From contig NZ_CP004353.1 in the NCBI RefSeq assembly GCF_000550805.1, positions 1,612,001 through 1,676,000 on the forward strand: a stretch of 64,000 nt of DNA, read 5' to 3'. A program made the position numbers and the translations under genes. The notes below the pieces were generated by a model. That model was not told where the DNA came from. It did not search any database and saw only the letters and a program-made list of their open reading frames with translations. Of this stretch, positions 1-64,000 are shown piece after piece. Position 1 is the stretch's first letter, and the number at the start of each line of letters is the position of its first letter. This DNA comes from Corynebacterium vitaeruminis DSM 20294. Lineage in GTDB: Bacteria; Actinomycetota; Actinomycetes; Mycobacteriales; Mycobacteriaceae.

Positions 1-20
1 CAGTCCTTACACCTTTAGAC

Positions 21-32
21 AACACTAGTGTT
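21..32. promoter_or_regulatory. Perfect 12-bp palindrome AACACTAGTGTT upstream of mptB
   Basis: The 12 bases are fully self-complementary. The inner ten, ACACTAGTGT, recur at the pgl promoter (12973-12982). This could be an operator for mptB or for a gene beyond the left edge. No regulator can be assigned from the window. Confidence 0.35.
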
Positions 33-217
33 CCTTAATTCTATTCCCGCTATCAACCCCCCGTTTGCGCGAGTTTTTCTCCCGCCGGCACACTCTTGCC
101 CGTTTAAACGATGTTCAGCCTGCTCATCACAGGCATCTCGTGGTTGTTTTTGCATTTGCTTTCCGACGCCTTCGGCCCAGGTCCCCGTTTCCAACATGAA
201 CGGGCACTGCCCGCCAT

Positions 218-231
218 GGCCGTCGACAAGC
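218..231 (+). repeat. Dispersed GTCGACAAGC element, copy 1
   Basis: GGCCGTCGACAAGC upstream of mptB. It matches the 3' part of the family consensus GCCGTAGGCGTCGACAAGC found repeatedly in this window. Confidence 0.5.
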
Positions 232-273
232 AGGCGCGGGCGAGGCGTCGCCCTATTAGAAAGGGCCCCTGTC

Positions 274-279
274 TAGACT
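274..279 (+). promoter_or_regulatory. Predicted -10 box TAGACT of mptB (leaderless)
   Basis: TAGACT ends exactly 8 nt before the GTG at 288. The same hexamer and spacing precede the next gene (2040-2045 and GTG 2054). This favours a leaderless transcript starting at or next to the GTG. Confidence 0.5.
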
Positions 280-287
280 GTCTATTT

Positions 288-2042
288 GTGAAGTATCGTC
301 CGCGGGCCCTGTGGCAGGCCTTAACAAGGGAGCTCCCCCGCCTGGGTCAGGCGGGTTCCCGCAGCGCCCACCTGCACCAGGCGGCCGAGGAGGAGCTGCC
401 GCTCACGCCCGCCCTCCCGCTCGTCGTCTCCGCCACCGGCGTGGACGTCCTCGATGTGACTCACCGAGAGGCCCCCGCCGCGGGATCGGGCGAGCAGCAG
501 GTCAAGCAGCTGAGCTTTACCCAACTGAGGCGGTTCGCCTTTCTGCGCTGGGCGGGCACGCTCGGTGCCTTGCTGCTTGGCCTCGGAGGATTGGGCGGCG
601 GCGCGCTGCCGGTGGTCAACAATCCCTATGGCATGGCCCCGCTCGGCTCGATCATGGGTCGCATGCTGCAGACATCGATGATGCTCTGCTTCCTAGGCGT
701 AGGGCTCCTCGTCGTGGCGTGGCTGGGAATGTCCGCCTTCTGCGGCGTGGTGTTCCGGCACCAGCGCGGCGTCGAGGCCGTGGTCAGCCTGTCGATGCTG
801 CGGCGCACCTTCCTCGCGTGGACCCTCCCGATCCTGCTTTCCGCACCGATGTTCACCCAGGACATCTACTCCTACCTAGCCAACGGCAAGATCTTGCGGC
901 TGGGGCTGGACCCCTATTCCGGCGGCCCCATCGACCTGCTCGGTACGGACGACCCGCTCGCGCGCAGCGTGCCCTTCATCTGGGCGCATTCTTCCTCCCC
1001 CTACGGCCCGGTCTCCCTGGGAATCGCCGAGCTCATCAGCGCGGCGACCAACGACCACATCGCCTTCGGCGTCATCGCCCACCGGCTCGTTTCCATCGTG
1101 GGCGTGGCACTTGCCGGGTGGGCGATGGTGCGGCTGGCCAGGCGCTGCCGGATCCACCCGCAGGCGGCCGTCTGGCTCGGCATCCTCAACCCGCTGACCC
1201 TGCTGCACCTCGTGGCCGGCATCCACAACGAGTCGATCATGCTGGGGCTCGCGCTCGCGGGCTTCGAGCTGGGGCTCCTAGGCTGCGACCGGGTCCGCAT
1301 GGAGCTTCACCGCAGCGGATTTGCGCTCGTGGCGGCCTCCGGCTTCCTCATTTCCTGCGCGGGCATGGTCAAGGTTTCCGGCTTTATCGGACTGGGCTTC
1401 ATCGGCGTGGTTCTGGCCCGCAGCCTCCACGCCCGCGGCACGGGGCGCCTGTGGTCGCTTTCGGCCGCGGTCGCGGTGCAGGTGGCAGTCCTCGTGGCCA
1501 GCATCGGCGTGGTCACCCTGCTCACGGGCATCGGCCTGGGCTGGGTCACCGGCCAGGGCGGCGCGGCGACCATCCGCAGCTGGATGTCGCTGTCCACCGC
1601 GGTCGGCGTCATCGCGGGCTGGTGGTCGATGGTCCTAGGCCTAGGCGATTACACCGACTCGATCCTCTCCTTCACCCGCATGGTGGGCGTGGGCATCGCC
1701 GTAGCGTTCATGCTCCGCATGCTGCTGGCCACCTTCTCAGGCAGGATCAACGCCATCGGCGCGCTGGGCGTGTCCACGCTGGTGCTCGTGATCTTCTTTC
1801 CCGTCGTCCACCCGTGGTACATCCTGTGGGCGGTCTTCCCGCTCGCGCCGTGGGCGAACCGAATCGTGTTCCGCCTGGCCGTGGTGGTCTACTCGGTCTT
1901 CGTCTCCTTCATGGTGCTCCCCCGCGGCATGGGGCTGCCGCCCGGAACCATCTTTTCGGTGTACCTGGGTTCCATCCTTAGTTTCATTGCATTAATCGCC
2001 ATTGCGCTGTGGATTCTTCGGCGGCGTGGGGTTATGTCCTAG
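288..2042 (+). CDS. mptB: MptB-like alpha-(1->6)-mannopyranosyltransferase
   Basis: Polytopic GT-C glycosyltransferase. The family uses polyprenyl-phosphomannose to start the alpha-1,6-mannan backbone of lipomannan/lipoarabinomannan on the outer face of the membrane. A cytosolic N-terminus of about 80 residues precedes roughly a dozen hydrophobic segments. The first large extracytosolic loop has TQDIYSY, with the conserved Asp near residue 192, followed by a LDPYSGGP stretch. The start is uncertain: the frame is open back to an ATG at 111, but GTG 288 lies 8 nt behind a TAGACT -10 box and has no Shine-Dalgarno, so I chose it (584 aa). It sits just upstream of an ABC exporter. Family call is by motif and synteny with C. 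glutamicum mptB. Confidence 0.8.
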   Translation: MKYRPRALWQALTRELPRLGQAGSRSAHLHQAAEEELPLTPALPLVVSATGVDVLDVTHREAPAAGSGEQQVKQLSFTQLRRFAFLRWAGTLGALLLGLGGLGGGALPVVNNPYGMAPLGSIMGRMLQTSMMLCFLGVGLLVVAWLGMSAFCGVVFRHQRGVEAVVSLSMLRRTFLAWTLPILLSAPMFTQDIYSYLANGKILRLGLDPYSGGPIDLLGTDDPLARSVPFIWAHSSSPYGPVSLGIAELISAATNDHIAFGVIAHRLVSIVGVALAGWAMVRLARRCRIHPQAAVWLGILNPLTLLHLVAGIHNESIMLGLALAGFELGLLGCDRVRMELHRSGFALVAASGFLISCAGMVKVSGFIGLGFIGVVLARSLHARGTGRLWSLSAAVAVQVAVLVASIGVVTLLTGIGLGWVTGQGGAATIRSWMSLSTAVGVIAGWWSMVLGLGDYTDSILSFTRMVGVGIAVAFMLRMLLATFSGRINAIGALGVSTLVLVIFFPVVHPWYILWAVFPLAPWANRIVFRLAVVVYSVFVSFMVLPRGMGLPPGTIFSVYLGSILSFIALIAIALWILRRRGVMS

Positions 2043-2045
2043 ACT
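2040..2045 (+). promoter_or_regulatory. Predicted -10 box TAGACT of the ABC transporter operon
   Basis: TAGACT overlaps the mptB stop codon and ends 8 nt before GTG 2054. There is no Shine-Dalgarno, so a leaderless mRNA is likely. Confidence 0.5.
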
Positions 2046-2053
2046 ATTAGTTC

Positions 2054-3073
2054 GTGACGCATGAACAGCTACGGTCCGGAGCCACCGGACCCGGTGGGCA
2101 GATACCTGCTGATTCTCTTGGAGCCAATCAACAAGCACCGGCCCTGGTAATTAAGAATCTGGTCAAGAAGTACGGTGACAAGACCGCCGTCGGCGGGCTC
2201 AACCTCACCGTCAACAGCGGCGAGATCCTCGCCTTCTTGGGGCCCAACGGCGCTGGCAAGACCACCACCATCGAGATCTGCGAGGGATTCACCAAGGCCA
2301 CCTCCGGCGAGGTGAGCGTCTTGGGCATGAACCCGACCCAGCACCCCGACGAGGTCCGCCGCCGCATCGGCATCATGCTGCAGGGCGGCGGCAGCTACTC
2401 CGGCATCAAGGTCGGCGAGATGATCCGGCTGGCCGCCTCCTACAACGAGGACCCGCTCGACCCCGAGTGGCTCATCAAGCTGGTCGCGCTCGAGAACGTG
2501 CGCAACACCACCTACCGCCGCCTGTCCGGCGGACAGCAGCAGCGCCTCTCCCTGGCGCTCGCGCTCATCGGCCGCCCCGAGCTCGTCTTCCTCGACGAAC
2601 CCACCGCGGGCATGGACGCCCAGTCCAGGCTTTTGGTATGGAAGATCATCGAGAAGCTGCGCGAGGACGGGGTCACCGTGGTACTCACGACCCACCTCAT
2701 GGACGAGGCCCAGGCGCTCGCCGACCGGGTCGCCATCATCGATCACGGCAAGCTGGTGGCCGAGGGCACCATCGACGAGCTGCGCGCCCGGGGCGGCGAG
2801 AAGCACAACCTCAACTTCGACACGGCCACCTCGCTCGACTTGGAGGCCGCCTTCGAGCACGACGGCCGCACCGTCCCGGGGCTGAGCTCGCTGGGCGTGG
2901 TGGTCCGCCGACCGCTGTCCTACGCCTGCACCGAGCACGCCTCCCCTGCGCTCATCGCCGCTGTCGCGGCCGCCGCCGCGGCCCAGGACGTGACGATCAC
3001 CAGCCTCGACACCCAAACCCGATCGCTGGAGGATGTCTTCTTGGACATCACCGGCCGGAGTCTACGGAGCTAG
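2054..3073 (+). CDS. ABC transporter ATP-binding protein (ABC-2 exporter)
   Basis: Nucleotide-binding subunit of an ABC-2/DrrA-type exporter, 339 aa. Visible motifs are Walker A GPNGAGKT (63-70), signature LSGGQQQ (about 157), Walker B with D181-E182, and the H-loop His214. The C-terminal 80-90 residues have the extra domain typical of drug or lipid exporter ATPases and end in LEDVFLDITGR. The permease gene starts 3 bp downstream, so the two form one transport unit. The substrate is not visible; the mptB neighbour suggests an envelope or lipid role but this is only inference. GTG start, predicted leaderless. Confidence 0.88.
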   Translation: MTHEQLRSGATGPGGQIPADSLGANQQAPALVIKNLVKKYGDKTAVGGLNLTVNSGEILAFLGPNGAGKTTTIEICEGFTKATSGEVSVLGMNPTQHPDEVRRRIGIMLQGGGSYSGIKVGEMIRLAASYNEDPLDPEWLIKLVALENVRNTTYRRLSGGQQQRLSLALALIGRPELVFLDEPTAGMDAQSRLLVWKIIEKLREDGVTVVLTTHLMDEAQALADRVAIIDHGKLVAEGTIDELRARGGEKHNLNFDTATSLDLEAAFEHDGRTVPGLSSLGVVVRRPLSYACTEHASPALIAAVAAAAAAQDVTITSLDTQTRSLEDVFLDITGRSLRS

Positions 3074-3076
3074 ACC

Positions 3077-3880
3077 ATGACCAACACGCACACCACGGAC
3101 TCCACGCTCAACCCGGATGCCTTCCGCTTTGAGCCCGGCACCTTCGCACCCGACCCGCGCCGCGCGCCGGTATCGCGGATGCTCGCCTCCCAGGCCAAGA
3201 TCGAGGCGACCCTGTTCCTGCGCCACGGCGAGCAGCTGCTTCTCAGCTTCATCATCCCGCTGGGCATGCTCATCGTCATCGCGATCCTGCCGGTCATCAA
3301 CGACCCGCACCCGCTGCACAAGGGCTTCCCGCTGATGCTCTCCATCGCCGCGATGAGCTCCGGGTTCACCGGCCAGGCCATCTCCTTGGCCTTCGACCGC
3401 CGCTACGGCGCGCTCAAGCGCACCGGTGCCTCCGGCGTGCCCACGTGGACGATCATCGTGGGAAAGATCCTGGGCGTGGTCACCGTCAGCATCCTGCAGA
3501 TCCTCGTGCTCGGCACCACCGCGCTGCTGCTCGGCTGGACCACCACCTTCGGCGGCGCGCTCTTCTGCATCGCCGTGTTCTTCCTCGGCGTCGCCGCCTT
3601 CACCTCACTCGGCATGGCGATGGGCGGCACGCTCTCCTCGGAGCTGGTCCTGGGACTTGCCAACCTCATCTGGGTCGCGCTCATCGGCTCGGCCTCGTTC
3701 CTGCTCTTCCGGCCGCCGGCCGACCCGAGCTGGCTCTACCAGCTCATCCCCAGCATCTCGCTGTCCGACGGCCTGCTCTACGCCTCAGAGGGCACCTTCC
3801 CCGGCCTGCAGCTGCTCATCCTCGCGGGCTGGCTGCTGGCTGGCGTCGGCATCGCCACGAAGTGGTTCAAGTTCACCTAA
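3077..3880 (+). CDS. ABC-2 family transporter permease
   Basis: Membrane subunit (267 aa) partnering the ATPase immediately upstream. It has about six hydrophobic segments after a roughly 45-residue cytosolic N-terminus. A soluble loop contains AFDRRYGALKRTGASG, a layout typical of ABC-2 permeases. The ATG lies 3 bp after the ATPase stop, implying translational coupling. Substrate unknown. A hairpin at 3905-3933 ends the unit. Confidence 0.85.
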   Translation: MTNTHTTDSTLNPDAFRFEPGTFAPDPRRAPVSRMLASQAKIEATLFLRHGEQLLLSFIIPLGMLIVIAILPVINDPHPLHKGFPLMLSIAAMSSGFTGQAISLAFDRRYGALKRTGASGVPTWTIIVGKILGVVTVSILQILVLGTTALLLGWTTTFGGALFCIAVFFLGVAAFTSLGMAMGGTLSSELVLGLANLIWVALIGSASFLLFRPPADPSWLYQLIPSISLSDGLLYASEGTFPGLQLLILAGWLLAGVGIATKWFKFT

Positions 3881-3904
3881 GCCCCCTTCCCGCGAAGCTT
3901 TCTA

Positions 3905-3933
3905 GCCCGTTCCCACTTAAGTTGGGAGCGGGC
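3905..3933 (+). terminator. Terminator-like hairpin after the ABC permease
   Basis: GCCCGTTCCCA and its near-complement TTGGGAGCGGGC flank a CTTAAG loop; TTCCC follows. A second small hairpin follows at about 3933-3951. There is no strong U-tract, so efficiency is uncertain. Confidence 0.5.
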
Positions 3934-4002
3934 TTCCCACTTTCGTGGGATATGCCACGCCCGATCGGGCCTGCGGACACCTGTTTTTGCGCGCTCCTCC
4001 AC

Positions 4003-4008
4003 TAGGAT
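4003..4008 (+). promoter_or_regulatory. Predicted -10 box TAGGAT of ctaA (leaderless)
   Basis: TAGGAT ends 8 nt before GTG 4017. No Shine-Dalgarno is present, so the mRNA probably begins at the start codon. Confidence 0.5.
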
Positions 4009-4016
4009 TAGGACAC

Positions 4017-5015
4017 GTGACTACTACTCAATCGACTCCCTCACAAGGCGTGCTCGGTCGCTTCGCGCCTACCATCTCCACGCAGAAGAAGCTGGCGCTG
4101 GCACTGCTCATCGGCCAGGGCGCCATCACGGTGACCGGCTCGATCGTGCGAGTGACCGGGTCCGGCCTCGGCTGCAACACCTGGCCCAACTGCCACGAGG
4201 GATCCCTCGTGCCGGTTGAGGGCGCGGCCCCCTGGATCCACCAGGCCATCGAATTCGGCAACCGCATGCTCACCTTCGTGCTCGTCGCGCTCGCCATCTC
4301 CGTCTTCGTGGCCGTGAAGTCCACCCACCGCCGCAAGGAGATCTTCTACCACGCGCTCTTCCAGTGCCTCGGCATCGTGGTGCAGGCCGTCATCGGCGGC
4401 ATCTCGGTGCTCCTCGATCTGCAGTGGTGGGCCGTGGCGCTGCACTTCCTGCCGTCGATGATCCTCGTCTGGGCCGCGGGTGTGCTGTTCACCCGCATCG
4501 GCGAGCCCGACGACGGCACCCGCCGCCCCGCCTTCTCCGGCGCGCTGCGGTCCCTGTCCGTCCTCAGCGCGGCGCTCATGTTCGCGGTGCTGGTCACGGG
4601 CACGATGACCACCGGCGCTGGCGTCCACTCCGGCGACTCCGGCGTGGGCATGGACGGCCGCCTCGAGGTCGACATCGCCTGGATGGCACACGTCCACGCC
4701 TGGGTCATGTACGCCTACCTCGCGTTCACGATCATCCTCGTCGCGGGCCTCGTCTTCCAGCGCGCGCCGCGCCGCTCGCAGAGCCTCGGCTGGACGCTCA
4801 TCGCCTTCATCGTCATCCAGGCCGGCGTGGGCATCATGCAGTACCGCCTCGGCGTGCCCAGCTGGTCCGTCCCGATGCACGTGGGCCTGTGCTCCTTCGT
4901 CGTCGCCTTCAGCTCCCTGCTGTTTGCCACCGGCATCGAGCGCGTCGGCAAGAACACGTGGGTCACCGGCAGCGAGGCAGGCGACGCCAAGCGCGCCGCA
5001 CTCACCGCCGCATAA
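4017..5015 (+). CDS. ctaA: Heme A synthase
   Basis: Membrane COX15/CtaA protein that oxidises the heme O methyl group to give heme A for the aa3 cytochrome oxidase. The 332 residues form about eight membrane segments. The first outer loop has the paired cysteines GCNTWPNC, and heme-ligand His candidates appear in WIHQAIEFGNR, ALHFLPS, HVHAW and PMHVGL. The frame is open to an ATG at 3945, but GTG 4017 lies 8 nt behind a TAGGAT box and begins the conserved N-terminus. It converges with ctaB, whose product makes the heme O substrate. Confidence 0.92.
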   Translation: MTTTQSTPSQGVLGRFAPTISTQKKLALALLIGQGAITVTGSIVRVTGSGLGCNTWPNCHEGSLVPVEGAAPWIHQAIEFGNRMLTFVLVALAISVFVAVKSTHRRKEIFYHALFQCLGIVVQAVIGGISVLLDLQWWAVALHFLPSMILVWAAGVLFTRIGEPDDGTRRPAFSGALRSLSVLSAALMFAVLVTGTMTTGAGVHSGDSGVGMDGRLEVDIAWMAHVHAWVMYAYLAFTIILVAGLVFQRAPRRSQSLGWTLIAFIVIQAGVGIMQYRLGVPSWSVPMHVGLCSFVVAFSSLLFATGIERVGKNTWVTGSEAGDAKRAALTAA

Positions 5016-5027
5016 GCACCCTTCCAT

Positions 5028-5053
5028 AGCCCCCGTACCGCGGTACGGGGGCT
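5028..5053 (+). terminator. Intrinsic terminator of ctaA
   Basis: A perfect 13-bp palindrome, AGCCCCCGTACCG followed by its complement, lies 12 bp after the ctaA stop with TCTTGCTT downstream. Confidence 0.8.
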
Positions 5054-5057
5054 TCTT

Positions 5058-5101
5058 GCTTGCCGACGGCCAGAGGTGGGAAGCCGAAGGCGTCGACAAG
5101 C
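5058..5101. repeat. Dispersed GTCGACAAGC element, inverted pair
   Basis: GCTTGCCGACGGC (5058-5070) faces GCCGAAGGCGTCGACAAGC (5083-5101). The two copies form an inverted pair between convergent ctaA and ctaB and sit between the two genes' terminators. Confidence 0.6.
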
Positions 5102-5106
5102 AAAAA

Positions 5107-5125
5107 GCCCGGCACGAGGCCGGGC
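5107..5125 (-). terminator. Intrinsic terminator of ctaB
   Basis: GCCCGGC / GCCGGGC stem with a 5-nt loop. Read on the minus strand it is followed by TTTTTG, a proper U-tract, 15 bp after the ctaB stop. Confidence 0.85.
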
Positions 5126-5139
5126 AAGCGGGGGAAGCT

Positions 5140-6072
5140 TTAGAAGAAGGTCGTGGTCCAGCCGAAGGCCTCGCCGACGGTCTGCATTCCGAGCACCGCA
5201 TCGACGGACAGGCCGACGAACAGCAGCGCGAGGTAGTTGTTCGAGAGGATGAACAGCTTGAGCGGCTTGACGTCCTTGCCGTTCTTGATGCCGTTGTGGA
5301 GGATGATCGACATGACGAGGAACCAGACGCCGGAGCCCACGGCCACGACCGCGTAGATCCAGCCCGCGGCGGGGATCAGCAGGAAGGTGACGATCACGGT
5401 GGCGACGGTGTACCAGACGATCTGGCGGGTGACCTGCTCGGCCGTGCGCACGACCGGCAGCATCGGCACGCCAGCTGCGGCGTAGTCGTCCTTGTACTTC
5501 ATCGCGAGCGCCCAGGTGTGCGGCGGGGTCCAGAAGAAGATGATGAGGAACAAGACGATGGCCTGCCACCACTGGTGGGGCACGCCCGCGGGCAGGTTGT
5601 CGGTGATGACCGCCCAGCCGACGACGACCGGCATGCAGCCGGCCGCGCCGCCCCAGACGATGTTCATGTGCGTGCGGCGCTTGAGAATCTTCGTGTAAAT
5701 GAAGATATAGAAGAAGATCGTGAGCATGACGAAGCCCGCGGCCAACAGGGAGTGACACAACAGCCACAGCCACAGGAAGCTCAGCACGGTCAGCGTCCAC
5801 GCGAAGATGGTGGCCTGGCGGTTGGTGACCTTGTGGCGCACGAGCGGGCGGGCGCGGGTGCGGCCCATCTTCTGATCGATGTCGGAGTCCGCGACCATGT
5901 TGAAGGTGTTCGCCGCGGCGGCGCCCATCCAGCCGCCGATGAGCGTCAGGATGATGAGCAGGATGTTGGACTTCCCGCGCTCGGCCTGGAGCATCGCCGG
6001 AATCGTGGCAACTAGCAGGAGCTCGATCACCCGAGGCTTCGTCAATGCGATATAGGCCTTGATCGTGTCCAA
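5140..6072 (-). CDS. ctaB: Protoheme IX farnesyltransferase (heme O synthase)
   Basis: UbiA-family membrane prenyltransferase that adds a farnesyl group to protoheme, giving heme O. The first Asp-rich motif is [19 protein letters not shown] and the second region is [13 protein letters not shown], with about nine membrane segments. The start is TTG 6072, chosen because GGAGG lies 7 nt upstream and [15 protein letters not shown] is the conserved N-terminus; 310 aa. The open frame extends to 6132 without a ribosome-binding site. It is divergent from tkt across a long intergenic region. Confidence 0.92.
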
Positions 6073-6696
6073 AGGACTTCCTCCAGCAATTCTCAAATAC
6101 ACGCGCCACCGACTTGGTGACACAACCAGCACCGAAGTTGTCGGATGCCGTCGTCTAAAAGTTCCCTCCCCACCTCGAAACCCCTTTCGCCGGGCGCCAT
6201 CTGGCGAGCTGAGAGAGGGATTTCTATGGGGCAGCTTTACTAAGCCTTACAATGGTAGCCCTTAGATAGGCGGTTGTTGAAACGACACTCCCCCGGTTTA
6301 CCCTTCCACGCGCATCGATAAATAGATTTCACGTGGATTCTACGAAAGTTGTAGCCGGTAATCGGACTTTCGAAGCGCCCCGGCCCGCCTCGTGGAATGA
6401 CCATTCGGGCAAATGAAATCGCCTCCGGAACCCAAGCCAACTATTTTCCAGCGTTGCGTCGCAGTTGAGCCCGCGTTTTCCCACGTTGGGCTTGGGTGGC
6501 CATAATCTCCGATTTTTTTTGTTCAAGCAATGGCCTCACGCGGGGTGCGGGCGACTACAGTAGAGGAAGCGTCAAAATCGATAACTTTCACGCCCTTATC
6601 GGTTTCCGCCCGCGTTGCCTCTTTACATGTCGGCCGGTTTCCGTATGGTGAACGCTGTAGATCCCAGGATCCCTATTTTCTAAAAGGACGGATTTC
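6073..6696. other. 624-bp divergent intergenic region, ctaB / tkt
   Basis: No convincing gene. Base composition is visibly lower in GC than the flanking genes. It holds the tkt promoter, a TACAGT -10 candidate near 6554-6559, and AT-rich stretches around 6500-6540. A short inverted repeat CGATAA / TTATCG lies near 6579-6602. In C. glutamicum extra genes lie between ctaB and tkt; here I see only short antisense frames without ribosome-binding sites. Confidence 0.6.
6622..6649 (+). promoter_or_regulatory. tkt promoter
   Basis: TTTACA (6622-6627) and TATGGT (6644-6649) are separated by 16 bp, about 48 bp upstream of the tkt start. A short leader with AAAAGGA ribosome-binding site follows. Confidence 0.55.
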
Positions 6697-8790
<2,094 letters not shown>

Positions 8791-8815
8791 GCACCCGACC
8801 TCGTCGGCAATTTCA

Positions 8816-8895
8816 CCAAGGGCTGTGTCCTCGCCAGTACGTCTCGTCCCCAACGCACGTACACTCGTAGGGTGCAGCCCTTGGGGCTTTTCTTT
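8816..8895 (+). terminator. Long-loop hairpin between tkt and tal
   Basis: CCAAGGGCTG (8816-8825) and its exact complement CAGCCCTTGG (8875-8884) are followed by GGCTTTTCTTT. The 49-nt loop contains a TACACT box (8860-8865), so terminator and tal promoter may be interleaved. Confidence 0.55.
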
Positions 8896-8913
8896 CCCCG
8901 CGCGTGCGTGCCC

Positions 8914-8939
8914 ACCGTAGGCGTCGATAAGCGAGAAGC
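8914..8939 (+). repeat. Dispersed GTCGACAAGC element, tkt-tal copy
   Basis: CCGTAGGCGTCGATAAGCG followed by AGAAGC, one of the fullest matches to the family consensus, in the tkt-tal gap just after the terminator. Confidence 0.65.
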
Positions 8940-8980
8940 AAGCAAAGCCCCGACAAGCCATCGAATGTGAAAGAAGAATA

Positions 8981-10063
8981 ATGAACGCCATTGACACTCT
9001 CTCCCAGGCTGGCACCTCCACCTGGCTGGACGATCTCTCCCGCGAGCGAATCACCAGCGGAAACCTGAAGGAGCTGCTGACCACCAAGTCGATCGTCGGC
9101 GTGACCACCAACCCCGCCATCTTCGCCGGGGCGATGAGCAAGGGCACCGCCTACGACGCGCAGATCGCCGAGCTCAAGGCCGCCGGTGCCACCGCCGACC
9201 AGGCCGTGTACGCGATGAGCATCGACGACGTGCGAGACGCCTGCGACATCCTCGCCGACACCTACGCCGCGACCGGCGGCGCCGACGGCCGCGTCTCCAT
9301 CGAGGTCGACCCGCGCATCTCCGCCGACCGCGATGCCACCATCGCGCAGGCCCGCGAGCTGTGGGGCAAGGTCGACCGCCCGAACGTCATGATCAAGATC
9401 CCGGCCACCCCGGGCTCGCTTCCGGCGATCTCCGACGCCTTGGCCGAGGGCATTAGCGTCAACGTCACCCTCATCTTCTCCGTCGCCCGCTACCGCGAGG
9501 TCATCGCCGCCTATATCGACGGCATCAACCGCGCCGCGGAGGCAGGCCTCGACGTGTCCAAGATCTTCTCCGTCGCCTCCTTCTTCGTCTCCCGCCTCGA
9601 CACCGAGGTGGACAAGCGCCTCGAGGCCATCGGCTCCGAGGAGGCCCTCGCGCTGCGCGGCAAGGCCGGCGTGGCCAACGCCCAGCGCGCCTACGCCGTC
9701 TTCCAGAAGCTTTTCGACGCCGCCGAGCTGCCCGCTGGCGCGAACGTCCAGCGCCCGCTGTGGGCGTCGACGGGCGTAAAGAACTCGGAGTACTCCCCGA
9801 CCCTGTACGTTACCGAGCTGGCTGGCCCGAACACCGTCAACACGATGCCGGAGGGCACCATCGACGCCGTGCTCGCCGCCGATGACGTGCGCGGGGACAC
9901 CCTCACCGGCGCGGGCGAGGCCGCCGAGGAGCTGTTCAAGCAGCTGGTCGCCGTGGGCATCGACTTCGAGGACGTCTTCGAGGTTCTCGAGCGCGAGGGC
10001 GTGGAGAAGTTCGTCGCCGCCTGGGAGGAGCTCCTCGACAAGATGGCCGCCCGCCTGAGCTAG
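8981..10063 (+). CDS. tal: Transaldolase
   Basis: Transfers a dihydroxyacetone unit between sedoheptulose-7-P and glyceraldehyde-3-P. 360 aa, the long transaldolase subfamily of actinobacteria. The Schiff-base lysine is K139 in [11 protein letters not shown], and TTNPAIFAG lies near the N-terminus. The ATG has a weak AGAAG ribosome-binding site. Second gene of the pentose-phosphate cluster, separated from tkt by a hairpin, a TACACT box and a repeat element, so it may also have its own promoter. Confidence 0.95.
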
Positions 10064-10109
10064 GAGGCAACCCGGACTGGTGCTCCCCGGAGAATGAAAC
10101 CCGGGAGCG

Positions 10110-10126
10110 GTACGCGTCGGCAAGCG
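10110..10126 (+). repeat. Dispersed GTCGACAAGC element, degenerate copy
   Basis: GTACGCGTCGGCAAGCG in the tal-zwf gap, with GCCGACGGC in opposite orientation shortly after (about 10134-10142). A weaker family member. Confidence 0.4.
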
Positions 10127-10229
10127 TCAGCGCGCCGACGGCACAGAAAACGCCGGGAACTGGCGAAGACGCTGCGTGTCGTGCCCTCATTGTTTGGCGC
10201 GGCACGCCTCTTTCGCTATTCAAGGGCCC

Positions 10230-10275
10230 GTGTGAGATTGTGTTGAATCGGACAAAAACAGGCAGGATCTCACAC
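10230..10275. promoter_or_regulatory. 9-bp inverted repeat upstream of zwf
   Basis: GTGTGAGAT (10230-10238) and ATCTCACAC (10267-10275) are exact complements with a 28-bp spacer, ending 18 bp before the zwf -10 box. Could be two operator half-sites; the spacing does not fit a single GlxR/CRP site. Confidence 0.4.
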
Positions 10276-10292
10276 AGCCGAACGCAGATGGG

Positions 10293-10298
10293 TAAGAT
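10293..10298 (+). promoter_or_regulatory. Predicted -10 box TAAGAT of zwf (leaderless)
   Basis: TAAGAT ends 8 nt before GTG 10307. AAGGA lies only one base from that GTG, too close to act as a ribosome-binding site for it. Confidence 0.5.
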
Positions 10299-10306
10299 TC
10301 AAGGAC

Positions 10307-11920
10307 GTGAACGAAGCAGTGACTAACACCAATCCCTTCGAGGGCCTGATCACCCCCTCCGACTACGAGGACGATCAGAAACGTTCGGGAAAGCGCGACA
10401 CGTGGAGCAACCCGCTGCGCGACAAGGCGGACAAGCGCCTGCCCCGCATCGCCGGGCCCTCCGGCATGGTGATCTTCGGCGTCACCGGCGACCTCGCGCG
10501 AAAGAAGCTGCTCCCGGCGATTTACGACCTCGCCAACCGCGGCCTTTTGCCCGCGGGGTTCACGCTCGTCGGCTACGGCCGCCGCGACTGGTCCAAGTCG
10601 AACTTCGAGGACTACGTCATCAAGGCGGTGAAGGCGGGCGCGCGCACCGACTTCCGCCAGAACGTCTGGGAGCGCCTCGCCGAGGGCATGCACTTCGTCA
10701 CCGGTAATTTCGACGACGACCAGGCCTTCGACAACCTGGCGAACCGGCTCTCCGAGCTCGACGAGGAGCGCGGCACCGCCGGAAACTGGGCGTTCTACCT
10801 CTCCGTTCCGCCGGATTACTTCTCCGACGTCTGCCACCAGCTCCAGCGCTCCGGCATGGCCGAGGGACCGGGCAACTCCTGGCGCCGCGTCATCATCGAG
10901 AAGCCCTTCGGGCACGACCTCGAGTCCGCCAAGCGGCTCAACAACCTCATCAACTCCGTCTTCCCGGAGAAGTCGGTGTTCCGCATCGACCACTACTTGG
11001 GCAAGGAGACGGTGCAGAACATCCTGGCGCTGCGATTTGCCAACCAGCTGTTCGACCCGCTGTGGAACTCCCACTACGTCGACCACGTGCAGATCACGAT
11101 GGCCGAGGATATCGGCCTCGGCGGGCGCGCGGGCTACTACGATGGCATCGGCGCCGCCCGCGACGTGATCCAGAACCACCTGATCCAGCTCCTGGCGCTC
11201 GTGGCCATGGAGGAGCCGATCGACTTCACCCCCGAGGAGCTCCAGGCGGAGAAGATCAAGGTCCTGCGAGCAACCACCCCGGTGCAGCCGTTCTCCCGCA
11301 CCACCGCCCGCGGGCAGTACTCCTCGGGCTGGCAGGGCTCGGAGTACGTCCCCGGCCTGCGCGAGGAGGAGGGCTTCGACCCGAAGTCGACCACCGAGAC
11401 CTACGCGGCCTGCACGCTCATGATCAACTCCCGACGCTGGGCGGGCGTGCCCTTCTACCTGCGCACCGGCAAGCGCCTTGGGCGCCGCGTGACCGAGATC
11501 GCGCTCGTTTTCAAGGACGCGCCGCACCAGCCCTTCGACGCCGGTTCCCGCCACGCCCAGGGCCAGAACGTGGTGGTCATCCGCGTGCAGCCCGACGAGG
11601 GCATGCTCATGCGCTTCGGATCCAAGGTGCCGGGCTCGGCGATGGAGGTGCGCGACGTCAACATGGACTTCTCCTACTCGGAGGCATTCACCGAGGAATC
11701 TCCGGAGGCCTACGAGCGCCTCATCCTGGACGCGCTCCTCGACGAGGCCAGCCTCTTCCCCACCAACGAAGAGGTCGAGCTGAGCTGGAAGATCCTCGAC
11801 CCGATCCTCGACTACTGGGCGAAGTCCGGGCAGCCCGAGGAGTACCCTTCGGGAACTTGGGGCCCGGAGTCCGCCGACCGCATGCTTGCCCGCGAGTCCC
11901 GCGTCTGGCGCCGCCCCTAG
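10307..11920 (+). CDS. zwf: Glucose-6-phosphate 1-dehydrogenase
   Basis: Oxidises glucose-6-P to 6-phosphogluconolactone with NADP, the entry step of the oxidative pentose phosphate pathway. 537 aa. The dinucleotide motif GVTGDLARKK begins at residue 58 and the active-site RIDHYLGKE is at 226-234 (His229). The N-terminal extension of about 50 residues is normal in corynebacteria. GTG 10307 is predicted leaderless; an in-frame GTG at 10319 is the alternative. OpcA, encoded next, is the known partner in this genus. Confidence 0.96.
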   Translation: MNEAVTNTNPFEGLITPSDYEDDQKRSGKRDTWSNPLRDKADKRLPRIAGPSGMVIFGVTGDLARKKLLPAIYDLANRGLLPAGFTLVGYGRRDWSKSNFEDYVIKAVKAGARTDFRQNVWERLAEGMHFVTGNFDDDQAFDNLANRLSELDEERGTAGNWAFYLSVPPDYFSDVCHQLQRSGMAEGPGNSWRRVIIEKPFGHDLESAKRLNNLINSVFPEKSVFRIDHYLGKETVQNILALRFANQLFDPLWNSHYVDHVQITMAEDIGLGGRAGYYDGIGAARDVIQNHLIQLLALVAMEEPIDFTPEELQAEKIKVLRATTPVQPFSRTTARGQYSSGWQGSEYVPGLREEEGFDPKSTTETYAACTLMINSRRWAGVPFYLRTGKRLGRRVTEIALVFKDAPHQPFDAGSRHAQGQNVVVIRVQPDEGMLMRFGSKVPGSAMEVRDVNMDFSYSEAFTEESPEAYERLILDALLDEASLFPTNEEVELSWKILDPILDYWAKSGQPEEYPSGTWGPESADRMLARESRVWRRP

Positions 11921-11974
11921 CGGTTCCTGGTCTACTGACATGGCCGAATTCATCTCACGTTCAAGGACTAAACC

Positions 11975-12925
11975 ATGATTTTCGAACTGCCTGACTCCAG
12001 CACCAGGGACATCGCCAAGACGCTGGTCCGCATCCGCGACACCGGCGGCCAGGTGACCACGAGCCGCGTGCTCTCGCTCATCGTGATCGCCCGCAAGGAG
12101 GACGACGTCGAGGCGGTCATCCGCGCCACCAACGAGGCCTCCCGCGAGCACCCCTCGCGCGTCATCGTGCTCATCCAGGGCGACCCGACCGTCCCCTCCT
12201 CGCGCCTCGACGCCGAGGTGCGCATCGGCGGCGACGCCGGGGCCTCCGAGCTCATCCTCATCAATCTCGACGGCGAGGTGGCCAACAACCTGGTCCACGT
12301 GGTCACCCCGCTGCTGCTGCCGGACACGCCCATCGTGACGTGGTGGGCGTATGCCGCGCCGGTCGATCCCTCGAGCGATCCCATGGGGATCATCGCCCAG
12401 CGCCGGATCACCGATTCGCTGTTCGATCCGCCGCAGGACGCCCTCTACAACCGGCGCAACCACTACGTTCCGGGCGACAGCGACATCGCTTGGGCACGCC
12501 TTACCCCGTGGCGCGGCGTGCTCGCCTCCACGCTCGACCAGCCGCCGCACGAGATGGTGCAGGAGGTCCGCGTCGTGGGGCCGCAGGACTCCCCCAGCGT
12601 CGACCTCGCGGCGGGCTGGCTCATCGACCGGCTAGGCGTTCCGGTCTCCCGGCTGGTCGACGAACACGCACAGGCCTGCGATGCGGACACCATTCCGGTC
12701 AACCGCGTCGAGCTCGACCGCCCCTCCGGCACCGTGGTGCTTGAGGTCCTGCCCGACCAGGACACCCTTTCGGTCACCTTCCCAGGCAAGGAGGTCGCCT
12801 TGGTGGCCATCTCGCGCCGCAGCACCTCCGACTGCCTGGCCGAGGAGCTGCGCCACCTCGACCCGGACGTGGCCTACCAGCGCGCGCTCAGCGGATTGGC
12901 CCACGTGGACTACCCGCAGGGCTAA
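11975..12925 (+). CDS. opcA: Glucose-6-phosphate dehydrogenase assembly protein OpcA
   Basis: OpcA (316 aa) is the actinobacterial/cyanobacterial protein needed for full Zwf activity. It has no enzymatic motif of its own. Family features seen are the start MIFELPDSSTRDIAKTL, a central TWWAYAAP, and a sugar-isomerase-like C-terminus. The ATG has AAGGA 7 nt upstream and starts 54 bp after zwf. A hairpin at 12943-12962 and a new promoter separate it from pgl. Confidence 0.93.
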   Translation: MIFELPDSSTRDIAKTLVRIRDTGGQVTTSRVLSLIVIARKEDDVEAVIRATNEASREHPSRVIVLIQGDPTVPSSRLDAEVRIGGDAGASELILINLDGEVANNLVHVVTPLLLPDTPIVTWWAYAAPVDPSSDPMGIIAQRRITDSLFDPPQDALYNRRNHYVPGDSDIAWARLTPWRGVLASTLDQPPHEMVQEVRVVGPQDSPSVDLAAGWLIDRLGVPVSRLVDEHAQACDADTIPVNRVELDRPSGTVVLEVLPDQDTLSVTFPGKEVALVAISRRSTSDCLAEELRHLDPDVAYQRALSGLAHVDYPQG

Positions 12926-12942
12926 GTTCCCCAGCACGGCCT

Positions 12943-12962
12943 TCCCTCGGCGCCCCGAGGGA
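12943..12962 (+). terminator. Hairpin after opcA
   Basis: TCCCTCGG-CGCC-CCGAGGGA, an 8-bp perfect stem. No long U-tract, so it may only attenuate. Confidence 0.45.
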
Positions 12963-12971
12963 TAGGTGCGT

Positions 12972-12982
12972 TACACTAGTGT
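12972..12982 (+). promoter_or_regulatory. pgl promoter with overlapping palindrome
   Basis: TACACT (12972-12977) is a good -10 box. It overlaps the palindrome ACACTAGTGT (12973-12982), identical to the one upstream of mptB. A regulator bound there would block transcription of pgl. Confidence 0.4.
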
Positions 12983-13022
12983 GAGTCCAAAACCCTATCG
13001 ATCGCTCACCAAGGAGTATGTC

Positions 13023-13736
13023 GTGGAAGTTGTACCCCAACCCGATATGGAAGCCGTGGCCGACGAGGCCGCTAAACGCTTTGCCAAGGTCATGAGGAAG
13101 GTGTCCAAGCGCGGCGGCGTCACCGGCGACGGAATCGCCCGCGTCGTGCTCACCGGCGGCGGCGCTGGCATCCTCATGCTGCGCAAGCTGCGCGACCTTG
13201 ATATCGACTGGGAACGAGTCCACGTCTTCTTCGGCGACGAGCGCAACGTGCCCGTCTCCGATCCGGAGTCCAACGAGGGGCAGGCGCGCGAGGCACTGCT
13301 CGAGCACGTGGACATCCCGGAGGCCAACATCCACGGCTACGGGCTCGGCGGCGTGGACATGAACGCCGCTGCCGAGAACTACGAGTCGGTGCTCGCCGAC
13401 TTCGCACCGCGCGGCTTCGACCTGCACCTTTTGGGCATGGGCGGCGAGGGGCACATCAACTCGATCTTCCCCGACTCCGCGGCGGTGAAGGAGACCACCA
13501 AGAAGGTCGTGGCGGTCACGGACTCCCCCAAGCCCCCGGCCGAGCGCGTGTCGCTGACCCTGCCGGCCGTCAATTCCTCGGCCCGGGTCTGGCTGCTCGT
13601 GGCTGGCGCCGCGAAGGCGGATGCGGCCAAGGCCATCGTCGACCGCAAGCCGGCCGTCGACTGGCCCGCCGCGGGCGCCGAAGGCACCAAGGAGACCCTC
13701 CTCATCGTGGACGAGGAAGCGGCCTCCAAGCTCTAG
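13023..13736 (+). CDS. pgl: 6-phosphogluconolactonase
   Basis: Hydrolyses 6-phosphogluconolactone made by Zwf (NagB/DevB fold), 237 aa. Motifs are LTGGGAGI near residue 42, VFFGDERNVP, and LLGMGGEGHINSIFPDS. Start GTG 13023 was chosen for AAGGAG 6-7 nt upstream; the frame is open to 12966 but that overlaps the promoter. Last gene of the pentose-phosphate cluster, facing secG across a bidirectional terminator. Confidence 0.93.
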   Translation: MEVVPQPDMEAVADEAAKRFAKVMRKVSKRGGVTGDGIARVVLTGGGAGILMLRKLRDLDIDWERVHVFFGDERNVPVSDPESNEGQAREALLEHVDIPEANIHGYGLGGVDMNAAAENYESVLADFAPRGFDLHLLGMGGEGHINSIFPDSAAVKETTKKVVAVTDSPKPPAERVSLTLPAVNSSARVWLLVAGAAKADAAKAIVDRKPAVDWPAAGAEGTKETLLIVDEEAASKL

Positions 13737-13854
13737 GCTCCCGGCTCTTAATTTAGGCGCCTGCGCGATGTCGTGGGCGTCTCTTGCATGCGGTTCTTCT
13801 GGGCCCCCAAAGACCAGACTCGACGATCCTTGAAAATGGATCACAACGCCAAAT

Positions 13855-13881
13855 GGGGCGGCACCACAGAGGTGCCGCCCC
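13855..13881. terminator. Bidirectional terminator, pgl / secG
   Basis: Perfect 11-bp stem GGGGCGGCACC / GGTGCCGCCCC with a 5-nt loop. GCTTTCT follows on the plus strand and ATTTGG on the minus strand, serving the convergent genes. Confidence 0.8.
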
Positions 13882-13899
13882 GCTTTCTAGTTCGAAGAG

Positions 13900-14136
13900 C
13901 TAGTTGCCGTAGGCCTGGATCAGGTTGAGGCCCACGATGCAGGCAATCCAGATGATGCCGGTGAAGATGGTCACGCGGTCCAGGTTCTTCTCCACCACGG
14001 TGGAGCCGGACAGGTTGGACTGCACGCCGCCACCGAACAGGGAGGACAGTCCGCCGCCCTTGCCGCGGTGCAGGAGCACGAACAGGGTCATGATCACGCA
14101 GGAGATAAGCAGGATGATTTCCAGCGCCAGTGCCAT
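13900..14136 (-). CDS. secG: Preprotein translocase subunit SecG
   Basis: Small (78 aa) integral subunit of the SecYEG channel. There are two hydrophobic segments (about 3-19 and 54-73) joined by a cytosolic loop HRGKGGGLSSLFGGG typical of SecG. ATG with AAGGGA upstream. It follows ppc on the same strand as in C. glutamicum, but a 233-bp gap with its own -10 candidate lies between. Confidence 0.92.
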   Translation of the reverse strand: MALALEIILLISCVIMTLFVLLHRGKGGGLSSLFGGGVQSNLSGSTVVEKNLDRVTIFTGIIWIACIVGLNLIQAYGN

Positions 14137-14208
14137 AAATTTCCCTTAACTAAAACAGATCGCCCGCCGGAGCCGCGGTGGCCCCGGGGAGAAAACGAAT
14201 ACGATGCA

Positions 14209-14225
14209 TGCGGCGGCTGGGAGCC
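14209..14225 (+). repeat. Left arm of a 17-bp perfect inverted repeat
   Basis: TGCGGCGGCTGGGAGCC is the exact reverse complement of 14338-14354. The arms enclose 112 bp upstream of secG. The left arm is also a small hairpin by itself (GGCGGCT-GGG-AGCCGCC, 14212-14228). Confidence 0.7.
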
Positions 14226-14283
14226 GCCTCCACACGGGTGGGCGCTCCGCCACGAGGGCGGGCCGCCCGACATGCGAGAGTCG

Positions 14284-14310
14284 AAGGCGATTATACACGA
14301 CAATCGCCTT
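14284..14310. promoter_or_regulatory. Hairpin with embedded minus-strand TATAAT upstream of secG
   Basis: AAGGCGATT and AATCGCCTT form a 9-bp stem around a 9-nt loop. On the minus strand TATAAT (14295 to 14290) lies inside it, a likely -10 for secG about 150 nt upstream of its start. It could instead terminate ppc. Confidence 0.45.
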
Positions 14311-14337
14311 TTACCCCGCACGCCACGTGCGTCAACG

Positions 14338-14354
14338 GGCTCCCAGCCGCCGCA
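14338..14354 (-). repeat. Right arm of the 17-bp perfect inverted repeat
   Basis: GGCTCCCAGCCGCCGCA, exact complement of 14209-14225, ends 15 bp before the ppc stop codon. The whole unit is 146 bp; no flanking target duplication was seen. Confidence 0.7.
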
Positions 14355-14369
14355 CCGCGAAGGCACGGA

Positions 14370-17135
14370 CTAGCCGGAGTTGCGCAGCGCGGTGGCCAAG
14401 CCATTCATGGTCAGGCGGATGCCGTGGACCACGCTGTAGCTCTCATCTCCGTCGCGGTAGGCCTTGAGCAGGCGCCACTGGATGGCGTTGAGCGGCAGCA
14501 GGTACGGGAAGCGCGAGCGGACCGAGCGCTCGAGCAGCGGGTTGTCGTCCAGCAGGCCGGAGTAGCCGGTGATCTGGGCGTGCATCTTCTTGGTTAGCTC
14601 GAACTCTTCCTCGATCTTGCCGTAGATGCGCTCCGCAGCCTCCTTGTCGCTGACCAGCTCGGAGTAGAACTTGGCAACGCTCATCTCGGCCTTGCTCATC
14701 ACCTGCGCCATGTTGGACAGCACGGAGGCGAAGAACGGCCAGGAGTCGTTGAGCTCCTTGAGCCTGGCCAGGCGCTCCTCGCGCTCGGGGCCGTGACCCG
14801 CCCACTCGTCTAGAGCGGTGCCCATGCCGTACCAACCGGGCAGCATGACGCGCGACTGCGACCAGCTCAGCACCCACGGGATGGCGCGGAGGTCGGCGAG
14901 CGAGGAGGTCTGCTTGCGCGAGGACGGCCGCGATCCGATGTTGAGCGAGCCGATCTCCGCCAGCGGCGTGGAACCGGTGAAGTAGGCGATGAAGCCGGGG
15001 TCGTCGTGGGCGAGCTCGGTGTACTTGGCCTTGGACAGCTCCGAGATCTCCTGCATGGTGTCGTAGGCGTCGGTCGGGGTCGAGCCGAGGTCGTCGACCT
15101 CCAGCAGCGAGGCCTCGATCGCGCCTGAGACCAGCGCCTCCAGGTTGGCCAGCGCCGAGGTGTGCGAACCGTACTTCGCCGAGATGATCTCGCCCTGTTC
15201 GGTCACGCGGATGGTGGCGTTGACCGCGCCCTTCGGCTGGGCCAAGATGGCGTCGTAGGACGGGCCGCCGCCGCGGCCGACGGTGCCGCCGCGGCCGTGG
15301 AAGAGCCGGATGTCGATGTCGAACTCCTCCGACAGCTCCACCAGCTGCGTCTCCGCGGCGTAGAGGGCCCAGTTGGCGGAGAAGTAGCCGCCGTCCTTGT
15401 TGGAGTCGGAGTAGCCCAGCATGACCTCCTGCAGGTCGCCGCGCTGGGAAAGGTAGTCGCGGTAGAGCGGGATCTCCCACAGAGTGCGCAACACGGAGGC
15501 GCCAGCGTTGAGGTCCTCGATGGTCTCGAACAGCGGTGCGATGTCCATCGCGCCGGTAAGCTTCCCGTCGCGGGACTCGATGAGCCCGAACTCCTTGAGC
15601 AGGATCATCGGCTCGAGGATGTCGGAGACGCTCGCGGCCATGGAGATGATCGTGTGCGGGACCATGCGGGCCCCGAACTTCCGCACGGCCTCGCCGGCGG
15701 CCTCGAAGATCTTCAGTTCGCGGACCGTGGGCTCACTAAAGCCCGCGAAACGCGGTGGCACGAGTGGGCGCGCGGAGCGCAGCTCGTCGAGAAGCAATGC
15801 GCGCTTGGCGTCCTCGTCGAGCGCGCGGTAGTCCTCCACCACGCCCGCGGCGGCGAAGACCTCGGTGAGCACGTCTTCAAAGCTCTCGGAGTTCTGGCGC
15901 AGGTCCAGCGAGTAGAGGTGGAACCCGAAGGACTGGGCCGAGGCCCTGATCGCGCCGAGCCGATCGTCGGCGATGAGCTCGTCGTGGGAGGCGCGCAGGG
16001 AGCGGTCGAGCACGTCGAGGTCGGCGATGAACTCGGCCGCGTCCGCGTAGGGCTCGAACTCCTTGAACCAGGTCCCCACCACGGCGTCCTCGCCGATCTT
16101 GTCCACCAGGGTGGACATCATGCGCCCGCGCATACCGTGCACGGCGCGGCGGTAGGGCTCGTCCACGCGGCCCGGGATGTCGTTGTGGCCCTTCGCCGCG
16201 AGCTCGCGCAGCTCGTCACTGACCGTGGTCATGCGGTCAGAGAGGCTGAGCTCGTGCTCGAGGGCGTGGAGCTGGTCGACGTAGTAGCTGAGGACGGTCT
16301 CCGCGGCGCGGGTCGTGGCGTACAAGAGGGTGTCGTTGGTGACGTAGGGGTTACCGTCGTGGTCGCCACCGATCCAGGATCCAGGCTTGATTACTACGTT
16401 GTCGGCCTCCGCCACGCCGAAGCGACGCTGCAGCTCCTCGCCGACCCGGCGGTTGATCTCCGGGATCGCGTCGAGCAGGCTGAGCCGGTAATAGCGCAGG
16501 CCGACCTCGACCTCGTCCTTGATGGTCGGGCGCGCGACGCGGATGAGCGCGGTCTGCCACAGGACGGCCAGCCATCGTCGCATTTGCTTGTCGACGTCGG
16601 CCAAGGCCTTTTCCGTCAGGGCGTTGGGTGCGGCCTCGAGGATGGCTCGGCGCTGCGAGAGCAGGTCGGACATGTGTTCCTGGACGTCGAACACCGTGCG
16701 TCGGCGGGTCTCGGTGGGGTGAGCCGTGAGCACCGGCGCGACCTCGGCACGCGCGGCGAACGAGGCCAGCTCCGCCTTGTCGATCTTTGCCTCGTCGAGC
16801 TTGATCCAGGTCGCGTCGAGGGTGGAGTCCTTCGGCGGCTCCCCCGCCTCGAGCAGCTTACGGGCGTGCGTGGCGTCGTGGAGGTCCTCGACCACGTTGG
16901 CCAGCAACGCGAAGTGGTTAAACGCGCGCACGACCGAGATGGCCTGCTCGGCCTCGAGGTCGCCCAGCGAGCCGAACAGCTCCTCCATGGTGGCCTGTCC
17001 CTTGGCCACCTCGAAGGACTTCTGCCGGATGGCCTCGACCCGCTCGTACACCTCCTCCCCTTCTTGCTCGGCGATGATTCTTCCTAGGAGAGCACCCACA
17101 TACCGAATGTCCTCCATCAACGGATCTTTCGACAT
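14370..17135 (-). CDS. ppc: Phosphoenolpyruvate carboxylase
   Basis: Carboxylates PEP to oxaloacetate, the main anaplerotic enzyme in this genus. 921 aa, the normal length. Landmarks are VLTAHPTETRRRTV (catalytic His), SWIGGDHDGNPYV, GYSDSNKDGG, the Gly-rich FHGRGGTVGRGGGP loop, and a C-terminus ending in TALRNSG. ATG 17135 with AAGGAA upstream. It lies downstream of gapA-pgk-tpiA on the same strand, as in C. glutamicum. Confidence 0.97.
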   Translation of the reverse strand: MSKDPLMEDIRYVGALLGRIIAEQEGEEVYERVEAIRQKSFEVAKGQATMEELFGSLGDLEAEQAISVVRAFNHFALLANVVEDLHDATHARKLLEAGEPPKDSTLDATWIKLDEAKIDKAELASFAARAEVAPVLTAHPTETRRRTVFDVQEHMSDLLSQRRAILEAAPNALTEKALADVDKQMRRWLAVLWQTALIRVARPTIKDEVEVGLRYYRLSLLDAIPEINRRVGEELQRRFGVAEADNVVIKPGSWIGGDHDGNPYVTNDTLLYATTRAAETVLSYYVDQLHALEHELSLSDRMTTVSDELRELAAKGHNDIPGRVDEPYRRAVHGMRGRMMSTLVDKIGEDAVVGTWFKEFEPYADAAEFIADLDVLDRSLRASHDELIADDRLGAIRASAQSFGFHLYSLDLRQNSESFEDVLTEVFAAAGVVEDYRALDEDAKRALLLDELRSARPLVPPRFAGFSEPTVRELKIFEAAGEAVRKFGARMVPHTIISMAASVSDILEPMILLKEFGLIESRDGKLTGAMDIAPLFETIEDLNAGASVLRTLWEIPLYRDYLSQRGDLQEVMLGYSDSNKDGGYFSANWALYAAETQLVELSEEFDIDIRLFHGRGGTVGRGGGPSYDAILAQPKGAVNATIRVTEQGEIISAKYGSHTSALANLEALVSGAIEASLLEVDDLGSTPTDAYDTMQEISELSKAKYTELAHDDPGFIAYFTGSTPLAEIGSLNIGSRPSSRKQTSSLADLRAIPWVLSWSQSRVMLPGWYGMGTALDEWAGHGPEREERLARLKELNDSWPFFASVLSNMAQVMSKAEMSVAKFYSELVSDKEAAERIYGKIEEEFELTKKMHAQITGYSGLLDDNPLLERSVRSRFPYLLPLNAIQWRLLKAYRDGDESYSVVHGIRLTMNGLATALRNSG

Positions 17136-17183
17136 ACCTTCAGGTTCCTTAAGGGATTGGGAGTGATTGTTGCTTGAGACGCG

Positions 17184-17218
17184 CAGTGCCGCCCAGCTGT
17201 ATCAACCGGGCGGCACTG
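17184..17218. terminator. Hairpin between tpiA and ppc
   Basis: Perfect 11-bp stem CAGTGCCGCCC / GGGCGGCACTG with a 13-nt loop. No U-tract on either strand, so it may be a partial terminator or RNA-stability element. Confidence 0.5.
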
Positions 17219-17264
17219 TACTCACCGTTGCACTAACGCTCAGTGACTCAAGAAAGGGGCTGGC

Positions 17265-18044
17265 TTAGAGGCCAGCGGCTGCGTTGGCAGCGAGCTTCGC
17301 GAAGGCCTCGCCGTCGAGCGAGGCGCCGCCGACGAGCCCGCCGTCGACGTCGGTCTGGCCGACGATCTCGGCCACGGTCTCGGCCTTGACCGAGCCGCCG
17401 TAGAGGATGCGGATGCCCGCTGCGGTGGCCTCGTCGGAGACCTCGGCGACGAGCTTGCGGATGGCGGCGCAGACCTCCTGCGCGTCGGCCGCGGAAGCGA
17501 CCTTGCCGGTGCCAATGGCCCAGACCGGCTCGTAGGCGATGACGGTGTTGGCCAAGTCCTCGGCGCTCAGCCCTGCCAGGGAGGCGCGGGTCTGCTCGAC
17601 CACGTACTCGACGTGGGTGCCAGCCTCGCGGATCTCCAGCGGCTCGCCGACGCAGACGATGGGCTTCATGCCCTTGCCGAGCGCTGCCTTCGCCTTGGCG
17701 GCGACCAGCTCGTCGGTCTCGCCGTGGTACTGGCGGCGCTCGGAGTGTCCCACCACGACCCAGGTGCAGCCCAGCTGGGAGAGCATCTCGGCGGAGACCT
17801 CACCGGTGTAGGCGCCGGACTCGTGGACGGAGACGTCCTGCGCGCCGTAGGTGATGAGCAGCTTGTCGCCGTCGACCAGCGTCTGCACGGAGCGGATGTC
17901 GGTGAACGGGACGGTGACCGCAACGTCGACCTTGTCGTAGACGTCCTTCGGAAGCGCAAAGGCGAGCTTCTGCACGGTAGCGATGGCCTGCTTGTGATCC
18001 AGGTTCATCTTCCAGTTTCCAGCGATAAGTGGCTTACGTGCCAT
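17265..18044 (-). CDS. tpiA: Triosephosphate isomerase
   Basis: Interconverts dihydroxyacetone phosphate and glyceraldehyde-3-P. 259 aa TIM barrel. IAGNWKMN has Lys12, VVGHSERR carries the catalytic His100, and [10 protein letters not shown] carries the base Glu172. The phosphate-binding YGGSVK is present. ATG 18044 with AAAGGA upstream. It sits between pgk and ppc, each gap holding a strong hairpin. Confidence 0.97.
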
Positions 18045-18111
18045 GAGTGTAGGGGTCCTTTCGAGAAGGCGACGATTGCGGAAAAGCGTGCTTTGTCGGC
18101 GGTGGCTTGTG

Positions 18112-18140
18112 TTTATCGACGCCCACCGCCACGGCGTCGA
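18112..18140. repeat. Dispersed GTCGACAAGC element, inverted pair
   Basis: TTTATCGACGCCC faces ACGGCGTCGA; TCGACGCC (18116-18123) and GGCGTCGA (18133-18140) are exact complements. In the pgk-tpiA gap. Confidence 0.45.
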
Positions 18141-18148
18141 ACCTCGCA

Positions 18149-18176
18149 GATGAGGCGGGCCGCGGCCCGCCTCATC
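18149..18176. terminator. Strong hairpin after pgk
   Basis: GATGAGGCGGGC-CGCG-GCCCGCCTCATC, a perfect 12-bp stem with a four-base loop, 8 bp after the pgk stop. No U-tract; likely an mRNA processing/stability or attenuating hairpin within the gapA-pgk-tpiA unit. Confidence 0.6.
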
Positions 18177-18183
18177 GGGGGCA

Positions 18184-19398
18184 CTAGGACTCCAGGACCT
18201 TCACGCCCGGAAGCTCCTTGCCCTCGAGGTACTCCAGAGAGGCGCCGCCACCGGTGGAGATGTGGCTGAAGCCCTCCTCGTCGAGGCCGAGCAGGCGGAC
18301 GGCCGCAGCGGAGTCGCCGCCGCCGACCACGGAGAAGGCGCCGTTGGCGGTGGCCTCGATGATGGCCTCGGCAACGCCGCGGGTGCCCTTGGAGAAGGCC
18401 TCGAACTCGAACACGCCCATCGGGCCGTTCCAGAACACGGTCTTGGCGGTCTTCAGGACGCCGGCGAACTTCTCGACCGTCTTCGGTCCGACGTCGAGGG
18501 ACATCCAGCCCTCCGGGATGCCGTCGAGCTCGACGACCTTGTTCTCAGCGTCCGCGCCGAACTCGGTGGCGGCGATGAGGTCGACCGGCAGGACGAGCTT
18601 GTCGCCGTAGGTAGCCAGCAGCTCCTTGCACTTGTCGATCTGCTCCTCCTGGAGCAGGGACTTCTGGACGTTAATGCCCTGCGCCGCGAGGAAGGTGTAG
18701 CACATGCCGCCGCCGATGATGAGCTTGTCGGCCTTGGCAGCCAGGGCCTCGATGACGCCGAGCTTGTCGGAGACCTTGGCGCCGCCGAGCACGACGACGT
18801 ACGGGCGCTCCGGGTTCTCGACGACCTTCTTCAGGACGTCGATCTCCTTCTGTACCAGGGTGCCAGCGTAGTGCGGCAGGCGCTTGGCGACGTCGTAGAC
18901 GGAGGCCTGGGCGCGGTGGACGACGCCGAAGCCGTCGGAGACAAACGCGCCGTTCTCGGCGGCCAGTGCCACGAGCTGGTCGGCGAACTCGCCGCGCTCA
19001 GCCTCGTCCTTGCTGGTCTCGCGGGGATCGAAGCGGACGTTCTCGAGCAGGAGGACGTCGCCATCGTTGAGGCCGTTGGCGCGCTCGTGTGCGTCCTCGC
19101 CCACGACGTCACCGGCGAGGGCGACGTACTGGCCGAGCGCCTCGGACAGAGCCTCGGCGACCGGGGCCAGGGAGAACTTCTCGTTGACCTCGCCCTTCGG
19201 GCGACCCAGGTGAGCCATGAGGATGACGCGGGCGCCGCCCTCGACCAGAGCCTTGATGGTGGGCAGGGAGGCGTTGATGCGGCCGGCGTCGGTGATCTCG
19301 CGGGCGTCGTTCAGCGGAACGTTGAAGTCGGAGCGAACGAGGACGTGACGTCCCTCAACGCCCTCGTTGAGCAGATCCTGTAGGGACTTTACGGTCAT
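18184..19398 (-). CDS. pgk: Phosphoglycerate kinase
   Basis: Makes ATP from 1,3-bisphosphoglycerate. 404 aa. [11 protein letters not shown] and [10 protein letters not shown] mark the substrate-binding N-domain, and GGGDSAAAV with [13 protein letters not shown] the nucleotide-binding C-domain. ATG 19398 with GGAGAA upstream. Second gene of gapA-pgk-tpiA; the gapA-pgk gap contains a strong terminator, so part of pgk transcription may be independent. Confidence 0.97.
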
Positions 19399-19482
19399 GT
19401 GGGTTCTCCATCCTGGGGTTTGCGTGCGCCATCGCGCAGCGGTTGGGCCAAACTATTTAATTTTAAAGCTAAAAGTAAATAA

Positions 19483-19515
19483 TCCGGGGTGCGTACGCGA
19501 GGTACACACCCCGGA
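19483..19515 (-). terminator. Intrinsic terminator of gapA
   Basis: TCCGGGGTG and CACCCCGGA form the stem, extended by GTAC/GTAC. On the minus strand it is followed by ATTATTTACTTTT. Confidence 0.75.
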
Positions 19516-19570
19516 CCACAGGGTTAAGCCGGGCGCTGTAGGCGGCACATCCGGCTTGCAACCTTAGATG

Positions 19571-20590
<1,020 letters not shown>

Positions 20591-20611
20591 TTAGAGTGAA
20601 CGAGTATGGCG

Positions 20612-20667
20612 GCCGAGCGTTGAATTCAGTCCGGATATGTCCGGTTCCTTTTGTTGAATTGCTCGGC
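20612..20667 (-). promoter_or_regulatory. Structured 5' leader of gapA
   Basis: Outer stem GCCGAGC (20612-20618) / GCTCGGC (20661-20667) encloses an inner hairpin CCGGA-TATG-TCCGG (20631-20644). TTGAATT occurs as a direct repeat next to each outer arm. It lies between the predicted -10 box and the gene, hence in the mRNA leader. Confidence 0.45.
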
Positions 20668-20683
20668 TCAACCTCAATTCCCA

Positions 20684-20689
20684 AGTGTA
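20684..20689 (-). promoter_or_regulatory. Predicted -10 box of gapA
   Basis: Minus-strand TACACT about 110 nt upstream of the GTG. No clear -35 partner was found. Confidence 0.4.
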
Positions 20690-21117
20690 GCGAGGTATGC
20701 ACGAACCTGCAGAACAATTTTTCCGATCATCTTCGCCGAAGCCCACATAACTTCCCGAAAGTGCGTTTTAGTGACCCCCGCAATAGAACGGGAGTGAGAA
20801 AGCCAAGGCTCACAACATGGGCAAATGGGTGAAAGTCCCCCCTTTTTGGTGGAGAAAACGACCAATTCAACTCTTGGCCGGGTTTACTTTCCCGCCCGCT
20901 CGCGCCAGAGTGATGCTTGACACATAGTGCCCGAATGGGCACTTTCGCCTCATTTTCACACGGTTTTTGGCCGCGATTTCACGCGCAAACAACATGATTC
21001 AAACCGAAAAACAACCATTCCAACACCTTCCGGTCATGCCCTCATCCGCAACGGTTTTCGATGAAGCCCACACAAAACCCACATGCGTTCACTCCCTTTC
21101 CGGGGCCACGCGCACGA

Positions 21118-21153
21118 AACCCGGGGCACGGCCACTGCCGCACGCCCCGGGTT
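21118..21153 (-). terminator. Terminator of whiA
   Basis: AACCCGGGGC / GCCCCGGGTT, a perfect 10-bp stem with a 16-nt loop, 16 bp after the whiA stop; TTTCG follows on the minus strand. Confidence 0.7.
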
Positions 21154-21169
21154 GACGGTGTACTTCTCG

Positions 21170-22162
21170 CTAGAGGTCCTCGAGGATCTCCTCGCTGATC
21201 GCCACCTGGGTGTCGGGAATGCCAAGCTCGCTGGCGCGCTTGTCCGCCATCGAGAGCAGGCGGCGGATGCGGCCGGCAACCGCGTCCTTGGTCATCTGCG
21301 GGTCGGCCAGACGCCCCAGCTCCTCCAGCGAGGCCTGCCGGTGCTGCACGCGCAGCTGGCCGGCCTCGGCGAGATGGTCGGGAACGTCATCGCCGAGGAT
21401 CGCCATCGCGCGCTCCACGCGGGCGGCGGCGGCCACGGCGGCGCGCGCCGAGCGGCGCAGGTTGGCGTCGTCGAAGTTCGCTAGGCGATTGCCGGTGGGG
21501 CGGGTCTCGCGCTTCTCGCGCTTCTGGTCCCACTGCAGGCGGGTGGCGTGCGCACCCATGCGCGAGAGCAGGGCTCCGACCGCGTCGCCGTCGCGGATCG
21601 TGACCTTCTCCACTCCCCTCGTCTCCTTGGTCTTCGCGTTGATGCCGAGCCGGCGGGCGCAGCCCACGAGCGCCAGCGAGGCCTCCTGGCACGGGCAGGC
21701 CACCTCCAGCCCCGAGGCACGGCCGGGGTCGGAGAGCTGGCCAGCGGCGAGGAAGGCTCCGCGCCATGCGGCCTCGGCGTCGGCCACGGTACCGGAAATG
21801 ATGTGCGGCGGAAGGCCGATGACCTGGTGCCCGGAGCGGGTGACCAGCCCCAGTCGGCGGACGATGGTGTCGGCGTTCTTGGTGATGCGCAGCAGGTGCC
21901 GCTGCGTCTTGCGGGACGAGGACACGCCCAGGTCCATGAGGCGCACCTCGGTGTCGAAGCAGTCCTCGAGGTCGGCGACGAGCCGCTGGGCCACGGCCTT
22001 GTTGTCGAGCTCCACCTCGATGACGAGGTTGCCCGCGACGACGTCGAGGGTGCCCGCGAAGCGGATCATCGTGGCGATCTCGGCGTTTCTCGCGCTCGCC
22101 CGGGTCACGGCGGTCTTGGCCAGCTCCTCCTTGACCTGCGTCGACAGCATTGTCACGCCCAT
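21170..22162 (-). CDS. whiA: Sporulation/cell-division regulator WhiA
   Basis: DNA-binding protein with a LAGLIDADG homing-endonuclease-like N-domain and a C-terminal helix-turn-helix (LEELGRLADPQMTKDAVAG region). It regulates division genes in actinobacteria. 330 aa. ATG 22162 was chosen because GGAAAGG lies about 6 nt upstream; the frame is open to 22201. Last gene of the uvrC-rapZ-yvcK-whiA group, whose order is conserved in Gram-positives. Confidence 0.93.
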   Translation of the reverse strand: MGVTMLSTQVKEELAKTAVTRASARNAEIATMIRFAGTLDVVAGNLVIEVELDNKAVAQRLVADLEDCFDTEVRLMDLGVSSSRKTQRHLLRITKNADTIVRRLGLVTRSGHQVIGLPPHIISGTVADAEAAWRGAFLAAGQLSDPGRASGLEVACPCQEASLALVGCARRLGINAKTKETRGVEKVTIRDGDAVGALLSRMGAHATRLQWDQKREKRETRPTGNRLANFDDANLRRSARAAVAAAARVERAMAILGDDVPDHLAEAGQLRVQHRQASLEELGRLADPQMTKDAVAGRIRRLLSMADKRASELGIPDTQVAISEEILEDL

Positions 22163-22262
22163 ACAAACCTTTCCCGCATCGCGAACTTCCTCTTGCCCCA
22201 CAGCCAGCGCCGCGGGCGTTCCACAGAGAGCATTAAGGATACTATCCTAACCCCCGGCCCAG

Positions 22263-23270
22263 TCACCGCCCCCTGCGCTCGAACTCGTACAGCAGCGCCT
22301 GCGCCAGCTTTTCCGGGTCGTGCCGGTCGGTGAGCAGCCCCTTCCCGTCGTTTTGCCGCAGATCGTGGAAGGCCACCTTGGCGTCGAGAAGCGAAGCAGC
22401 GCGCTCGAGGTACTTCCTATCGCTCTGGTTCGGGATGGAGAAGTTGTCGGCGATAATGAGGTCCACCTTGAGCCCCTTCGCGTGCTGGCTGAGCATGTGC
22501 ACGTGGCGCTCGGCGGTAAAGCCGCTGGTCTCGCCCGGCTCCGCGGTGAGGTTCAAGACCACGACCTTGAACGCGCTCGACTTGCTGATCGACTCCACCA
22601 CGCCGGGGACCAGAAGGTGCGGGATGACGCTGGAGAACCAGCTGCCGGGGCCGAGCGTGATGAGCCCTGCGTCAGCGATGGCGTCGACCACCTCGCCACA
22701 GGGCTCGGGGTTTTCCGGGTAGAGCTTCACGCGGCGGACCTGGCCGATCGTCGAGGCGACCGCGACCTGGCCGCGCACCTCGCGCATGATCCGTGGGTCG
22801 TCGTCAAGGCCTGCGACGTCGGCCGCGATGTCGAGCGGATCGGCGCAGACGGGCAGCACCCGACCCTGCGCGCGAATCATCTTTCCCACGACGTCGAGGG
22901 CCGCAACCTCGCTCTGCAGCACCTCGTAGACGCCCGCGATGAGCAGGTTTCCGGCGGCGTGACCGGCGAGCGCGCCGTGCCCGCCGAAACGGTGCTGGAG
23001 CACCTGCTCCCACATCCGCCCCTCCTCGTCGAAGGGGGCCAGCGCCGCGAGCGCCATGCGCAGGTCGCCCGGCGGGACGTGCCCCAGCTCCCTGCGGATG
23101 CGGCCGGAAGAGCCGCCGTCGTCGGCGACGGTCACGACGGCCGTGATCGACTCCGAGGGCAGCTGCCGCACCGCGCGCAGCGTCTGGAACAGCCCGTGAC
23201 CACCACCTAGGCTGACGATCTTGCCGACGTTCGTCGCCGGCTGCGAAGCAGGTGCCGTTGGTTCAGTCAT
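22263..23270 (-). CDS. yvcK: Gluconeogenesis factor, YvcK/CuvA family
   Basis: CofD-like UPF0052 protein (335 aa) linked to carbon-source-dependent morphology and UDP-sugar binding in other Gram-positives. The N-terminal SLGGGHGLFQTLRAVR and TVADDGGSSGRIRREL are the family hallmarks, followed by PPGDLRMAL and GHAAGNLLIAG. ATG 23270 begins the conserved protein although the frame is open to 23480. Flanked by rapZ and whiA. Confidence 0.92.
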   Translation of the reverse strand: MTEPTAPASQPATNVGKIVSLGGGHGLFQTLRAVRQLPSESITAVVTVADDGGSSGRIRRELGHVPPGDLRMALAALAPFDEEGRMWEQVLQHRFGGHGALAGHAAGNLLIAGVYEVLQSEVAALDVVGKMIRAQGRVLPVCADPLDIAADVAGLDDDPRIMREVRGQVAVASTIGQVRRVKLYPENPEPCGEVVDAIADAGLITLGPGSWFSSVIPHLLVPGVVESISKSSAFKVVVLNLTAEPGETSGFTAERHVHMLSQHAKGLKVDLIIADNFSIPNQSDRKYLERAASLLDAKVAFHDLRQNDGKGLLTDRHDPEKLAQALLYEFERRGR

Positions 23271-23326
23271 GGTGTTACTCGATCTGTGTGTGGTGTGAAG
23301 GGCCAGGTAATCGCCAGGTTCGCGGT

Positions 23327-23349
23327 TTCGCTTGCCGACGCCGATGGCG
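23327..23349 (-). repeat. Dispersed GTCGACAAGC element, rapZ-yvcK copy
   Basis: Minus-strand reading CGCCATCGGCGTCGGCAAGC then GAA, just downstream of rapZ in a 127-bp gap; same orientation as the gene. Confidence 0.55.
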
Positions 23350-23397
23350 CCGCACCGCCCAGGCCTCCGAGGGGGCCGCGTGGCGAAGGCGTGGCGG

Positions 23398-24297
23398 CTA
23401 GTTGCGGTTGATGTCGCGGTGAAGCACCGAGACGTCGAGGTTCTCGTCCTCGCGCAGCAGCTGGCCAAGCGCCTCCACAATGGCGACGCTGCGGTGGTGG
23501 CCGCCTGTGCAGCCGATGGAAATGGTGATGAAGTTCTTGCCCTCGTGCTTGAACCCGTCGAGCATGCCGCGGAACATGGTGACGAAGTTCGACAAAAAGC
23601 CCTGGGCGCTGTCGTGGGAGAGGACGTAGTCAGCGACCGGCTTGTCCACTCCCCTGAACGGCCGAAGCTCCGGCACCCAGAAGGGGTTGGGGAGGAAGCG
23701 CACGTCGACCATGATGTCGGTATCCCGCGGGGAGCCGTGCTTGAAGCCGAAGGACTGCACCGTCACGTGCGTCCGGGTGGTGGCGATGCCGGCGAAGTTC
23801 TGTTCGATCGCCCGGCGCAGGTCGTGCACCGAGAGGTCGGAGGAATCGATGACCACGTCCGCGCTCTCCTTGAGGCTGGACATGATCTCGCGCTCGCGAC
23901 CGATGCCGACGACGAGCGTGCCGTTGCCCTGCAGCGGGTGGATGCGGCGCAGGTTGTCGAAGCGCTTGATGAGCACGTCGTCGCGCGCGTCCATGAACAG
24001 CACCAACGGCTTGAGCCCCTTGGCGCTGAGCTCGGAGATGACCTCCTCCAGCGAGCCCTTGTACTCCAAGGATCGGACGTCGGAGACGACGGCGATCTTG
24101 TTGTTGGAGAACTCGTTGGAGGCGTTTTGCTCGACGAATTCTAGAACGTATTGAGGAGGCAGATTCTGGATGACGTACCAGCCCATGTCCTCGAGGACCC
24201 GGGCGGCCGAGCTGAGGCCGGCGCCGGACAAGCCGGTGATGAGCACCGGAGGAATGGGCGTGCGCGGCTCGATGTCTCCTCGCAATTCATAATTCAT
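23398..24297 (-). CDS. rapZ: RNase adapter protein RapZ family
   Basis: P-loop protein (299 aa). In E. coli RapZ guides RNase E to the GlmZ small RNA; in actinobacteria the role is not settled. The P-loop reads GLSGAGLS (22-29), with Leu at the usual Lys/Arg position. The C-terminal domain has [20 protein letters not shown] and [16 protein letters not shown], hallmarks of the family. ATG 24297. Lies 68 bp after uvrC in the conserved cluster. Confidence 0.92.
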
Positions 24298-24365
24298 ACC
24301 TGCGATTCTAACCTTCCGCGGCCGACACCGGCCGTACTCGGGGTTTCGCGCCCGCGCGGCGGGGC

Positions 24366-26435
24366 CTATTCGCCCTCGCCCGGGTGCAGGGCAGCAAAGA
24401 CCGATTCGGCCAGCTGCGGGCCGAAGCCGTTGACCGCCTGGATCTCCTCCACCGTGGCCTCCTTCAGCTTCTTCACGGAACCGAAGTGCTTGACCAGCGC
24501 GGTGCGGCGGCTGGGGCCTAGGCCTTTCACCGAGTCCAGCTCCGAGCGCTTCATGCGCTTCGAGCGCTGCTGGCGGTGGAACGTGATGGCGAAGCGGTGC
24601 GCCTCGTCGCGAATGTGCTGGAACAGGTACAGCGCCTGGGAGTTGCGCGGGAAGATGAGCGGATCCTCCTCGCCGGGCAGCCAGATCTCCTCCAACCGCT
24701 TAGCGATGCCGATGAGCATGACGTCGTTGATGCCGAACTCGTCGAAGACCTCCTGGGCGGCGTTGACCTGCGACTTTCCGCCGTCGACGATGAACAGCTG
24801 CGGCGGGTAGGCGAAGCGCTTGGACGCCTGCTCGAGCGGCTCGTCCTCGAAGGAGGCCTCCGCCACGTCGGTGGACTCCGGCACGGTGAGCTTGTCCTGG
24901 TTGTGGCGGGTAAACCGCCTGCGGGTGATCTCCGCGATCGAGGCCACGTCGTCCGAGTGCCCGTCGCCCGCGGCCTCCTTGATCTTGTAGCGGCGGTAGT
25001 CGCTCTTCTTGGGCAGGCCATCCTCGAAGACCACGAGCGAGGCGACGACGTCGGTGCCCTGGATGTGGGAGATGTCCGTGCACTCGATGCGCAGCGGCGC
25101 GTCGTCCATCTCGAGGGTCCCCTGGATCTCCTTGAGCGCCTGCGAGCGGGCGGTGAGATCGCCGACCCGCTTGAGCTTGTGCTGGCGCAGCGCCTCCTGG
25201 GCGTTCTTGTGAACCGTCTCCGCCAGCGTGCGCTTGTCGCCGCGCTGCGGGGCCTTGACCTCGACGTTCGCCCCGCGCAGGTCGCTCAATACTTCGGCGA
25301 GCTGCGCGGTGGGCCCCGCGAAGTCGTGGATGAGGATCTCCCGCGGGATGACCGAGCCGCGCGCGCGGCTGATCGCCTTGGCGTCGGTGCCCATCGGCGC
25401 CTGGGCACCGTGGGAGAACTGGTCGACCCCGCGGCGCGCGTAGGCCTCGGCGGCCTTCGCCTCGCTGGCCTGGGTCTGATCCTCCTGCTCGATGGCCTCC
25501 GAATAGAAGCGCAGGAGGAAGCTCGAGACCAGGTCCGCGAGCCCCTCGGGGGAATCGTCGACGAGCTCGACGACCCACCCGCGCTGCCCGCGGATGCGCC
25601 CCGAGCGCACGTGGAAGAGCTGGATGGAGGCCTCCAGCTCGTCGGCGGCGACCGCCACGAAGTCGGCGTCCGTCCCGTCGCCGAGGACCACGGCCTGCTG
25701 CTCGGTGAGCTTGCGGATCGCCTCGAGATCGTCCCTGAACCGGGCGGCGTTTTCGAAGTCGAGCTCCTCGGCGGCCTGGTTCATCTTCTGCGTGAGCTGC
25801 CTCGTCACCGGATCGACGTGGCCCGACATGAACGAGCAGAACTGGTCGACGATCTCCCGGTGTTCCTCGGGGCTTACCCGGCCCACGCACGGGGCGGAGC
25901 ACTTGTCGATGTAGCCCAGAAGGCACGGGCGCCCCAGCTGCTCGTGGCGGTGATAGACCCCCTTCGAGCAGGTGCGCATGGGGAAGACGCGCATGGCGAG
26001 GTCGAGCGTCTCGCGCACGGCCCACGCGTGCGAGTACGGCCCGAAGTAGCGCACGCCCTTGCGCTGCGGCCCGCGGTAGAAGAAGGCCCGCGGGATCACC
26101 TCGCCGACGGAGACGGCCAGCACCGGGTAGGTCTTGTCGTCGCGGTACTTGACGTTGAACTTCGGGTCGAACTTCTTGATCCACGTGTACTCCAGCTGGA
26201 GCGCCTCCACCTCGCTGGAGACGACCGTCCACTCGACGCTCGCCGCCGTGGTGACCATCTGGCGCGTGCGCGGGTGGAGCTGGGAAAGGTCCTGGAAGTA
26301 GTTGGACAGGCGCTGGCGCAGGTTGATGGCCTTGCCCACGTAGATGACCCGCCGGTACTCGTCGCGGAACTTGTACACGCCCGGCTGGGTCGGGATGGTG
26401 CCGGGCGCCGGCTTGTAGGTGGTGGGATCGGCCAC
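24366..26435 (-). CDS. uvrC: Excinuclease ABC subunit C
   Basis: Dual-incision nuclease of nucleotide excision repair, 689 aa. In order: GIY-YIG domain ([17 protein letters not shown]), Cys-containing region, UVR motif near 210-245, RNase H-like nuclease domain with [16 protein letters not shown] and FIVDGGKSQ, and C-terminal helix-hairpin-helix pair. GTG 26435 was chosen because AGGAGG lies 5 nt upstream; an upstream ATG at 26450 lacks such a site. Confidence 0.96.
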
Positions 26436-26545
26436 GGGGTCCTCCTCCAAGATACTTCTGGCAGGTTGCGTCCACGCTACCCGCGAAACGATGGCACCCT
26501 CACCGCGCCGACCGGGCGGTGAGGGTGCCTACTAAGTAATGAATC

Positions 26546-27070
26546 CTAGTCCTCCGGCATGTACTTGCCCTCAAGCTCGCGGAACTTGTCCACTGCCTTG
26601 ACAGAGTCGATGCCGTCGGCCGACTGGAAGGCCCACAGCGGAACGTACTCGAACTCCGGCAGCTCGAGCCGGGCCATGCGCGCGCCCTCCGGGAAGTTGA
26701 GCCCGTAGATCACCGACCACGGGTAGAACTGGCTGCCCAGGAAGTTGCGGACGTCCACGCCATCGGAGTTGGCGCGCACCCGCGGGCGCTTGAGCGCGAT
26801 GTAGATGACGGTGGCGAAGATGAGGCCAACGAGGAAGTAGCCCCACTGGTCGATGAGCGTGATGCCGGTTCCGCTGTCGCCCACCGCGACGATGATCGCG
26901 AGGAACACGTGCACCGCGACGACCACGGCCGCGGCCATCCACGCCCACATCTTCATCTTGCGGCTTTCGACCACGAGCTCCCACGGCTTGGTGGTCGTCA
27001 GGGCGGGGTCGGCGGCTACATAGGCGAAGACCTCTTCGTCGCTCAGCGTCTTGCGGGAGTTGTTGTCCAT
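26546..27070 (-). CDS. PH-domain membrane protein
   Basis: Protein of 174 aa with two membrane segments (roughly residues 45-66 and 77-97). A soluble C-terminal domain follows with RANSDGVDVRNFLGSQFYPWSVIYGLNFP and ends in ELEGKYMPED, resembling the bacterial PH (PF10756) proteins of mycobacteria and corynebacteria. Function unknown. ATG 27070 fits the domain start better than 27136, although its ribosome-binding site is weak. It lies between uvrC and ribH as cg1796 does in C. glutamicum (from memory). Confidence 0.75.
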   Translation of the reverse strand: MDNNSRKTLSDEEVFAYVAADPALTTTKPWELVVESRKMKMWAWMAAAVVVAVHVFLAIIVAVGDSGTGITLIDQWGYFLVGLIFATVIYIALKRPRVRANSDGVDVRNFLGSQFYPWSVIYGLNFPEGARMARLELPEFEYVPLWAFQSADGIDSVKAVDKFRELEGKYMPED

Positions 27071-27199
27071 CAGAATTCTTTTTTCATCTTTCCGAAAAGA
27101 TCCGGAGGGCTTCGGCCACCGGCTCGTGCGGTTCACCCTAGGATCCTACGCTGAAACCCTAAGGGGGTGAAAGCGCGAGGTAGGCGTACTACCCCGCCC

Positions 27200-29025
<1,826 letters not shown>

Positions 29026-29033
29026 GGCTTTAC

Positions 29034-29039
29034 ACTCTA
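29034..29039 (-). promoter_or_regulatory. Predicted -10 box TAGAGT of ribBA (leaderless)
   Basis: Minus-strand TAGAGT with 8 nt to GTG 29025, in the 46-bp ribE-ribBA gap. It would uncouple ribBA-ribH from upstream genes. Confidence 0.45.
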
Positions 29040-29071
29040 CTTCTCATTCTGTTGTCAAACGCACTAGGGGT

Positions 29072-29686
29072 TTACTTGTCGACGCCTACGGCGCCGCTAC
29101 CCCTATTCATCATGTTTTCCACATACTTGGCTAGAACATCGACCTCCACGTTGACGAGGTCGCCGACCTTCAGCTGGCCGTGCGTGGTCTCGGCCAGGGT
29201 CGTGGGAATCAACGAGACCTCGAAGTAATCTATTCCCCGCGAGCTCACCGTGAGCGAGGTGCCGTTGAGCGCGATGGACCCCTTCTCCACCACGTAGGGG
29301 GCGAGCGCCTCGGGAAGCGCGAAGCGCAGGACGTCCCAGTGCTCGCTGTGCTGACGAGACAGCAGGGTGGTCACGCCGTCGACGTGGCCTTGCATGATGT
29401 GCCCGCCGAGCCGGCCGTTGGCGGCCAGCGCACGCTCGAGGTTCACGGGGCTGCCCACCGCGAGCCGCCCGAGCGAGGAGCGATCGAGGGACTCCTGCAT
29501 GACGTCCGCATCAAAGTGCTCCGGGGTGAACTCCACAACGGTCAAGCACACGCCGTTGACGCAGATGGAGTCACCGTTGTGCGCGTCCTCCAAGACCTTC
29601 CGTGCGCCGATGCGCAGGCGGATCGAGTCCCCCAGCTGCTCGATGCCTTGGACGGTTCCGAGCTCCTCAACAATTCCAGTGAACAT
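29072..29686 (-). CDS. ribE: Riboflavin synthase (alpha subunit)
   Basis: Dismutates two lumazine molecules to riboflavin. 204 aa, two lumazine-binding repeats: MFTGIVEELG with VNGVCLTV in the first, GHIMQGHVDGV with LNGTSLTV in the second. ATG 29686 with GGGAAG upstream. The C-terminal tail RGSGAVGVDK is encoded by a copy of the dispersed repeat (29074-29095), so the stop codon may have been supplied or shifted by it. Called ribC in corynebacteria. Confidence 0.95.
   Translation of the reverse strand: MFTGIVEELGTVQGIEQLGDSIRLRIGARKVLEDAHNGDSICVNGVCLTVVEFTPEHFDADVMQESLDRSSLGRLAVGSPVNLERALAANGRLGGHIMQGHVDGVTTLLSRQHSEHWDVLRFALPEALAPYVVEKGSIALNGTSLTVSSRGIDYFEVSLIPTTLAETTHGQLKVGDLVNVEVDVLAKYVENMMNRGSGAVGVDK
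29074..29095 (-). repeat. Dispersed GTCGACAAGC element overlapping the ribE 3' end
   Basis: Minus-strand reading GGCGCCGTAGGCGTCGACAA then GT. It encodes the last residues GAVGVDK of riboflavin synthase and runs to the stop codon. Confidence 0.65.
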
Positions 29687-29768
29687 GTCTTCCCTTTGTG
29701 TGATCGTGAAAGGCGGGATGCCGAGGCCGGTTCCCGGTGAATGGCCCGAGAATCGCCCCGGCACCGCG

Positions 29769-30836
29769 TTAGGACTGGCCGAGGATGCTGAGCACGTCCT
29801 CGCCCAGCACGCGGGTCCCGAGCCGCCTGAATTCCTTGATGTCGGCCATCGTACGCGCACCCGGCCAGCCGGTGAGCGCGATGCCCGCGCCCAGCAGCTT
29901 CGGCGCGGTGTAGTCGTGGATGAAGTCCACGAGGCCCGCCTCAAAGAAGGAGGTGATCAGCCCCGCTCCGCCCTCGACGAGGACGTCGCGGGCCCCGCGC
30001 TCCCACAGCTCGGACAGCGCGGCCTCGATGCTCGCGAAGCTCAGGATGTTCGGGTCGCGGCTGGCGCCTAAGTGGAAGGACTCCGGGATGTACCTAGTGC
30101 CCACCACCACGCGCAGCGGTTGATTCTCGTAGGGGCCGGTGGCCGTGCGGGCGGTGAGCTGCGGGTCGTCGGTGAGCACGGTTCCGGTGCCCACGAGGAT
30201 GGCGTCGCGCTGCGAGCGATCCCGGTGGACGAACCGGCGGGCCCGCTCGCCGGTGATCCACTGGCTCGTGCCGTCGGGGGCGGCGATGAACCCGTCGAGG
30301 GTGTGTGCCCACTTCACGGTCACCGCGGGGCGGCCCTTCTCGATCGCCTTCTTCCACGGCAGGAGGGTCTGGACGGGGAGGTCGAGGAAGTAGACCTCCA
30401 CGCCGTGCTCGCGCAGGAACTCCGCGCCGCCCTGGGCCTGGGGGTTCTCGTCGGCGGAAAGGTAGAAGACCCTTCTAACCCCGGCCTCCAGCAGCGCGTG
30501 GCTGCAGGGGCCGGTCCGGCCGGTGTGGTTGCAGGGTTCGAGCGTCACCGCGGCCGACAGCCCCTCCGAGGGGCGGCCCGCGAGGTTGCGCAGCGCGTTG
30601 ATCTCGGCATGCGGCCCGCCCGCGGGCGAGGTGCCGCCGGTGGAGACCACGCCTTGGTCGTCGAAAAGCGAAGCGCCGACAGGCGGGTTCGGGCTGGTTG
30701 TGCCCTTGACCGCGTCGCCTGCGGTAACCGCGGCGGAGACGGCCTGCGCCACCACCGCGCCGTGCTCGCGGCCGATCCGCTCGAGGGTGTGGAAGGAGAG
30801 GATGTGTGCGCCATTGTCCGGCTGCCACGTGCTCAC
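29769..30836 (-). CDS. ribD: Bifunctional riboflavin deaminase/reductase RibD
   Basis: Deaminates then reduces the pyrimidine intermediate. 355 aa. The zinc deaminase domain has PHAEINALRNLAG and LEPCNHTGRTGPC; the reductase domain has VKWAHTLDGFIAAPDG and DVLVEGGAGLI. GTG 30836 is 25 bp after the rpe stop with GAGAGG about 10 nt upstream; the longer frame to 31019 overlaps rpe. Known as ribG in corynebacteria. Confidence 0.95.
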   Translation of the reverse strand: MSTWQPDNGAHILSFHTLERIGREHGAVVAQAVSAAVTAGDAVKGTTSPNPPVGASLFDDQGVVSTGGTSPAGGPHAEINALRNLAGRPSEGLSAAVTLEPCNHTGRTGPCSHALLEAGVRRVFYLSADENPQAQGGAEFLREHGVEVYFLDLPVQTLLPWKKAIEKGRPAVTVKWAHTLDGFIAAPDGTSQWITGERARRFVHRDRSQRDAILVGTGTVLTDDPQLTARTATGPYENQPLRVVVGTRYIPESFHLGASRDPNILSFASIEAALSELWERGARDVLVEGGAGLITSFFEAGLVDFIHDYTAPKLLGAGIALTGWPGARTMADIKEFRRLGTRVLGEDVLSILGQS

Positions 30837-30861
30837 TGCGTCATCGCCTCTCTTTTTGCCG

Positions 30862-31530
30862 CTAGAGCGTGGCCAGGGCGCGCAGCTCGTCGACCGCGTC
30901 GTTGGGGACCTCGGCCTTGTAGACCGCGGAACCGGCGACGTAGGCGTCGCAGCCGGCCTCGGCGGCCTGGGCGATCGTGGAGGCGGAGATTCCGCCGTCG
31001 ATCTCGATGGTGACCTCAAGACCGCGGGAGTCGATCTCCTTGCGCAGCGTGCGGACCTTCTCCAGCTGCTCCGGCATGAACTTCTGCCCGCCGAAGCCGG
31101 GCTCGACGCTCATGACCAGCACCTCGTCGAACTCGTGGAGGTCTGGCAGGTAGGGCTCGATCGCGGTGCCCGGGCGCAGCGAGAAGCCGGCGCGAACGCC
31201 CTGCGAGCGCAGGTAGCGGGCAAGCGAGACGGGGTCCTCGGTGGCCTCTACGTGGAAGATGACGCAGGAGGCACCCGCGTTGATGTAGCTGTCCACCCAG
31301 CGCTCCGGGTCCTCGATCATGAGGTGGACGTCGAGCGGCTTGTCGGTGTGGCGGGACACCGCCTTCGTGACATCGGCGCCGAAGGAGAGGTTGGGGACGA
31401 AGTGCCCGTCCATGACGTCGACGTGGATCCAATCCGCGTGCGACACCGCCTCGAGCTCGCGGTCGAGGCAGGAGAAGTCGGCGGCGAGGATGGACGGGGC
31501 GATGATCGGGCTACGGGATGCTTCACTCAT
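30862..31530 (-). CDS. rpe: Ribulose-phosphate 3-epimerase
   Basis: Converts ribulose-5-P to xylulose-5-P; ribulose-5-P is also the DHBP precursor of the rib genes that follow. 222 aa. HVDVMDGHFVPNLSFG, LVMSVEPGFGGQKF and EIDGGIS are the catalytic loops. ATG 31530 is preceded by TACACT with 7 nt spacing and no Shine-Dalgarno, so a leaderless start is likely. Confidence 0.96.
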   Translation of the reverse strand: MSEASRSPIIAPSILAADFSCLDRELEAVSHADWIHVDVMDGHFVPNLSFGADVTKAVSRHTDKPLDVHLMIEDPERWVDSYINAGASCVIFHVEATEDPVSLARYLRSQGVRAGFSLRPGTAIEPYLPDLHEFDEVLVMSVEPGFGGQKFMPEQLEKVRTLRKEIDSRGLEVTIEIDGGISASTIAQAAEAGCDAYVAGSAVYKAEVPNDAVDELRALATL

Positions 31531-31537
31531 GGGTTCA

Positions 31538-31543
31538 AGTGTA
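31538..31543 (-). promoter_or_regulatory. Predicted -10 box TACACT of rpe (leaderless)
   Basis: Minus-strand TACACT with 7 nt to ATG 31530, in the 69-bp gap after rsmB. Confidence 0.45.
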
Positions 31544-31579
31544 ACCAATCTAACGCCCGCGAAAACCCGTTTGCCCGTC

Positions 31580-31606
31580 GCTTTTTCGCGTGCCGACGTC
31601 TACGGC
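31580..31606 (-). repeat. Dispersed GTCGACAAGC element overlapping the rsmB 3' end
   Basis: Minus-strand GCCGTAGACGTCGGCACGCG then AAAAAGC. The stop TAG of rsmB lies inside it. The GAAAAAGC tail matches the copy after nusB. Confidence 0.6.
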
Positions 31607-33141
31607 TGCTCGCCCGCGGCCTTGCGCAGGACGGCGAAGAACATCGCGTCCGTGCCGTGGCGGTGCGGCCACATCTGGATGGACTTCTCCTCCCCCGCGT
31701 TGTCGAGCTCGGGCACGAGGGCGTGGGCGTCGAGCTCCTCGACGGGAAGGGTGGCCAGCGCGTGGTCGACGATGCCGCGGGTCTCGCGCAGGTCCGGAGA
31801 GCACGTGGAATAGACCACGACCCCGCCGGGGCGCACGAGCTCGACGGCGGAGGCGAGCAGCTGGGACTGCAGCTCGTTGAGCTCCGCGATGTCCGACTCC
31901 TGCTTGCGCCAGCGCGCCTCCGGGCGGCGACGCAGTGCCCCGAGTCCCGAGCACGGCGCGTCGACCAGCACGCGGTCGAAGCCGGGGGTGAGGCCGGTGG
32001 CGCGGCCGTCGACGTTGTGGACGGTGACGGGCAGGCCGTCCACCGACTTCTCGATGAGCCGAGCCCGGTGTTCGGACACCTCCACCGCGTCGACCTTCGC
32101 CCCGTCGATGCGGGCGAGCGAGCCGATGAGCGCGGCCTTGCCGCCGGGTCCCGCGCACAGGTCTAGCCAGCGGCCTTGATCCTCACCCTCGACGGGGGCG
32201 GCGACGAGCGTGCGGGCGATGATCTGGCTGCCCTCGTCCTGGACGGCCGCCAGCCCCTCGCGGACCGGATCGATCTGGCCCGGGTCGCCGGACTCGAGGT
32301 AGACCGCGTACGGGGAGTACTTCCCCTCCTCGCCACCGGTGATGAGCGCGAGCTCCTCCGCCGTGATCTCGCCGGGGCGGGCCACGAGGTGGACCTTGGG
32401 GCGTAAGGAGTCGGCGGCGAGTGCCGCGTCGAGCTCCCCGATGCCGACGACCTTGGCGAAGCTCCGCGCGATCCACTCGGGGTGGGCGTTGCGGAAGGCG
32501 ATCGACTCGATCTCGCCCGCGGGCGTGAGCTTTTCCATCCACTTCTCCGGCGTGGTGCGTGAGATCGTGCGCAGGATGCCGTTGGCGAAGCCCTTCGCGC
32601 GCTCCTGGCCGATCGCGCTGACGATGCGCACCGAGGTGTCCACCGCCGCGTGCGGCTCGACGCGGGTGTAGAGCAGCTGGTAGGCGCCCAGCCGCAGCGC
32701 CGCGAGCACGCCCGGGTCGATGCTGTCGAGGTCGCGCGAGGAGCACTCGGCGATGATCGCGTCGATCACGCCCTGGGTGCGCAGCGTGCCGTAGGTGAGC
32801 TCGGTGGCAAACGCCGCGTCGCGCCGCTTGAGGCCCTCCTCGCGCAGCAGCCTGGGCAGGGCCAGGTTGGCGTAGCTGCCGTCCTCGTTGACGCGGAAGA
32901 TGACGTCGAAGGCGGCGGCGCGGGCCAGGTCCACGTCGACGAAGATGTCGCGGAGGCCGTCGGTTGTCTTCGGCTGCCTGCGGGGCTTGTGCCTTCTCGG
33001 TGCATCGTGGTGCTGGTCGGCGGGCGCCTTGCGCTTGTGCTCCCCGCCCTTTCCGGTCGCGGGCTTGCGCTGTTGCTTGCCCGGCTGCCCGGCGGGCTTC
33101 GCCGTGCGGGAGCGGAAGCCCCCGGCATTGTTCTGGCTCAT
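31600..33141 (-). CDS. rsmB: 16S rRNA m5C methyltransferase RsmB/Fmu
   Basis: 513 aa. A basic, low-complexity N-terminus (about 1-60, Lys/Arg/Gln/His-rich) precedes a NusB-like RNA-binding domain and a Rossmann methyltransferase with DLCAGPGGKAALIG. The two catalytic-cysteine motifs DAPCSGLGALRRRPE and YSTCSPDLRETRG are present. Its ATG overlaps the fmt stop by 4 bp (ATGA). The last codons lie in a dispersed repeat. Confidence 0.93.
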   Translation of the reverse strand: MSQNNAGGFRSRTAKPAGQPGKQQRKPATGKGGEHKRKAPADQHHDAPRRHKPRRQPKTTDGLRDIFVDVDLARAAAFDVIFRVNEDGSYANLALPRLLREEGLKRRDAAFATELTYGTLRTQGVIDAIIAECSSRDLDSIDPGVLAALRLGAYQLLYTRVEPHAAVDTSVRIVSAIGQERAKGFANGILRTISRTTPEKWMEKLTPAGEIESIAFRNAHPEWIARSFAKVVGIGELDAALAADSLRPKVHLVARPGEITAEELALITGGEEGKYSPYAVYLESGDPGQIDPVREGLAAVQDEGSQIIARTLVAAPVEGEDQGRWLDLCAGPGGKAALIGSLARIDGAKVDAVEVSEHRARLIEKSVDGLPVTVHNVDGRATGLTPGFDRVLVDAPCSGLGALRRRPEARWRKQESDIAELNELQSQLLASAVELVRPGGVVVYSTCSPDLRETRGIVDHALATLPVEELDAHALVPELDNAGEEKSIQMWPHRHGTDAMFFAVLRKAAGEQP

Positions 33142-34079
33142 TCGACAACCACTCCCTCGGTCTCGTGCAGGCCGCGCGCCCAGTCGGAGGCCCGCATCCG
33201 CTTCTTGCCCTGCGCCTGAACCTCGCCGAGCACCACGTTCTCGCTACCGGTGCCCACGAGCACGCGCTTCTTCTCGATGCGCACCTGCCCCGGCGCGAGC
33301 CTGTCCCCGCCGTCCTCGGCGAAGCCGATCGGCCCGACCTTGAAGCGCTCGCCGCCAAGCGTCGTCCACGCGCCAGGCCCCGGGGTCACGGCGCGGATCT
33401 TGCGATCGACGACGCGGGCGTCCTCGGTCCAGTCGATGCGGGCGTCGGCGACGGTGATCTTTCCGACGTGCGTTGGCTCTCCCTCCTGCGGGCGCGGGCG
33501 CACGGTTCCGTCGGCGATGTGGTCCATTGTCTCCCTGAGCAGCCGGGCGCCGGAGTAGGCGAGGGTGGTGAGCAGCGAGTCCGCGGTGTCGTCGTCGGCG
33601 ATCGGCTGGGTGAGCACCTCGTAGACGTCGCCGGTGTCCAGGCCTGCGTCGATGCGGAAGGTGCTGGCACCGGTCACGGCGTCGCCCGCGGCGATGGCGG
33701 CCTGGACTGGCGCCGCGCCGCGCCACCTGGGCAGCAGCGAGAAGTGCAGGTTAATGAAGCCTTCGGGCACCATGTCGAGGACGTCCTGCGGGATGAGGTT
33801 GCCGTAGGCGACCACGGGGACGCAGTCGGGCGCCAGCTCCTTCAGGCGCGCGCGGAAGGCCTCGCCGTCCGCGGTGCCCGCCTTGAGCGTAGACGGGGTG
33901 AGCACCTCGATGCCGCGCTCCTGGGCCAGCGCCGAGACCGGCGACGGGTGCAGGGTGCGGCCGCGCCCCTTGGGAGCGTCGGGGCGGGTGAGCACCGCGA
34001 CGACCTCGTGCTCGGAGCCCAGCAGCTCCTCGAGGGCGACGACGGCGGGTTCGGGAGTTCCGGCGAAGATGAGTCGCAT
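33138..34079 (-). CDS. fmt: Methionyl-tRNA formyltransferase
   Basis: Formylates initiator Met-tRNA. 313 aa. HFSLLPRWRGAAPVQ is the formyl-tetrahydrofolate/catalytic motif, followed by IDAGLDTGDVYE; the C-terminal OB-like domain follows. Starts 27 bp after def, which removes the formyl group later, and overlaps rsmB, forming def-fmt-rsmB. Confidence 0.96.
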   Translation of the reverse strand: MRLIFAGTPEPAVVALEELLGSEHEVVAVLTRPDAPKGRGRTLHPSPVSALAQERGIEVLTPSTLKAGTADGEAFRARLKELAPDCVPVVAYGNLIPQDVLDMVPEGFINLHFSLLPRWRGAAPVQAAIAAGDAVTGASTFRIDAGLDTGDVYEVLTQPIADDDTADSLLTTLAYSGARLLRETMDHIADGTVRPRPQEGEPTHVGKITVADARIDWTEDARVVDRKIRAVTPGPGAWTTLGGERFKVGPIGFAEDGGDRLAPGQVRIEKKRVLVGTGSENVVLGEVQAQGKKRMRASDWARGLHETEGVVVE

Positions 34080-34106
34080 TCTTGTCCTACTCTCGCTTTC
34101 CTCGGC

Positions 34107-34616
34107 CTAGCGGTTGAACCACTCGGACTGGCGCACCGCGGCCATGGCCTCCTTGCGCGCGTCCTTCTCCAGGCGCCGCAGGAACAGCACTCCGTCGAGG
34201 TGGTCGGTCTCGTGCTGGATGCAGCGAGCCATGAGCCCGGAGGCCACCATCGAGACGGGCTTGCCCTCCATGTCCACGCCCGAGACCTTCACGGTCTGGA
34301 ACCGGGTGGTCTCGGCGGAGATGTCCGGGATGGACAGGCAGCCCTCCGCGCCGGTCTGGGTCTCCTCCCCGATCGCCTCCCACACGGGGTTGATGATGTG
34401 GCCGCGCAGGCCGTCCTCCTGATGCGAGCAGTCGAAGACGAAGACCCGGCGCAGCACGCCCACCTGGTTGGCGGCAAGGCCCACCCCACCCGCGGCATCC
34501 ATCGTCTCCAGCATGTCGCTGACCAGCTGCTCCACTGTGTGGTCGAAGACGGTGATCTCCTCCGCACGGGTGGTGAGAACTGGATCGCCGAAGAGGCGGA
34601 TGTCGAGGACGGACAC
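34107..34616 (-). CDS. def: Peptide deformylase
   Basis: Metalloenzyme removing the N-formyl group from nascent proteins. 169 aa. The three family motifs are GVGLAANQ (44-51), EGCLS with ligand Cys93, and QHETDHLDG with ligands His135 and His139 and catalytic Glu136. GTG 34616 with AAGGAG 8 nt upstream. Confidence 0.96.
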   Translation of the reverse strand: MSVLDIRLFGDPVLTTRAEEITVFDHTVEQLVSDMLETMDAAGGVGLAANQVGVLRRVFVFDCSHQEDGLRGHIINPVWEAIGEETQTGAEGCLSIPDISAETTRFQTVKVSGVDMEGKPVSMVASGLMARCIQHETDHLDGVLFLRRLEKDARKEAMAAVRQSEWFNR

Positions 34617-34706
34617 TCAGGGCTCCTTTTCAAGGGTAGGGATTTTCCTTAAAGACCCTACGCCACGCGCATCATTTAGTCACTCTGCCTTGAGGTATGG
34701 CAGGCG

Positions 34707-34747
34707 CACCCTTGGTTTGTCCGGTCGGACGAACAATCCAAAGGGCA
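34707..34747. other. Hairpin in the priA-def gap
   Basis: TTTGTCCG-GT-CGGACGAA (one G:U) extended by CCTTGG / CCAAAGG. Could be a priA terminator or def leader structure; no U-tract. Confidence 0.35.
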
Positions 34748-34789
34748 CCTTCAAGAAGCGAGGATTCGCATGTGACCCGAGGATTTGCC

Positions 34790-36817
34790 CTAGCCAATCC
34801 GGATGGGATCCACCTGCACCCTCAGCGGCAGCGTGTCCTTCCGCGCGGCGCGCGCGACGAGCCCCTTCTTGAGGATGGCTCCCAGCTGCGAGCGCGGCCC
34901 GAGCGGGGTGCGGATGAGCACCCGCTGCGCGGGGCCGAAGCTCTTCTCGTCGTATTCTCCGGGCAGCTTCACCCCGGGCGGGAGGTCGACCGGCCCTAGC
35001 ACCTCCGCGTGCGGCGGCAGCTCGATGCTCTCGAGGTAGGACTCGATGGAGGAGTTCGCGCCGTCGATGGCGGCGATGTTGACCGCCGGCGGGAAGTGGA
35101 CGTCCTTGCGCGCGTCCAGCTCCGCGCGGGCGGCTCCGACCACGTCCCAGCGGATGAGCGACTGCACGACGCCGAGCCCCGGGTCGGCGACCACGACTAC
35201 CTCCCCGCCCTTGGAGCCCGGCGCCACCAGCGAGGCGAGGTGAATCCACTTGGCAAAGGCGTCCTCGGTCGCGCGCAGGTCCTGGCGCCCGAGCATCGAC
35301 CAGGTGTCCACGATGACGGCCGCCCCATAGGCGCCGTCCACCACACGCGGCTCGGCGCCGGGGGTGGCCACGACGATCTGCGAGGATGCCGCGACCTCGT
35401 CGACGACCCGGTTCCCGCCCGAGGTCACCACGGGGATCTGCGGGAAGGCCCGGCCGATCTCCTCCGCGGTGCGTTCCTGCCCCACAACCACGGCGCGCAC
35501 CTTGGTGGAGCCGCAGTTGCCGCAGCGATGGTGGCTATCGGGGCGCCCGCACCACCCGCAGGTGGGCACGCCCGCGTCGGATCCCCCGTGGGTCGTGGGG
35601 ATTCCCAGCGGCCCGTTGCAATAGCGGCACCGCGAGGGGGCGCGGCAATTTCCGCAGCTCAGGGTGGGCACGTATCCCTTTCTGGGCACCTGAACGATGA
35701 CCGGGTCTCCCCTGCCGATCGCCGCCCGCAGCGCGTGGAAGGCGGCGCCGGGCATGCGGGCGAAGCGCGCCGCGGGGTCGCGCTCCAGGGCGAAGTCGGA
35801 GTCGGCCGCGGCATGGATGTACGGCATGCGCTTGCGGATCGCCTCGCGCGGCGCGACGAGGTCGTGCGCCCAACCGGAGTCAACCAGAAGCTGTGCCTCC
35901 GCCGTACGTGAAGAGGAGGCGATGAGGAAGGAGGACTTTTGCTGCACGCAGCGGGTGCTGAGCACCTCGCGGGCGTGCACATAGGGGGCACGCTGCTCCA
36001 CGAGGTTCTCGTCCCCGTCGTCCTTGATCACGCACAGGCGCAGGTTTTCCACCGGCGCGAAGGCCGCGCTGCGCGTTCCCACCACGACCCTTCCCTGCCC
36101 ATGCAGCACGGAGAGGAAACGGCGGTAGCGCGCCTGCGGGCCTAACCCGGCGCTGAGCTCGGTGATCTGCTTCTTTCCCAGGTTGCGCGCCACCGCCTCA
36201 ATGAGCGTATCGACGTCCCGCTGGTCGGGAACCACGATGATGACGCCGCCGCCGTCGATGGCGACCTTGGCCGCGAGCCCCGCGACCCCCTCGTCCCACC
36301 TGTCGCCGGGCGCGACCTGCCACACCCCCCGGGCGGTCGACCCACCGATGACGGCGTCGACGAAGCTCTGGCCGTGGACATACCCCGACCAGATCGAGAG
36401 ATCGGGTTCGGTGGCGGTGCCCAGCTCCTCCCACGGCGTGGACGTGTCCGACTCCTCCGCCTTGGCGTGGCGGGGCGGGATGGCTAGGCGGATGACGTCG
36501 GAGGTGACCCCGGCGTAGCGGGTGGCCAGCGACTCGATGAGCTTGCGGCTAAAGGGCGGCATCACCACCTCGCTGGAGACGACCCGCTCGATGTAGCGGA
36601 GGTCGCCCTCGTGCTCGCTCACCGAGGTGCGCTCGAAGACGATGGCGTCGACGGTGCGTCCGGCGAATTTGACCCGCACCCGAATGCCGGGAACGACGTC
36701 CTCGTCCTGCTCGGTGTCCACGAGGTAGTCGAAGAGGCGATCGAGGTGGGCGATCCCCAAAAGCGGCAACACCCGCGCAACCGGCAGGGAGTGTGCTGGT
36801 TCACGGGTGTTGCTCAT
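34790..36817 (-). CDS. priA: PriA-like primosomal protein, helicase motifs degenerate
   Basis: Replication-restart protein, 675 aa. The N-terminal DNA-binding domain (ARVLPLLGIAHLDRLFDY) and the zinc region with paired cysteines (LSCGNCRAPSRCRYC, then PTCGWC and HRCGNC) are present. The expected Walker A is missing: the position reads VAPGDRWDEGVAG. The DEAH-like box is also lost. This agrees with actinobacterial PriA, considered non-helicase. ATG 36817 has TATCAT 8 nt upstream. An open frame to 37435 is antisense-free but overlaps metK and is not used. Confidence 0.9.
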   Translation of the reverse strand: MSNTREPAHSLPVARVLPLLGIAHLDRLFDYLVDTEQDEDVVPGIRVRVKFAGRTVDAIVFERTSVSEHEGDLRYIERVVSSEVVMPPFSRKLIESLATRYAGVTSDVIRLAIPPRHAKAEESDTSTPWEELGTATEPDLSIWSGYVHGQSFVDAVIGGSTARGVWQVAPGDRWDEGVAGLAAKVAIDGGGVIIVVPDQRDVDTLIEAVARNLGKKQITELSAGLGPQARYRRFLSVLHGQGRVVVGTRSAAFAPVENLRLCVIKDDGDENLVEQRAPYVHAREVLSTRCVQQKSSFLIASSSRTAEAQLLVDSGWAHDLVAPREAIRKRMPYIHAAADSDFALERDPAARFARMPGAAFHALRAAIGRGDPVIVQVPRKGYVPTLSCGNCRAPSRCRYCNGPLGIPTTHGGSDAGVPTCGWCGRPDSHHRCGNCGSTKVRAVVVGQERTAEEIGRAFPQIPVVTSGGNRVVDEVAASSQIVVATPGAEPRVVDGAYGAAVIVDTWSMLGRQDLRATEDAFAKWIHLASLVAPGSKGGEVVVVADPGLGVVQSLIRWDVVGAARAELDARKDVHFPPAVNIAAIDGANSSIESYLESIELPPHAEVLGPVDLPPGVKLPGEYDEKSFGPAQRVLIRTPLGPRSQLGAILKKGLVARAARKDTLPLRVQVDPIRIG

Positions 36818-36825
36818 GGTTACAG

Positions 36826-36831
36826 ATGATA
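36826..36831 (-). promoter_or_regulatory. Predicted -10 box TATCAT of priA (leaderless)
   Basis: Minus-strand TATCAT with 8 nt to ATG 36817; no Shine-Dalgarno. Confidence 0.45.
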
Positions 36832-36834
36832 ACC

Positions 36835-36852
36835 CACGGCGTCGAAACGCAA
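36835..36852 (+). repeat. Dispersed GTCGACAAGC element, degenerate metK-priA copy
   Basis: CACGGCGTCGAAACGCAA in the 65-bp gap between metK and priA. Weak family member. Confidence 0.3.
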
Positions 36853-36882
36853 CGGCTGGGTTCCGTCCCCCACCTTGTGGGT

Positions 36883-38115
<1,233 letters not shown>

Positions 38116-38170
38116 TTCGTAATTCCTTAGATGAAGAAGTTGGGGTGCGTTGTTCGCAGCTGGGGACCAC

Positions 38171-38212
38171 CGAATGACGCGGGGCGCGCGCCAAGAAGCG
38201 CCGCCCCATTCG
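38171..38212 (-). promoter_or_regulatory. Hairpin in the metK leader
   Basis: Outer CGAAT / ATTCG and inner GGGGCG / CGCCCC stems. It lies between the McbR-type box and the metK start, so near the 5' end of the mRNA. It does not resemble a SAM riboswitch I know. Confidence 0.45.
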
Positions 38213-38229
38213 ATGCCTTCTGAACAAAT

Positions 38230-38245
38230 TAGACCAAGCTGTCTA
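38230..38245. promoter_or_regulatory. McbR-type operator TAGAC-N6-GTCTA upstream of metK
   Basis: TAGACCAAGCTGTCTA is an exact match to the McbR consensus TAGAC-N6-GTCTA, the repressor of sulfur and methionine genes in C. glutamicum, where metK is a known target. It overlaps the probable promoter (minus-strand TTGCAA and TCTAAT flank it). Confidence 0.85.
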
Positions 38246-38273
38246 AATTTGCAAGATTCGCCGCGCCACTCCC

Positions 38274-39506
38274 CTAGAGAATCTCCTCTAGCGCCTCGAT
38301 GATCTGCGCCGCAACCTCGTTCTTCGGGCCCGCGGTCACCTCGCGCACGTCACCGGACTTGCTCAGGATGAAGCCCTCGTTGCTGGACTTTCCGAAGACC
38401 TTGCCCTCGGAGACGTCGTTGCACATGAGCAGGTCGCAGCCCTTCTTCTGGATCTTGATCCGGGCAAAGTCGAGCGCGCTGTGGGTCTCGTCGCCGGTTT
38501 CCGCGGCGAAGCCCACGATCTTCGCGCCCTCCTTGAGCCCGCCGCCGTCGCGCGTCGCGACGAGCTCTCGGAGGATGTCGGGGTTTTCCACCAAGTTGAT
38601 CGTGTCCAGCTGGTTGTCGGCCGCGCCCTTTTTCAGCTTTGACGACGCCACGGTCTCGGGACGGTAGTCCGCCACGGCGGCCGCCATGATGACGACATCG
38701 GCATCCGCGCTGTGCTCGAGCATCGCCTCGCGCATCTCGCGGGCGGAGACCACCTTGACGATCCTCGCGCCGCTCGGGCAGTCGAGCTTGTCCGTGGCAC
38801 CTGCCACGATGGTGACCTCGGCCCCCTTGTGCGCAGCGATCTCCGCGAGCGCGAATCCCTGCTTGCCGCTCGAGCGGTTGCCGACGTAGCGCACCGGATC
38901 GATGGCCTCCTGGGTGCCGCCAGCCGAGATGACCACCTTCTTGCCCTCCAGCGTGCGGTCCAGCCGGTGCCCGGCGAGCACCGTGCGGGCCAGCTCGGCG
39001 ATCTGCTCGGGCTCCGTTAGGCGGCCCGGACCGGAGTCCTTGCCCGTCAGTCGCCCGTGGGCAGGCTCGAGCACGGTGATGCCCCGCGAGCGCAGCGTGG
39101 CCACGTTCGCCTGGGTGGCGGGGTTGAGCCACATCTCGGTGTGCATGGCGGGAGCAAGGACCACCGGGCACGTGGCCACGAGCAGGGTCGCCGAGAGCAG
39201 GTCGTCTCCCCTGCCAGCGGCCACGCGGGCCATGAAGTCGGCGGTGGCCGGGGCGACGACCACGAGGTCGGCCTCCTGCCCGATCTTGACGTGTCGGACC
39301 TCGTCGACGGCCTCGAAGACCGTGGTGGAAACGGGGTTACCCGAAAGCGCCTCGAAGGTAGCCTTGCCGACGAAGTTGAGCGCGCTTGCGGTGGGAACCA
39401 CCCAGACGTCGTCGCCGGTTTCCTTGAAGTTGCGGATCAGGTGGCAGGCCTTGTAGGCGGCGATCCCTCCCGCGACGCCGACAACGATCTTTGACTGTCG
39501 TTCCAC
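38274..39506 (-). CDS. coaBC: Bifunctional CoaBC (PPC synthetase/decarboxylase)
   Basis: Makes 4'-phosphopantetheine from phosphopantothenate and cysteine. The flavin decarboxylase domain (about 1-185) has [21 protein letters not shown] and PAMHTEMW. The CoaB domain follows with [25 protein letters not shown] and the AAAVADYRP motif. GTG 39506 was chosen for AGGGGAAG upstream (410 aa); an ATG at 39551 would add 15 residues. Confidence 0.94.
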
Positions 39507-39574
39507 TTCTTCCCCTTCGCTACGGTCACCGTCGGTGACAAGATTCCTCATTCAAAAATACAGGCCTGCATGCC

Positions 39575-39623
39575 AAAAGGCCCCCACATCCTCGGATTTG
39601 GAAGAAATCCGGGAGTGAAGGCC
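39575..39623 (-). terminator. Terminator of rpoZ
   Basis: GGCC / GGCC outer pairs with an inner CGGATTT-GGAAG-AAATCCG hairpin (39593-39611); TTTT follows on the minus strand. Confidence 0.65.
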
Positions 39624-39644
39624 TGAAGGTTCACACCGTAGGGC

Positions 39645-39932
39645 TTAGCCCTCTTCGTGATCGAGCAGTCCAGCCTCGATCTCGCGCAGTGCGATAGACA
39701 GCGGCTTCTCCTGCGCCTCTGGGGTGACCAGAGGACCGACGAACTCGAAAACGCCCTCGTCCGCCTGCTGGTAGTAGCTGTTGATCTGGCGCGCGCGCTT
39801 GGCCGCGAAGATCACCAGCGCGTACTTGGAAGACACGCGCTTGAGCAGCTCATCGATCGGAGGCGCGGTAATGCCGGTTGGCGGGTCGAAAACACCGTCG
39901 TTGCTGTCGTTCACGTTAGTCACGTTACTCAC
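39645..39932 (-). CDS. rpoZ: RNA polymerase omega subunit
   Basis: Assembly/stability subunit of RNA polymerase, 95 aa. [17 protein letters not shown] is the conserved core and [12 protein letters not shown] lies in the C-terminal helix. GTG 39932 was chosen for AAAAGG 5 nt upstream and because homologues begin SNV; the frame runs back to a TTG at 39962. Third gene of mihF-gmk-rpoZ. Confidence 0.94.
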
Positions 39933-39986
39933 AGTCACCTTTTCTAGAAAGCTTGTGGTCAAGTAGCAAGACCGTCCACGCCGGGG

Positions 39987-40559
39987 TTACAGCCCCAGCA
40001 GGATATCTCGGATCTCTGCTACGGTCTCGTCGACGTCATCGTTGACGACGACGTGAGTGAACTCGTCCTGAGCGGCAAGTTCGGTCCGAGCGGTCTCGAG
40101 GCGGCGTCGGATGACGTCCTCCGGCTCGGTTCCGCGACCGGTGAGCCGCTCGACGAGCACGTCCCACGACGGCGGCGCCAAAAACACCGTCGCCGCTTCC
40201 GGCTTCAGGGCAGCCACGTTGCGGGCGCCCTCGAGATCGACCTCCACCAACACGGGACGTCCTTCAGTCAAGGCCTGATCCACTGGCCCCGAGGGGGTTC
40301 CAGATCGCTGCAGACCGCCGTGGATGTCCGCCCATTCGAGCATCTCCCCACGGTCGATGTGCTCCTGGAACTCTTCCGGAGTCACGAAGAAGTAATCCCT
40401 ACCGTGCACCTCGCCGGGGCGAGGCTTGCGAGTGGTCATTGAGACGCTGAAGTAGAGATTGGGGACTTCCTCGCGGAGGCGACTAACCACGGTGGACTTT
40501 CCCACTGCAGAGGGGCCGGCTAGGACAACCAGCCTGCCGTTTTGGTCATCGCCCGGCAT
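39987..40559 (-). CDS. gmk: Guanylate kinase
   Basis: Phosphorylates GMP to GDP. 190 aa. P-loop GPSAVGKST near residues 15-23, and [22 protein letters not shown], the GMP-binding loop. It begins 3 bp after the mihF stop, so translation is likely coupled. Confidence 0.96.
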
Positions 40560-40562
40560 GGA

Positions 40563-40886
40563 TTAGTCCTCCGAGAAGCCGAAACGCTCCAGCAGGGCGC
40601 GACGCTGACGGTCGCCGAGGCCGCGCAGACGGCGGGTCTGGGCGATCTCGAGCTCGTCCATGATCTCCTTGGCCTTCACCTTGCCGACCTTGGGCAGGGA
40701 CTCAAGCAACGCAGAAACCTTGGTCTTGCCGATGATCTCATCGGTGGAAGCCTTGGCGAGCACCTCCTTCAGGGTGATATCGCCGCGCTTGAGCTGCTCC
40801 TTCAGCTCTGCACGTGCCTTGCGGGCCTCAGCAGCCTTTGCAAGGGCTTCCTTACGCTGCTCATCAGTCAACTGGGGAAGGGCCAC
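40563..40886 (-). CDS. mihF: Actinobacterial integration host factor (mIHF)
   Basis: Small basic nucleoid protein (107 aa) of the mIHF/S13-like H2TH family. The C-terminal DNA-binding part is LPKVGKVKAKEIMDELEIA with RRLRGLGDRQRRALLERFG. GTG 40886 with AGGA close upstream; the open frame back to 41024 lacks a site and homology. An IS has inserted about 140 bp further upstream, and its target duplication retains a possible promoter. Confidence 0.94.
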   Translation of the reverse strand: MALPQLTDEQRKEALAKAAEARKARAELKEQLKRGDITLKEVLAKASTDEIIGKTKVSALLESLPKVGKVKAKEIMDELEIAQTRRLRGLGDRQRRALLERFGFSED

Positions 40887-40908
40887 GGGGTTCCTCCGAT
40901 TCAAATTC

Positions 40909-40914
40909 TTATAG
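40909..40914 (-). promoter_or_regulatory. Possible proximal -10 box of mihF
   Basis: Minus-strand TATAAG about 23 nt upstream of the GTG. No clear -35. Confidence 0.35.
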
Positions 40915-41025
40915 CTAACAATGCTGGCGCGGTACACGCCGAGAATCAACCATACACACGAACACCGGACGGGACACGGCTCAAGGGCTAAGTCCCGCTC
41001 ATGAAGCGCCGGTGCACCGGCCACA

Positions 41026-41141
41026 GTTTCCCTGGTCCGAGGACCTAGAAACTCACGCCGAAAAGTCGCCGCAAACCGGTTGCGATTTGCTGGTGCATGA
41101 GCGATTTCCGCCTAGTGTACCACTGATTGACAAAAGTCTAG
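41026..41141. repeat. 116-bp target-site duplication, left copy
   Basis: Base-for-base identical over 116 bp to 42821-42936 and directly abutting the left end of the IS. Contains the small palindrome GGTCC-GA-GGACC and a minus-strand TACACT (41119 to 41114) that could promote mihF. Confidence 0.9.
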
Positions 41142-42820
41142 CCCGAGTTAGGTCAGATTAGTGCCGAAATTAGGGTTGGAGGATTTTGGTGACGATGGCT
41201 TGGGTGTCAGCGGGTAGCGGTGTCGCGGCGTGGATGGCGCGGCCGGCGACGGTGAGTTCGAAACTCCGGTACTTTTTCAAGGTTCTCACGAGTCGTTTGA
41301 TGGTTTCCCCTGTGGCGTTTTCCATCATTTTGCTGATCGCGAGTGCAGCCATCACGATGTTGAGGTGAGCGTTGATGGAGTCGTGCTTGCGCGCGTATAT
41401 CGGCCTGGCCTGGAGGTCTGATTTTGCCATCCGAAACGACCGCTCAATGTTGAGCAGTCGACGGTACATCCCCAACACATCAGAAGCAGACATGCTGGTC
41501 AGGGTGGTTTCGTATCCTTTGATTCCTGCTAGCTGCCGGTGTTTGGCAGCGAGTGTGAAGTTGACTTGTTTGTTCGGGGCTTTCAAATCAACGTAGCGAT
41601 TGCGTTTGATGGCTACCTCACCGTTGACAGCACGCTTGGCTTTGGCGAGCTGCTCGTCGATCCCACGGACGGTTCGCCTAGCTCGATCAAACGAGTAGTG
41701 ATAATGCGTCACCGAGTTCGGGGTACCGCTTTGACGTCCGTCGGAAAACGACGGCTGTGACCAGATCTGCCCGTGGGTGTACTCCAGTCCGGGATGTTGA
41801 CGTACCCAGGAGGCAATAACCTCAGGCACGTTGGGCACTTTGGTGGACAAAATATAGTCCAGACCAGCATCGATAATCGCTTGCTTGTTACCAGCAGAAA
41901 ACATGCCCGCATCAGCGACGACAGTGACCTCGTTTAAGTTGTAGGCCTGCTGGAAAGCTCGAATCATCGGCAGCATCGTGTGCGTTTCTGCTTTGTTGCC
42001 TTCGAACGCCCCAATATGCAGTGGAAAACCGGTTTGGTCGGCGAGCAACCCGACCAAGATTTGGGGTTCGACTCGCCGTTCTTTGGAGTACCCAGATTTG
42101 CGAAGATCATCCGGGGTGTCAGTTTCGAAATACAAGGTCGTGACATCGTAGAGAATGAAACTTCCCCGACCAACACCTGCGTGACGAGCCAAGCACTGGG
42201 ACAGGATTTCCCGGAAATCATCCGTCGCGTACCCGGGTAGTCGGCGTTGGATCGTTTTGTAGCTTGCCGACGCAACACCTACTTCCGCAAGAGTTTCAAT
42301 CGAGTCCAATTTCGATCCGGGTTGGATAATCCGAGCCCTGACTAGATCCAAAAACACCTGATCGTCACCGGTTGCAACATCCAAACCAAGCCGCTGGTAA
42401 CACGCGTCAATACAGTCAAGTAGATACCCGGCCTTCTGCCCCGTCACCGGGAGTGGATTGTCCTTCGAACCGGATCCGCCTAGGGCTGTGCCCAAGCCCC
42501 CTAAGGGGAGATCTAAGACCAGCTGGTCCCCGTCGATGATGCGCTGCGCTTGAGCCTTTAACAACGACAATTCATGCTCATCGTGAGCTGATCCGACATG
42601 CCGCAGCGTCTTTTTGCCCGCATGCTCACCAAAAACAACTTGCACAGCGGTAGCCCCAGAAGCAGTCTTCACAGTACGGACATAGGGACTCATAAAAGAT
42701 CACACTAACAGCTACCCCCACGACCGCACCCTTAGTGCCGAAAAACCACCACCAACCAACACAAACCACCAGGTCAACACGTCAAGGACTAATATGTCAC
42801 ACCAAAATGACCTAAGTCAG
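41142..42820 (-). mobile_element. IS1634/IS1549-like insertion sequence
   Basis: 1679 bp with one intact transposase gene. Ends are imperfect inverted repeats: left CCCGAGTTAGGTCA, right (complement, counting the shared G at 42821) CCTGACTTAGGTCA, 12 of 14 identical. Flanked by a perfect 116-bp direct repeat. Inserted between pyrF and mihF without damaging a gene. Long, variable target duplications are known for IS1634 and IS1549, supporting the family call made from the transposase. Confidence 0.88.
41170..42693 (-). CDS. IS1634-family transposase
   Basis: Intact DDE transposase of 507 aa. Candidate catalytic residues are Asp183 (ILYDVTTLYFE), Asp261 (VVADAGMFS) and Glu417 in YRRLLNIERSFRMAK, matching the IS4-superfamily E-x6-K spacing. 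The start MSPYVRTVKTASGATAVQ is typical of actinobacterial IS1634 relatives. No frameshift or stop. The stop codon lies 28 bp from the left end and the ATG 127 bp from the right. GC and codon use look lower than the neighbours, suggesting transfer. Confidence 0.9.
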   Translation of the reverse strand: MSPYVRTVKTASGATAVQVVFGEHAGKKTLRHVGSAHDEHELSLLKAQAQRIIDGDQLVLDLPLGGLGTALGGSGSKDNPLPVTGQKAGYLLDCIDACYQRLGLDVATGDDQVFLDLVRARIIQPGSKLDSIETLAEVGVASASYKTIQRRLPGYATDDFREILSQCLARHAGVGRGSFILYDVTTLYFETDTPDDLRKSGYSKERRVEPQILVGLLADQTGFPLHIGAFEGNKAETHTMLPMIRAFQQAYNLNEVTVVADAGMFSAGNKQAIIDAGLDYILSTKVPNVPEVIASWVRQHPGLEYTHGQIWSQPSFSDGRQSGTPNSVTHYHYSFDRARRTVRGIDEQLAKAKRAVNGEVAIKRNRYVDLKAPNKQVNFTLAAKHRQLAGIKGYETTLTSMSASDVLGMYRRLLNIERSFRMAKSDLQARPIYARKHDSINAHLNIVMAALAISKMMENATGETIKRLVRTLKKYRSFELTVAGRAIHAATPLPADTQAIVTKILQP

Positions 42821-42936
42821 GTTTCCCTGGTCCGAGGACCTAGAAACTCACGCCGAAAAGTCGCCGCAAACCGGTTGCGATTTGCTGGTGCATGAGCGAT
42901 TTCCGCCTAGTGTACCACTGATTGACAAAAGTCTAG
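42821..42936. repeat. 116-bp target-site duplication, right copy
   Basis: Identical to 41026-41141. Its minus-strand TACACT (42914 to 42909) points into the IS toward the transposase start, so insertion may have given the element an external promoter. Confidence 0.9.
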
Positions 42937-42962
42937 GTAAAGGGGCATAAACTTTCCAAACA

Positions 42963-42992
42963 CGCAGGTCGCGCCGTTTTGTGCGACCTGCG
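42963..42992. terminator. Terminator of pyrF
   Basis: Perfect 10-bp stem CGCAGGTCGC / GCGACCTGCG with a 10-nt loop, 80 bp after the pyrF stop; GTTTT follows on plus and TGTTT on minus. Confidence 0.7.
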
Positions 42993-43072
42993 GTTTTAGG
43001 ATTAAATCCCACCGACGTAATTTATCCTACAAGCTGAAACCGATTGCGTTTTGCCGCGCGTTTTGGGGTGCT

Positions 43073-43897
43073 TTATTTAAAGCTCGCCCCAGCCTCCACG
43101 ACCGCTTGCGTTAGCTTGTCGACGCCAGGGCCTTGCCGCAAAATGGCGCGAGACACGTTCGGGAATCCGAGCTCCACGACGCCCTCGGTCAGCCGGAGCA
43201 CGTTCTCGGCCGTCGCCCCCTGAGCGCCCACGCCAGGAAGCAGAATCGGGCCGTTGAGCTCCGAGAGCGCAGGCGGCGTGGCCAGGGTCGCGCCCACCAC
43301 GACGCCAACATTGCCGTAGTGCCCATCCGCCTTCCACTGGGCGTTTGAGGCCGCGGCAGCGTCGACGACCTGCTGCGAGATGGAGCGACCGTCACCGCCC
43401 CGCTGATCCTGCAGCTCACGGGCCTCGGGGTTGGAGGTGGCCGCGAGGACAAACACGCCCTTTGCTTGTTCCTCAGCAAGCTCCAAGATTGGCTTGAGGG
43501 AACCGTAACCGAGGTACGGGGAAACCGTGACCGCGTCCGCGACCAGCGGCGAGTCCGGATCCAGCCACGCGTGGGCGTACCCGGCCATCGTCGATCCGAT
43601 GTCGCCCCGCTTGGCGTCCGCGACGACGAGCGTGCCCGCCTCCCGCAGCTCGGCCAGTGCCTCTTCGAGCACCGCGAAGCCGGCGGAGCCGAACGCCTCG
43701 TAGAAGGCGACCTGGGGCTTGACCAGCGCCACGTTTCCCTTGAAAGCAGCCACGCAGGCCTGGGTGAAGGCCCGCAGGCCCTCGACCGTGGTGCCGAGCC
43801 CCCACTGCTCCAGCAGCGCCGCGTGCGGGTCGATTCCCACGCACAGGCGCCCGTGGCGTCGGCCCGCCTCAACGAGCTTGTCACCAAAAGTCTTCAT
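43073..43897 (-). CDS. pyrF: Orotidine 5'-phosphate decarboxylase (type 2)
   Basis: Last step of UMP synthesis. 274 aa, the long mycobacterial-type subfamily. DAKRGDI at 94-100 has the catalytic Lys96. ATG 43897 with GGGA upstream. It ends the pyr operon but is separated from carB by 92 bp with a strong hairpin, so it may be partly decoupled. Confidence 0.96.
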   Translation of the reverse strand: MKTFGDKLVEAGRRHGRLCVGIDPHAALLEQWGLGTTVEGLRAFTQACVAAFKGNVALVKPQVAFYEAFGSAGFAVLEEALAELREAGTLVVADAKRGDIGSTMAGYAHAWLDPDSPLVADAVTVSPYLGYGSLKPILELAEEQAKGVFVLAATSNPEARELQDQRGGDGRSISQQVVDAAAASNAQWKADGHYGNVGVVVGATLATPPALSELNGPILLPGVGAQGATAENVLRLTEGVVELGFPNVSRAILRQGPGVDKLTQAVVEAGASFK

Positions 43898-43931
43898 GAG
43901 TGATCCCTGTCCTAAGTAAGTATGTAGACGA

Positions 43932-43971
43932 AAGCCGCCGTCGTTTCGAGAAACGAACGTGACGGCGGCTT
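43932..43971. terminator. Hairpin between carB and pyrF
   Basis: AAGCCGCCGTC / GACGGCGGCTT, perfect 11-bp stem; TTTCGTCT follows on the minus strand. Probably a partial terminator inside the pyr operon. Confidence 0.6.
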
Positions 43972-43989
43972 CATGGGTGTCAACCGCGT

Positions 43990-46900
43990 TTAGGCGGAGT
44001 GGTCGAGCTCCTGGAGCGCGCGGACCTTGATCTCGCCCTCGCGCAGAGCCTCGATGCCCTGGACCGCAGCGGTAACGCCCTGGACGGTGGTCACCAGGGA
44101 CACGCCGACGTTGACGGCGGCGGCGCGAATCTCGTAGCCGTCGTGGCGCGCACCGGCGGAACCAGCCGGGGTGTTGAGGATGAGGTCAACCTCGCCAGCC
44201 TTGATGAGGTCGACGATTGAGCGCTTCCCGCTCTGCTCCTCGCCGCGGACCTCGCTCTGCTTTGCCACGGTCTCGCAGTCCACGCCGTTGCGGCGCAGCA
44301 TGGCCGCGGTGCCGCTGGTGGCGAGGATCTTGAAGCCCATGGAGGCTAGGCGCTGGATCGGGAAGATCAGCGTGCGCTTGTCGCGGTTGGCAACGGAGAC
44401 GAACACGGTTCCCTCGGTGGGCAGCGGGCCGAAGGCACCGAGCTCTGCCTTGCCGTAGGCGGCACCAAAGTTATCTGCCAGGCCCATGACCTCGCCGGTG
44501 GACTTCATCTCGGGGCTGAGCAGGGTGTCCATCATCGTGCCGTCCGGGCGGCGGAAGCGGTTGAACGGAAGCACCGCCTCCTTCACCGCGATCGGCGCGT
44601 CCAGCGGCAGGGAGCCGCCGTCGTACTCGGTCGGGATGAGCCCCTCGGCCTGCAGGTCCTTGATGGAGGAACCGGTCATGATGCGCGCCGCGGCCTTGGC
44701 CAGGTGCACGCCGGTGGCCTTGGAGACGAACGGCACCGTGCGCGAGGCGCGCGGGTTCGCCTCGATGACGTAGAGGATGTCGTCCTTCAGCGCGTACTGG
44801 ACGTTCATGAGGCCCTTGACGCCGATACCATGCGCGAGCGCGGCGGTCGAGCGGCGGACGTTTTCGATGTCCTCCGGGCCGAGCGTCATCGGCGGCAGAG
44901 CGCAGGCGGAGTCACCGGAGTGGATGCCCGCCTCCTCGATGTGCTCCATGACGCCGGCGAGGTAGACGTCCTCGCCGTCGCACAGCGCGTCGACGTCGAT
45001 CTCGATGGCGTTGTCGAGGAACCGGTCGACCAGCACCGGGTGGTCCGAGGTGATCTCGGTGGCGCGGTCGATGTAGTCGTGCAGGGAGGCCTCGTCGTAG
45101 ACGATCTCCATGCCGCGGCCGCCCAAGACGTAGGACGGGCGAACGAGGACCGGGTAGCCGATCTCGGAGGCCACGGCCTTTGCCTCATCGAAGGAGGTGG
45201 CGGTGCCGAACTTCGGGGCGGGCAGGTTCGCCTTGCGCAGGACCTCGCCGAACTCGCCGCGATCCTCGGCCAGGTCGATCGCCTCCGGGGTGGTGCCGAT
45301 GATCGGCACGCCAGCGTCGCGCAGCTTCTCCGCCAGGCCCAGCGGGGTCTGGCCGCCGAGCTGGACGATGACGCCCGCCACGTTTCCGGACAGGGTCTCG
45401 GCGTGGTAGACCTCCATGACGTCCTCGAAGGTCAAGGGCTCGAAGTAGAGGCGGTCGGCGGTGTCGTAGTCGGTGGAGACGGTCTCCGGGTTGCAGTTGA
45501 CCATGACGGTCTCGTAGCCGACGCGGGAGAGCTCCAAGGCGGCGTGGACGCAGGAGTAGTCAAACTCGATGCCCTGGCCGATGCGGTTCGGGCCGGAGCC
45601 CAGGATGATGATCTTGTCCTTCTCAGTCTGCGGGCGCACCTCGGACTCGGCGGCCGGGTCGAGCTCGTAGGCCGAGTAGTGGTACGGGGTGGTCGCCTCG
45701 AACTCGGCGGCGCAGGTGTCGACGGTCTTGAACACCGGGCGGATGCCTAGCGACCAGCGCAGGCGGCGCACGCCGTCCTCGCCCGCGAACTCCGGGCGCA
45801 GGGCCGCGATCTGGCGGTCGGAGAGGCCAAAGAACTTTGCGCGACGCAGGAGCTTTTCGTCGAGCACCTTGGCGTCGACAAGCTCAGTGCGGAAATCGAC
45901 GAGCGACTTCAGCTCCTCGAGGAACCACGGATCAATGCCGGAAGCCTCGTGGACCTGCTCGACGGTGGCGCCCAGGCGCAGCGCGAGCTCGGCGTCGTAC
46001 ATGCGGCCCTCGGTGGGGCGGACGAGGTCCTTGAGCACCGCGTCGAGGTCGCCCGCACGCTCGCCGGCGAAGGACTCGTCGGAGACGGTCCAGAAACCGG
46101 CCTGCTTGTTCTCGAGCGAGCGCATGACCTTGCCGAGGGCGGCGATGTAGTTGCGGCCCAGGCTCATGGCCTCGCCGACCGACTTCATCGTTGTGGTCAG
46201 GGTGTCGTCGGCGCCGACGAACTTCTCGAAGGCAAAGCGCGGGGCCTTGACCACGACGTAGTCGAGGGTCGGCTCGAAGGCGGCCGGGGTGACGCCGGTG
46301 ATGTCGTTGGTGATCTCGTCGAGGGTGTAGCCGATGGCGAGCTTCGCGGCGATCTTCGCGATCGGGAAGCCGGTGGCCTTCGAGGCCAGCGCCGAGGAGC
46401 GGGACACGCGCGGGTTCATCTCGATGGTGATGAGGCGGCCGTCGTTGGGGTTGACGGCGAACTGGATGTTGCATCCGCCGGTGTCCACGCCGACCTCGCG
46501 GATGATCGCGATGCCCTGGTTGCGCATCTTCTGGTACTCGCGGTCGGTCAGCGTCAGCGCCGGGGCGACGGTCACGGAGTCACCGGTGTGGACGCCGAGG
46601 GCGTCGACGTTCTCGATGGAGCAGATGACGACCACGTTGTCCGCGCCGTCACGCATGAGCTCGAGCTCGTACTCCTTCCAGCCGAGGATGGACTCCTCGA
46701 TCAGGACGTTCGCCTCGGGCGAGGCGGCCAGGCCACCGCCCGCGATGCGGTCTAGGTCCTCCTGGTTGAAGGCGAGGCCGGAGCCCAGGCCACCCATGGT
46801 GAACGAGGGGCGGACGACGACCGGCAGACCGAGCTCGGCGACGGTCTCGTGGACCTCGTCCATGTTGTGGCACACGCGCGAGCGGGCAGACTCGCCGCCG

Positions 46901-47331
46901 ATCTTGGCCACGATGTCCTTGAACTTCTGGCGGTCCTCGCCGCGCTCGATGGCGTCGATGTCGGCACCGATGAGCTCGACGCCGTACTTCTTCAGGGAGC
47001 CGCGGCGATCCAGCTGGATGGCGGCGTTGAGAGCGGTCTGGCCGCCCAGGGTGGCCAGCACGGCGTCGATCGGGTGGCCCTGCTCGATCTCCTTCTCGAA
47101 GATCTTCTCGATGTACTCGGGCTGGATCGGCTCGACGTAGGTGTGGTCGGCGAACTCCGGGTCGGTCATGATGGTGGCCGGGTTGGAGTTGATGAGGGTG
47201 ACCCGCAGGCCCTCCTCCTTGAGCACGCGGCACGCCTGGGTGCCGGAGTAGTCAAACTCGCAGGCCTGGCCGATGACGATCGGTCCGGAACCGATGACCA
47301 GGACGTGGTTGATGTCAGTGCGCTTTGGCAT
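43990..47331 (-). CDS. carB: Carbamoyl-phosphate synthase large subunit
   Basis: 1113 aa. Two ATP-grasp halves: the first has [15 protein letters not shown] and [18 protein letters not shown], the second [17 protein letters not shown] and [20 protein letters not shown]-terminal MGS regulatory domain starts at about residue 950 and is where UMP or ornithine would act. ATG 47331, 26 bp after carA. Confidence 0.97.
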
Positions 47332-47357
47332 AAGTTCTTCTTGCTCCTGGTCTCTGC

Positions 47358-48503
47358 TTACTTGGCAGCCTTGGTGGACTGCATGAGTTCAATGAACTGG
47401 TCGAACAGCGGGTTCGCGTCGTGCGGGCCGGCGGCGGCCTCCGGGTGGTACTGGACCGAGTAGGCCATGCCGTTCTTCAGGGCCACGCCCTCGACCGTGC
47501 CGTCGTTGAGGCAGGTGTGGGTGACCAGGGCGGTGCCGAAGGGGGTCTCGAACTCCTTGCCCGCCTCGCCCTTGAGCGCGAAGCCGTGGTTCTGTGCGGT
47601 GATGTCGATCTTGCCGGTGAGGTGGTTGAGCACCGGGACGTTGATGCCGCGGTGGCCGAACTTCATCTTGTAGGTGTCAAGTCCCAGCGCGCGGCCCAGG
47701 ATCTGGTTGCCGAAGCAGATGCCGAACAGCGGGATCTTGGCGTCTAGGATCTCCCGAACGATGCCGACCATCACGTCGGCGGTGGCCGGGTCGCCCGGGC
47801 CGTTGGAGATGAACACGCCGTCCGGGTTGTAGGCCTTGATGTCCTCGAAGGAGGTGTTGGCCGGGACCACGATCGTCTTGATGCCGCGCTTGGCGAAGTT
47901 GCGCGGGGTGTTGGTCTTGATACCCATGTCGTAGGCGACCACGGTGAAGGTGGGCTCGCCCTCCGGCTCGACGACGTAGGCGGCCTCGGTGGAAACCTCC
48001 TTGGCCAGGTCGGAGCCCGCCATGGACGGCTGGGAGTTGACGATGGCCACGAGCTCTTCTTCCGGCTTCTCCGCGTCGGCGCCGGAGAAGACGCCAGCCG
48101 CGATCGAGCCGAAGTTGCGGAGGTGGCGAACGATCGCGCGGGTGTCGACACCGGAGATGCCCACGATGCCCTGGGCGATCATCTCGTCCTCGAGGCTGCG
48201 GTTGGCGCGCCAGTTGGACACGCGGTGGGAAAGATCGCGGATGACGAGGCCTGCGACCCAGATCTTATCGCCGTGGGACTCACCGTCCTCGTCGTTCCAG
48301 CCGGTGTTGCCGATCTGCGGGGCGGTAGCCACGACGATCTGGCGGTGGTAGGAAGGATCGGTCATCGTCTCCTGGTAACCCGTCATGGCGGTGGTGAACA
48401 CTGCCTCACCCAGGGTGGTGCCCACGGCACCAAAGCTCTGGCCACGGAACACGCGGCCGTCTGCCAACACGAGGACAGCTTCCGAACGGGGGTTGGACGT
48501 CAC
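47358..48503 (-). CDS. carA: Carbamoyl-phosphate synthase small subunit
   Basis: Glutamine amidotransferase subunit supplying ammonia to CarB. 381 aa. The nucleophile Cys is in [15 protein letters not shown] and the His-Glu pair in [16 protein letters not shown]. The N-terminal domain shows [15 protein letters not shown] 48503 with AAAGG 7 nt upstream. A -10 TATAAT in the gap from pyrC suggests an internal promoter. Confidence 0.97.
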
Positions 48504-48585
48504 TGCGTCGCCTTTCTGCTGATCTTTCGATTCACGTTTCTATGCGGTCCGTCTCAGTGGAGGTCGCATATTATTTTGGTTTTCT

Positions 48586-48591
48586 ATTATA
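48586..48591 (-). promoter_or_regulatory. Possible internal promoter for carAB
   Basis: Minus-strand TATAAT in an AT-rich patch of the 109-bp pyrC-carA gap, about 85 nt upstream of carA. The sequence ACGGACCGCA just before carA also occurs in the pyrR leader. Confidence 0.45.
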
Positions 48592-48612
48592 TAGGGCGGT
48601 TCTTGTGCCGTC

Positions 48613-49977
48613 TTAGGCACCCGTGCGCGGAGCCGCGGCCTCGCCGTCCTCGCAGGTCACGCGGCCGCGAAGGATCGTAGCCACGACCTTGGTGTCGAAC
48701 TCCATGCCCTCATAAGGCGTGTTGCTTGCCTTGGAGGCCAGCTCGGCACCGGAAACGGTCCAGGTCTCACCCGGCTTGACCACGGTGAGGTTGGCGGGCT
48801 CGCCGACGGCGACCGGACGGCCGTGGTCGGGCAGGCGGGTGATCTCGGCGGGACGCTCGCTCATCACCTTGGCGACGAAGCGCCAGTCGGCGAGTCCCGG
48901 CTTGACGAAGATCTCGGCGATGATCGCCAGCGAGGTCTCCAGGCCCAGCATGCCGGGACGTGCGTGCTCGAACTCGCAGCACTTCTCCTCCGAGCCGTGC
49001 GGGGCGTGGTCGGTGGCCACGCAGTCGACGGTGCCGTCGAGGAGTGCGTCGCGCAGCGCGAGGGTGTCGCGCTGCTCGCGCAGCGGCGGGTTAACGCGGT
49101 AGACACCGTCGTAGGACTCCAGGCGCTCGTCGGTGAGCAGCAGGTGGTGCGGGGTGACCTCGGCGGTCAGCGGGATGCCGTGATCCTTGGCCCACTTGAC
49201 CAGCTCGACGGTCCCTTCCGTGGAGGCGTGGCAGATGTGCATGCGGCTGCCGTAGTCGCGGGCGAGGATCGCGTCGCGGGCGACGATCGACTCCTCCGCC
49301 ACGCGCGGCCAACCGCGCAGGCCGAGGCGGGCGGCGACCTCGCCCTCGTGGGCGCAGGCGCCCTCAGTCAGGCGCGGGTCCTCGCAGTGCTGGGCGAGCA
49401 GGACGTCCATGCCGCGGGCATACTCGATGGCGCGGCGCATGATGAGCGGGTTGTCCACGCACTTGCCGTCGTCGGAGAACATGCGCACCTTCGCTTCGGA
49501 GCGGGCCATCATGCCGATCTCGGTGATCTCCTTGCCCTGCAGCCCCTTGGTGATGGAGCCTACCGGGTGGACGTCGCAGAGGTTGATGTTCTGGCCCTTG
49601 AACCACACCGACTCGGCGATGACCGGTTGATCCATGACGGGCTGGGTGTTGGCCATGGTGAACACGGCGGTGAAGCCGCCGCGTGCGGCCGCGGCCGAGC
49701 CGGTGGCGATGGTCTCGGTGTCCTCGCGGCCAGGCTCGCGCAGGTGCACGTGCATGTCCACGAGGCCCGGCAGCAGCACGCCGCCCTGGCCGTCAACCTC
49801 GCGGTCGGCCGAGGTCTCCTCGGTGCCGATCTCGGTGATGACGCCGTCGGTGATCAGCACGTCGAGCGGCTCGCCCTCGCCGTAGGGGCGGACGTTCTTG
49901 AGAAGCAGGGTTCCCGCCTGCGCGGGTGCAAGCTCGCCGGTGGCCGGGTAGTTGTTTTCGGTCTGGGTGTTCGACAT
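48613..49977 (-). CDS. pyrC: Dihydroorotase
   Basis: Zinc amidohydrolase closing carbamoyl-aspartate to dihydroorotate. 454 aa. Metal motifs are [15 protein letters not shown] (HxH), [10 protein letters not shown] and [16 protein letters not shown] 49977 chosen; an in-frame TTG at 49986 is only 3 nt from AGAAAGGA, so the start is slightly uncertain. Third gene of pyrR-pyrB-pyrC-carA-carB-pyrF. Confidence 0.95.
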
Positions 49978-50023
49978 CGTGTCCAAGATTCCTTTCTAGT
50001 CCAGTCGTTTTCGCGTATCCGGG

Positions 50024-50965
50024 CTAGAAGCCTGGGGTGTCGGTGCTTGCGATGAGGCTAAACAGCACGGCCATGCGGGTGTGCACACCGTTGTTGACCT
50101 GCTGCAGGACGGCCGTGCGCGGGGCGTCGGCCACGCCGAAGTTGATCTCCATGCCGCGCAGCATCGGGCCGGGGTGCATGATGATCGCGGAGTCCTTGAG
50201 CTTGGACTCGCGCTCGGCGGACATGCCGTAGAGTGCCGCGTACTCGCGGTGGGACGGGAAAAATCCGCCGTGCATGCGCTCCTGCTGGACCCGCAGCATC
50301 ATGACGACATCGGCGTCGTAGATCTCGGCGTCCATGTCGTAGGAGTAACGCACCGGCCAGTTGTCCACCCCCGGCGGGAGCAGGGTCGGCGGACCAACGA
50401 GGACGACCTCGGCGCCGAGGACGCTCAAAAGGTCGACGTTCGAGCGCACGACGCGCGAGTGCAGGCAGTCACCGACGATGACGACCTTCTTGCCGTTCGC
50501 ATCGCCGATGCGCTCGCGCATGGTCACCGCGTCGAGCAGCGCCTGGGTCGGGTGCTGGTGCGCGCCGTCGCCGGCGTTGATGACCGAGGGGCCGTTGCCC
50601 TCGGGGGCCACCCACCCGGCCAGCTGCTGGGCTGCGCCGGAGGACGGGTGGCGGATGATGATCGCGTCAGCGCCGATGGCGGTGAGCGTAAGCCCGGTGT
50701 CCTTCAGGGACTCGCCCTTCTTCACTGAAGAGGAGGAGGCGGAGATGTTGATGACGTCGGCGCTCATCCACTTGCCCGCGGTCTCGAAGGAGGAACGGGT
50801 GCGGGTGGAGTTCTCGTAGAAGAGAGTAAAGATGGTGCGCCCGCGGAGGGTGGGCAGCTTCTTCAGCTCGCGGCCCTCGAGCGCCTCGCGGAAGCGGTCG
50901 GCCTCGTCCATGAGCCCGATGATTTCGTCCTTGGTGAGATCGGAAATGGAGAGTAGGTGCTTCAC
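50024..50965 (-). CDS. pyrB: Aspartate carbamoyltransferase catalytic subunit
   Basis: Joins carbamoyl phosphate and aspartate. 313 aa. [12 protein letters not shown] binds carbamoyl phosphate and [13 protein letters not shown] follows. GTG 50965 matches homologues beginning KHLL; GTG 50977 overlaps the pyrR stop (GTGA) and would add four residues, suggesting translational coupling with pyrR. Confidence 0.95.
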
Positions 50966-50973
50966 TGGTACTC

Positions 50974-51540
50974 TCACTCCCCCTTCTTCGTGAGCAGTAC
51001 TGCGTCGCGGCCGTCAATCTCCTTGGCCAGCACCGTGACGTCTTCGTTGCGGGCCGTGGGGATGTTCTTACCCACGTAGTCGGCCCGGATGGGTAGCTGG
51101 CGGTGACCGCGGTCGACGAGGACGGCGAGCTGGACCTGCTCGGGGCGTCCGATGTCGCGGAGGGCATCCAGCGCCGCACGGATGGTGCGACCGGAGTACA
51201 AGACGTCGTCGACGAGCACGACGGTCACGCCGTCGATCCCGCCCTGCGGGATGCGCGTCGGTTGGAGGGCGCGGTGCGGCTTGCCGCGCAGGTCGTCTCG
51301 GTACAAAGTTATGTCGATCGAGCCGGTCGGGACGGTAGTTCCCGTGAACTCGGCGATCTTCGATGCCAGCTTTTCTGCCAACGGCACTCCACCAGAAGGA
51401 ATGCCCAAAAGAATGATTGGCACGGCGTCCTTGGAATCCAACGCCGTCTTTTCAATAATCTGGTGCGCGATGCGTGCAACGGTTCGCGAGACATCGTCGC
51501 TGCTCAGCAGCACGACGCTCTCTCCACTGTTATCGCTCAT
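50974..51540 (-). CDS. pyrR: Pyrimidine operon regulator / uracil phosphoribosyltransferase
   Basis: RNA-binding regulator of the pyr operon with a PRTase fold. 188 aa. [18 protein letters not shown] is the PRPP loop. ATG 51540 with AAGGAGG. First gene of the pyr operon; a PyrR-type hairpin lies directly over its ribosome-binding region, implying autogenous translational control as described for mycobacterial PyrR. Confidence 0.96.
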
Positions 51541-51573
51541 CGTGACCTCCTTCCCCGCCTCTCTGTGCGGTCC
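51541..51573 (-). promoter_or_regulatory. PyrR-type RNA hairpin over the pyrR ribosome-binding site
   Basis: Minus-strand CCGC-ACAGAGAG-GCGG (51570 to 51555) carries the CAGAGAG loop of PyrR-binding RNAs. It is followed at once by GGAAGGAGG and the ATG. A competing GACC/GGTC pairing would also cover the ribosome-binding site. Confidence 0.65.
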
Positions 51574-51989
51574 GTTAAAGGATGTCTGTTTTCAGTTCGA
51601 GTGCCCTGCGGCGCGTGCGCCACACGGCGGTGAAATAGGTGAACCACTATTTACCCGATCCGAAAACGAACACGAAAATAGCTTAAGTCAAACCAAATTT
51701 CTTGAGAGAGGGCTCATTTACTCTCACCTCAGTCGCCCAGCATATCAGCTCCTCCCCCGGCGTCGGAAACCTTTGCCCTCTTTTTGGCGGCGGTCAGCGC
51801 GAATTGCCCCCAAACGCGTATCGACGCCCAGCGGCGGGCAACCGCGGCTGCCAGGGGTACCCGTCGATAAGCGACCGCAACCGCGCACCGCTCGGGCCGC
51901 GACAATACGACGCCGTGTCGGGGCCGCGAACTAGACTTGCGGGAAACGACCGTTACGAGACCTCCCAGCAGCACAAAAGGGGCGAAACA
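51574..51989. other. Divergent intergenic region, pyrR / TIGR01777 gene
   Basis: No gene found. It holds the pyrR promoter region (minus-strand TTGACT near 51686-51691), an AT-rich patch around 51640-51720, and an inverted pair of dispersed repeats. GC rises toward the oxidoreductase gene. Confidence 0.5.
51816..51873. repeat. Dispersed GTCGACAAGC element, inverted pair
   Basis: GCGTATCGACGCCC (51816-51829) faces ACCCGTCGATAAGCG (51859-51873), same arrangement as the ctaA-ctaB pair. Confidence 0.55.
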
Positions 51990-53438
51990 TTGAGCATCTC
52001 CACCACCCACATCGTCGCGGCACCGCGCGAGCTGGTGTGGCGCTGGCACGAGCAGCCGGGCGCGGTCGCACGCCTGACCGCGCCATTTTTCCCGCTCACC
52101 CCGAAGAAGGTCTCCGCCAACCTCGCCGAGGGCACCGACCTCTTCTCCCTCCCCGCGGGGCTGCGCTGGGAGTCCCGGCACGACCTCTCCGGCTATGTCA
52201 AGGGTTACCGCTTTACCGACGTCTGCGTCGCCTCCCCCATCAGGGCCTTCGCGCAGTGGCGCCACGTCCACTCCTTCTCCGATCACCCGGACGGCACCCG
52301 CATCAGCGACGAGGTCACAACGCGCGTGCCCAAGTCGACGCTGGTACCCATGTTCGCCTACCGGCAGCAGCAGCTCATTCGGGACCTCGCATTCGCCACA
52401 AGCCTCCACGAACGCCTCGGGGCCGTGCCCTTGTTCTCTGAGCTCCCAGGTGCCTCGGGCCCCGCGGAACAGCCCGAAGTGGACGAAACCGCATCCGGTG
52501 TGCCCGCTCGCCCGCTGACTATCGCGATCACCGGCTCGCGCAGCACCACCGGCCGCGCGCTGTCCGCCCAGCTCACCACGCTCGGGCACACCGTCATTCA
52601 GCTCGTGCGCCCCACCAAGTCCCGGCCCAACGCCAAGCCCGGCCAGCGCCTCTGGGACTCGGCGAACCCCGATCCACGCCTGCTCGAGGGCGTCGATGCG
52701 CTGGTCCACCTCGTGGGCGAGTCGCTGCTGGGCAGGGGCGCGGAGGTGCAAAAACTCGATAGCCTGGCCGAACGCATCGCCGCAACCCGCAGGCTCGCGG
52801 ACCTCGTGGCGCACAGCCCCAGCTGCCGCGTCGCCCTCGTGGCCAGCGCGATCGGCGCCTACGGTTCCGACCGCGGCGAAGAGCCGCTGACCGAGGAATC
52901 CGGCATGGGCAAGGACGAGCTGGCCACGGCCGTCGGCCGGTGGGAAAGCGCCTTCTCCCCCGCGGTTGCCGCCGGTGCCCGGGTCGCGTTCGTCCGCACC
53001 GGCATCGTGCTCAGCGGCTCGGGCGGCGTCCTGCCCGTGCTGCGCACGCTCTTCTCGGCCGGCCTCGGCGGGAGCGTCTCCCGCACCGGCGAGTGGTTCT
53101 CGTGGATCTCGCTCGACGATCTGACCGACATCTACGTCACGGCGCTCGCCGACCCGCGTTACTCGGGCACGATCAACGCCGTCTCCCCCAACACGGTGCG
53201 CAACAACGAGCTGGCCAGCTCGCTCAACCTCCAGCTTCGTCGCCCGGCGTCGTTCCCGATCCCCGGGCTTCGTCCCAAGGCGCTGCCCGGCACGGGCGGC
53301 ACCGCGCCGCTCGAGCTCGCGCCGCAGCGCGTCTTGCCCACCTTCCTCGTCGCCGCCGAGTTCTCCTTCCGCTACCCTGAGCTAGGCGCCGCGCTCGCCC
53401 ACGAGGTGGGCACGGAGCGGCTCTTCGACGCCAGCTAG
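51990..53438 (+). CDS. TIGR01777-family NAD-dependent epimerase/oxidoreductase with SRPBCC domain
   Basis: 482 aa. An N-terminal SRPBCC/START-like domain (about 1-150, beginning STTHIVAAPRELVWRWHEQPG) is fused to an extended SDR domain. The glycine motif ITGSRSTTGRAL (about 176-187) is less Gly-rich than usual. LVHLVGESLLGR and a C-terminal DUF1731 (GLRPKALPG to FRYPELGAAL) follow. TTG 51990 chosen for AAGGGG 8 nt upstream. Substrate unknown. Confidence 0.85.
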   Translation: MSISTTHIVAAPRELVWRWHEQPGAVARLTAPFFPLTPKKVSANLAEGTDLFSLPAGLRWESRHDLSGYVKGYRFTDVCVASPIRAFAQWRHVHSFSDHPDGTRISDEVTTRVPKSTLVPMFAYRQQQLIRDLAFATSLHERLGAVPLFSELPGASGPAEQPEVDETASGVPARPLTIAITGSRSTTGRALSAQLTTLGHTVIQLVRPTKSRPNAKPGQRLWDSANPDPRLLEGVDALVHLVGESLLGRGAEVQKLDSLAERIAATRRLADLVAHSPSCRVALVASAIGAYGSDRGEEPLTEESGMGKDELATAVGRWESAFSPAVAAGARVAFVRTGIVLSGSGGVLPVLRTLFSAGLGGSVSRTGEWFSWISLDDLTDIYVTALADPRYSGTINAVSPNTVRNNELASSLNLQLRRPASFPIPGLRPKALPGTGGTAPLELAPQRVLPTFLVAAEFSFRYPELGAALAHEVGTERLFDAS

Positions 53439-53499
53439 CAGGTCGCTTTCGCGCTTGTTTTGTGCTTTTCGACGTATCACCCCCTATCCAAGGAACCCC

Positions 53500-53994
53500 A
53501 TGACCCCCGCAGGCTCCAGCCCCGATCCCGAGCTCAACCTTGACTTTGCCCCAGTGGATGCCGACCGCATCGCCGCGATCCTCGCCGACGAGTCCCTCGA
53601 GTACGCCATCGAGGTCCCCCACCCCGAGGCGTCGTTTAGCTCCCAGGTGCGCACCGGCTTCATCAACCAATCGATCCTCCTGCAGGCGGGCGACAACGGG
53701 CTGGGCGCGGTGTCCACCTGGCGCGGGCGGCTCGCGCCCGAGGACGCGGCCAAGGGGCTGGCCATGGTCAACGAGTGGAACCTCCACCAGATCGCGCCCA
53801 CGGTGTACATGCTCGAGTCCGAGTCCCACGAGATCGCCTTCGCCGCGCGCAGGACCCTGGGCAGCCCGCGGGCGAGCACGAACCAGCTGGGGGCCTTCCT
53901 CGTGTCCACGATCGACTCCTTCGTCGCGGTGTGGGACTACTTCGAGTCCGCCCTGCCCGACTCGGTCACCTGGACCGAGCCCGAAGCAGACTAG
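53500..53994 (+). CDS. YbjN-domain protein 1
   Basis: 164 aa, soluble, acidic. The YbjN fold is suggested by a short helix-strand start, then AKGLAMVNEWNLHQIAPTVYM and a C-terminal ASTNQLGAFLVSTIDSF helix, as in type III secretion-chaperone-like YbjN proteins common in actinobacteria. No catalytic residues. ATG with AAGGA 5 nt upstream. A second YbjN-like gene follows 32 bp on, so the two may form a complex. Confidence 0.75.
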   Translation: MTPAGSSPDPELNLDFAPVDADRIAAILADESLEYAIEVPHPEASFSSQVRTGFINQSILLQAGDNGLGAVSTWRGRLAPEDAAKGLAMVNEWNLHQIAPTVYMLESESHEIAFAARRTLGSPRASTNQLGAFLVSTIDSFVAVWDYFESALPDSVTWTEPEAD

Positions 53995-54026
53995 ACCCCT
54001 CACCCGGCACCCCTTAAGGAGACCCC

Positions 54027-54488
54027 ATGACTTCCTCCCCCGAAAGCGACAACACCCGATCCTTCGACGACCTCAAGGTCACCATCGAGCGCGTCACCGC
54101 CGCCATGAGCGAGTTCGGCATCACCCTTGATAGCGCGGGAAGCGGCGACCAACCCGTCGCCTTCGCCAACCTCAACGGCGTGTCCATGCTGTTCGCGGCG
54201 ATGCCCTCGGTGCTGCTCGTCCGCGGCGACGTGAGCACCACGTCCCGCTCGGTCGATGCCGAGCCCAGCTACTACCTCGCGGCCAACCAGCTCAACGCCA
54301 CCTCCGACGCCGCCAAGATGTGCATCGTGGACAAGACGAGCACGCTCATCGTCCGCGCCGAGGCCGAGACCATGAGCGCCGCTGGCCTCGACGACCGACA
54401 GCTGCGCCACGCGCTGAAGTCCGGCGTGGACGCCGTGCTGGGGCTGCACGAGGCCTTCGAGAAGGCCCACGCCGCCGCCCGCGCCTAG
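54027..54488 (+). CDS. YbjN-domain protein 2
   Basis: 153 aa, soluble, paralogous in layout to its upstream neighbour: SFDDLKVTIERVTAAMSEFGI, a NLNGVSMLFAAMPSVLLVRGDV strand pair, and YYLAANQLNATSDAAKM. Strong AAGGAG with ATG 5 nt on. Function unknown; ends at a terminator and converges with ppk2. Confidence 0.72.
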   Translation: MTSSPESDNTRSFDDLKVTIERVTAAMSEFGITLDSAGSGDQPVAFANLNGVSMLFAAMPSVLLVRGDVSTTSRSVDAEPSYYLAANQLNATSDAAKMCIVDKTSTLIVRAEAETMSAAGLDDRQLRHALKSGVDAVLGLHEAFEKAHAAARA

Positions 54489-54499
54489 CGAGCACAAAG

Positions 54500-54524
54500 G
54501 CCCGGCACACTTGCGGTGCCGGGC
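54500..54524. terminator. Terminator between YbjN gene and ppk2
   Basis: GCCCGGCAC / GTGCCGGGC, perfect 9-bp stem with a 7-nt loop, serving convergent genes. Minus strand continues CTTTGTG. Confidence 0.7.
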
Positions 54525-54537
54525 GTGTGTCGAAGTG

Positions 54538-55389
54538 CTAGTCCATGGCCTCAAGCTTTGCCTTTTGCTCCTCCACGTCGAAGTCGGCGGGAGGCCAGGA
54601 CAGGTTCATGTCCTCTAGCGCCCCGAGGAGCAAGTACTTCACGGCCATGCGGGCGTACTGCTTGTTGTCGCTCGGGATGCAGTACCAGGGGGCATCCTCG
54701 GTGGAGGTCTCCGTCAGGGCGATCTGATACGCCTCTTGGTAGGCGTCCCACTTCGAGCGGGTGTCCAAGTCGCCGGGGTTGTACTTCCAGTACTTCGCCG
54801 GGTTCTCAAGTCGCTCCAAGAGGTTGTCCTTCTGGAACTGCTTGGAGATGTGCAGCATCACCTTGATGATCTTGGTGCCGCCCGCGACCAGCTCCTTCTC
54901 GAACTGGCGGATGGCCTCATAGCGCTCGGTGAGCACCTGCTCGTTGGCCCAGCCCTCCACGCGGTGGATGAGCACGTCCTCGTAGTGGGAGCGGTCGAAC
55001 ACGCCGACCATGCCGTTGTCCGGCAGCTGCTTGCGGATGCGCCACAGGAAGTCGTGCGCCTTCTCCTCGTCGGTGGGCACGCCGAAGGAGGCGAGCTTCA
55101 CGCCCTGCGGGTCCAGCACGCCGACGGAGTGCTTGATGATGCCGCCCTTGCCCGAGGTGTCCATGCCCTGGAGCACGAGCAAGACGTTGCCGACTTTGAT
55201 CCCCGAGCGGTGGTTCGCGTAGAGCTTCTGCTGCAGCTCGTAGAGCTGGGCGTCGATCTCGGAGTTTTCTTCCGCGACCTTGTTCTTGCCGCCCTTGAGG
55301 CCGGGGGTGGAGGCAGGGTCGACATCGGCGAGAACGAAGCCGGGGCCCACGAAGGTCTTGCGGGCGTCTTTAACGTCAAAATCACTCAT
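54538..55389 (-). CDS. ppk2: PPK2-family polyphosphate kinase
   Basis: Polyphosphate:nucleotide phosphotransferase, 283 aa. Walker A QGMDTSGKGG (74-83), Walker B with Asp132 in GVFDRSHYEDVL, and a lid region NLLERLENPAKYWKYNPGDL. It resembles the TIGR03709 group more than the longer classical PPK2. ATG 55389 lies 7 nt behind TAGCAT with no Shine-Dalgarno. The start codon is inside a 14-bp inverted repeat. Confidence 0.88.
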   Translation of the reverse strand: MSDFDVKDARKTFVGPGFVLADVDPASTPGLKGGKNKVAEENSEIDAQLYELQQKLYANHRSGIKVGNVLLVLQGMDTSGKGGIIKHSVGVLDPQGVKLASFGVPTDEEKAHDFLWRIRKQLPDNGMVGVFDRSHYEDVLIHRVEGWANEQVLTERYEAIRQFEKELVAGGTKIIKVMLHISKQFQKDNLLERLENPAKYWKYNPGDLDTRSKWDAYQEAYQIALTETSTEDAPWYCIPSDNKQYARMAVKYLLLGALEDMNLSWPPADFDVEEQKAKLEAMD

Positions 55390-55424
55390 GCTGGACATGC
55401 TAGTGCACATCCGGCATGAGTGAT
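55381..55424. repeat. 14-bp inverted repeat spanning the ppk2 start
   Basis: Arms 55381-55394 (ATCACTCATGCTGG) and 55411-55424 (CCGGCATGAGTGAT) are complementary with one mismatch, spacer 16 bp. It covers the start codon and overlaps the -10 TAGCAT. Confidence 0.6.
55397..55402 (-). promoter_or_regulatory. Predicted -10 box TAGCAT of ppk2 (leaderless)
   Basis: Minus-strand TAGCAT with 7 nt to ATG 55389, in the spacer of the inverted repeat. Confidence 0.4.
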
Positions 55425-55472
55425 TCGGCATTGAGCACGCGATTTTCGCTCGCGCGGCCTATGGGCGGAAGC

Positions 55473-55497
55473 CTTGGCCGTCGACAAGCGAAAAAGC
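55473..55497 (+). repeat. Dispersed GTCGACAAGC element, nusB-ppk2 copy
   Basis: CTTGGCCGTCGACAAGCG then AAAAAGC, just past the nusB stop but in opposite orientation to the gene. Confidence 0.6.
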
Positions 55498-55510
55498 GTT
55501 GACCAAGCGG

Positions 55511-56128
55511 CTACTCCTTACCCGCGGCGTCTTCGGCGTCTACGGGGTCTTCAGCACCCTCGACGTCCTCCGGCCCGACCAGGTCGTCGAGACCGGCGTC
55601 GGAGTCCTGCGCCTCGCCAGCGGCGTCCTCGATCGGCTCGACCGGGGCGTCGGTGCGCAGCTCCTCGATGTTCTTCGCCATCGAATCGAGCACAGCGTGG
55701 ATGTAGGACGGAGCCTCGTCGCCCGAGTACTGGGAGGCCAGCTCCACGGCCTCGACGACGGCGGTGGCCACCGGCACGTCCTCGTTGAAGATGAGCTCCC
55801 ACACGGCCACGCGCAGGATCGCGCGGTCGACGGCCGGGATGCGGTCGAGCTCCCAGTCCTCGCTCAGGTGCGCGCCGATGAGCGAGTCGATGCGTTCGAG
55901 CTCCTGGGCCGCGCCCTCCACGATCGCCTTCGTGTACGGGTTCACCGGGGCGACGGCGTTGTCGATGTCGCGCGACAGGGCGATGCGATCGCTAACGATC
56001 GCGACCGGGTCGATGTCGCGGGCCTCGGCCTCGAAGAGGATGTCCGCGGCACGGCGACGCGCCTTGTAGCGGGACCCGTGGCGCTTGTACTCGCGCGACG
56101 CGGCCCCGGACTTCTTGTCTTCGCTCAC
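55511..56128 (-). CDS. nusB: Transcription antitermination factor NusB
   Basis: RNA-binding factor of rRNA antitermination. 205 aa. The conserved core (about 15-160) has [33 protein letters not shown] and [14 protein letters not shown]. An extra acidic tail of about 40 residues rich in Asp, Glu and Ala follows. GTG start 1 bp after efp, with little room for a ribosome-binding site, so translation is probably coupled to efp. Confidence 0.93.
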
Positions 56129-56129
56129 C

Positions 56130-56693
56130 TTAGTTGTTCACTCGGGACAGGTAGGAGCCGTCGCGGGTGTCGACCTTCACCACGTTGCCGGTCTCGATGA
56201 ACAGCGGGACCTGGATCTCGGCGCCGGTCTCGAGGGTGGCGGGCTTGGTGCCGCCGGTGGAGCGGTCGCCCTGCAGGCCCGGATCGGTGTGCTCGACCTT
56301 GAGGTCGAGGGAGATCGGGAGCTCGGCGAACAGCGGCTCGCCCTCGTGGAAGGAGACCTGAACGGTGGTGTTCTCCAGCAGGAAGCGGGCGGCGTCACCG
56401 AAGACGTGCGGTGCCAGCTCGACCTGCTCGTAGGTCTTCTCGTCCATGACGACGTAGGAGGTGCCGTCGTTGTACAGGTAGGTCATGTCGCGGCGGTCGA
56501 CCGTTGCGGTCTCGACCTTCACGCCAGCGTTGAAGGTCTTGTCGGTGACCTTGCCGGTGACAACGTCCTTGAGCTTGGTGCGCACGAAGGCCGGGCCCTT
56601 GCCTGGCTTGACGTGCTGGAACTCGACGATCTGCTGAAGCTTGTTGTCGATCTTGAGGACAAGACCGTTCTTGAAATCAGAGGTAGTTGCCAC
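56130..56693 (-). CDS. efp: Elongation factor P
   Basis: Relieves ribosome stalling at polyproline. 187 aa, three beta-barrel domains. The tip loop [10 protein letters not shown] puts Lys32 at the functional position. GTG 56693 chosen for AAGGAA about 9 nt upstream and the usual N-terminus ATTSDFKNG; the frame is open to 56723. Confidence 0.96.
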
Positions 56694-56844
56694 GCGCAAA
56701 ACTTCCTTATTTTCGATTGTCAATGGAGCGAACCCTCAGGCGACCTCCTGCCACCCGCGGTACCGAAGCGGGCGCAACCGCCTTGTGGGGCGCCCGGATT
56801 AGCCTACTTATGCTAGCAAACCCAAGCTCACGATGCACGCACGA

Positions 56845-56879
56845 GGGCCCCGGCGAGTCGAAGGTCACCGCCGGGGCCC
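56845..56879 (-). terminator. Terminator of pepQ
   Basis: GGGCCCCGGCG / CGCCGGGGCCC, perfect 11-bp stem with a 13-nt loop, in the pepQ-efp gap. The same gap holds the efp promoter region (minus-strand TAGCAT near 56814). Confidence 0.65.
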
Positions 56880-56932
56880 CGGGTTGCTCGCGCGGTCAAC
56901 GCTTCAAGCGGACGCGCCGTGAAAAGCCCCGT

Positions 56933-58027
56933 CTAGTCGAGGACGAGCAGCCGCTTGTCCAGCTTGGTGAGGTTCTCCGGCACGCCGTTGGTGATGATGA
57001 GCGAATCTTCGATGCGCACGCCGCCCTTTCCCGGGACGTAGATGCCGGGTTCGATGGTCAGCGTCATGTTCTCCTGGAGCACGCCGGTGCCGGTCCGCGC
57101 AGCGGACGGCGCCTCGTGGACATCGAGGCCGAAGCCGTGCCCGGTGGAGTGCACGAAGTACTCGCCGTAGCCCGCCTTCTCGATGACTTCGCGGGAGGCC
57201 CAGTCGACGTCGACGAGCGCTGTGCCCGGCGTGGCCGCGGCGCAGCCGGCGAGCTGGGCCTCGAGCACGACCCCGTAGATCTCCTTGGCGAACTCGCTGG
57301 CCTCCCCGAGCACGACCGTGCGGGTGGTGTCCGAGTTGAAGCCCTTGGCGTGGGCGCCGAAGTCGACCGTGACGAGGTCGCCGCGCTCCAGCACGCGGTC
57401 GCCCGCGCCGTGGTGGGGCTTGGCCGAGTTCGGGCCCGAGGCGACGATGGTGTCGAAGCTCGTGCGCTCGGCGCCCTTCATCCGCATGCGGTACTCTAGG
57501 TCGGCCGCGATCTCGTACTCCCTGCGCCCCACGGCGATCCCGCCGTCGGCGATGAGCTCCGCGAACGCCGAGTTGGCGAGCTCCGCGACCTCCCTCAGGC
57601 GCAGCAGCTCGAGCGGGTCTTTGCGCAGGCGGATGCCCTCGATGACGCCGCTGATGGGGACCAGCGCCACGTCCTCGCCCGCGGCCTCCTTCAGCTTCTC
57701 CAGCTGCGCGTATGAGACGTAGTCGGCCTCGAAGCCCACGCGGCGCGGTCCGGTGACCTCGCGCAAGAGGGCGACGGCGGTATCGCGGGCCTCAAGGCAC
57801 TCGAGGTCGCGGACCTCCTCGGCGATCTGGGTGAGGTAGCGACCGTCGGTGGACGCCCTTGCGGTCAAGTCCTTGGACAGGATCACGGAGCCGTTCGAGC
57901 CGCTGAACCCCGAGAGGTAGCGCACGTGCGTGAGGTGGGTGACCAGCATCATGTCCACGCGCTGCCCCGCCAGCTTCGCCGCCAGCGCCCTCCGCCTCGT
58001 GGCAAATCGAGTATCCGACAGCGCCAT
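56933..58027 (-). CDS. pepQ: M24 family aminopeptidase (Xaa-Pro dipeptidase-like)
   Basis: Pita-bread metallopeptidase, 364 aa: creatinase-like N-domain followed by the M24 domain. Metal ligands are visible in VTVDFGAHAKGFNSDTTRTV (two Asp), HSTGHGFGLDVHE (His), TIEPGIYVPG (Glu) and GGVRIEDS (Glu). ATG 58027 chosen over GTG 58039. Next to efp as in many Gram-positives. Confidence 0.92.
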   Translation of the reverse strand: MALSDTRFATRRRALAAKLAGQRVDMMLVTHLTHVRYLSGFSGSNGSVILSKDLTARASTDGRYLTQIAEEVRDLECLEARDTAVALLREVTGPRRVGFEADYVSYAQLEKLKEAAGEDVALVPISGVIEGIRLRKDPLELLRLREVAELANSAFAELIADGGIAVGRREYEIAADLEYRMRMKGAERTSFDTIVASGPNSAKPHHGAGDRVLERGDLVTVDFGAHAKGFNSDTTRTVVLGEASEFAKEIYGVVLEAQLAGCAAATPGTALVDVDWASREVIEKAGYGEYFVHSTGHGFGLDVHEAPSAARTGTGVLQENMTLTIEPGIYVPGKGGVRIEDSLIITNGVPENLTKLDKRLLVLD

Positions 58028-58144
58028 GTCCTGCCCCACTTTCTTCTCTTCTCGCGGCCCCCTTTAGGGCCCACTCCAGCGTCGATGGCCTCGACTAGAG
58101 TCAACCTTACCCACTTTGCGCAGGCGTCGAGCGAGGTTGCGATT

Positions 58145-58164
58145 GCTTGTCGACGCCTACGGCG
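58145..58164 (-). repeat. Dispersed GTCGACAAGC element, best consensus copy
   Basis: Minus-strand CGCCGTAGGCGTCGACAAGC, 40 bp after the aroQ stop and co-oriented with it. CAGGCGTCGAGCG (about 58121-58133) may be a partial inverted partner. Confidence 0.65.
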
Positions 58165-58204
58165 ACCGCGGTGGGCGCAAAGCGTGCCGCCCGCGCTGCG
58201 CTAG

Positions 58205-58636
58205 CTACTGCGCGAAGTAGCGCAGCGCGTACTCGTAGCCCGCGATGCCCAGGCCGGCGATGACGCCGCGGGCGATCGGCGAGAGGTAGCTGAAGTGGCG
58301 GAACTCCTCGCGCGCGTGCACGTTGGAGATGTGTACCTCGACGAATCCGGCGCCGTCGGCGACCTCGGCGAGCGCGTCACGCAGCGCGACGGAGGTGTGG
58401 GTGAACCCGCCGGGGTTGATCACCACGGGCCAGCCCTCGTCGGCGGCCTCGTGCGCCCAGTCGATGAGGTCGCCCTCGTGGTTGGACTGGCGGAACTCAA
58501 TCGAGATCCCCAGCTCACCGGCCAGCTCCCGCAGTCGCTTTTCGACGTCCACCAGGGTGGTGTGGCCGTAGACCTCCGGCTGGCGCTTTCCCAGGCGGTT
58601 GAGGTTCGGGCCGTTGAGGACGAGGACGGTGGTCAT
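58205..58636 (-). CDS. aroQ: 3-dehydroquinate dehydratase, type II
   Basis: Third step of the shikimate pathway. 143 aa. [17 protein letters not shown] carries the catalytic Tyr and Arg, [17 protein letters not shown] and [16 protein letters not shown] complete the site, and [17 protein letters not shown] contains the His. ATG with AAGGAG 5 nt upstream. Co-transcribed with aroB (32-bp gap). Confidence 0.96.
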
Positions 58637-58668
58637 GGGGTCTCCTTGATGCGAGTGCGGGCGTGGCC

Positions 58669-59739
58669 CTAGTTGGCGATGGCGTTGTAGGCGGCTTCCA
58701 GCTCGGCGTCGGTGGCGTCCTCCAAGCGCGTGGTCTTGGCCAGGCCCTCGAGCGCCACGAAGCGGATGTGTCCGCCCTTGTTCTTCTTGTCGCGGCGCAT
58801 GCCCTCGAGCAGCTCCGCGAAGTGACCCCCATCATAGCTAGTCGGCAGGCCGACCGAGCGCAGGATGGACTCGTGGCGGGCGACGAGTCCCTCGTCGATG
58901 AGCCCGCGGGAGTGCGCGAGCTGGGCGATGAACATCATGCCCACCGCCACCGCGCGCCCGTGGCGCCACGTGAAGTTCTCGCGCAGCTCCACGGCGTGGC
59001 CGAAGGTGTGGCCGTAGTTGAGGATCTCGCGCAGGCTCGACTCCTTGAGGTCCTGGCTCACGACGTTGGCCTTGACTGCCACCGAGCGGGCGATGAGCTC
59101 GGGCAGGTGGCCGTCGGCGCGCAGGCACGCAGCAGGGTCCGACTCGTAGAGCTCGATGATCTTCGGGTCGGCGATGAACCCGGTCTTGATGATCTCAGCG
59201 CTGCCAGCGACGATCTCGTCCGCGGGGAGCGTGCCCAGGAAGTCAAGGTCGATGTAGACCGCCGAGGGCTCGTGGAAGGCGCCCACGAGGTTCTTGCCCG
59301 CATGGGTGTTGATGCCGGTCTTCCCGCCCACGGCCGCATCAACCATGGCGAGCAGGGTCGTGGGGACCTGGATGAACTTGATGCCGCGCATCCAGGCCGC
59401 GGCCACGAACCCTGCCAGATCGGTCGCGGCGCCGCCGCCCAGGCCGATCACCGCGTCCCCGCGGGAGAAGTTGTGCGCGCCGAGCTCGTCCCAGCAGCGA
59501 CCTGCCACCTCGAGGGTCTTGCCCGCCTCGGCGTCGGGCACCTCGATAATGAGCGGGGTGACCCCGGCGGCGGAAAGGGCCTCTGACAGCGCGTCGGCGT
59601 AGGCGCGAACGCTCGGCTGCGTGACCACGGCGACGTTGCGCACGCCAAGGCCCGCGGTGAACCCCACGATGGAGTCCTTCAGTCCGCTCTCGATGGTGAC
59701 TGCGTAGGGCGAGTTTCCATTGACTTCAATGACGGTCAC
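58669..59739 (-). CDS. aroB: 3-dehydroquinate synthase
   Basis: Cyclises DAHP to 3-dehydroquinate. 356 aa. [16 protein letters not shown] binds [22 protein letters not shown] the substrate, and [11 protein letters not shown] holds a zinc His. GTG 59739 was chosen because AAGGAG sits 6 nt upstream; the ATG at 59754 overlaps that same AAGGAG and cannot use it. Confidence 0.95.
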
Positions 59740-59832
59740 GATGTTCTCCTTCATCGATCGCAGGCCCCGGGGTCCTCGCCGGAGCGCTGGTTCTCCTGTA
59801 GGTGGCTGTAGCTACGTGGGCTTGTAGGGCTT

Positions 59833-60498
59833 CTAGTTGGCGCTCTCGAGGAACCCGAGGATGTCGGCGACGACCTTCTGCGGGCTGCGGCGGTCGGTGC
59901 GTGCGCGGAAGCGGGAGACCTCGCGATAGAGCGGGCGGCGCTCCTCCACGAGCATCCGGTAGTGTTCCGCGGGGTCGGAGGCAGCGAGCACCGGGCGGGT
60001 GTTCTCGCTGGCGGTGCGGCGCGCCCCCTCCTCCGGGGAGACATCGATCCACACCACGTTGTGGCGCTTGAGCAGCTCGCGAATGGACGGCGTGAGCACC
60101 GCACCCCCTCCGAGGCTGACCACGCCGGTGGTCCGCAGCGCCTCGGCGACGCGCGCCGCCTCGAGCTCCCGGAAGGCGGGCTCGCCGAGCTCCGTGAACA
60201 CCTCGCCGCAGGTCTTGCCCTCGGCCTCCTCGATGAGGACGTCGGAATCGGTAAGTCCCAGGTTGAGCGCGCGGGCGAGGCGGCGGCCGATGGTGGACTT
60301 TCCGGCACCGGGCGGCCCCACGAGGACGACGACGGGGCACGGCCGCGGCTGCTCGAGCTCGGAGTCGATGTACTCGCTCTGCGTCACCTGGACGACCCCG
60401 CTGGATTCGGGCATGTCGTTGGGCGTTGCCCCCTCGCGGTCGAGGAGGCCTTCCGGCTGGTCACCGGCGGCGACTAATTCGTCTTGTGCGATCGACAT
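59833..60498 (-). CDS. aroK: Shikimate kinase with N-terminal extension
   Basis: Phosphorylates shikimate. 221 aa as called, about 40-50 longer than usual. P-loop GPPGAGKS at 61-68; DSDVLIEEAEGK binds shikimate; SLGGGAVL and RPVLAA follow. Residues 1-55 are acidic and low in structure. The first ATG (60498) is 6 bp after aroC; an internal ATG at 60414 would still leave a 25-residue leader. No strong ribosome-binding site for either. Confidence 0.93.
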   Translation of the reverse strand: MSIAQDELVAAGDQPEGLLDREGATPNDMPESSGVVQVTQSEYIDSELEQPRPCPVVVLVGPPGAGKSTIGRRLARALNLGLTDSDVLIEEAEGKTCGEVFTELGEPAFRELEAARVAEALRTTGVVSLGGGAVLTPSIRELLKRHNVVWIDVSPEEGARRTASENTRPVLAASDPAEHYRMLVEERRPLYREVSRFRARTDRRSPQKVVADILGFLESAN

Positions 60499-60504
60499 CG
60501 TCGC

Positions 60505-61719
60505 TTAAGCCTCCTCGCCGAACGCCAGGCGCTCGGCCACGTACGCCTGGTAGGACTCGATGTTGCGCTTGGTCTCGCCCAGGCTGTCGCCCCCGAACTT
60601 CGCGAGCACGGCGCGGGCGAGGACGAGCGCCACCATCGCCTCGGCGACGACGCCGGCGGCGGGGACCGCGCACACGTCGGAGCGCTGGTGGATGCCGGTG
60701 GCGGGCTTGCCCGAGGACATGTCGATGGTCTTGAGGGCACGCGGCACCGTGGAGATCGGCTTCATGGCCGCGCGGACGCGGAGCACCTCGCCGTTGGTCA
60801 TGCCGCCCTCGAGGCCGCCGGCGCGGTTCGAGCGTCGGACGATCGCGCCGTCGACACGCTCGATCTCGTCGTGCGCCTCGGAGCCGCGGCGGCGGGCCTC
60901 CTCGAAGCCGTCGCCGATCTCGACGCCCTTGATGGCCTGGATACCCATGAGCGCGGCGGCGAGCTGCGCGTCCAGGCGGTCGTCGCCGGAGATGTGGGAA
61001 CCGAGCCCGATGGGCAGGCCCTTGACCACGACCTCGACGATGCCGCCTAGGGTGTCGCCCTGCTTCTTGGCGGCCTCGATCTCGGCGATCATGGATTCCT
61101 CGGCGGCCTTGGAGAAGGCGCGCACCGGGGAGGCGTCGATCGCCTCAAGGTCGGCGAAGTCCGGCTCCGGGCCCGCGTAGGCCTCGGAGCGGCCAATGGA
61201 AATGACGTGGGAGACCACCTCGACGCCGAGGGTCTCGCGCAGGAAGGAGCGGGCGACGGTGGCGGCGGCCACGCGCGCCGCGGTCTCGCGGGCGGAGGAA
61301 CGCTCGAGGACCGGTCGGGCCTCGTCGAAGTCGTACTTGAGCATGCCCGAGAAGTCGGCGTGGCCAGGCCGCGGGCGGGTGAGCTTGGCACCGCGGCCGG
61401 AGCTCATCGCGGCCGCGACCTCCGGATCCTCCATGTCGATGGGGTCCGCGGACATGATCGTGGTCCACTTCGGCCACTCGGTGTTGCCCACCATGATGGC
61501 GATCGGGCTGCCCAGGGTCTTTCCGTGGCGGACACCGCCCAACAGGGTCACCTCGTCGGCCTCGAACTTCATGCGCGCCCCGCGGCCGTAGCCCAGGCGG
61601 CGGCGCGCCAGCTGATAAGAGATCTCCTCGCGAGTGATCGGAACGCCAGCCGGCATGTGTTCGATCATGCTCACGAGAGCCTGGCCGTGCGATTCTCCTG
61701 CAGTAGTCCAACGAAGCAT
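60505..61719 (-). CDS. aroC: Chorismate synthase
   Basis: Final common step to aromatic amino acids; FMN-dependent. 404 aa. Signatures: [12 protein letters not shown] at the N-terminus, [15 protein letters not shown], and [15 protein letters not shown] 61719 fits homologues ([12 protein letters not shown]); CATAAT lies 7 nt upstream and there is no Shine-Dalgarno, so it may be leaderless. aroK follows after 6 bp. Confidence 0.96.
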
Positions 61720-61726
61720 AGAGGTC

Positions 61727-61732
61727 ATTATG
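61727..61732 (-). promoter_or_regulatory. Possible -10 box of aroC
   Basis: Minus-strand CATAAT with 7 nt to ATG 61719. Departs from TANNNT at the first base. Confidence 0.3.
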
Positions 61733-61805
61733 TCATGTCCCCGCCCCATCACCTGTTTCGCCCCTCACATGGCGTCACCCCCGGCCACGGGCTCACGCGA
61801 GCGGC

Positions 61806-62276
61806 TCACAACAGGACGAAACCGGCGCAGGAGGCCACCGCCGCGGCGATCATGTGCGGTCCGTGAGCCAGCGTCCCTCCCCTCCCCGACGCTCCCACGC
61901 ACACGCGCCGGATGCCGAACTCGCACAGCGCCAAAAGGCTCGCACCGGCGCTGGCGAGCAAGACCAGCGGCACCGAGAACACCCCCACCAGCGTCCCGAG
62001 CCCCGCGGCGAGCTTAACGTCTCCCCCTCCGATTCCCCCGCGCAGACCCGCCGCCAGGTACACCCCGGCCCAGACCGCTCCCCCGAGAATCGCGGCCTCC
62101 CGGCCCGCCGCGAGCGACCATCCCACGGCCTGGAGGAACAGGAGGGCCGTCCACTGGTTCGGTAGGCGTCGACACGCACAATCCCACGCCGCGAGCACCG
62201 CAAGCGTGACAAGCAGCGCCGCGCCGAAGAAGGCGAGCGCAAAAGGGCTAAGCGAAACGGCGTGTAAAGGCTCCAT
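61806..62276 (-). CDS. A24-type prepilin peptidase-like protein
   Basis: Integral membrane aspartyl peptidase of 156 aa with about four to five membrane segments. The two catalytic Asp motifs are AAWDCACRRLPN and GGGDVKLAAGLG (GxGD). The N-terminal methylase domain of full PilD is absent. Lies between aroC and aroE as in C. glutamicum. No pilin genes in the window, so the substrate is unknown. ATG 62276; the frame is open to 62375. Confidence 0.82.
   Translation of the reverse strand: MEPLHAVSLSPFALAFFGAALLVTLAVLAAWDCACRRLPNQWTALLFLQAVGWSLAAGREAAILGGAVWAGVYLAAGLRGGIGGGDVKLAAGLGTLVGVFSVPLVLLASAGASLLALCEFGIRRVCVGASGRGGTLAHGPHMIAAAVASCAGFVLL
62160..62177 (+). repeat. Dispersed GTCGACAAGC-like match inside the A24 peptidase gene
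   Basis: CGGTAGGCGTCGACACGC on the plus strand, encoding CRRLP of the catalytic motif in antisense reading. May be chance given the conserved protein motif. Confidence 0.25.
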
Positions 62277-62449
62277 GCCCGAAACGCTAGGCGGGGCCGA
62301 GAAGGCGTGCCACCGGAAACCCCGGAGGCTGTGGACAGTGGTGCTGGTGGGATCTAGGCGGCCCCGAGAGCACAAAACCAGCAGGTCACAACCCTAAGAA
62401 GTTATTCACAGGCCTCCGGTCACGAGACCCTTAACGTTTAGAAGCTGGG

Positions 62450-63286
62450 CTAGCTCTCGTCGACCCCGTCGAGGCTCGCCATGAGCGCCGCGCGCATGGC
62501 GGCCTCCGGCGCAGGGTGCCCGGTGTACTGCTCGAACTGGCTCAGCCCCTGGTGCAGGAGCATGGAGTGCCCGCCGACGGCCGAGTAGCCCTTCGCGCGC
62601 GCGGCCGTGACCAGCGGCGTCGGCCACGGATCGTAGATGACGTCGAGGACCGGTCCCCCGGCGAGCTGTTCCTCCCAGCCCGCGATCGCGGCCGACGGCA
62701 CGGTGGAGATGACCACGGCGGCGCCAGCGCACAGGTCTCCGATGCCCTCCTCGAAGCCGCTGTAGCTGAACTCGGCCCCGCCGCGCTCTGCCAGCGGACG
62801 CAGCTCATCGGACTTGTCGGTGCGGTTGATGAGCAGGATCTGGCCCACGCCCAGCTCCGTCAGCGCCCAGAGCGCGGGCCTGGCGGTGCCGCCGCCGCCC
62901 ACGACGACGGCGGCGTCCGTCTTGCTCAGGCTCGTGATGCCCAGTTCCGCCAGCGCGCCCAGGACGCCGAGGCAGTCGGTGTTGTCCGCGCGCCAGCCGG
63001 AGTCGGTGCGCACGAGCGTGTTCGCCGAGCCGATGAGCCGGGCCCGCTCCGTGAGCTCGTCGGCGAACTCGAGGGCAGCGAACTTCGCCGGCATGGTGAC
63101 CGAGAACCCCCGGTAGCTCTCGTCGGCCCCGCCGACGATTCCCGCCAGGTCGCCCGCGGCGCACTCGAAGCGGCCATACTCCCAGTCGTCGAGCCCCGCG
63201 GCCGCGTAGCCCGCGTTGTGGATCACCGGCGAGAGCGAGTGCTCGATGGGCTGGCCCAGTACTGCGGCCCGCTTGATTGCGTTCAC
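62450..63286 (-). CDS. aroE: Shikimate 5-dehydrogenase
   Basis: Reduces 3-dehydroshikimate. 278 aa. EHSLSPVIHNAGYAAAGLDDWEYGRF binds shikimate, FSVTMPAKFAA has the catalytic Lys, NTDCLGV the Asp, and VVGGGGTARPALWALTELG the NADP fold. GTG 63286 with AAGGA 6 nt upstream; the frame runs to 63457 without another site. Just downstream of mltG. Confidence 0.94.
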   Translation of the reverse strand: MNAIKRAAVLGQPIEHSLSPVIHNAGYAAAGLDDWEYGRFECAAGDLAGIVGGADESYRGFSVTMPAKFAALEFADELTERARLIGSANTLVRTDSGWRADNTDCLGVLGALAELGITSLSKTDAAVVVGGGGTARPALWALTELGVGQILLINRTDKSDELRPLAERGGAEFSYSGFEEGIGDLCAGAAVVISTVPSAAIAGWEEQLAGGPVLDVIYDPWPTPLVTAARAKGYSAVGGHSMLLHQGLSQFEQYTGHPAPEAAMRAALMASLDGVDES

Positions 63287-63360
63287 GGAAATTCCTTCGT
63301 TCCTAAAGTTTTCGGTTCGTTGTTGGTGCGCCGCCACGAGAGCAGACGGATAAAGAAAGA

Positions 63361-63389
63361 GCCCCGCCTGCCGCAAGGGGAGGCGAGGC
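63361..63389 (-). terminator. Terminator of mltG
   Basis: GCCCCGCCT / AGGCGAGGC stem (one mismatch), followed on the minus strand by TCTTTCTTTATCC. Confidence 0.65.
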
Positions 63390-63431
63390 GCCGGAGGCCG
63401 CCCGGCAATGTGGTGGCTTGGCGGGAAGAGC

Positions 63432-64000
63432 TTAGCGGTTGGAGTCCAACACGCCATTCTGGATCGACTGCTGCACCGCGGCCTCGTGCTCCTCGAAGGT
63501 GTTGCTGAAGACGGTGGTACCGTTCTTGTCCACGGTCACGAAGTACAGCCAGTCGCCCTGAGCCGGGTTTTCGATCGCCTCGATGGCCTGCAGCGAGGCG
63601 CTCGCGATCGGGGTGGACGGCAGCCCCTCCATGGCGTAGGTGTTCCATGGGGTCACCCGCGCGCGGTCCTCGTCGGTGGTGGCCACCTCCTGCTCGCTCA
63701 GGTCGTAGTTGACCGTGGAGTCGAACTCCAGGCGCTGGTTCTTGGCCAGGCGGTTGAGGATGACGCGGGCGACCTTGTTGAAGTCGTTGGCCGGGGACTC
63801 GCGTTCCACGAGGGAGGCGGCGGTGAGCAGCTGGTACGGCGTGAGGTTGATCGCCTGCGCGCGCGACTCGATGTTGGTCGACTCGAACTGCTTGGCCGAA
63901 CGCGTGATGAGGTCCTTGAGGATCGCCACCGCGTCGGCGCTCGGGTCGACCACGTAGCTACCCGGGATGATGAGCCCCTCGAGCCGGCGCGGGTCGTTGC
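63432..64000 (-). CDS. mltG: Endolytic murein transglycosylase MltG, C-terminal part
   Basis: Partial: the gene continues past the window end and only the last 189 or so residues are present. LEGLIIPGSYVV is the MltG/YceG signature, TAASLVERES carries the catalytic Glu, and YAMEGLPSTPIASASLQAI the C-terminal region. It cuts nascent glycan strands at the membrane. Gene order mltG-aroE is conserved in actinobacteria. Confidence 0.92.
   Translation of the reverse strand, partial: NDPRRLEGLIIPGSYVVDPSADAVAILKDLITRSAKQFESTNIESRAQAINLTPYQLLTAASLVERESPANDFNKVARVILNRLAKNQRLEFDSTVNYDLSEQEVATTDEDRARVTPWNTYAMEGLPSTPIASASLQAIEAIENPAQGDWLYFVTVDKNGTTVFSNTFEEHEAAVQQSIQNGVLDSNR

What the first reader, a model, noticed from the sequence alone, without database searches (positions are those of the whole stretch)
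41026..42936. Intact IS with a perfect 116-bp target-site duplication
The 116 bases on each side of the element (41026-41141 and 42821-42936) are identical. The 1679-bp element between them has inverted ends that match at 12 of 14 bases and a full-length transposase. Nearly all IS make duplications of 2-14 bp. IS1634 and IS1549 are the known exceptions, with duplications up to hundreds of bp. Zero mismatches mean a recent insertion. The extreme staggered cut and its repair are poorly understood, so an intact young copy is valuable.
Basis: partly seen in the sequence, partly recalled or inferred. Interest (0 to 1): 0.75.

Follow-up and report, generated by a model that had tools for sequence, protein, structure and literature searches.

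The report
IS element with 115-bp target duplication
This is a young, complete jumping gene of the known IS1634 family that duplicates a long, variable stretch of its landing site each time it inserts, and comparing 77 such insertions suggests how: each end of the element seems to be joined at its own ordinary 5-base site, tens to over a thousand bases apart.

Summary
Confirmed, with a one-base correction: the element is 1680 bp (41142-42821) and the duplication 115 bp. The genome carries four identical copies with exact, unrelated direct repeats of 57, 115, 212 and 432 bp. The transposase scores far above the NCBIfam IS1634 cut-off. Long variable duplications are already known for IS1634 and IS1549, so this is a new member of a known kind. 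Of 100 distinct related insertions with both ends resolved, 77 have long repeats (23-1267 bp; eight exceed the published 514), 9 have 5-8 bp and 14 have none. Two IS-free plasmid relatives of one Rhodococcus insertion hold the duplicated stretch once. New: both ends of the long repeats carry the signature of an ordinary 5-bp target (T at +1, A at +5), seen again in insertions collected afterwards. Two 100% identical elements in one genome have a 5-bp (TCAAA) and a 44-bp repeat. Best model: two separate single-end joinings at two 5-bp sites, then strand-displacement repair. No helical phasing or replication-direction bias was found. Exchange between two nearby ordinary insertions predicts the same signature and is not excluded. 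The window copy's own empty site could not be tested.

The parts
41142..42821 (-). IS1634-family insertion sequence, 1680 bp, one of four identical copies in the genome
   Evidence: four places, no difference; NCBIfam IS1634 model
41027..41141 (.). left copy of the 115-bp target duplication
42822..42936 (.). right copy of the 115-bp target duplication
41142..41155 (.). left terminal inverted repeat CCCGAGTTAGGTCA
42808..42821 (.). right terminal inverted repeat (reads CCTGACTTAGGTCA on the minus strand), 12 of 14 matching the left
41170..42693 (-). transposase, 507 aa, DDE domain; D183, D261, E417, Y410 and K424 conserved in 36 of 36 aligned relatives (catalytic role inferred)
42508..42525 (-). 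QLVLDL, transposase residues 57-62: a conserved Q-x-x-L-x-L/F motif that resembles sliding-clamp-binding motifs (untested; pattern set after seeing the alignment)
   Evidence: in 57 of 60 distinct clade transposases of 480 aa or more; 11% in shuffled controls
42822..42826 (+). 5-bp target site used by the right end (TTTCC: T at +1, no A at +5)
41137..41141 (-). 5-bp target site used by the left end (CTAGA on the minus strand: A at +5, no T at +1)

Best explanation
An IS1634-family DDE insertion sequence whose transposase recognises a 5-bp target (T-N-N-N-A by preference) but usually does not join both ends there. In most insertions one end is joined at one 5-bp site and the other end, on the opposite strand, at a second 5-bp site tens to over a thousand bp away. 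Strand-displacement synthesis from the two target 3' ends then fills both strands and leaves the whole stretch between the sites as a direct repeat. When both ends join at one site the repeat is 5 bp. When the second join falls on the other side, the result is an insertion without repeat, with loss of DNA. Shown: family, exact long variable repeats, one single-copy empty site in a relative, the 5-bp signature at both ends, identical elements with 5 and 44 bp. Inferred: the order of joins, the repair, and the deletion outcome.
For: Family: NF033559 E=1e-100, 338 bits against a cut-off of 100. Four identical copies with exact repeats of 57, 115, 212 and 432 bp. 100 distinct insertions with both ends resolved: 77 long (23-1267 bp, median 128; 74 of 77 exact), 9 short (5-8), 14 none. 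Empty site: Rhodococcus plasmids L209 and L210 hold the repeat of L200 once (96-bp overlap of the two flanks). Signature in the first 60 insertions: T+1 66/120, A+5 60/120, against 25.4+-4.3 and 25.3+-4.5 at random positions of the same DNA; 17 insertions collected afterwards: 13/34 and 16/34 against 7.5+-2.3 and 7.6+-2.4; together z = 8.7 and 8.0 in 152 sites. It holds in Corynebacterium (57 and 54 of 102) and elsewhere (22 and 20 of 46). Both ends contribute equally (T+1 40/77 right, 39/77 left) and show no correlation (both T 17, expected 20.3). 5-bp duplications carry the same pattern (TCAAA, TCTGA, TCCGA). L106 and L107, 100% identical over 1679 bp in one genome, have 5 and 44 bp. The 14 copies counted as repeat-less show T+1 14/28 and A+5 14/28; 9 and 10 of 20 without two near-repeat and two Mycoplasmopsis copies (my recount of its rows). 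No 10.5-bp phasing (p = 0.4-0.5).
Against: The signature is not perfectly symmetric: A at +3 is enriched at the left end (28/59) and not at the right (15/59). T+1 and A+5 co-occur only weakly within a site (46 against 39 expected, Fisher p = 0.025 over all; p = 0.73 in the later set). In the window copy itself neither site has both letters. The same signature would arise from exchange between two nearby 5-bp insertions. Lengths of 9-22 bp are absent, as steric exclusion would predict, but a lognormal fit expects only 2.1 there (chance of none 0.12). No null was run for the repeat-less copies. No biochemistry was done, and the window's own empty site could not be tested.
Confidence: 0.6

Rival explanations
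1. Two ordinary 5-bp insertions of the same element at nearby sites on sister chromosomes, followed by unequal homologous exchange between them, leave one element flanked by the stretch between the two sites.
For: It predicts the same 5-bp signature just inside both ends of the repeat, and repeat-less reciprocal products.
Against: It needs two insertions within about 1.3 kb plus a crossover for 77 of 100 insertions, while 5-8 bp insertions, the supposed precursors, are 9 of 100. Independent insertions would give repeats spread over the whole genome, not 23-1267 bp; but my flanks could not show repeats beyond about 2 kb, and only 2 of the 14 repeat-less copies were checked for longer ones. All four copies in the window's genome would have had to do this.
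Confidence: 0.12
2. The element inserts at replication forks or gapped DNA, where long single-stranded stretches let the two ends join far apart; a conserved N-terminal clamp-like motif brings it there.
For: A Q-x-x-L-x-L/F motif near residue 57 is present in 57 of 60 distinct clade transposases. An Acidiphilium IS1634 transposase binds the sliding clamp through a C-terminal motif (PMC4549789, passages seen).
Against: No bias of transposase direction with replication (28 of 47 co-directional, p = 0.24) and no ori-ter gradient (origin taken from dnaA, terminus assumed opposite). The A+5 preference fits a duplex 5-bp site better than single-stranded DNA. For the Acidiphilium element a legend lists 6-base sequences, called inverted repeats there, that I read as its target duplications. 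Five of six short-repeat elements examined in this clade carry the N-terminal motif too (L157 lacks it).
Confidence: 0.13
3. One concerted reaction with a very wide stagger on looped or wrapped target DNA.
For: It would explain long repeats in a single step; only the lengths themselves.
Against: No helical phasing of lengths at 10.5 bp, repeats of 41 and 698 or 786 and 1267 bp from identical elements, and a 5-bp signature at each end rather than one shared site.
Confidence: 0.08
4. The 116 bp is part of the element or a pre-existing tandem repeat.
For: None found.
Against: Other copies have unrelated repeats; the 116 bp occurs only beside this copy; empty sites in L209 and L210 have one copy (another insertion of the family); no direct repeat of 40 bp or more in 29 related loci.
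Confidence: 0.01

Closest known systems
IS1549 (Mycobacterium smegmatis) and IS1634 (Mycoplasma mycoides), IS1634 family
   Same: Long, variable-length direct repeats (8-514 bp according to PMC2266710, section read); IS1634-family transposase; 1500-2000 bp length class.
   Different: The original papers were not held and their sequences were not compared. Lengths in this survey reach 1267 bp. The 5-bp signature at both ends is not mentioned in the sections and passages I saw.
Short-duplication IS1634 members
   Same: Same family model; 5-6 bp AT-rich duplications are given for the family in PMC2266710.
   Different: They join both ends at one site; here most insertions do not. In my tree the 6-bp elements L168-L173 and the 5-bp L149 lie outside the 33-row clade that holds this element, though on long branches; the 6-bp L164 and 5-bp L157 lie inside it.
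Half-site integration by other DDE enzymes and the casposase (known to me by recall and from a paper listing)
   Same: One end joined without its partner.
   Different: There, as I recall, a partial or aberrant product; here it would be the usual route to a stable insertion.

Membership tests
IS1634 family | Transposase matches the IS1634 model | tested here: met
   NF033559 338 bits, cut-off 100; next family 27 bits
IS1634 family | DDE transposase with Y, E and K of the YREK motif but usually without its arginine | tested here: met
   PF01609; D183, D261, Y410, E417, K424 in 36 of 36 and L413 in 33 of 36 aligned relatives; family rule from PMC2266710
IS1634 family | Length 1500-2000 bp and ends C-----YT | tested here: met
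   1680 bp, ends CCCGAGTT / CCTGACTT; rule from Table 1 of PMC2266710 (passage)
IS1634 family, IS1549/IS1634 long-repeat group | Long direct repeats whose length differs between copies (most other family members: 5-6 bp) | tested here: met
   57, 115, 212, 432 bp, all exact
IS1634 family, IS1549/IS1634 long-repeat group | Clusters with IS1549 and IS1634 themselves in a transposase tree | not tested
   Their sequences were not fetched; one Mycoplasmopsis relative (L226) is in the tree but on a long branch outside the 33-row clade, its place unsure
IS4 family (strict sense) | Full YREK motif and target duplications of about 10 bp | tested here: not met
   L413 in place of R; 26 bits to the IS4 model against a cut-off of 115; repeats 57-432 bp

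The most novel reading that the evidence does not exclude
Long target duplications of the IS1549/IS1634 group are not made by one wide staggered cut but by two uncoupled single-end joinings, each at its own complete 5-bp T-NNN-A site; the ordinary 5-bp product is the special case where both joins hit one site. The long duplication often leaves an intact copy of the invaded gene on one side, making insertion gentler for the host.
Probability: 0.58. Interest if true: 0.75.

Novelty: new member of a known kind. Interest (0 to 1): 0.6.

Why it matters
The element is of a known kind, but a 2008 review (PMC2266710) says that no mechanism had been proposed for these duplications, and my searches of an open-access library found none since. 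The end signature gives a concrete, testable one and names natural pairs for the test: identical elements with 5 and 44 bp (L106/L107) and 95%-identical elements with 5 and 93 bp (L190/L200). If right, stable transposition can proceed without coupled joining of the two ends, and the long duplication can spare the gene that is hit: at the three other copies in this genome an open reading frame that reaches into the repeat is full-length on one side.

Tried and rejected
Helical phasing of repeat lengths: none at 10.5 bp. Replication direction and ori-ter position: no bias. AT-richness of duplicated DNA: same G+C as flanks, p = 0.67. Hidden repeats longer than my flanks as the cause of repeat-less copies: tested for 2 of 14; L096's flank is single-copy, L108's is confused by other repeats. 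A change of transposase lineage as the cause of short against long: L157, L164 and the mixed pairs L106/L107 and L190/L200 lie inside the long clade, and identical elements do both. Empty site of the window copy: not obtainable, best held pyrF match 72% identical. Empty site of L192: no other record; of L189: matches stop before the join, not pursued. L196 and L198: relatives hold one flank and only part of the repeat. Solved structures: no sequence match. Structure prediction was not run; it would not have decided the question. Phages: 3 records with distant partial matches.

Rows dropped before the counts: loci in which both ends could not be set with the end motif CC[TC]GA[CG]T or by hand (L041-L043, L045-L048, L105, L163, L166, L174-L182, L193-L195, L197, L250, L255-L257, L263-L267, L270-L272, and partial matches among L217-L230); copies cut by a contig edge or with doubtful ends (L037, L038, L044, L152); loci L050-L078 other than L055 (seen again in longer stretches, or partial); L231-L241, L268, L269 (seen again elsewhere); L200, the same insertion as L153. 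The end motif favours elements like this one. Seven resolved copies of distant family members with 5-6 bp (L149, L168-L173) are left out of the 100. Three further 5-bp copies (L191; L254; L275) were not entered among the 100. L079 (26 of 29 matching) and L247 (37 of 38, shifted one base) were counted as having no repeat. Three of the 77 long repeats have one mismatch. Two sites with N were left out of the position tables (118 of 120; 152 of 154).

Full report
What is there. The window holds a complete insertion sequence at 41142-42821 (1680 bp), with imperfect terminal repeats (12 of 14) and one transposase gene of 507 codons on the minus strand. The flanking 116-bp identity is real. Comparison with the three other copies assigns one G to the element, leaving a 115-bp duplication. 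The genome (2.93 Mb, one contig) has four copies with no difference over 1680 bp. Their exact repeats are 57, 115, 212 and 432 bp with unrelated sequences, and the window's repeat was found nowhere else in the genome. The host is a Corynebacterium: genome G044, listed as the same genus, has a contig with the length and match coordinates of the C. faecale plasmid NZ_CP047205.1.

Family. The transposase scores 338 bits to the NCBIfam IS1634 model (cut-off 100; next model 27 bits) and has a DDE domain. Its catalytic residues, inferred from conservation, are D183, D261 and E417, with leucine in place of the arginine of YREK, as PMC2266710 describes for most of the family (sections 8 and 14 read, other passages by search). 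That review gives 5-6 bp duplications for the family and 8-514 bp for IS1549 and IS1634, and states that no mechanistic model had been proposed.

Survey. I fetched relatives from the genus, order and phylum and from plasmid records and resolved both ends of 100 distinct insertions of this clade. Seventy-seven have long direct repeats, 23 to 1267 bp, median 128; 74 are exact, the other three have one mismatch each. Eight exceed 514 bp. Nine have 5-8 bp and 14 have none. No length falls between 9 and 22 bp; a lognormal fit to the long class expects 2.1 there, so this gap alone proves nothing. Members with long repeats occur in Actinomycetota, in a Campylobacterota plasmid (680 bp), in a Bacteroidota plasmid (406 bp) and in a Mycoplasmopsis record (43, 53 and 255 bp). 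The more distant members L168-L173 have 6 bp and L149 has 5 bp; they lie outside the 33-row clade in the tree, as does the long-repeat Mycoplasmopsis element, but long branches make these placements unsure.

Empty site. For a Rhodococcus pyridinivorans plasmid insertion (L200), two related plasmids without the element (L209, L210) align to both flanks (91-93% identity) with an overlap of 96 bp, the length of the exact repeat: it is present once. The two plasmids may be related to each other. The other attempts gave partial or no answers.

The signature. In the first 60 insertions, aligned at the two joins, position +1 inside the repeat is T in 64 of 118 sites and position +5 is A in 58 of 118 (66 and 60 of 120, which also uses the two sites left out for N). 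Random positions in the same DNA give 25.4+-4.3 and 25.3+-4.5 of 120. Seventeen further insertions collected afterwards give 13 and 16 of 34 against 7.5+-2.3 and 7.6+-2.4; without three AT-rich Mycoplasmopsis insertions 13 and 14 of 28 against 5.3+-2.0 and 5.3+-2.1. The later set is not wholly independent, since some come from genera and records already sampled. In 152 usable sites the two positions stand at z = 8.7 and 8.0; the next enrichments are A at +3 (4.1) and C at -2 (4.0). The A at +3 is a left-end feature, so the symmetry is imperfect, and the link between T+1 and A+5 within a site is weak (Fisher p = 0.025 over all, 0.73 in the later set). T on one strand and A four bases on is what a symmetric 5-bp target looks like, and it lies inside the repeat at both ends. 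The 5-bp insertions show the same pattern (TCAAA, TCTGA, CCTGA, TCCGA and others). The 14 copies counted as repeat-less carry it too (14 and 14 of 28; 9 and 10 of 20 without L079, L247 and two Mycoplasmopsis copies, no null run). The two ends show no correlation (both T in 17 of 77, expected 20.3).

Same enzyme, both outcomes. In one genome two elements identical over 1679 bp have a 5-bp (TCAAA) and a 44-bp repeat. Two Rhodococcus elements 95% identical have 5 and 93 bp. Identical copies elsewhere have 41 and 698, or 786 and 1267. On a C. faecale plasmid a 5352-bp composite of two such elements carries a 513-bp repeat, so long repeats also form when something three times longer moves.

Mechanism. 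The simplest reading is that each end captures a full 5-bp duplex site but usually only one strand is joined there; the other end is joined at a second site. Two 5'-staggered joins far apart can be repaired by strand-displacement synthesis from the two target 3' ends, which duplicates everything between. The opposite geometry cannot be filled and would lose DNA, which would fit the minority without repeats. This step is inference. Lack of 10.5-bp phasing, of replication-direction bias (28 of 47, p = 0.24) and of an ori-ter gradient (terminus assumed opposite the dnaA position) argue against a fixed looped complex or fork-directed insertion. The main rival, exchange between two ordinary insertions, gives the same sequences. 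It is disfavoured because presumed precursors are rare (9 of 100) and lengths stay below 1.3 kb, but only an experiment in a recA-deficient host can settle it.

Consequences. At the three other sites in this genome an open reading frame that reaches into the repeat is full-length on one side of the element: a glycine-transporter-like gene broken after about codon 127 in one copy but whole (247 codons) in the other (L002), an esterase-like gene whose last codons lie in the repeat (L001), and a short reading frame whose start lies in the repeat (L004, only a sub-threshold Pfam match). Whether this is selection or simple survivorship is open; it was not counted over the whole survey.

Clamp-like motif. 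A Q-x-x-L-x-L/F motif near residue 57 is present in 57 of 60 distinct clade transposases of 480 aa or more and in 11% of shuffled controls. The pattern was set after seeing the alignment, and its likeness to sliding-clamp-binding hexapeptides is recalled. PMC4549789 (passages) shows clamp binding by a C-terminal motif of another IS1634 transposase.

Limits. The original IS1549 and IS1634 papers were not held. Searches for a published explanation found none, but the library is open-access only and most results were seen as listings. Flanks limited the detectable repeat to about 2 kb (about 1.5 kb in some loci). The end motif used to find elements favours this clade.

Noticed in passing
L198 2195-7546 (C. 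faecale plasmid NZ_CP047205.1): Two identical IS1634 elements flank two SMR-family transporter genes and a TetR-type regulator as a 5352-bp composite transposon, with a 513-bp exact repeat outside it.
   Followed up: partly
window 42508-42525 (transposase residues 57-62) and relatives: A Q-x-x-L-x-L/F motif just before a variable linker is present in 57 of 60 distinct clade transposases; it resembles sliding-clamp-binding motifs (recalled), while PMC4549789 places such a motif at the C-terminus.
   Followed up: partly
L001, L002, L004 (other copies in the window's genome): Long duplications leave a full-length open reading frame on one side of the element although one join lies inside or at the edge of it.
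   Followed up: partly
   Followed up: no
G215 (L159-L162, L254): Five of six examined copies of one element have 5-bp duplications fitting YCNGR (the sixth, L163, was not resolved), while its relative in G592 (about 52% protein identity) has 64, 128 and 365 bp.
   Followed up: partly
G000 C1:916036, 924792, 1416596, 2098426, 2858559: Five equal-scoring DnaA-like ATPase fragments, probably IstB-type helpers of another IS family in the same genome (recalled interpretation).
   Followed up: no
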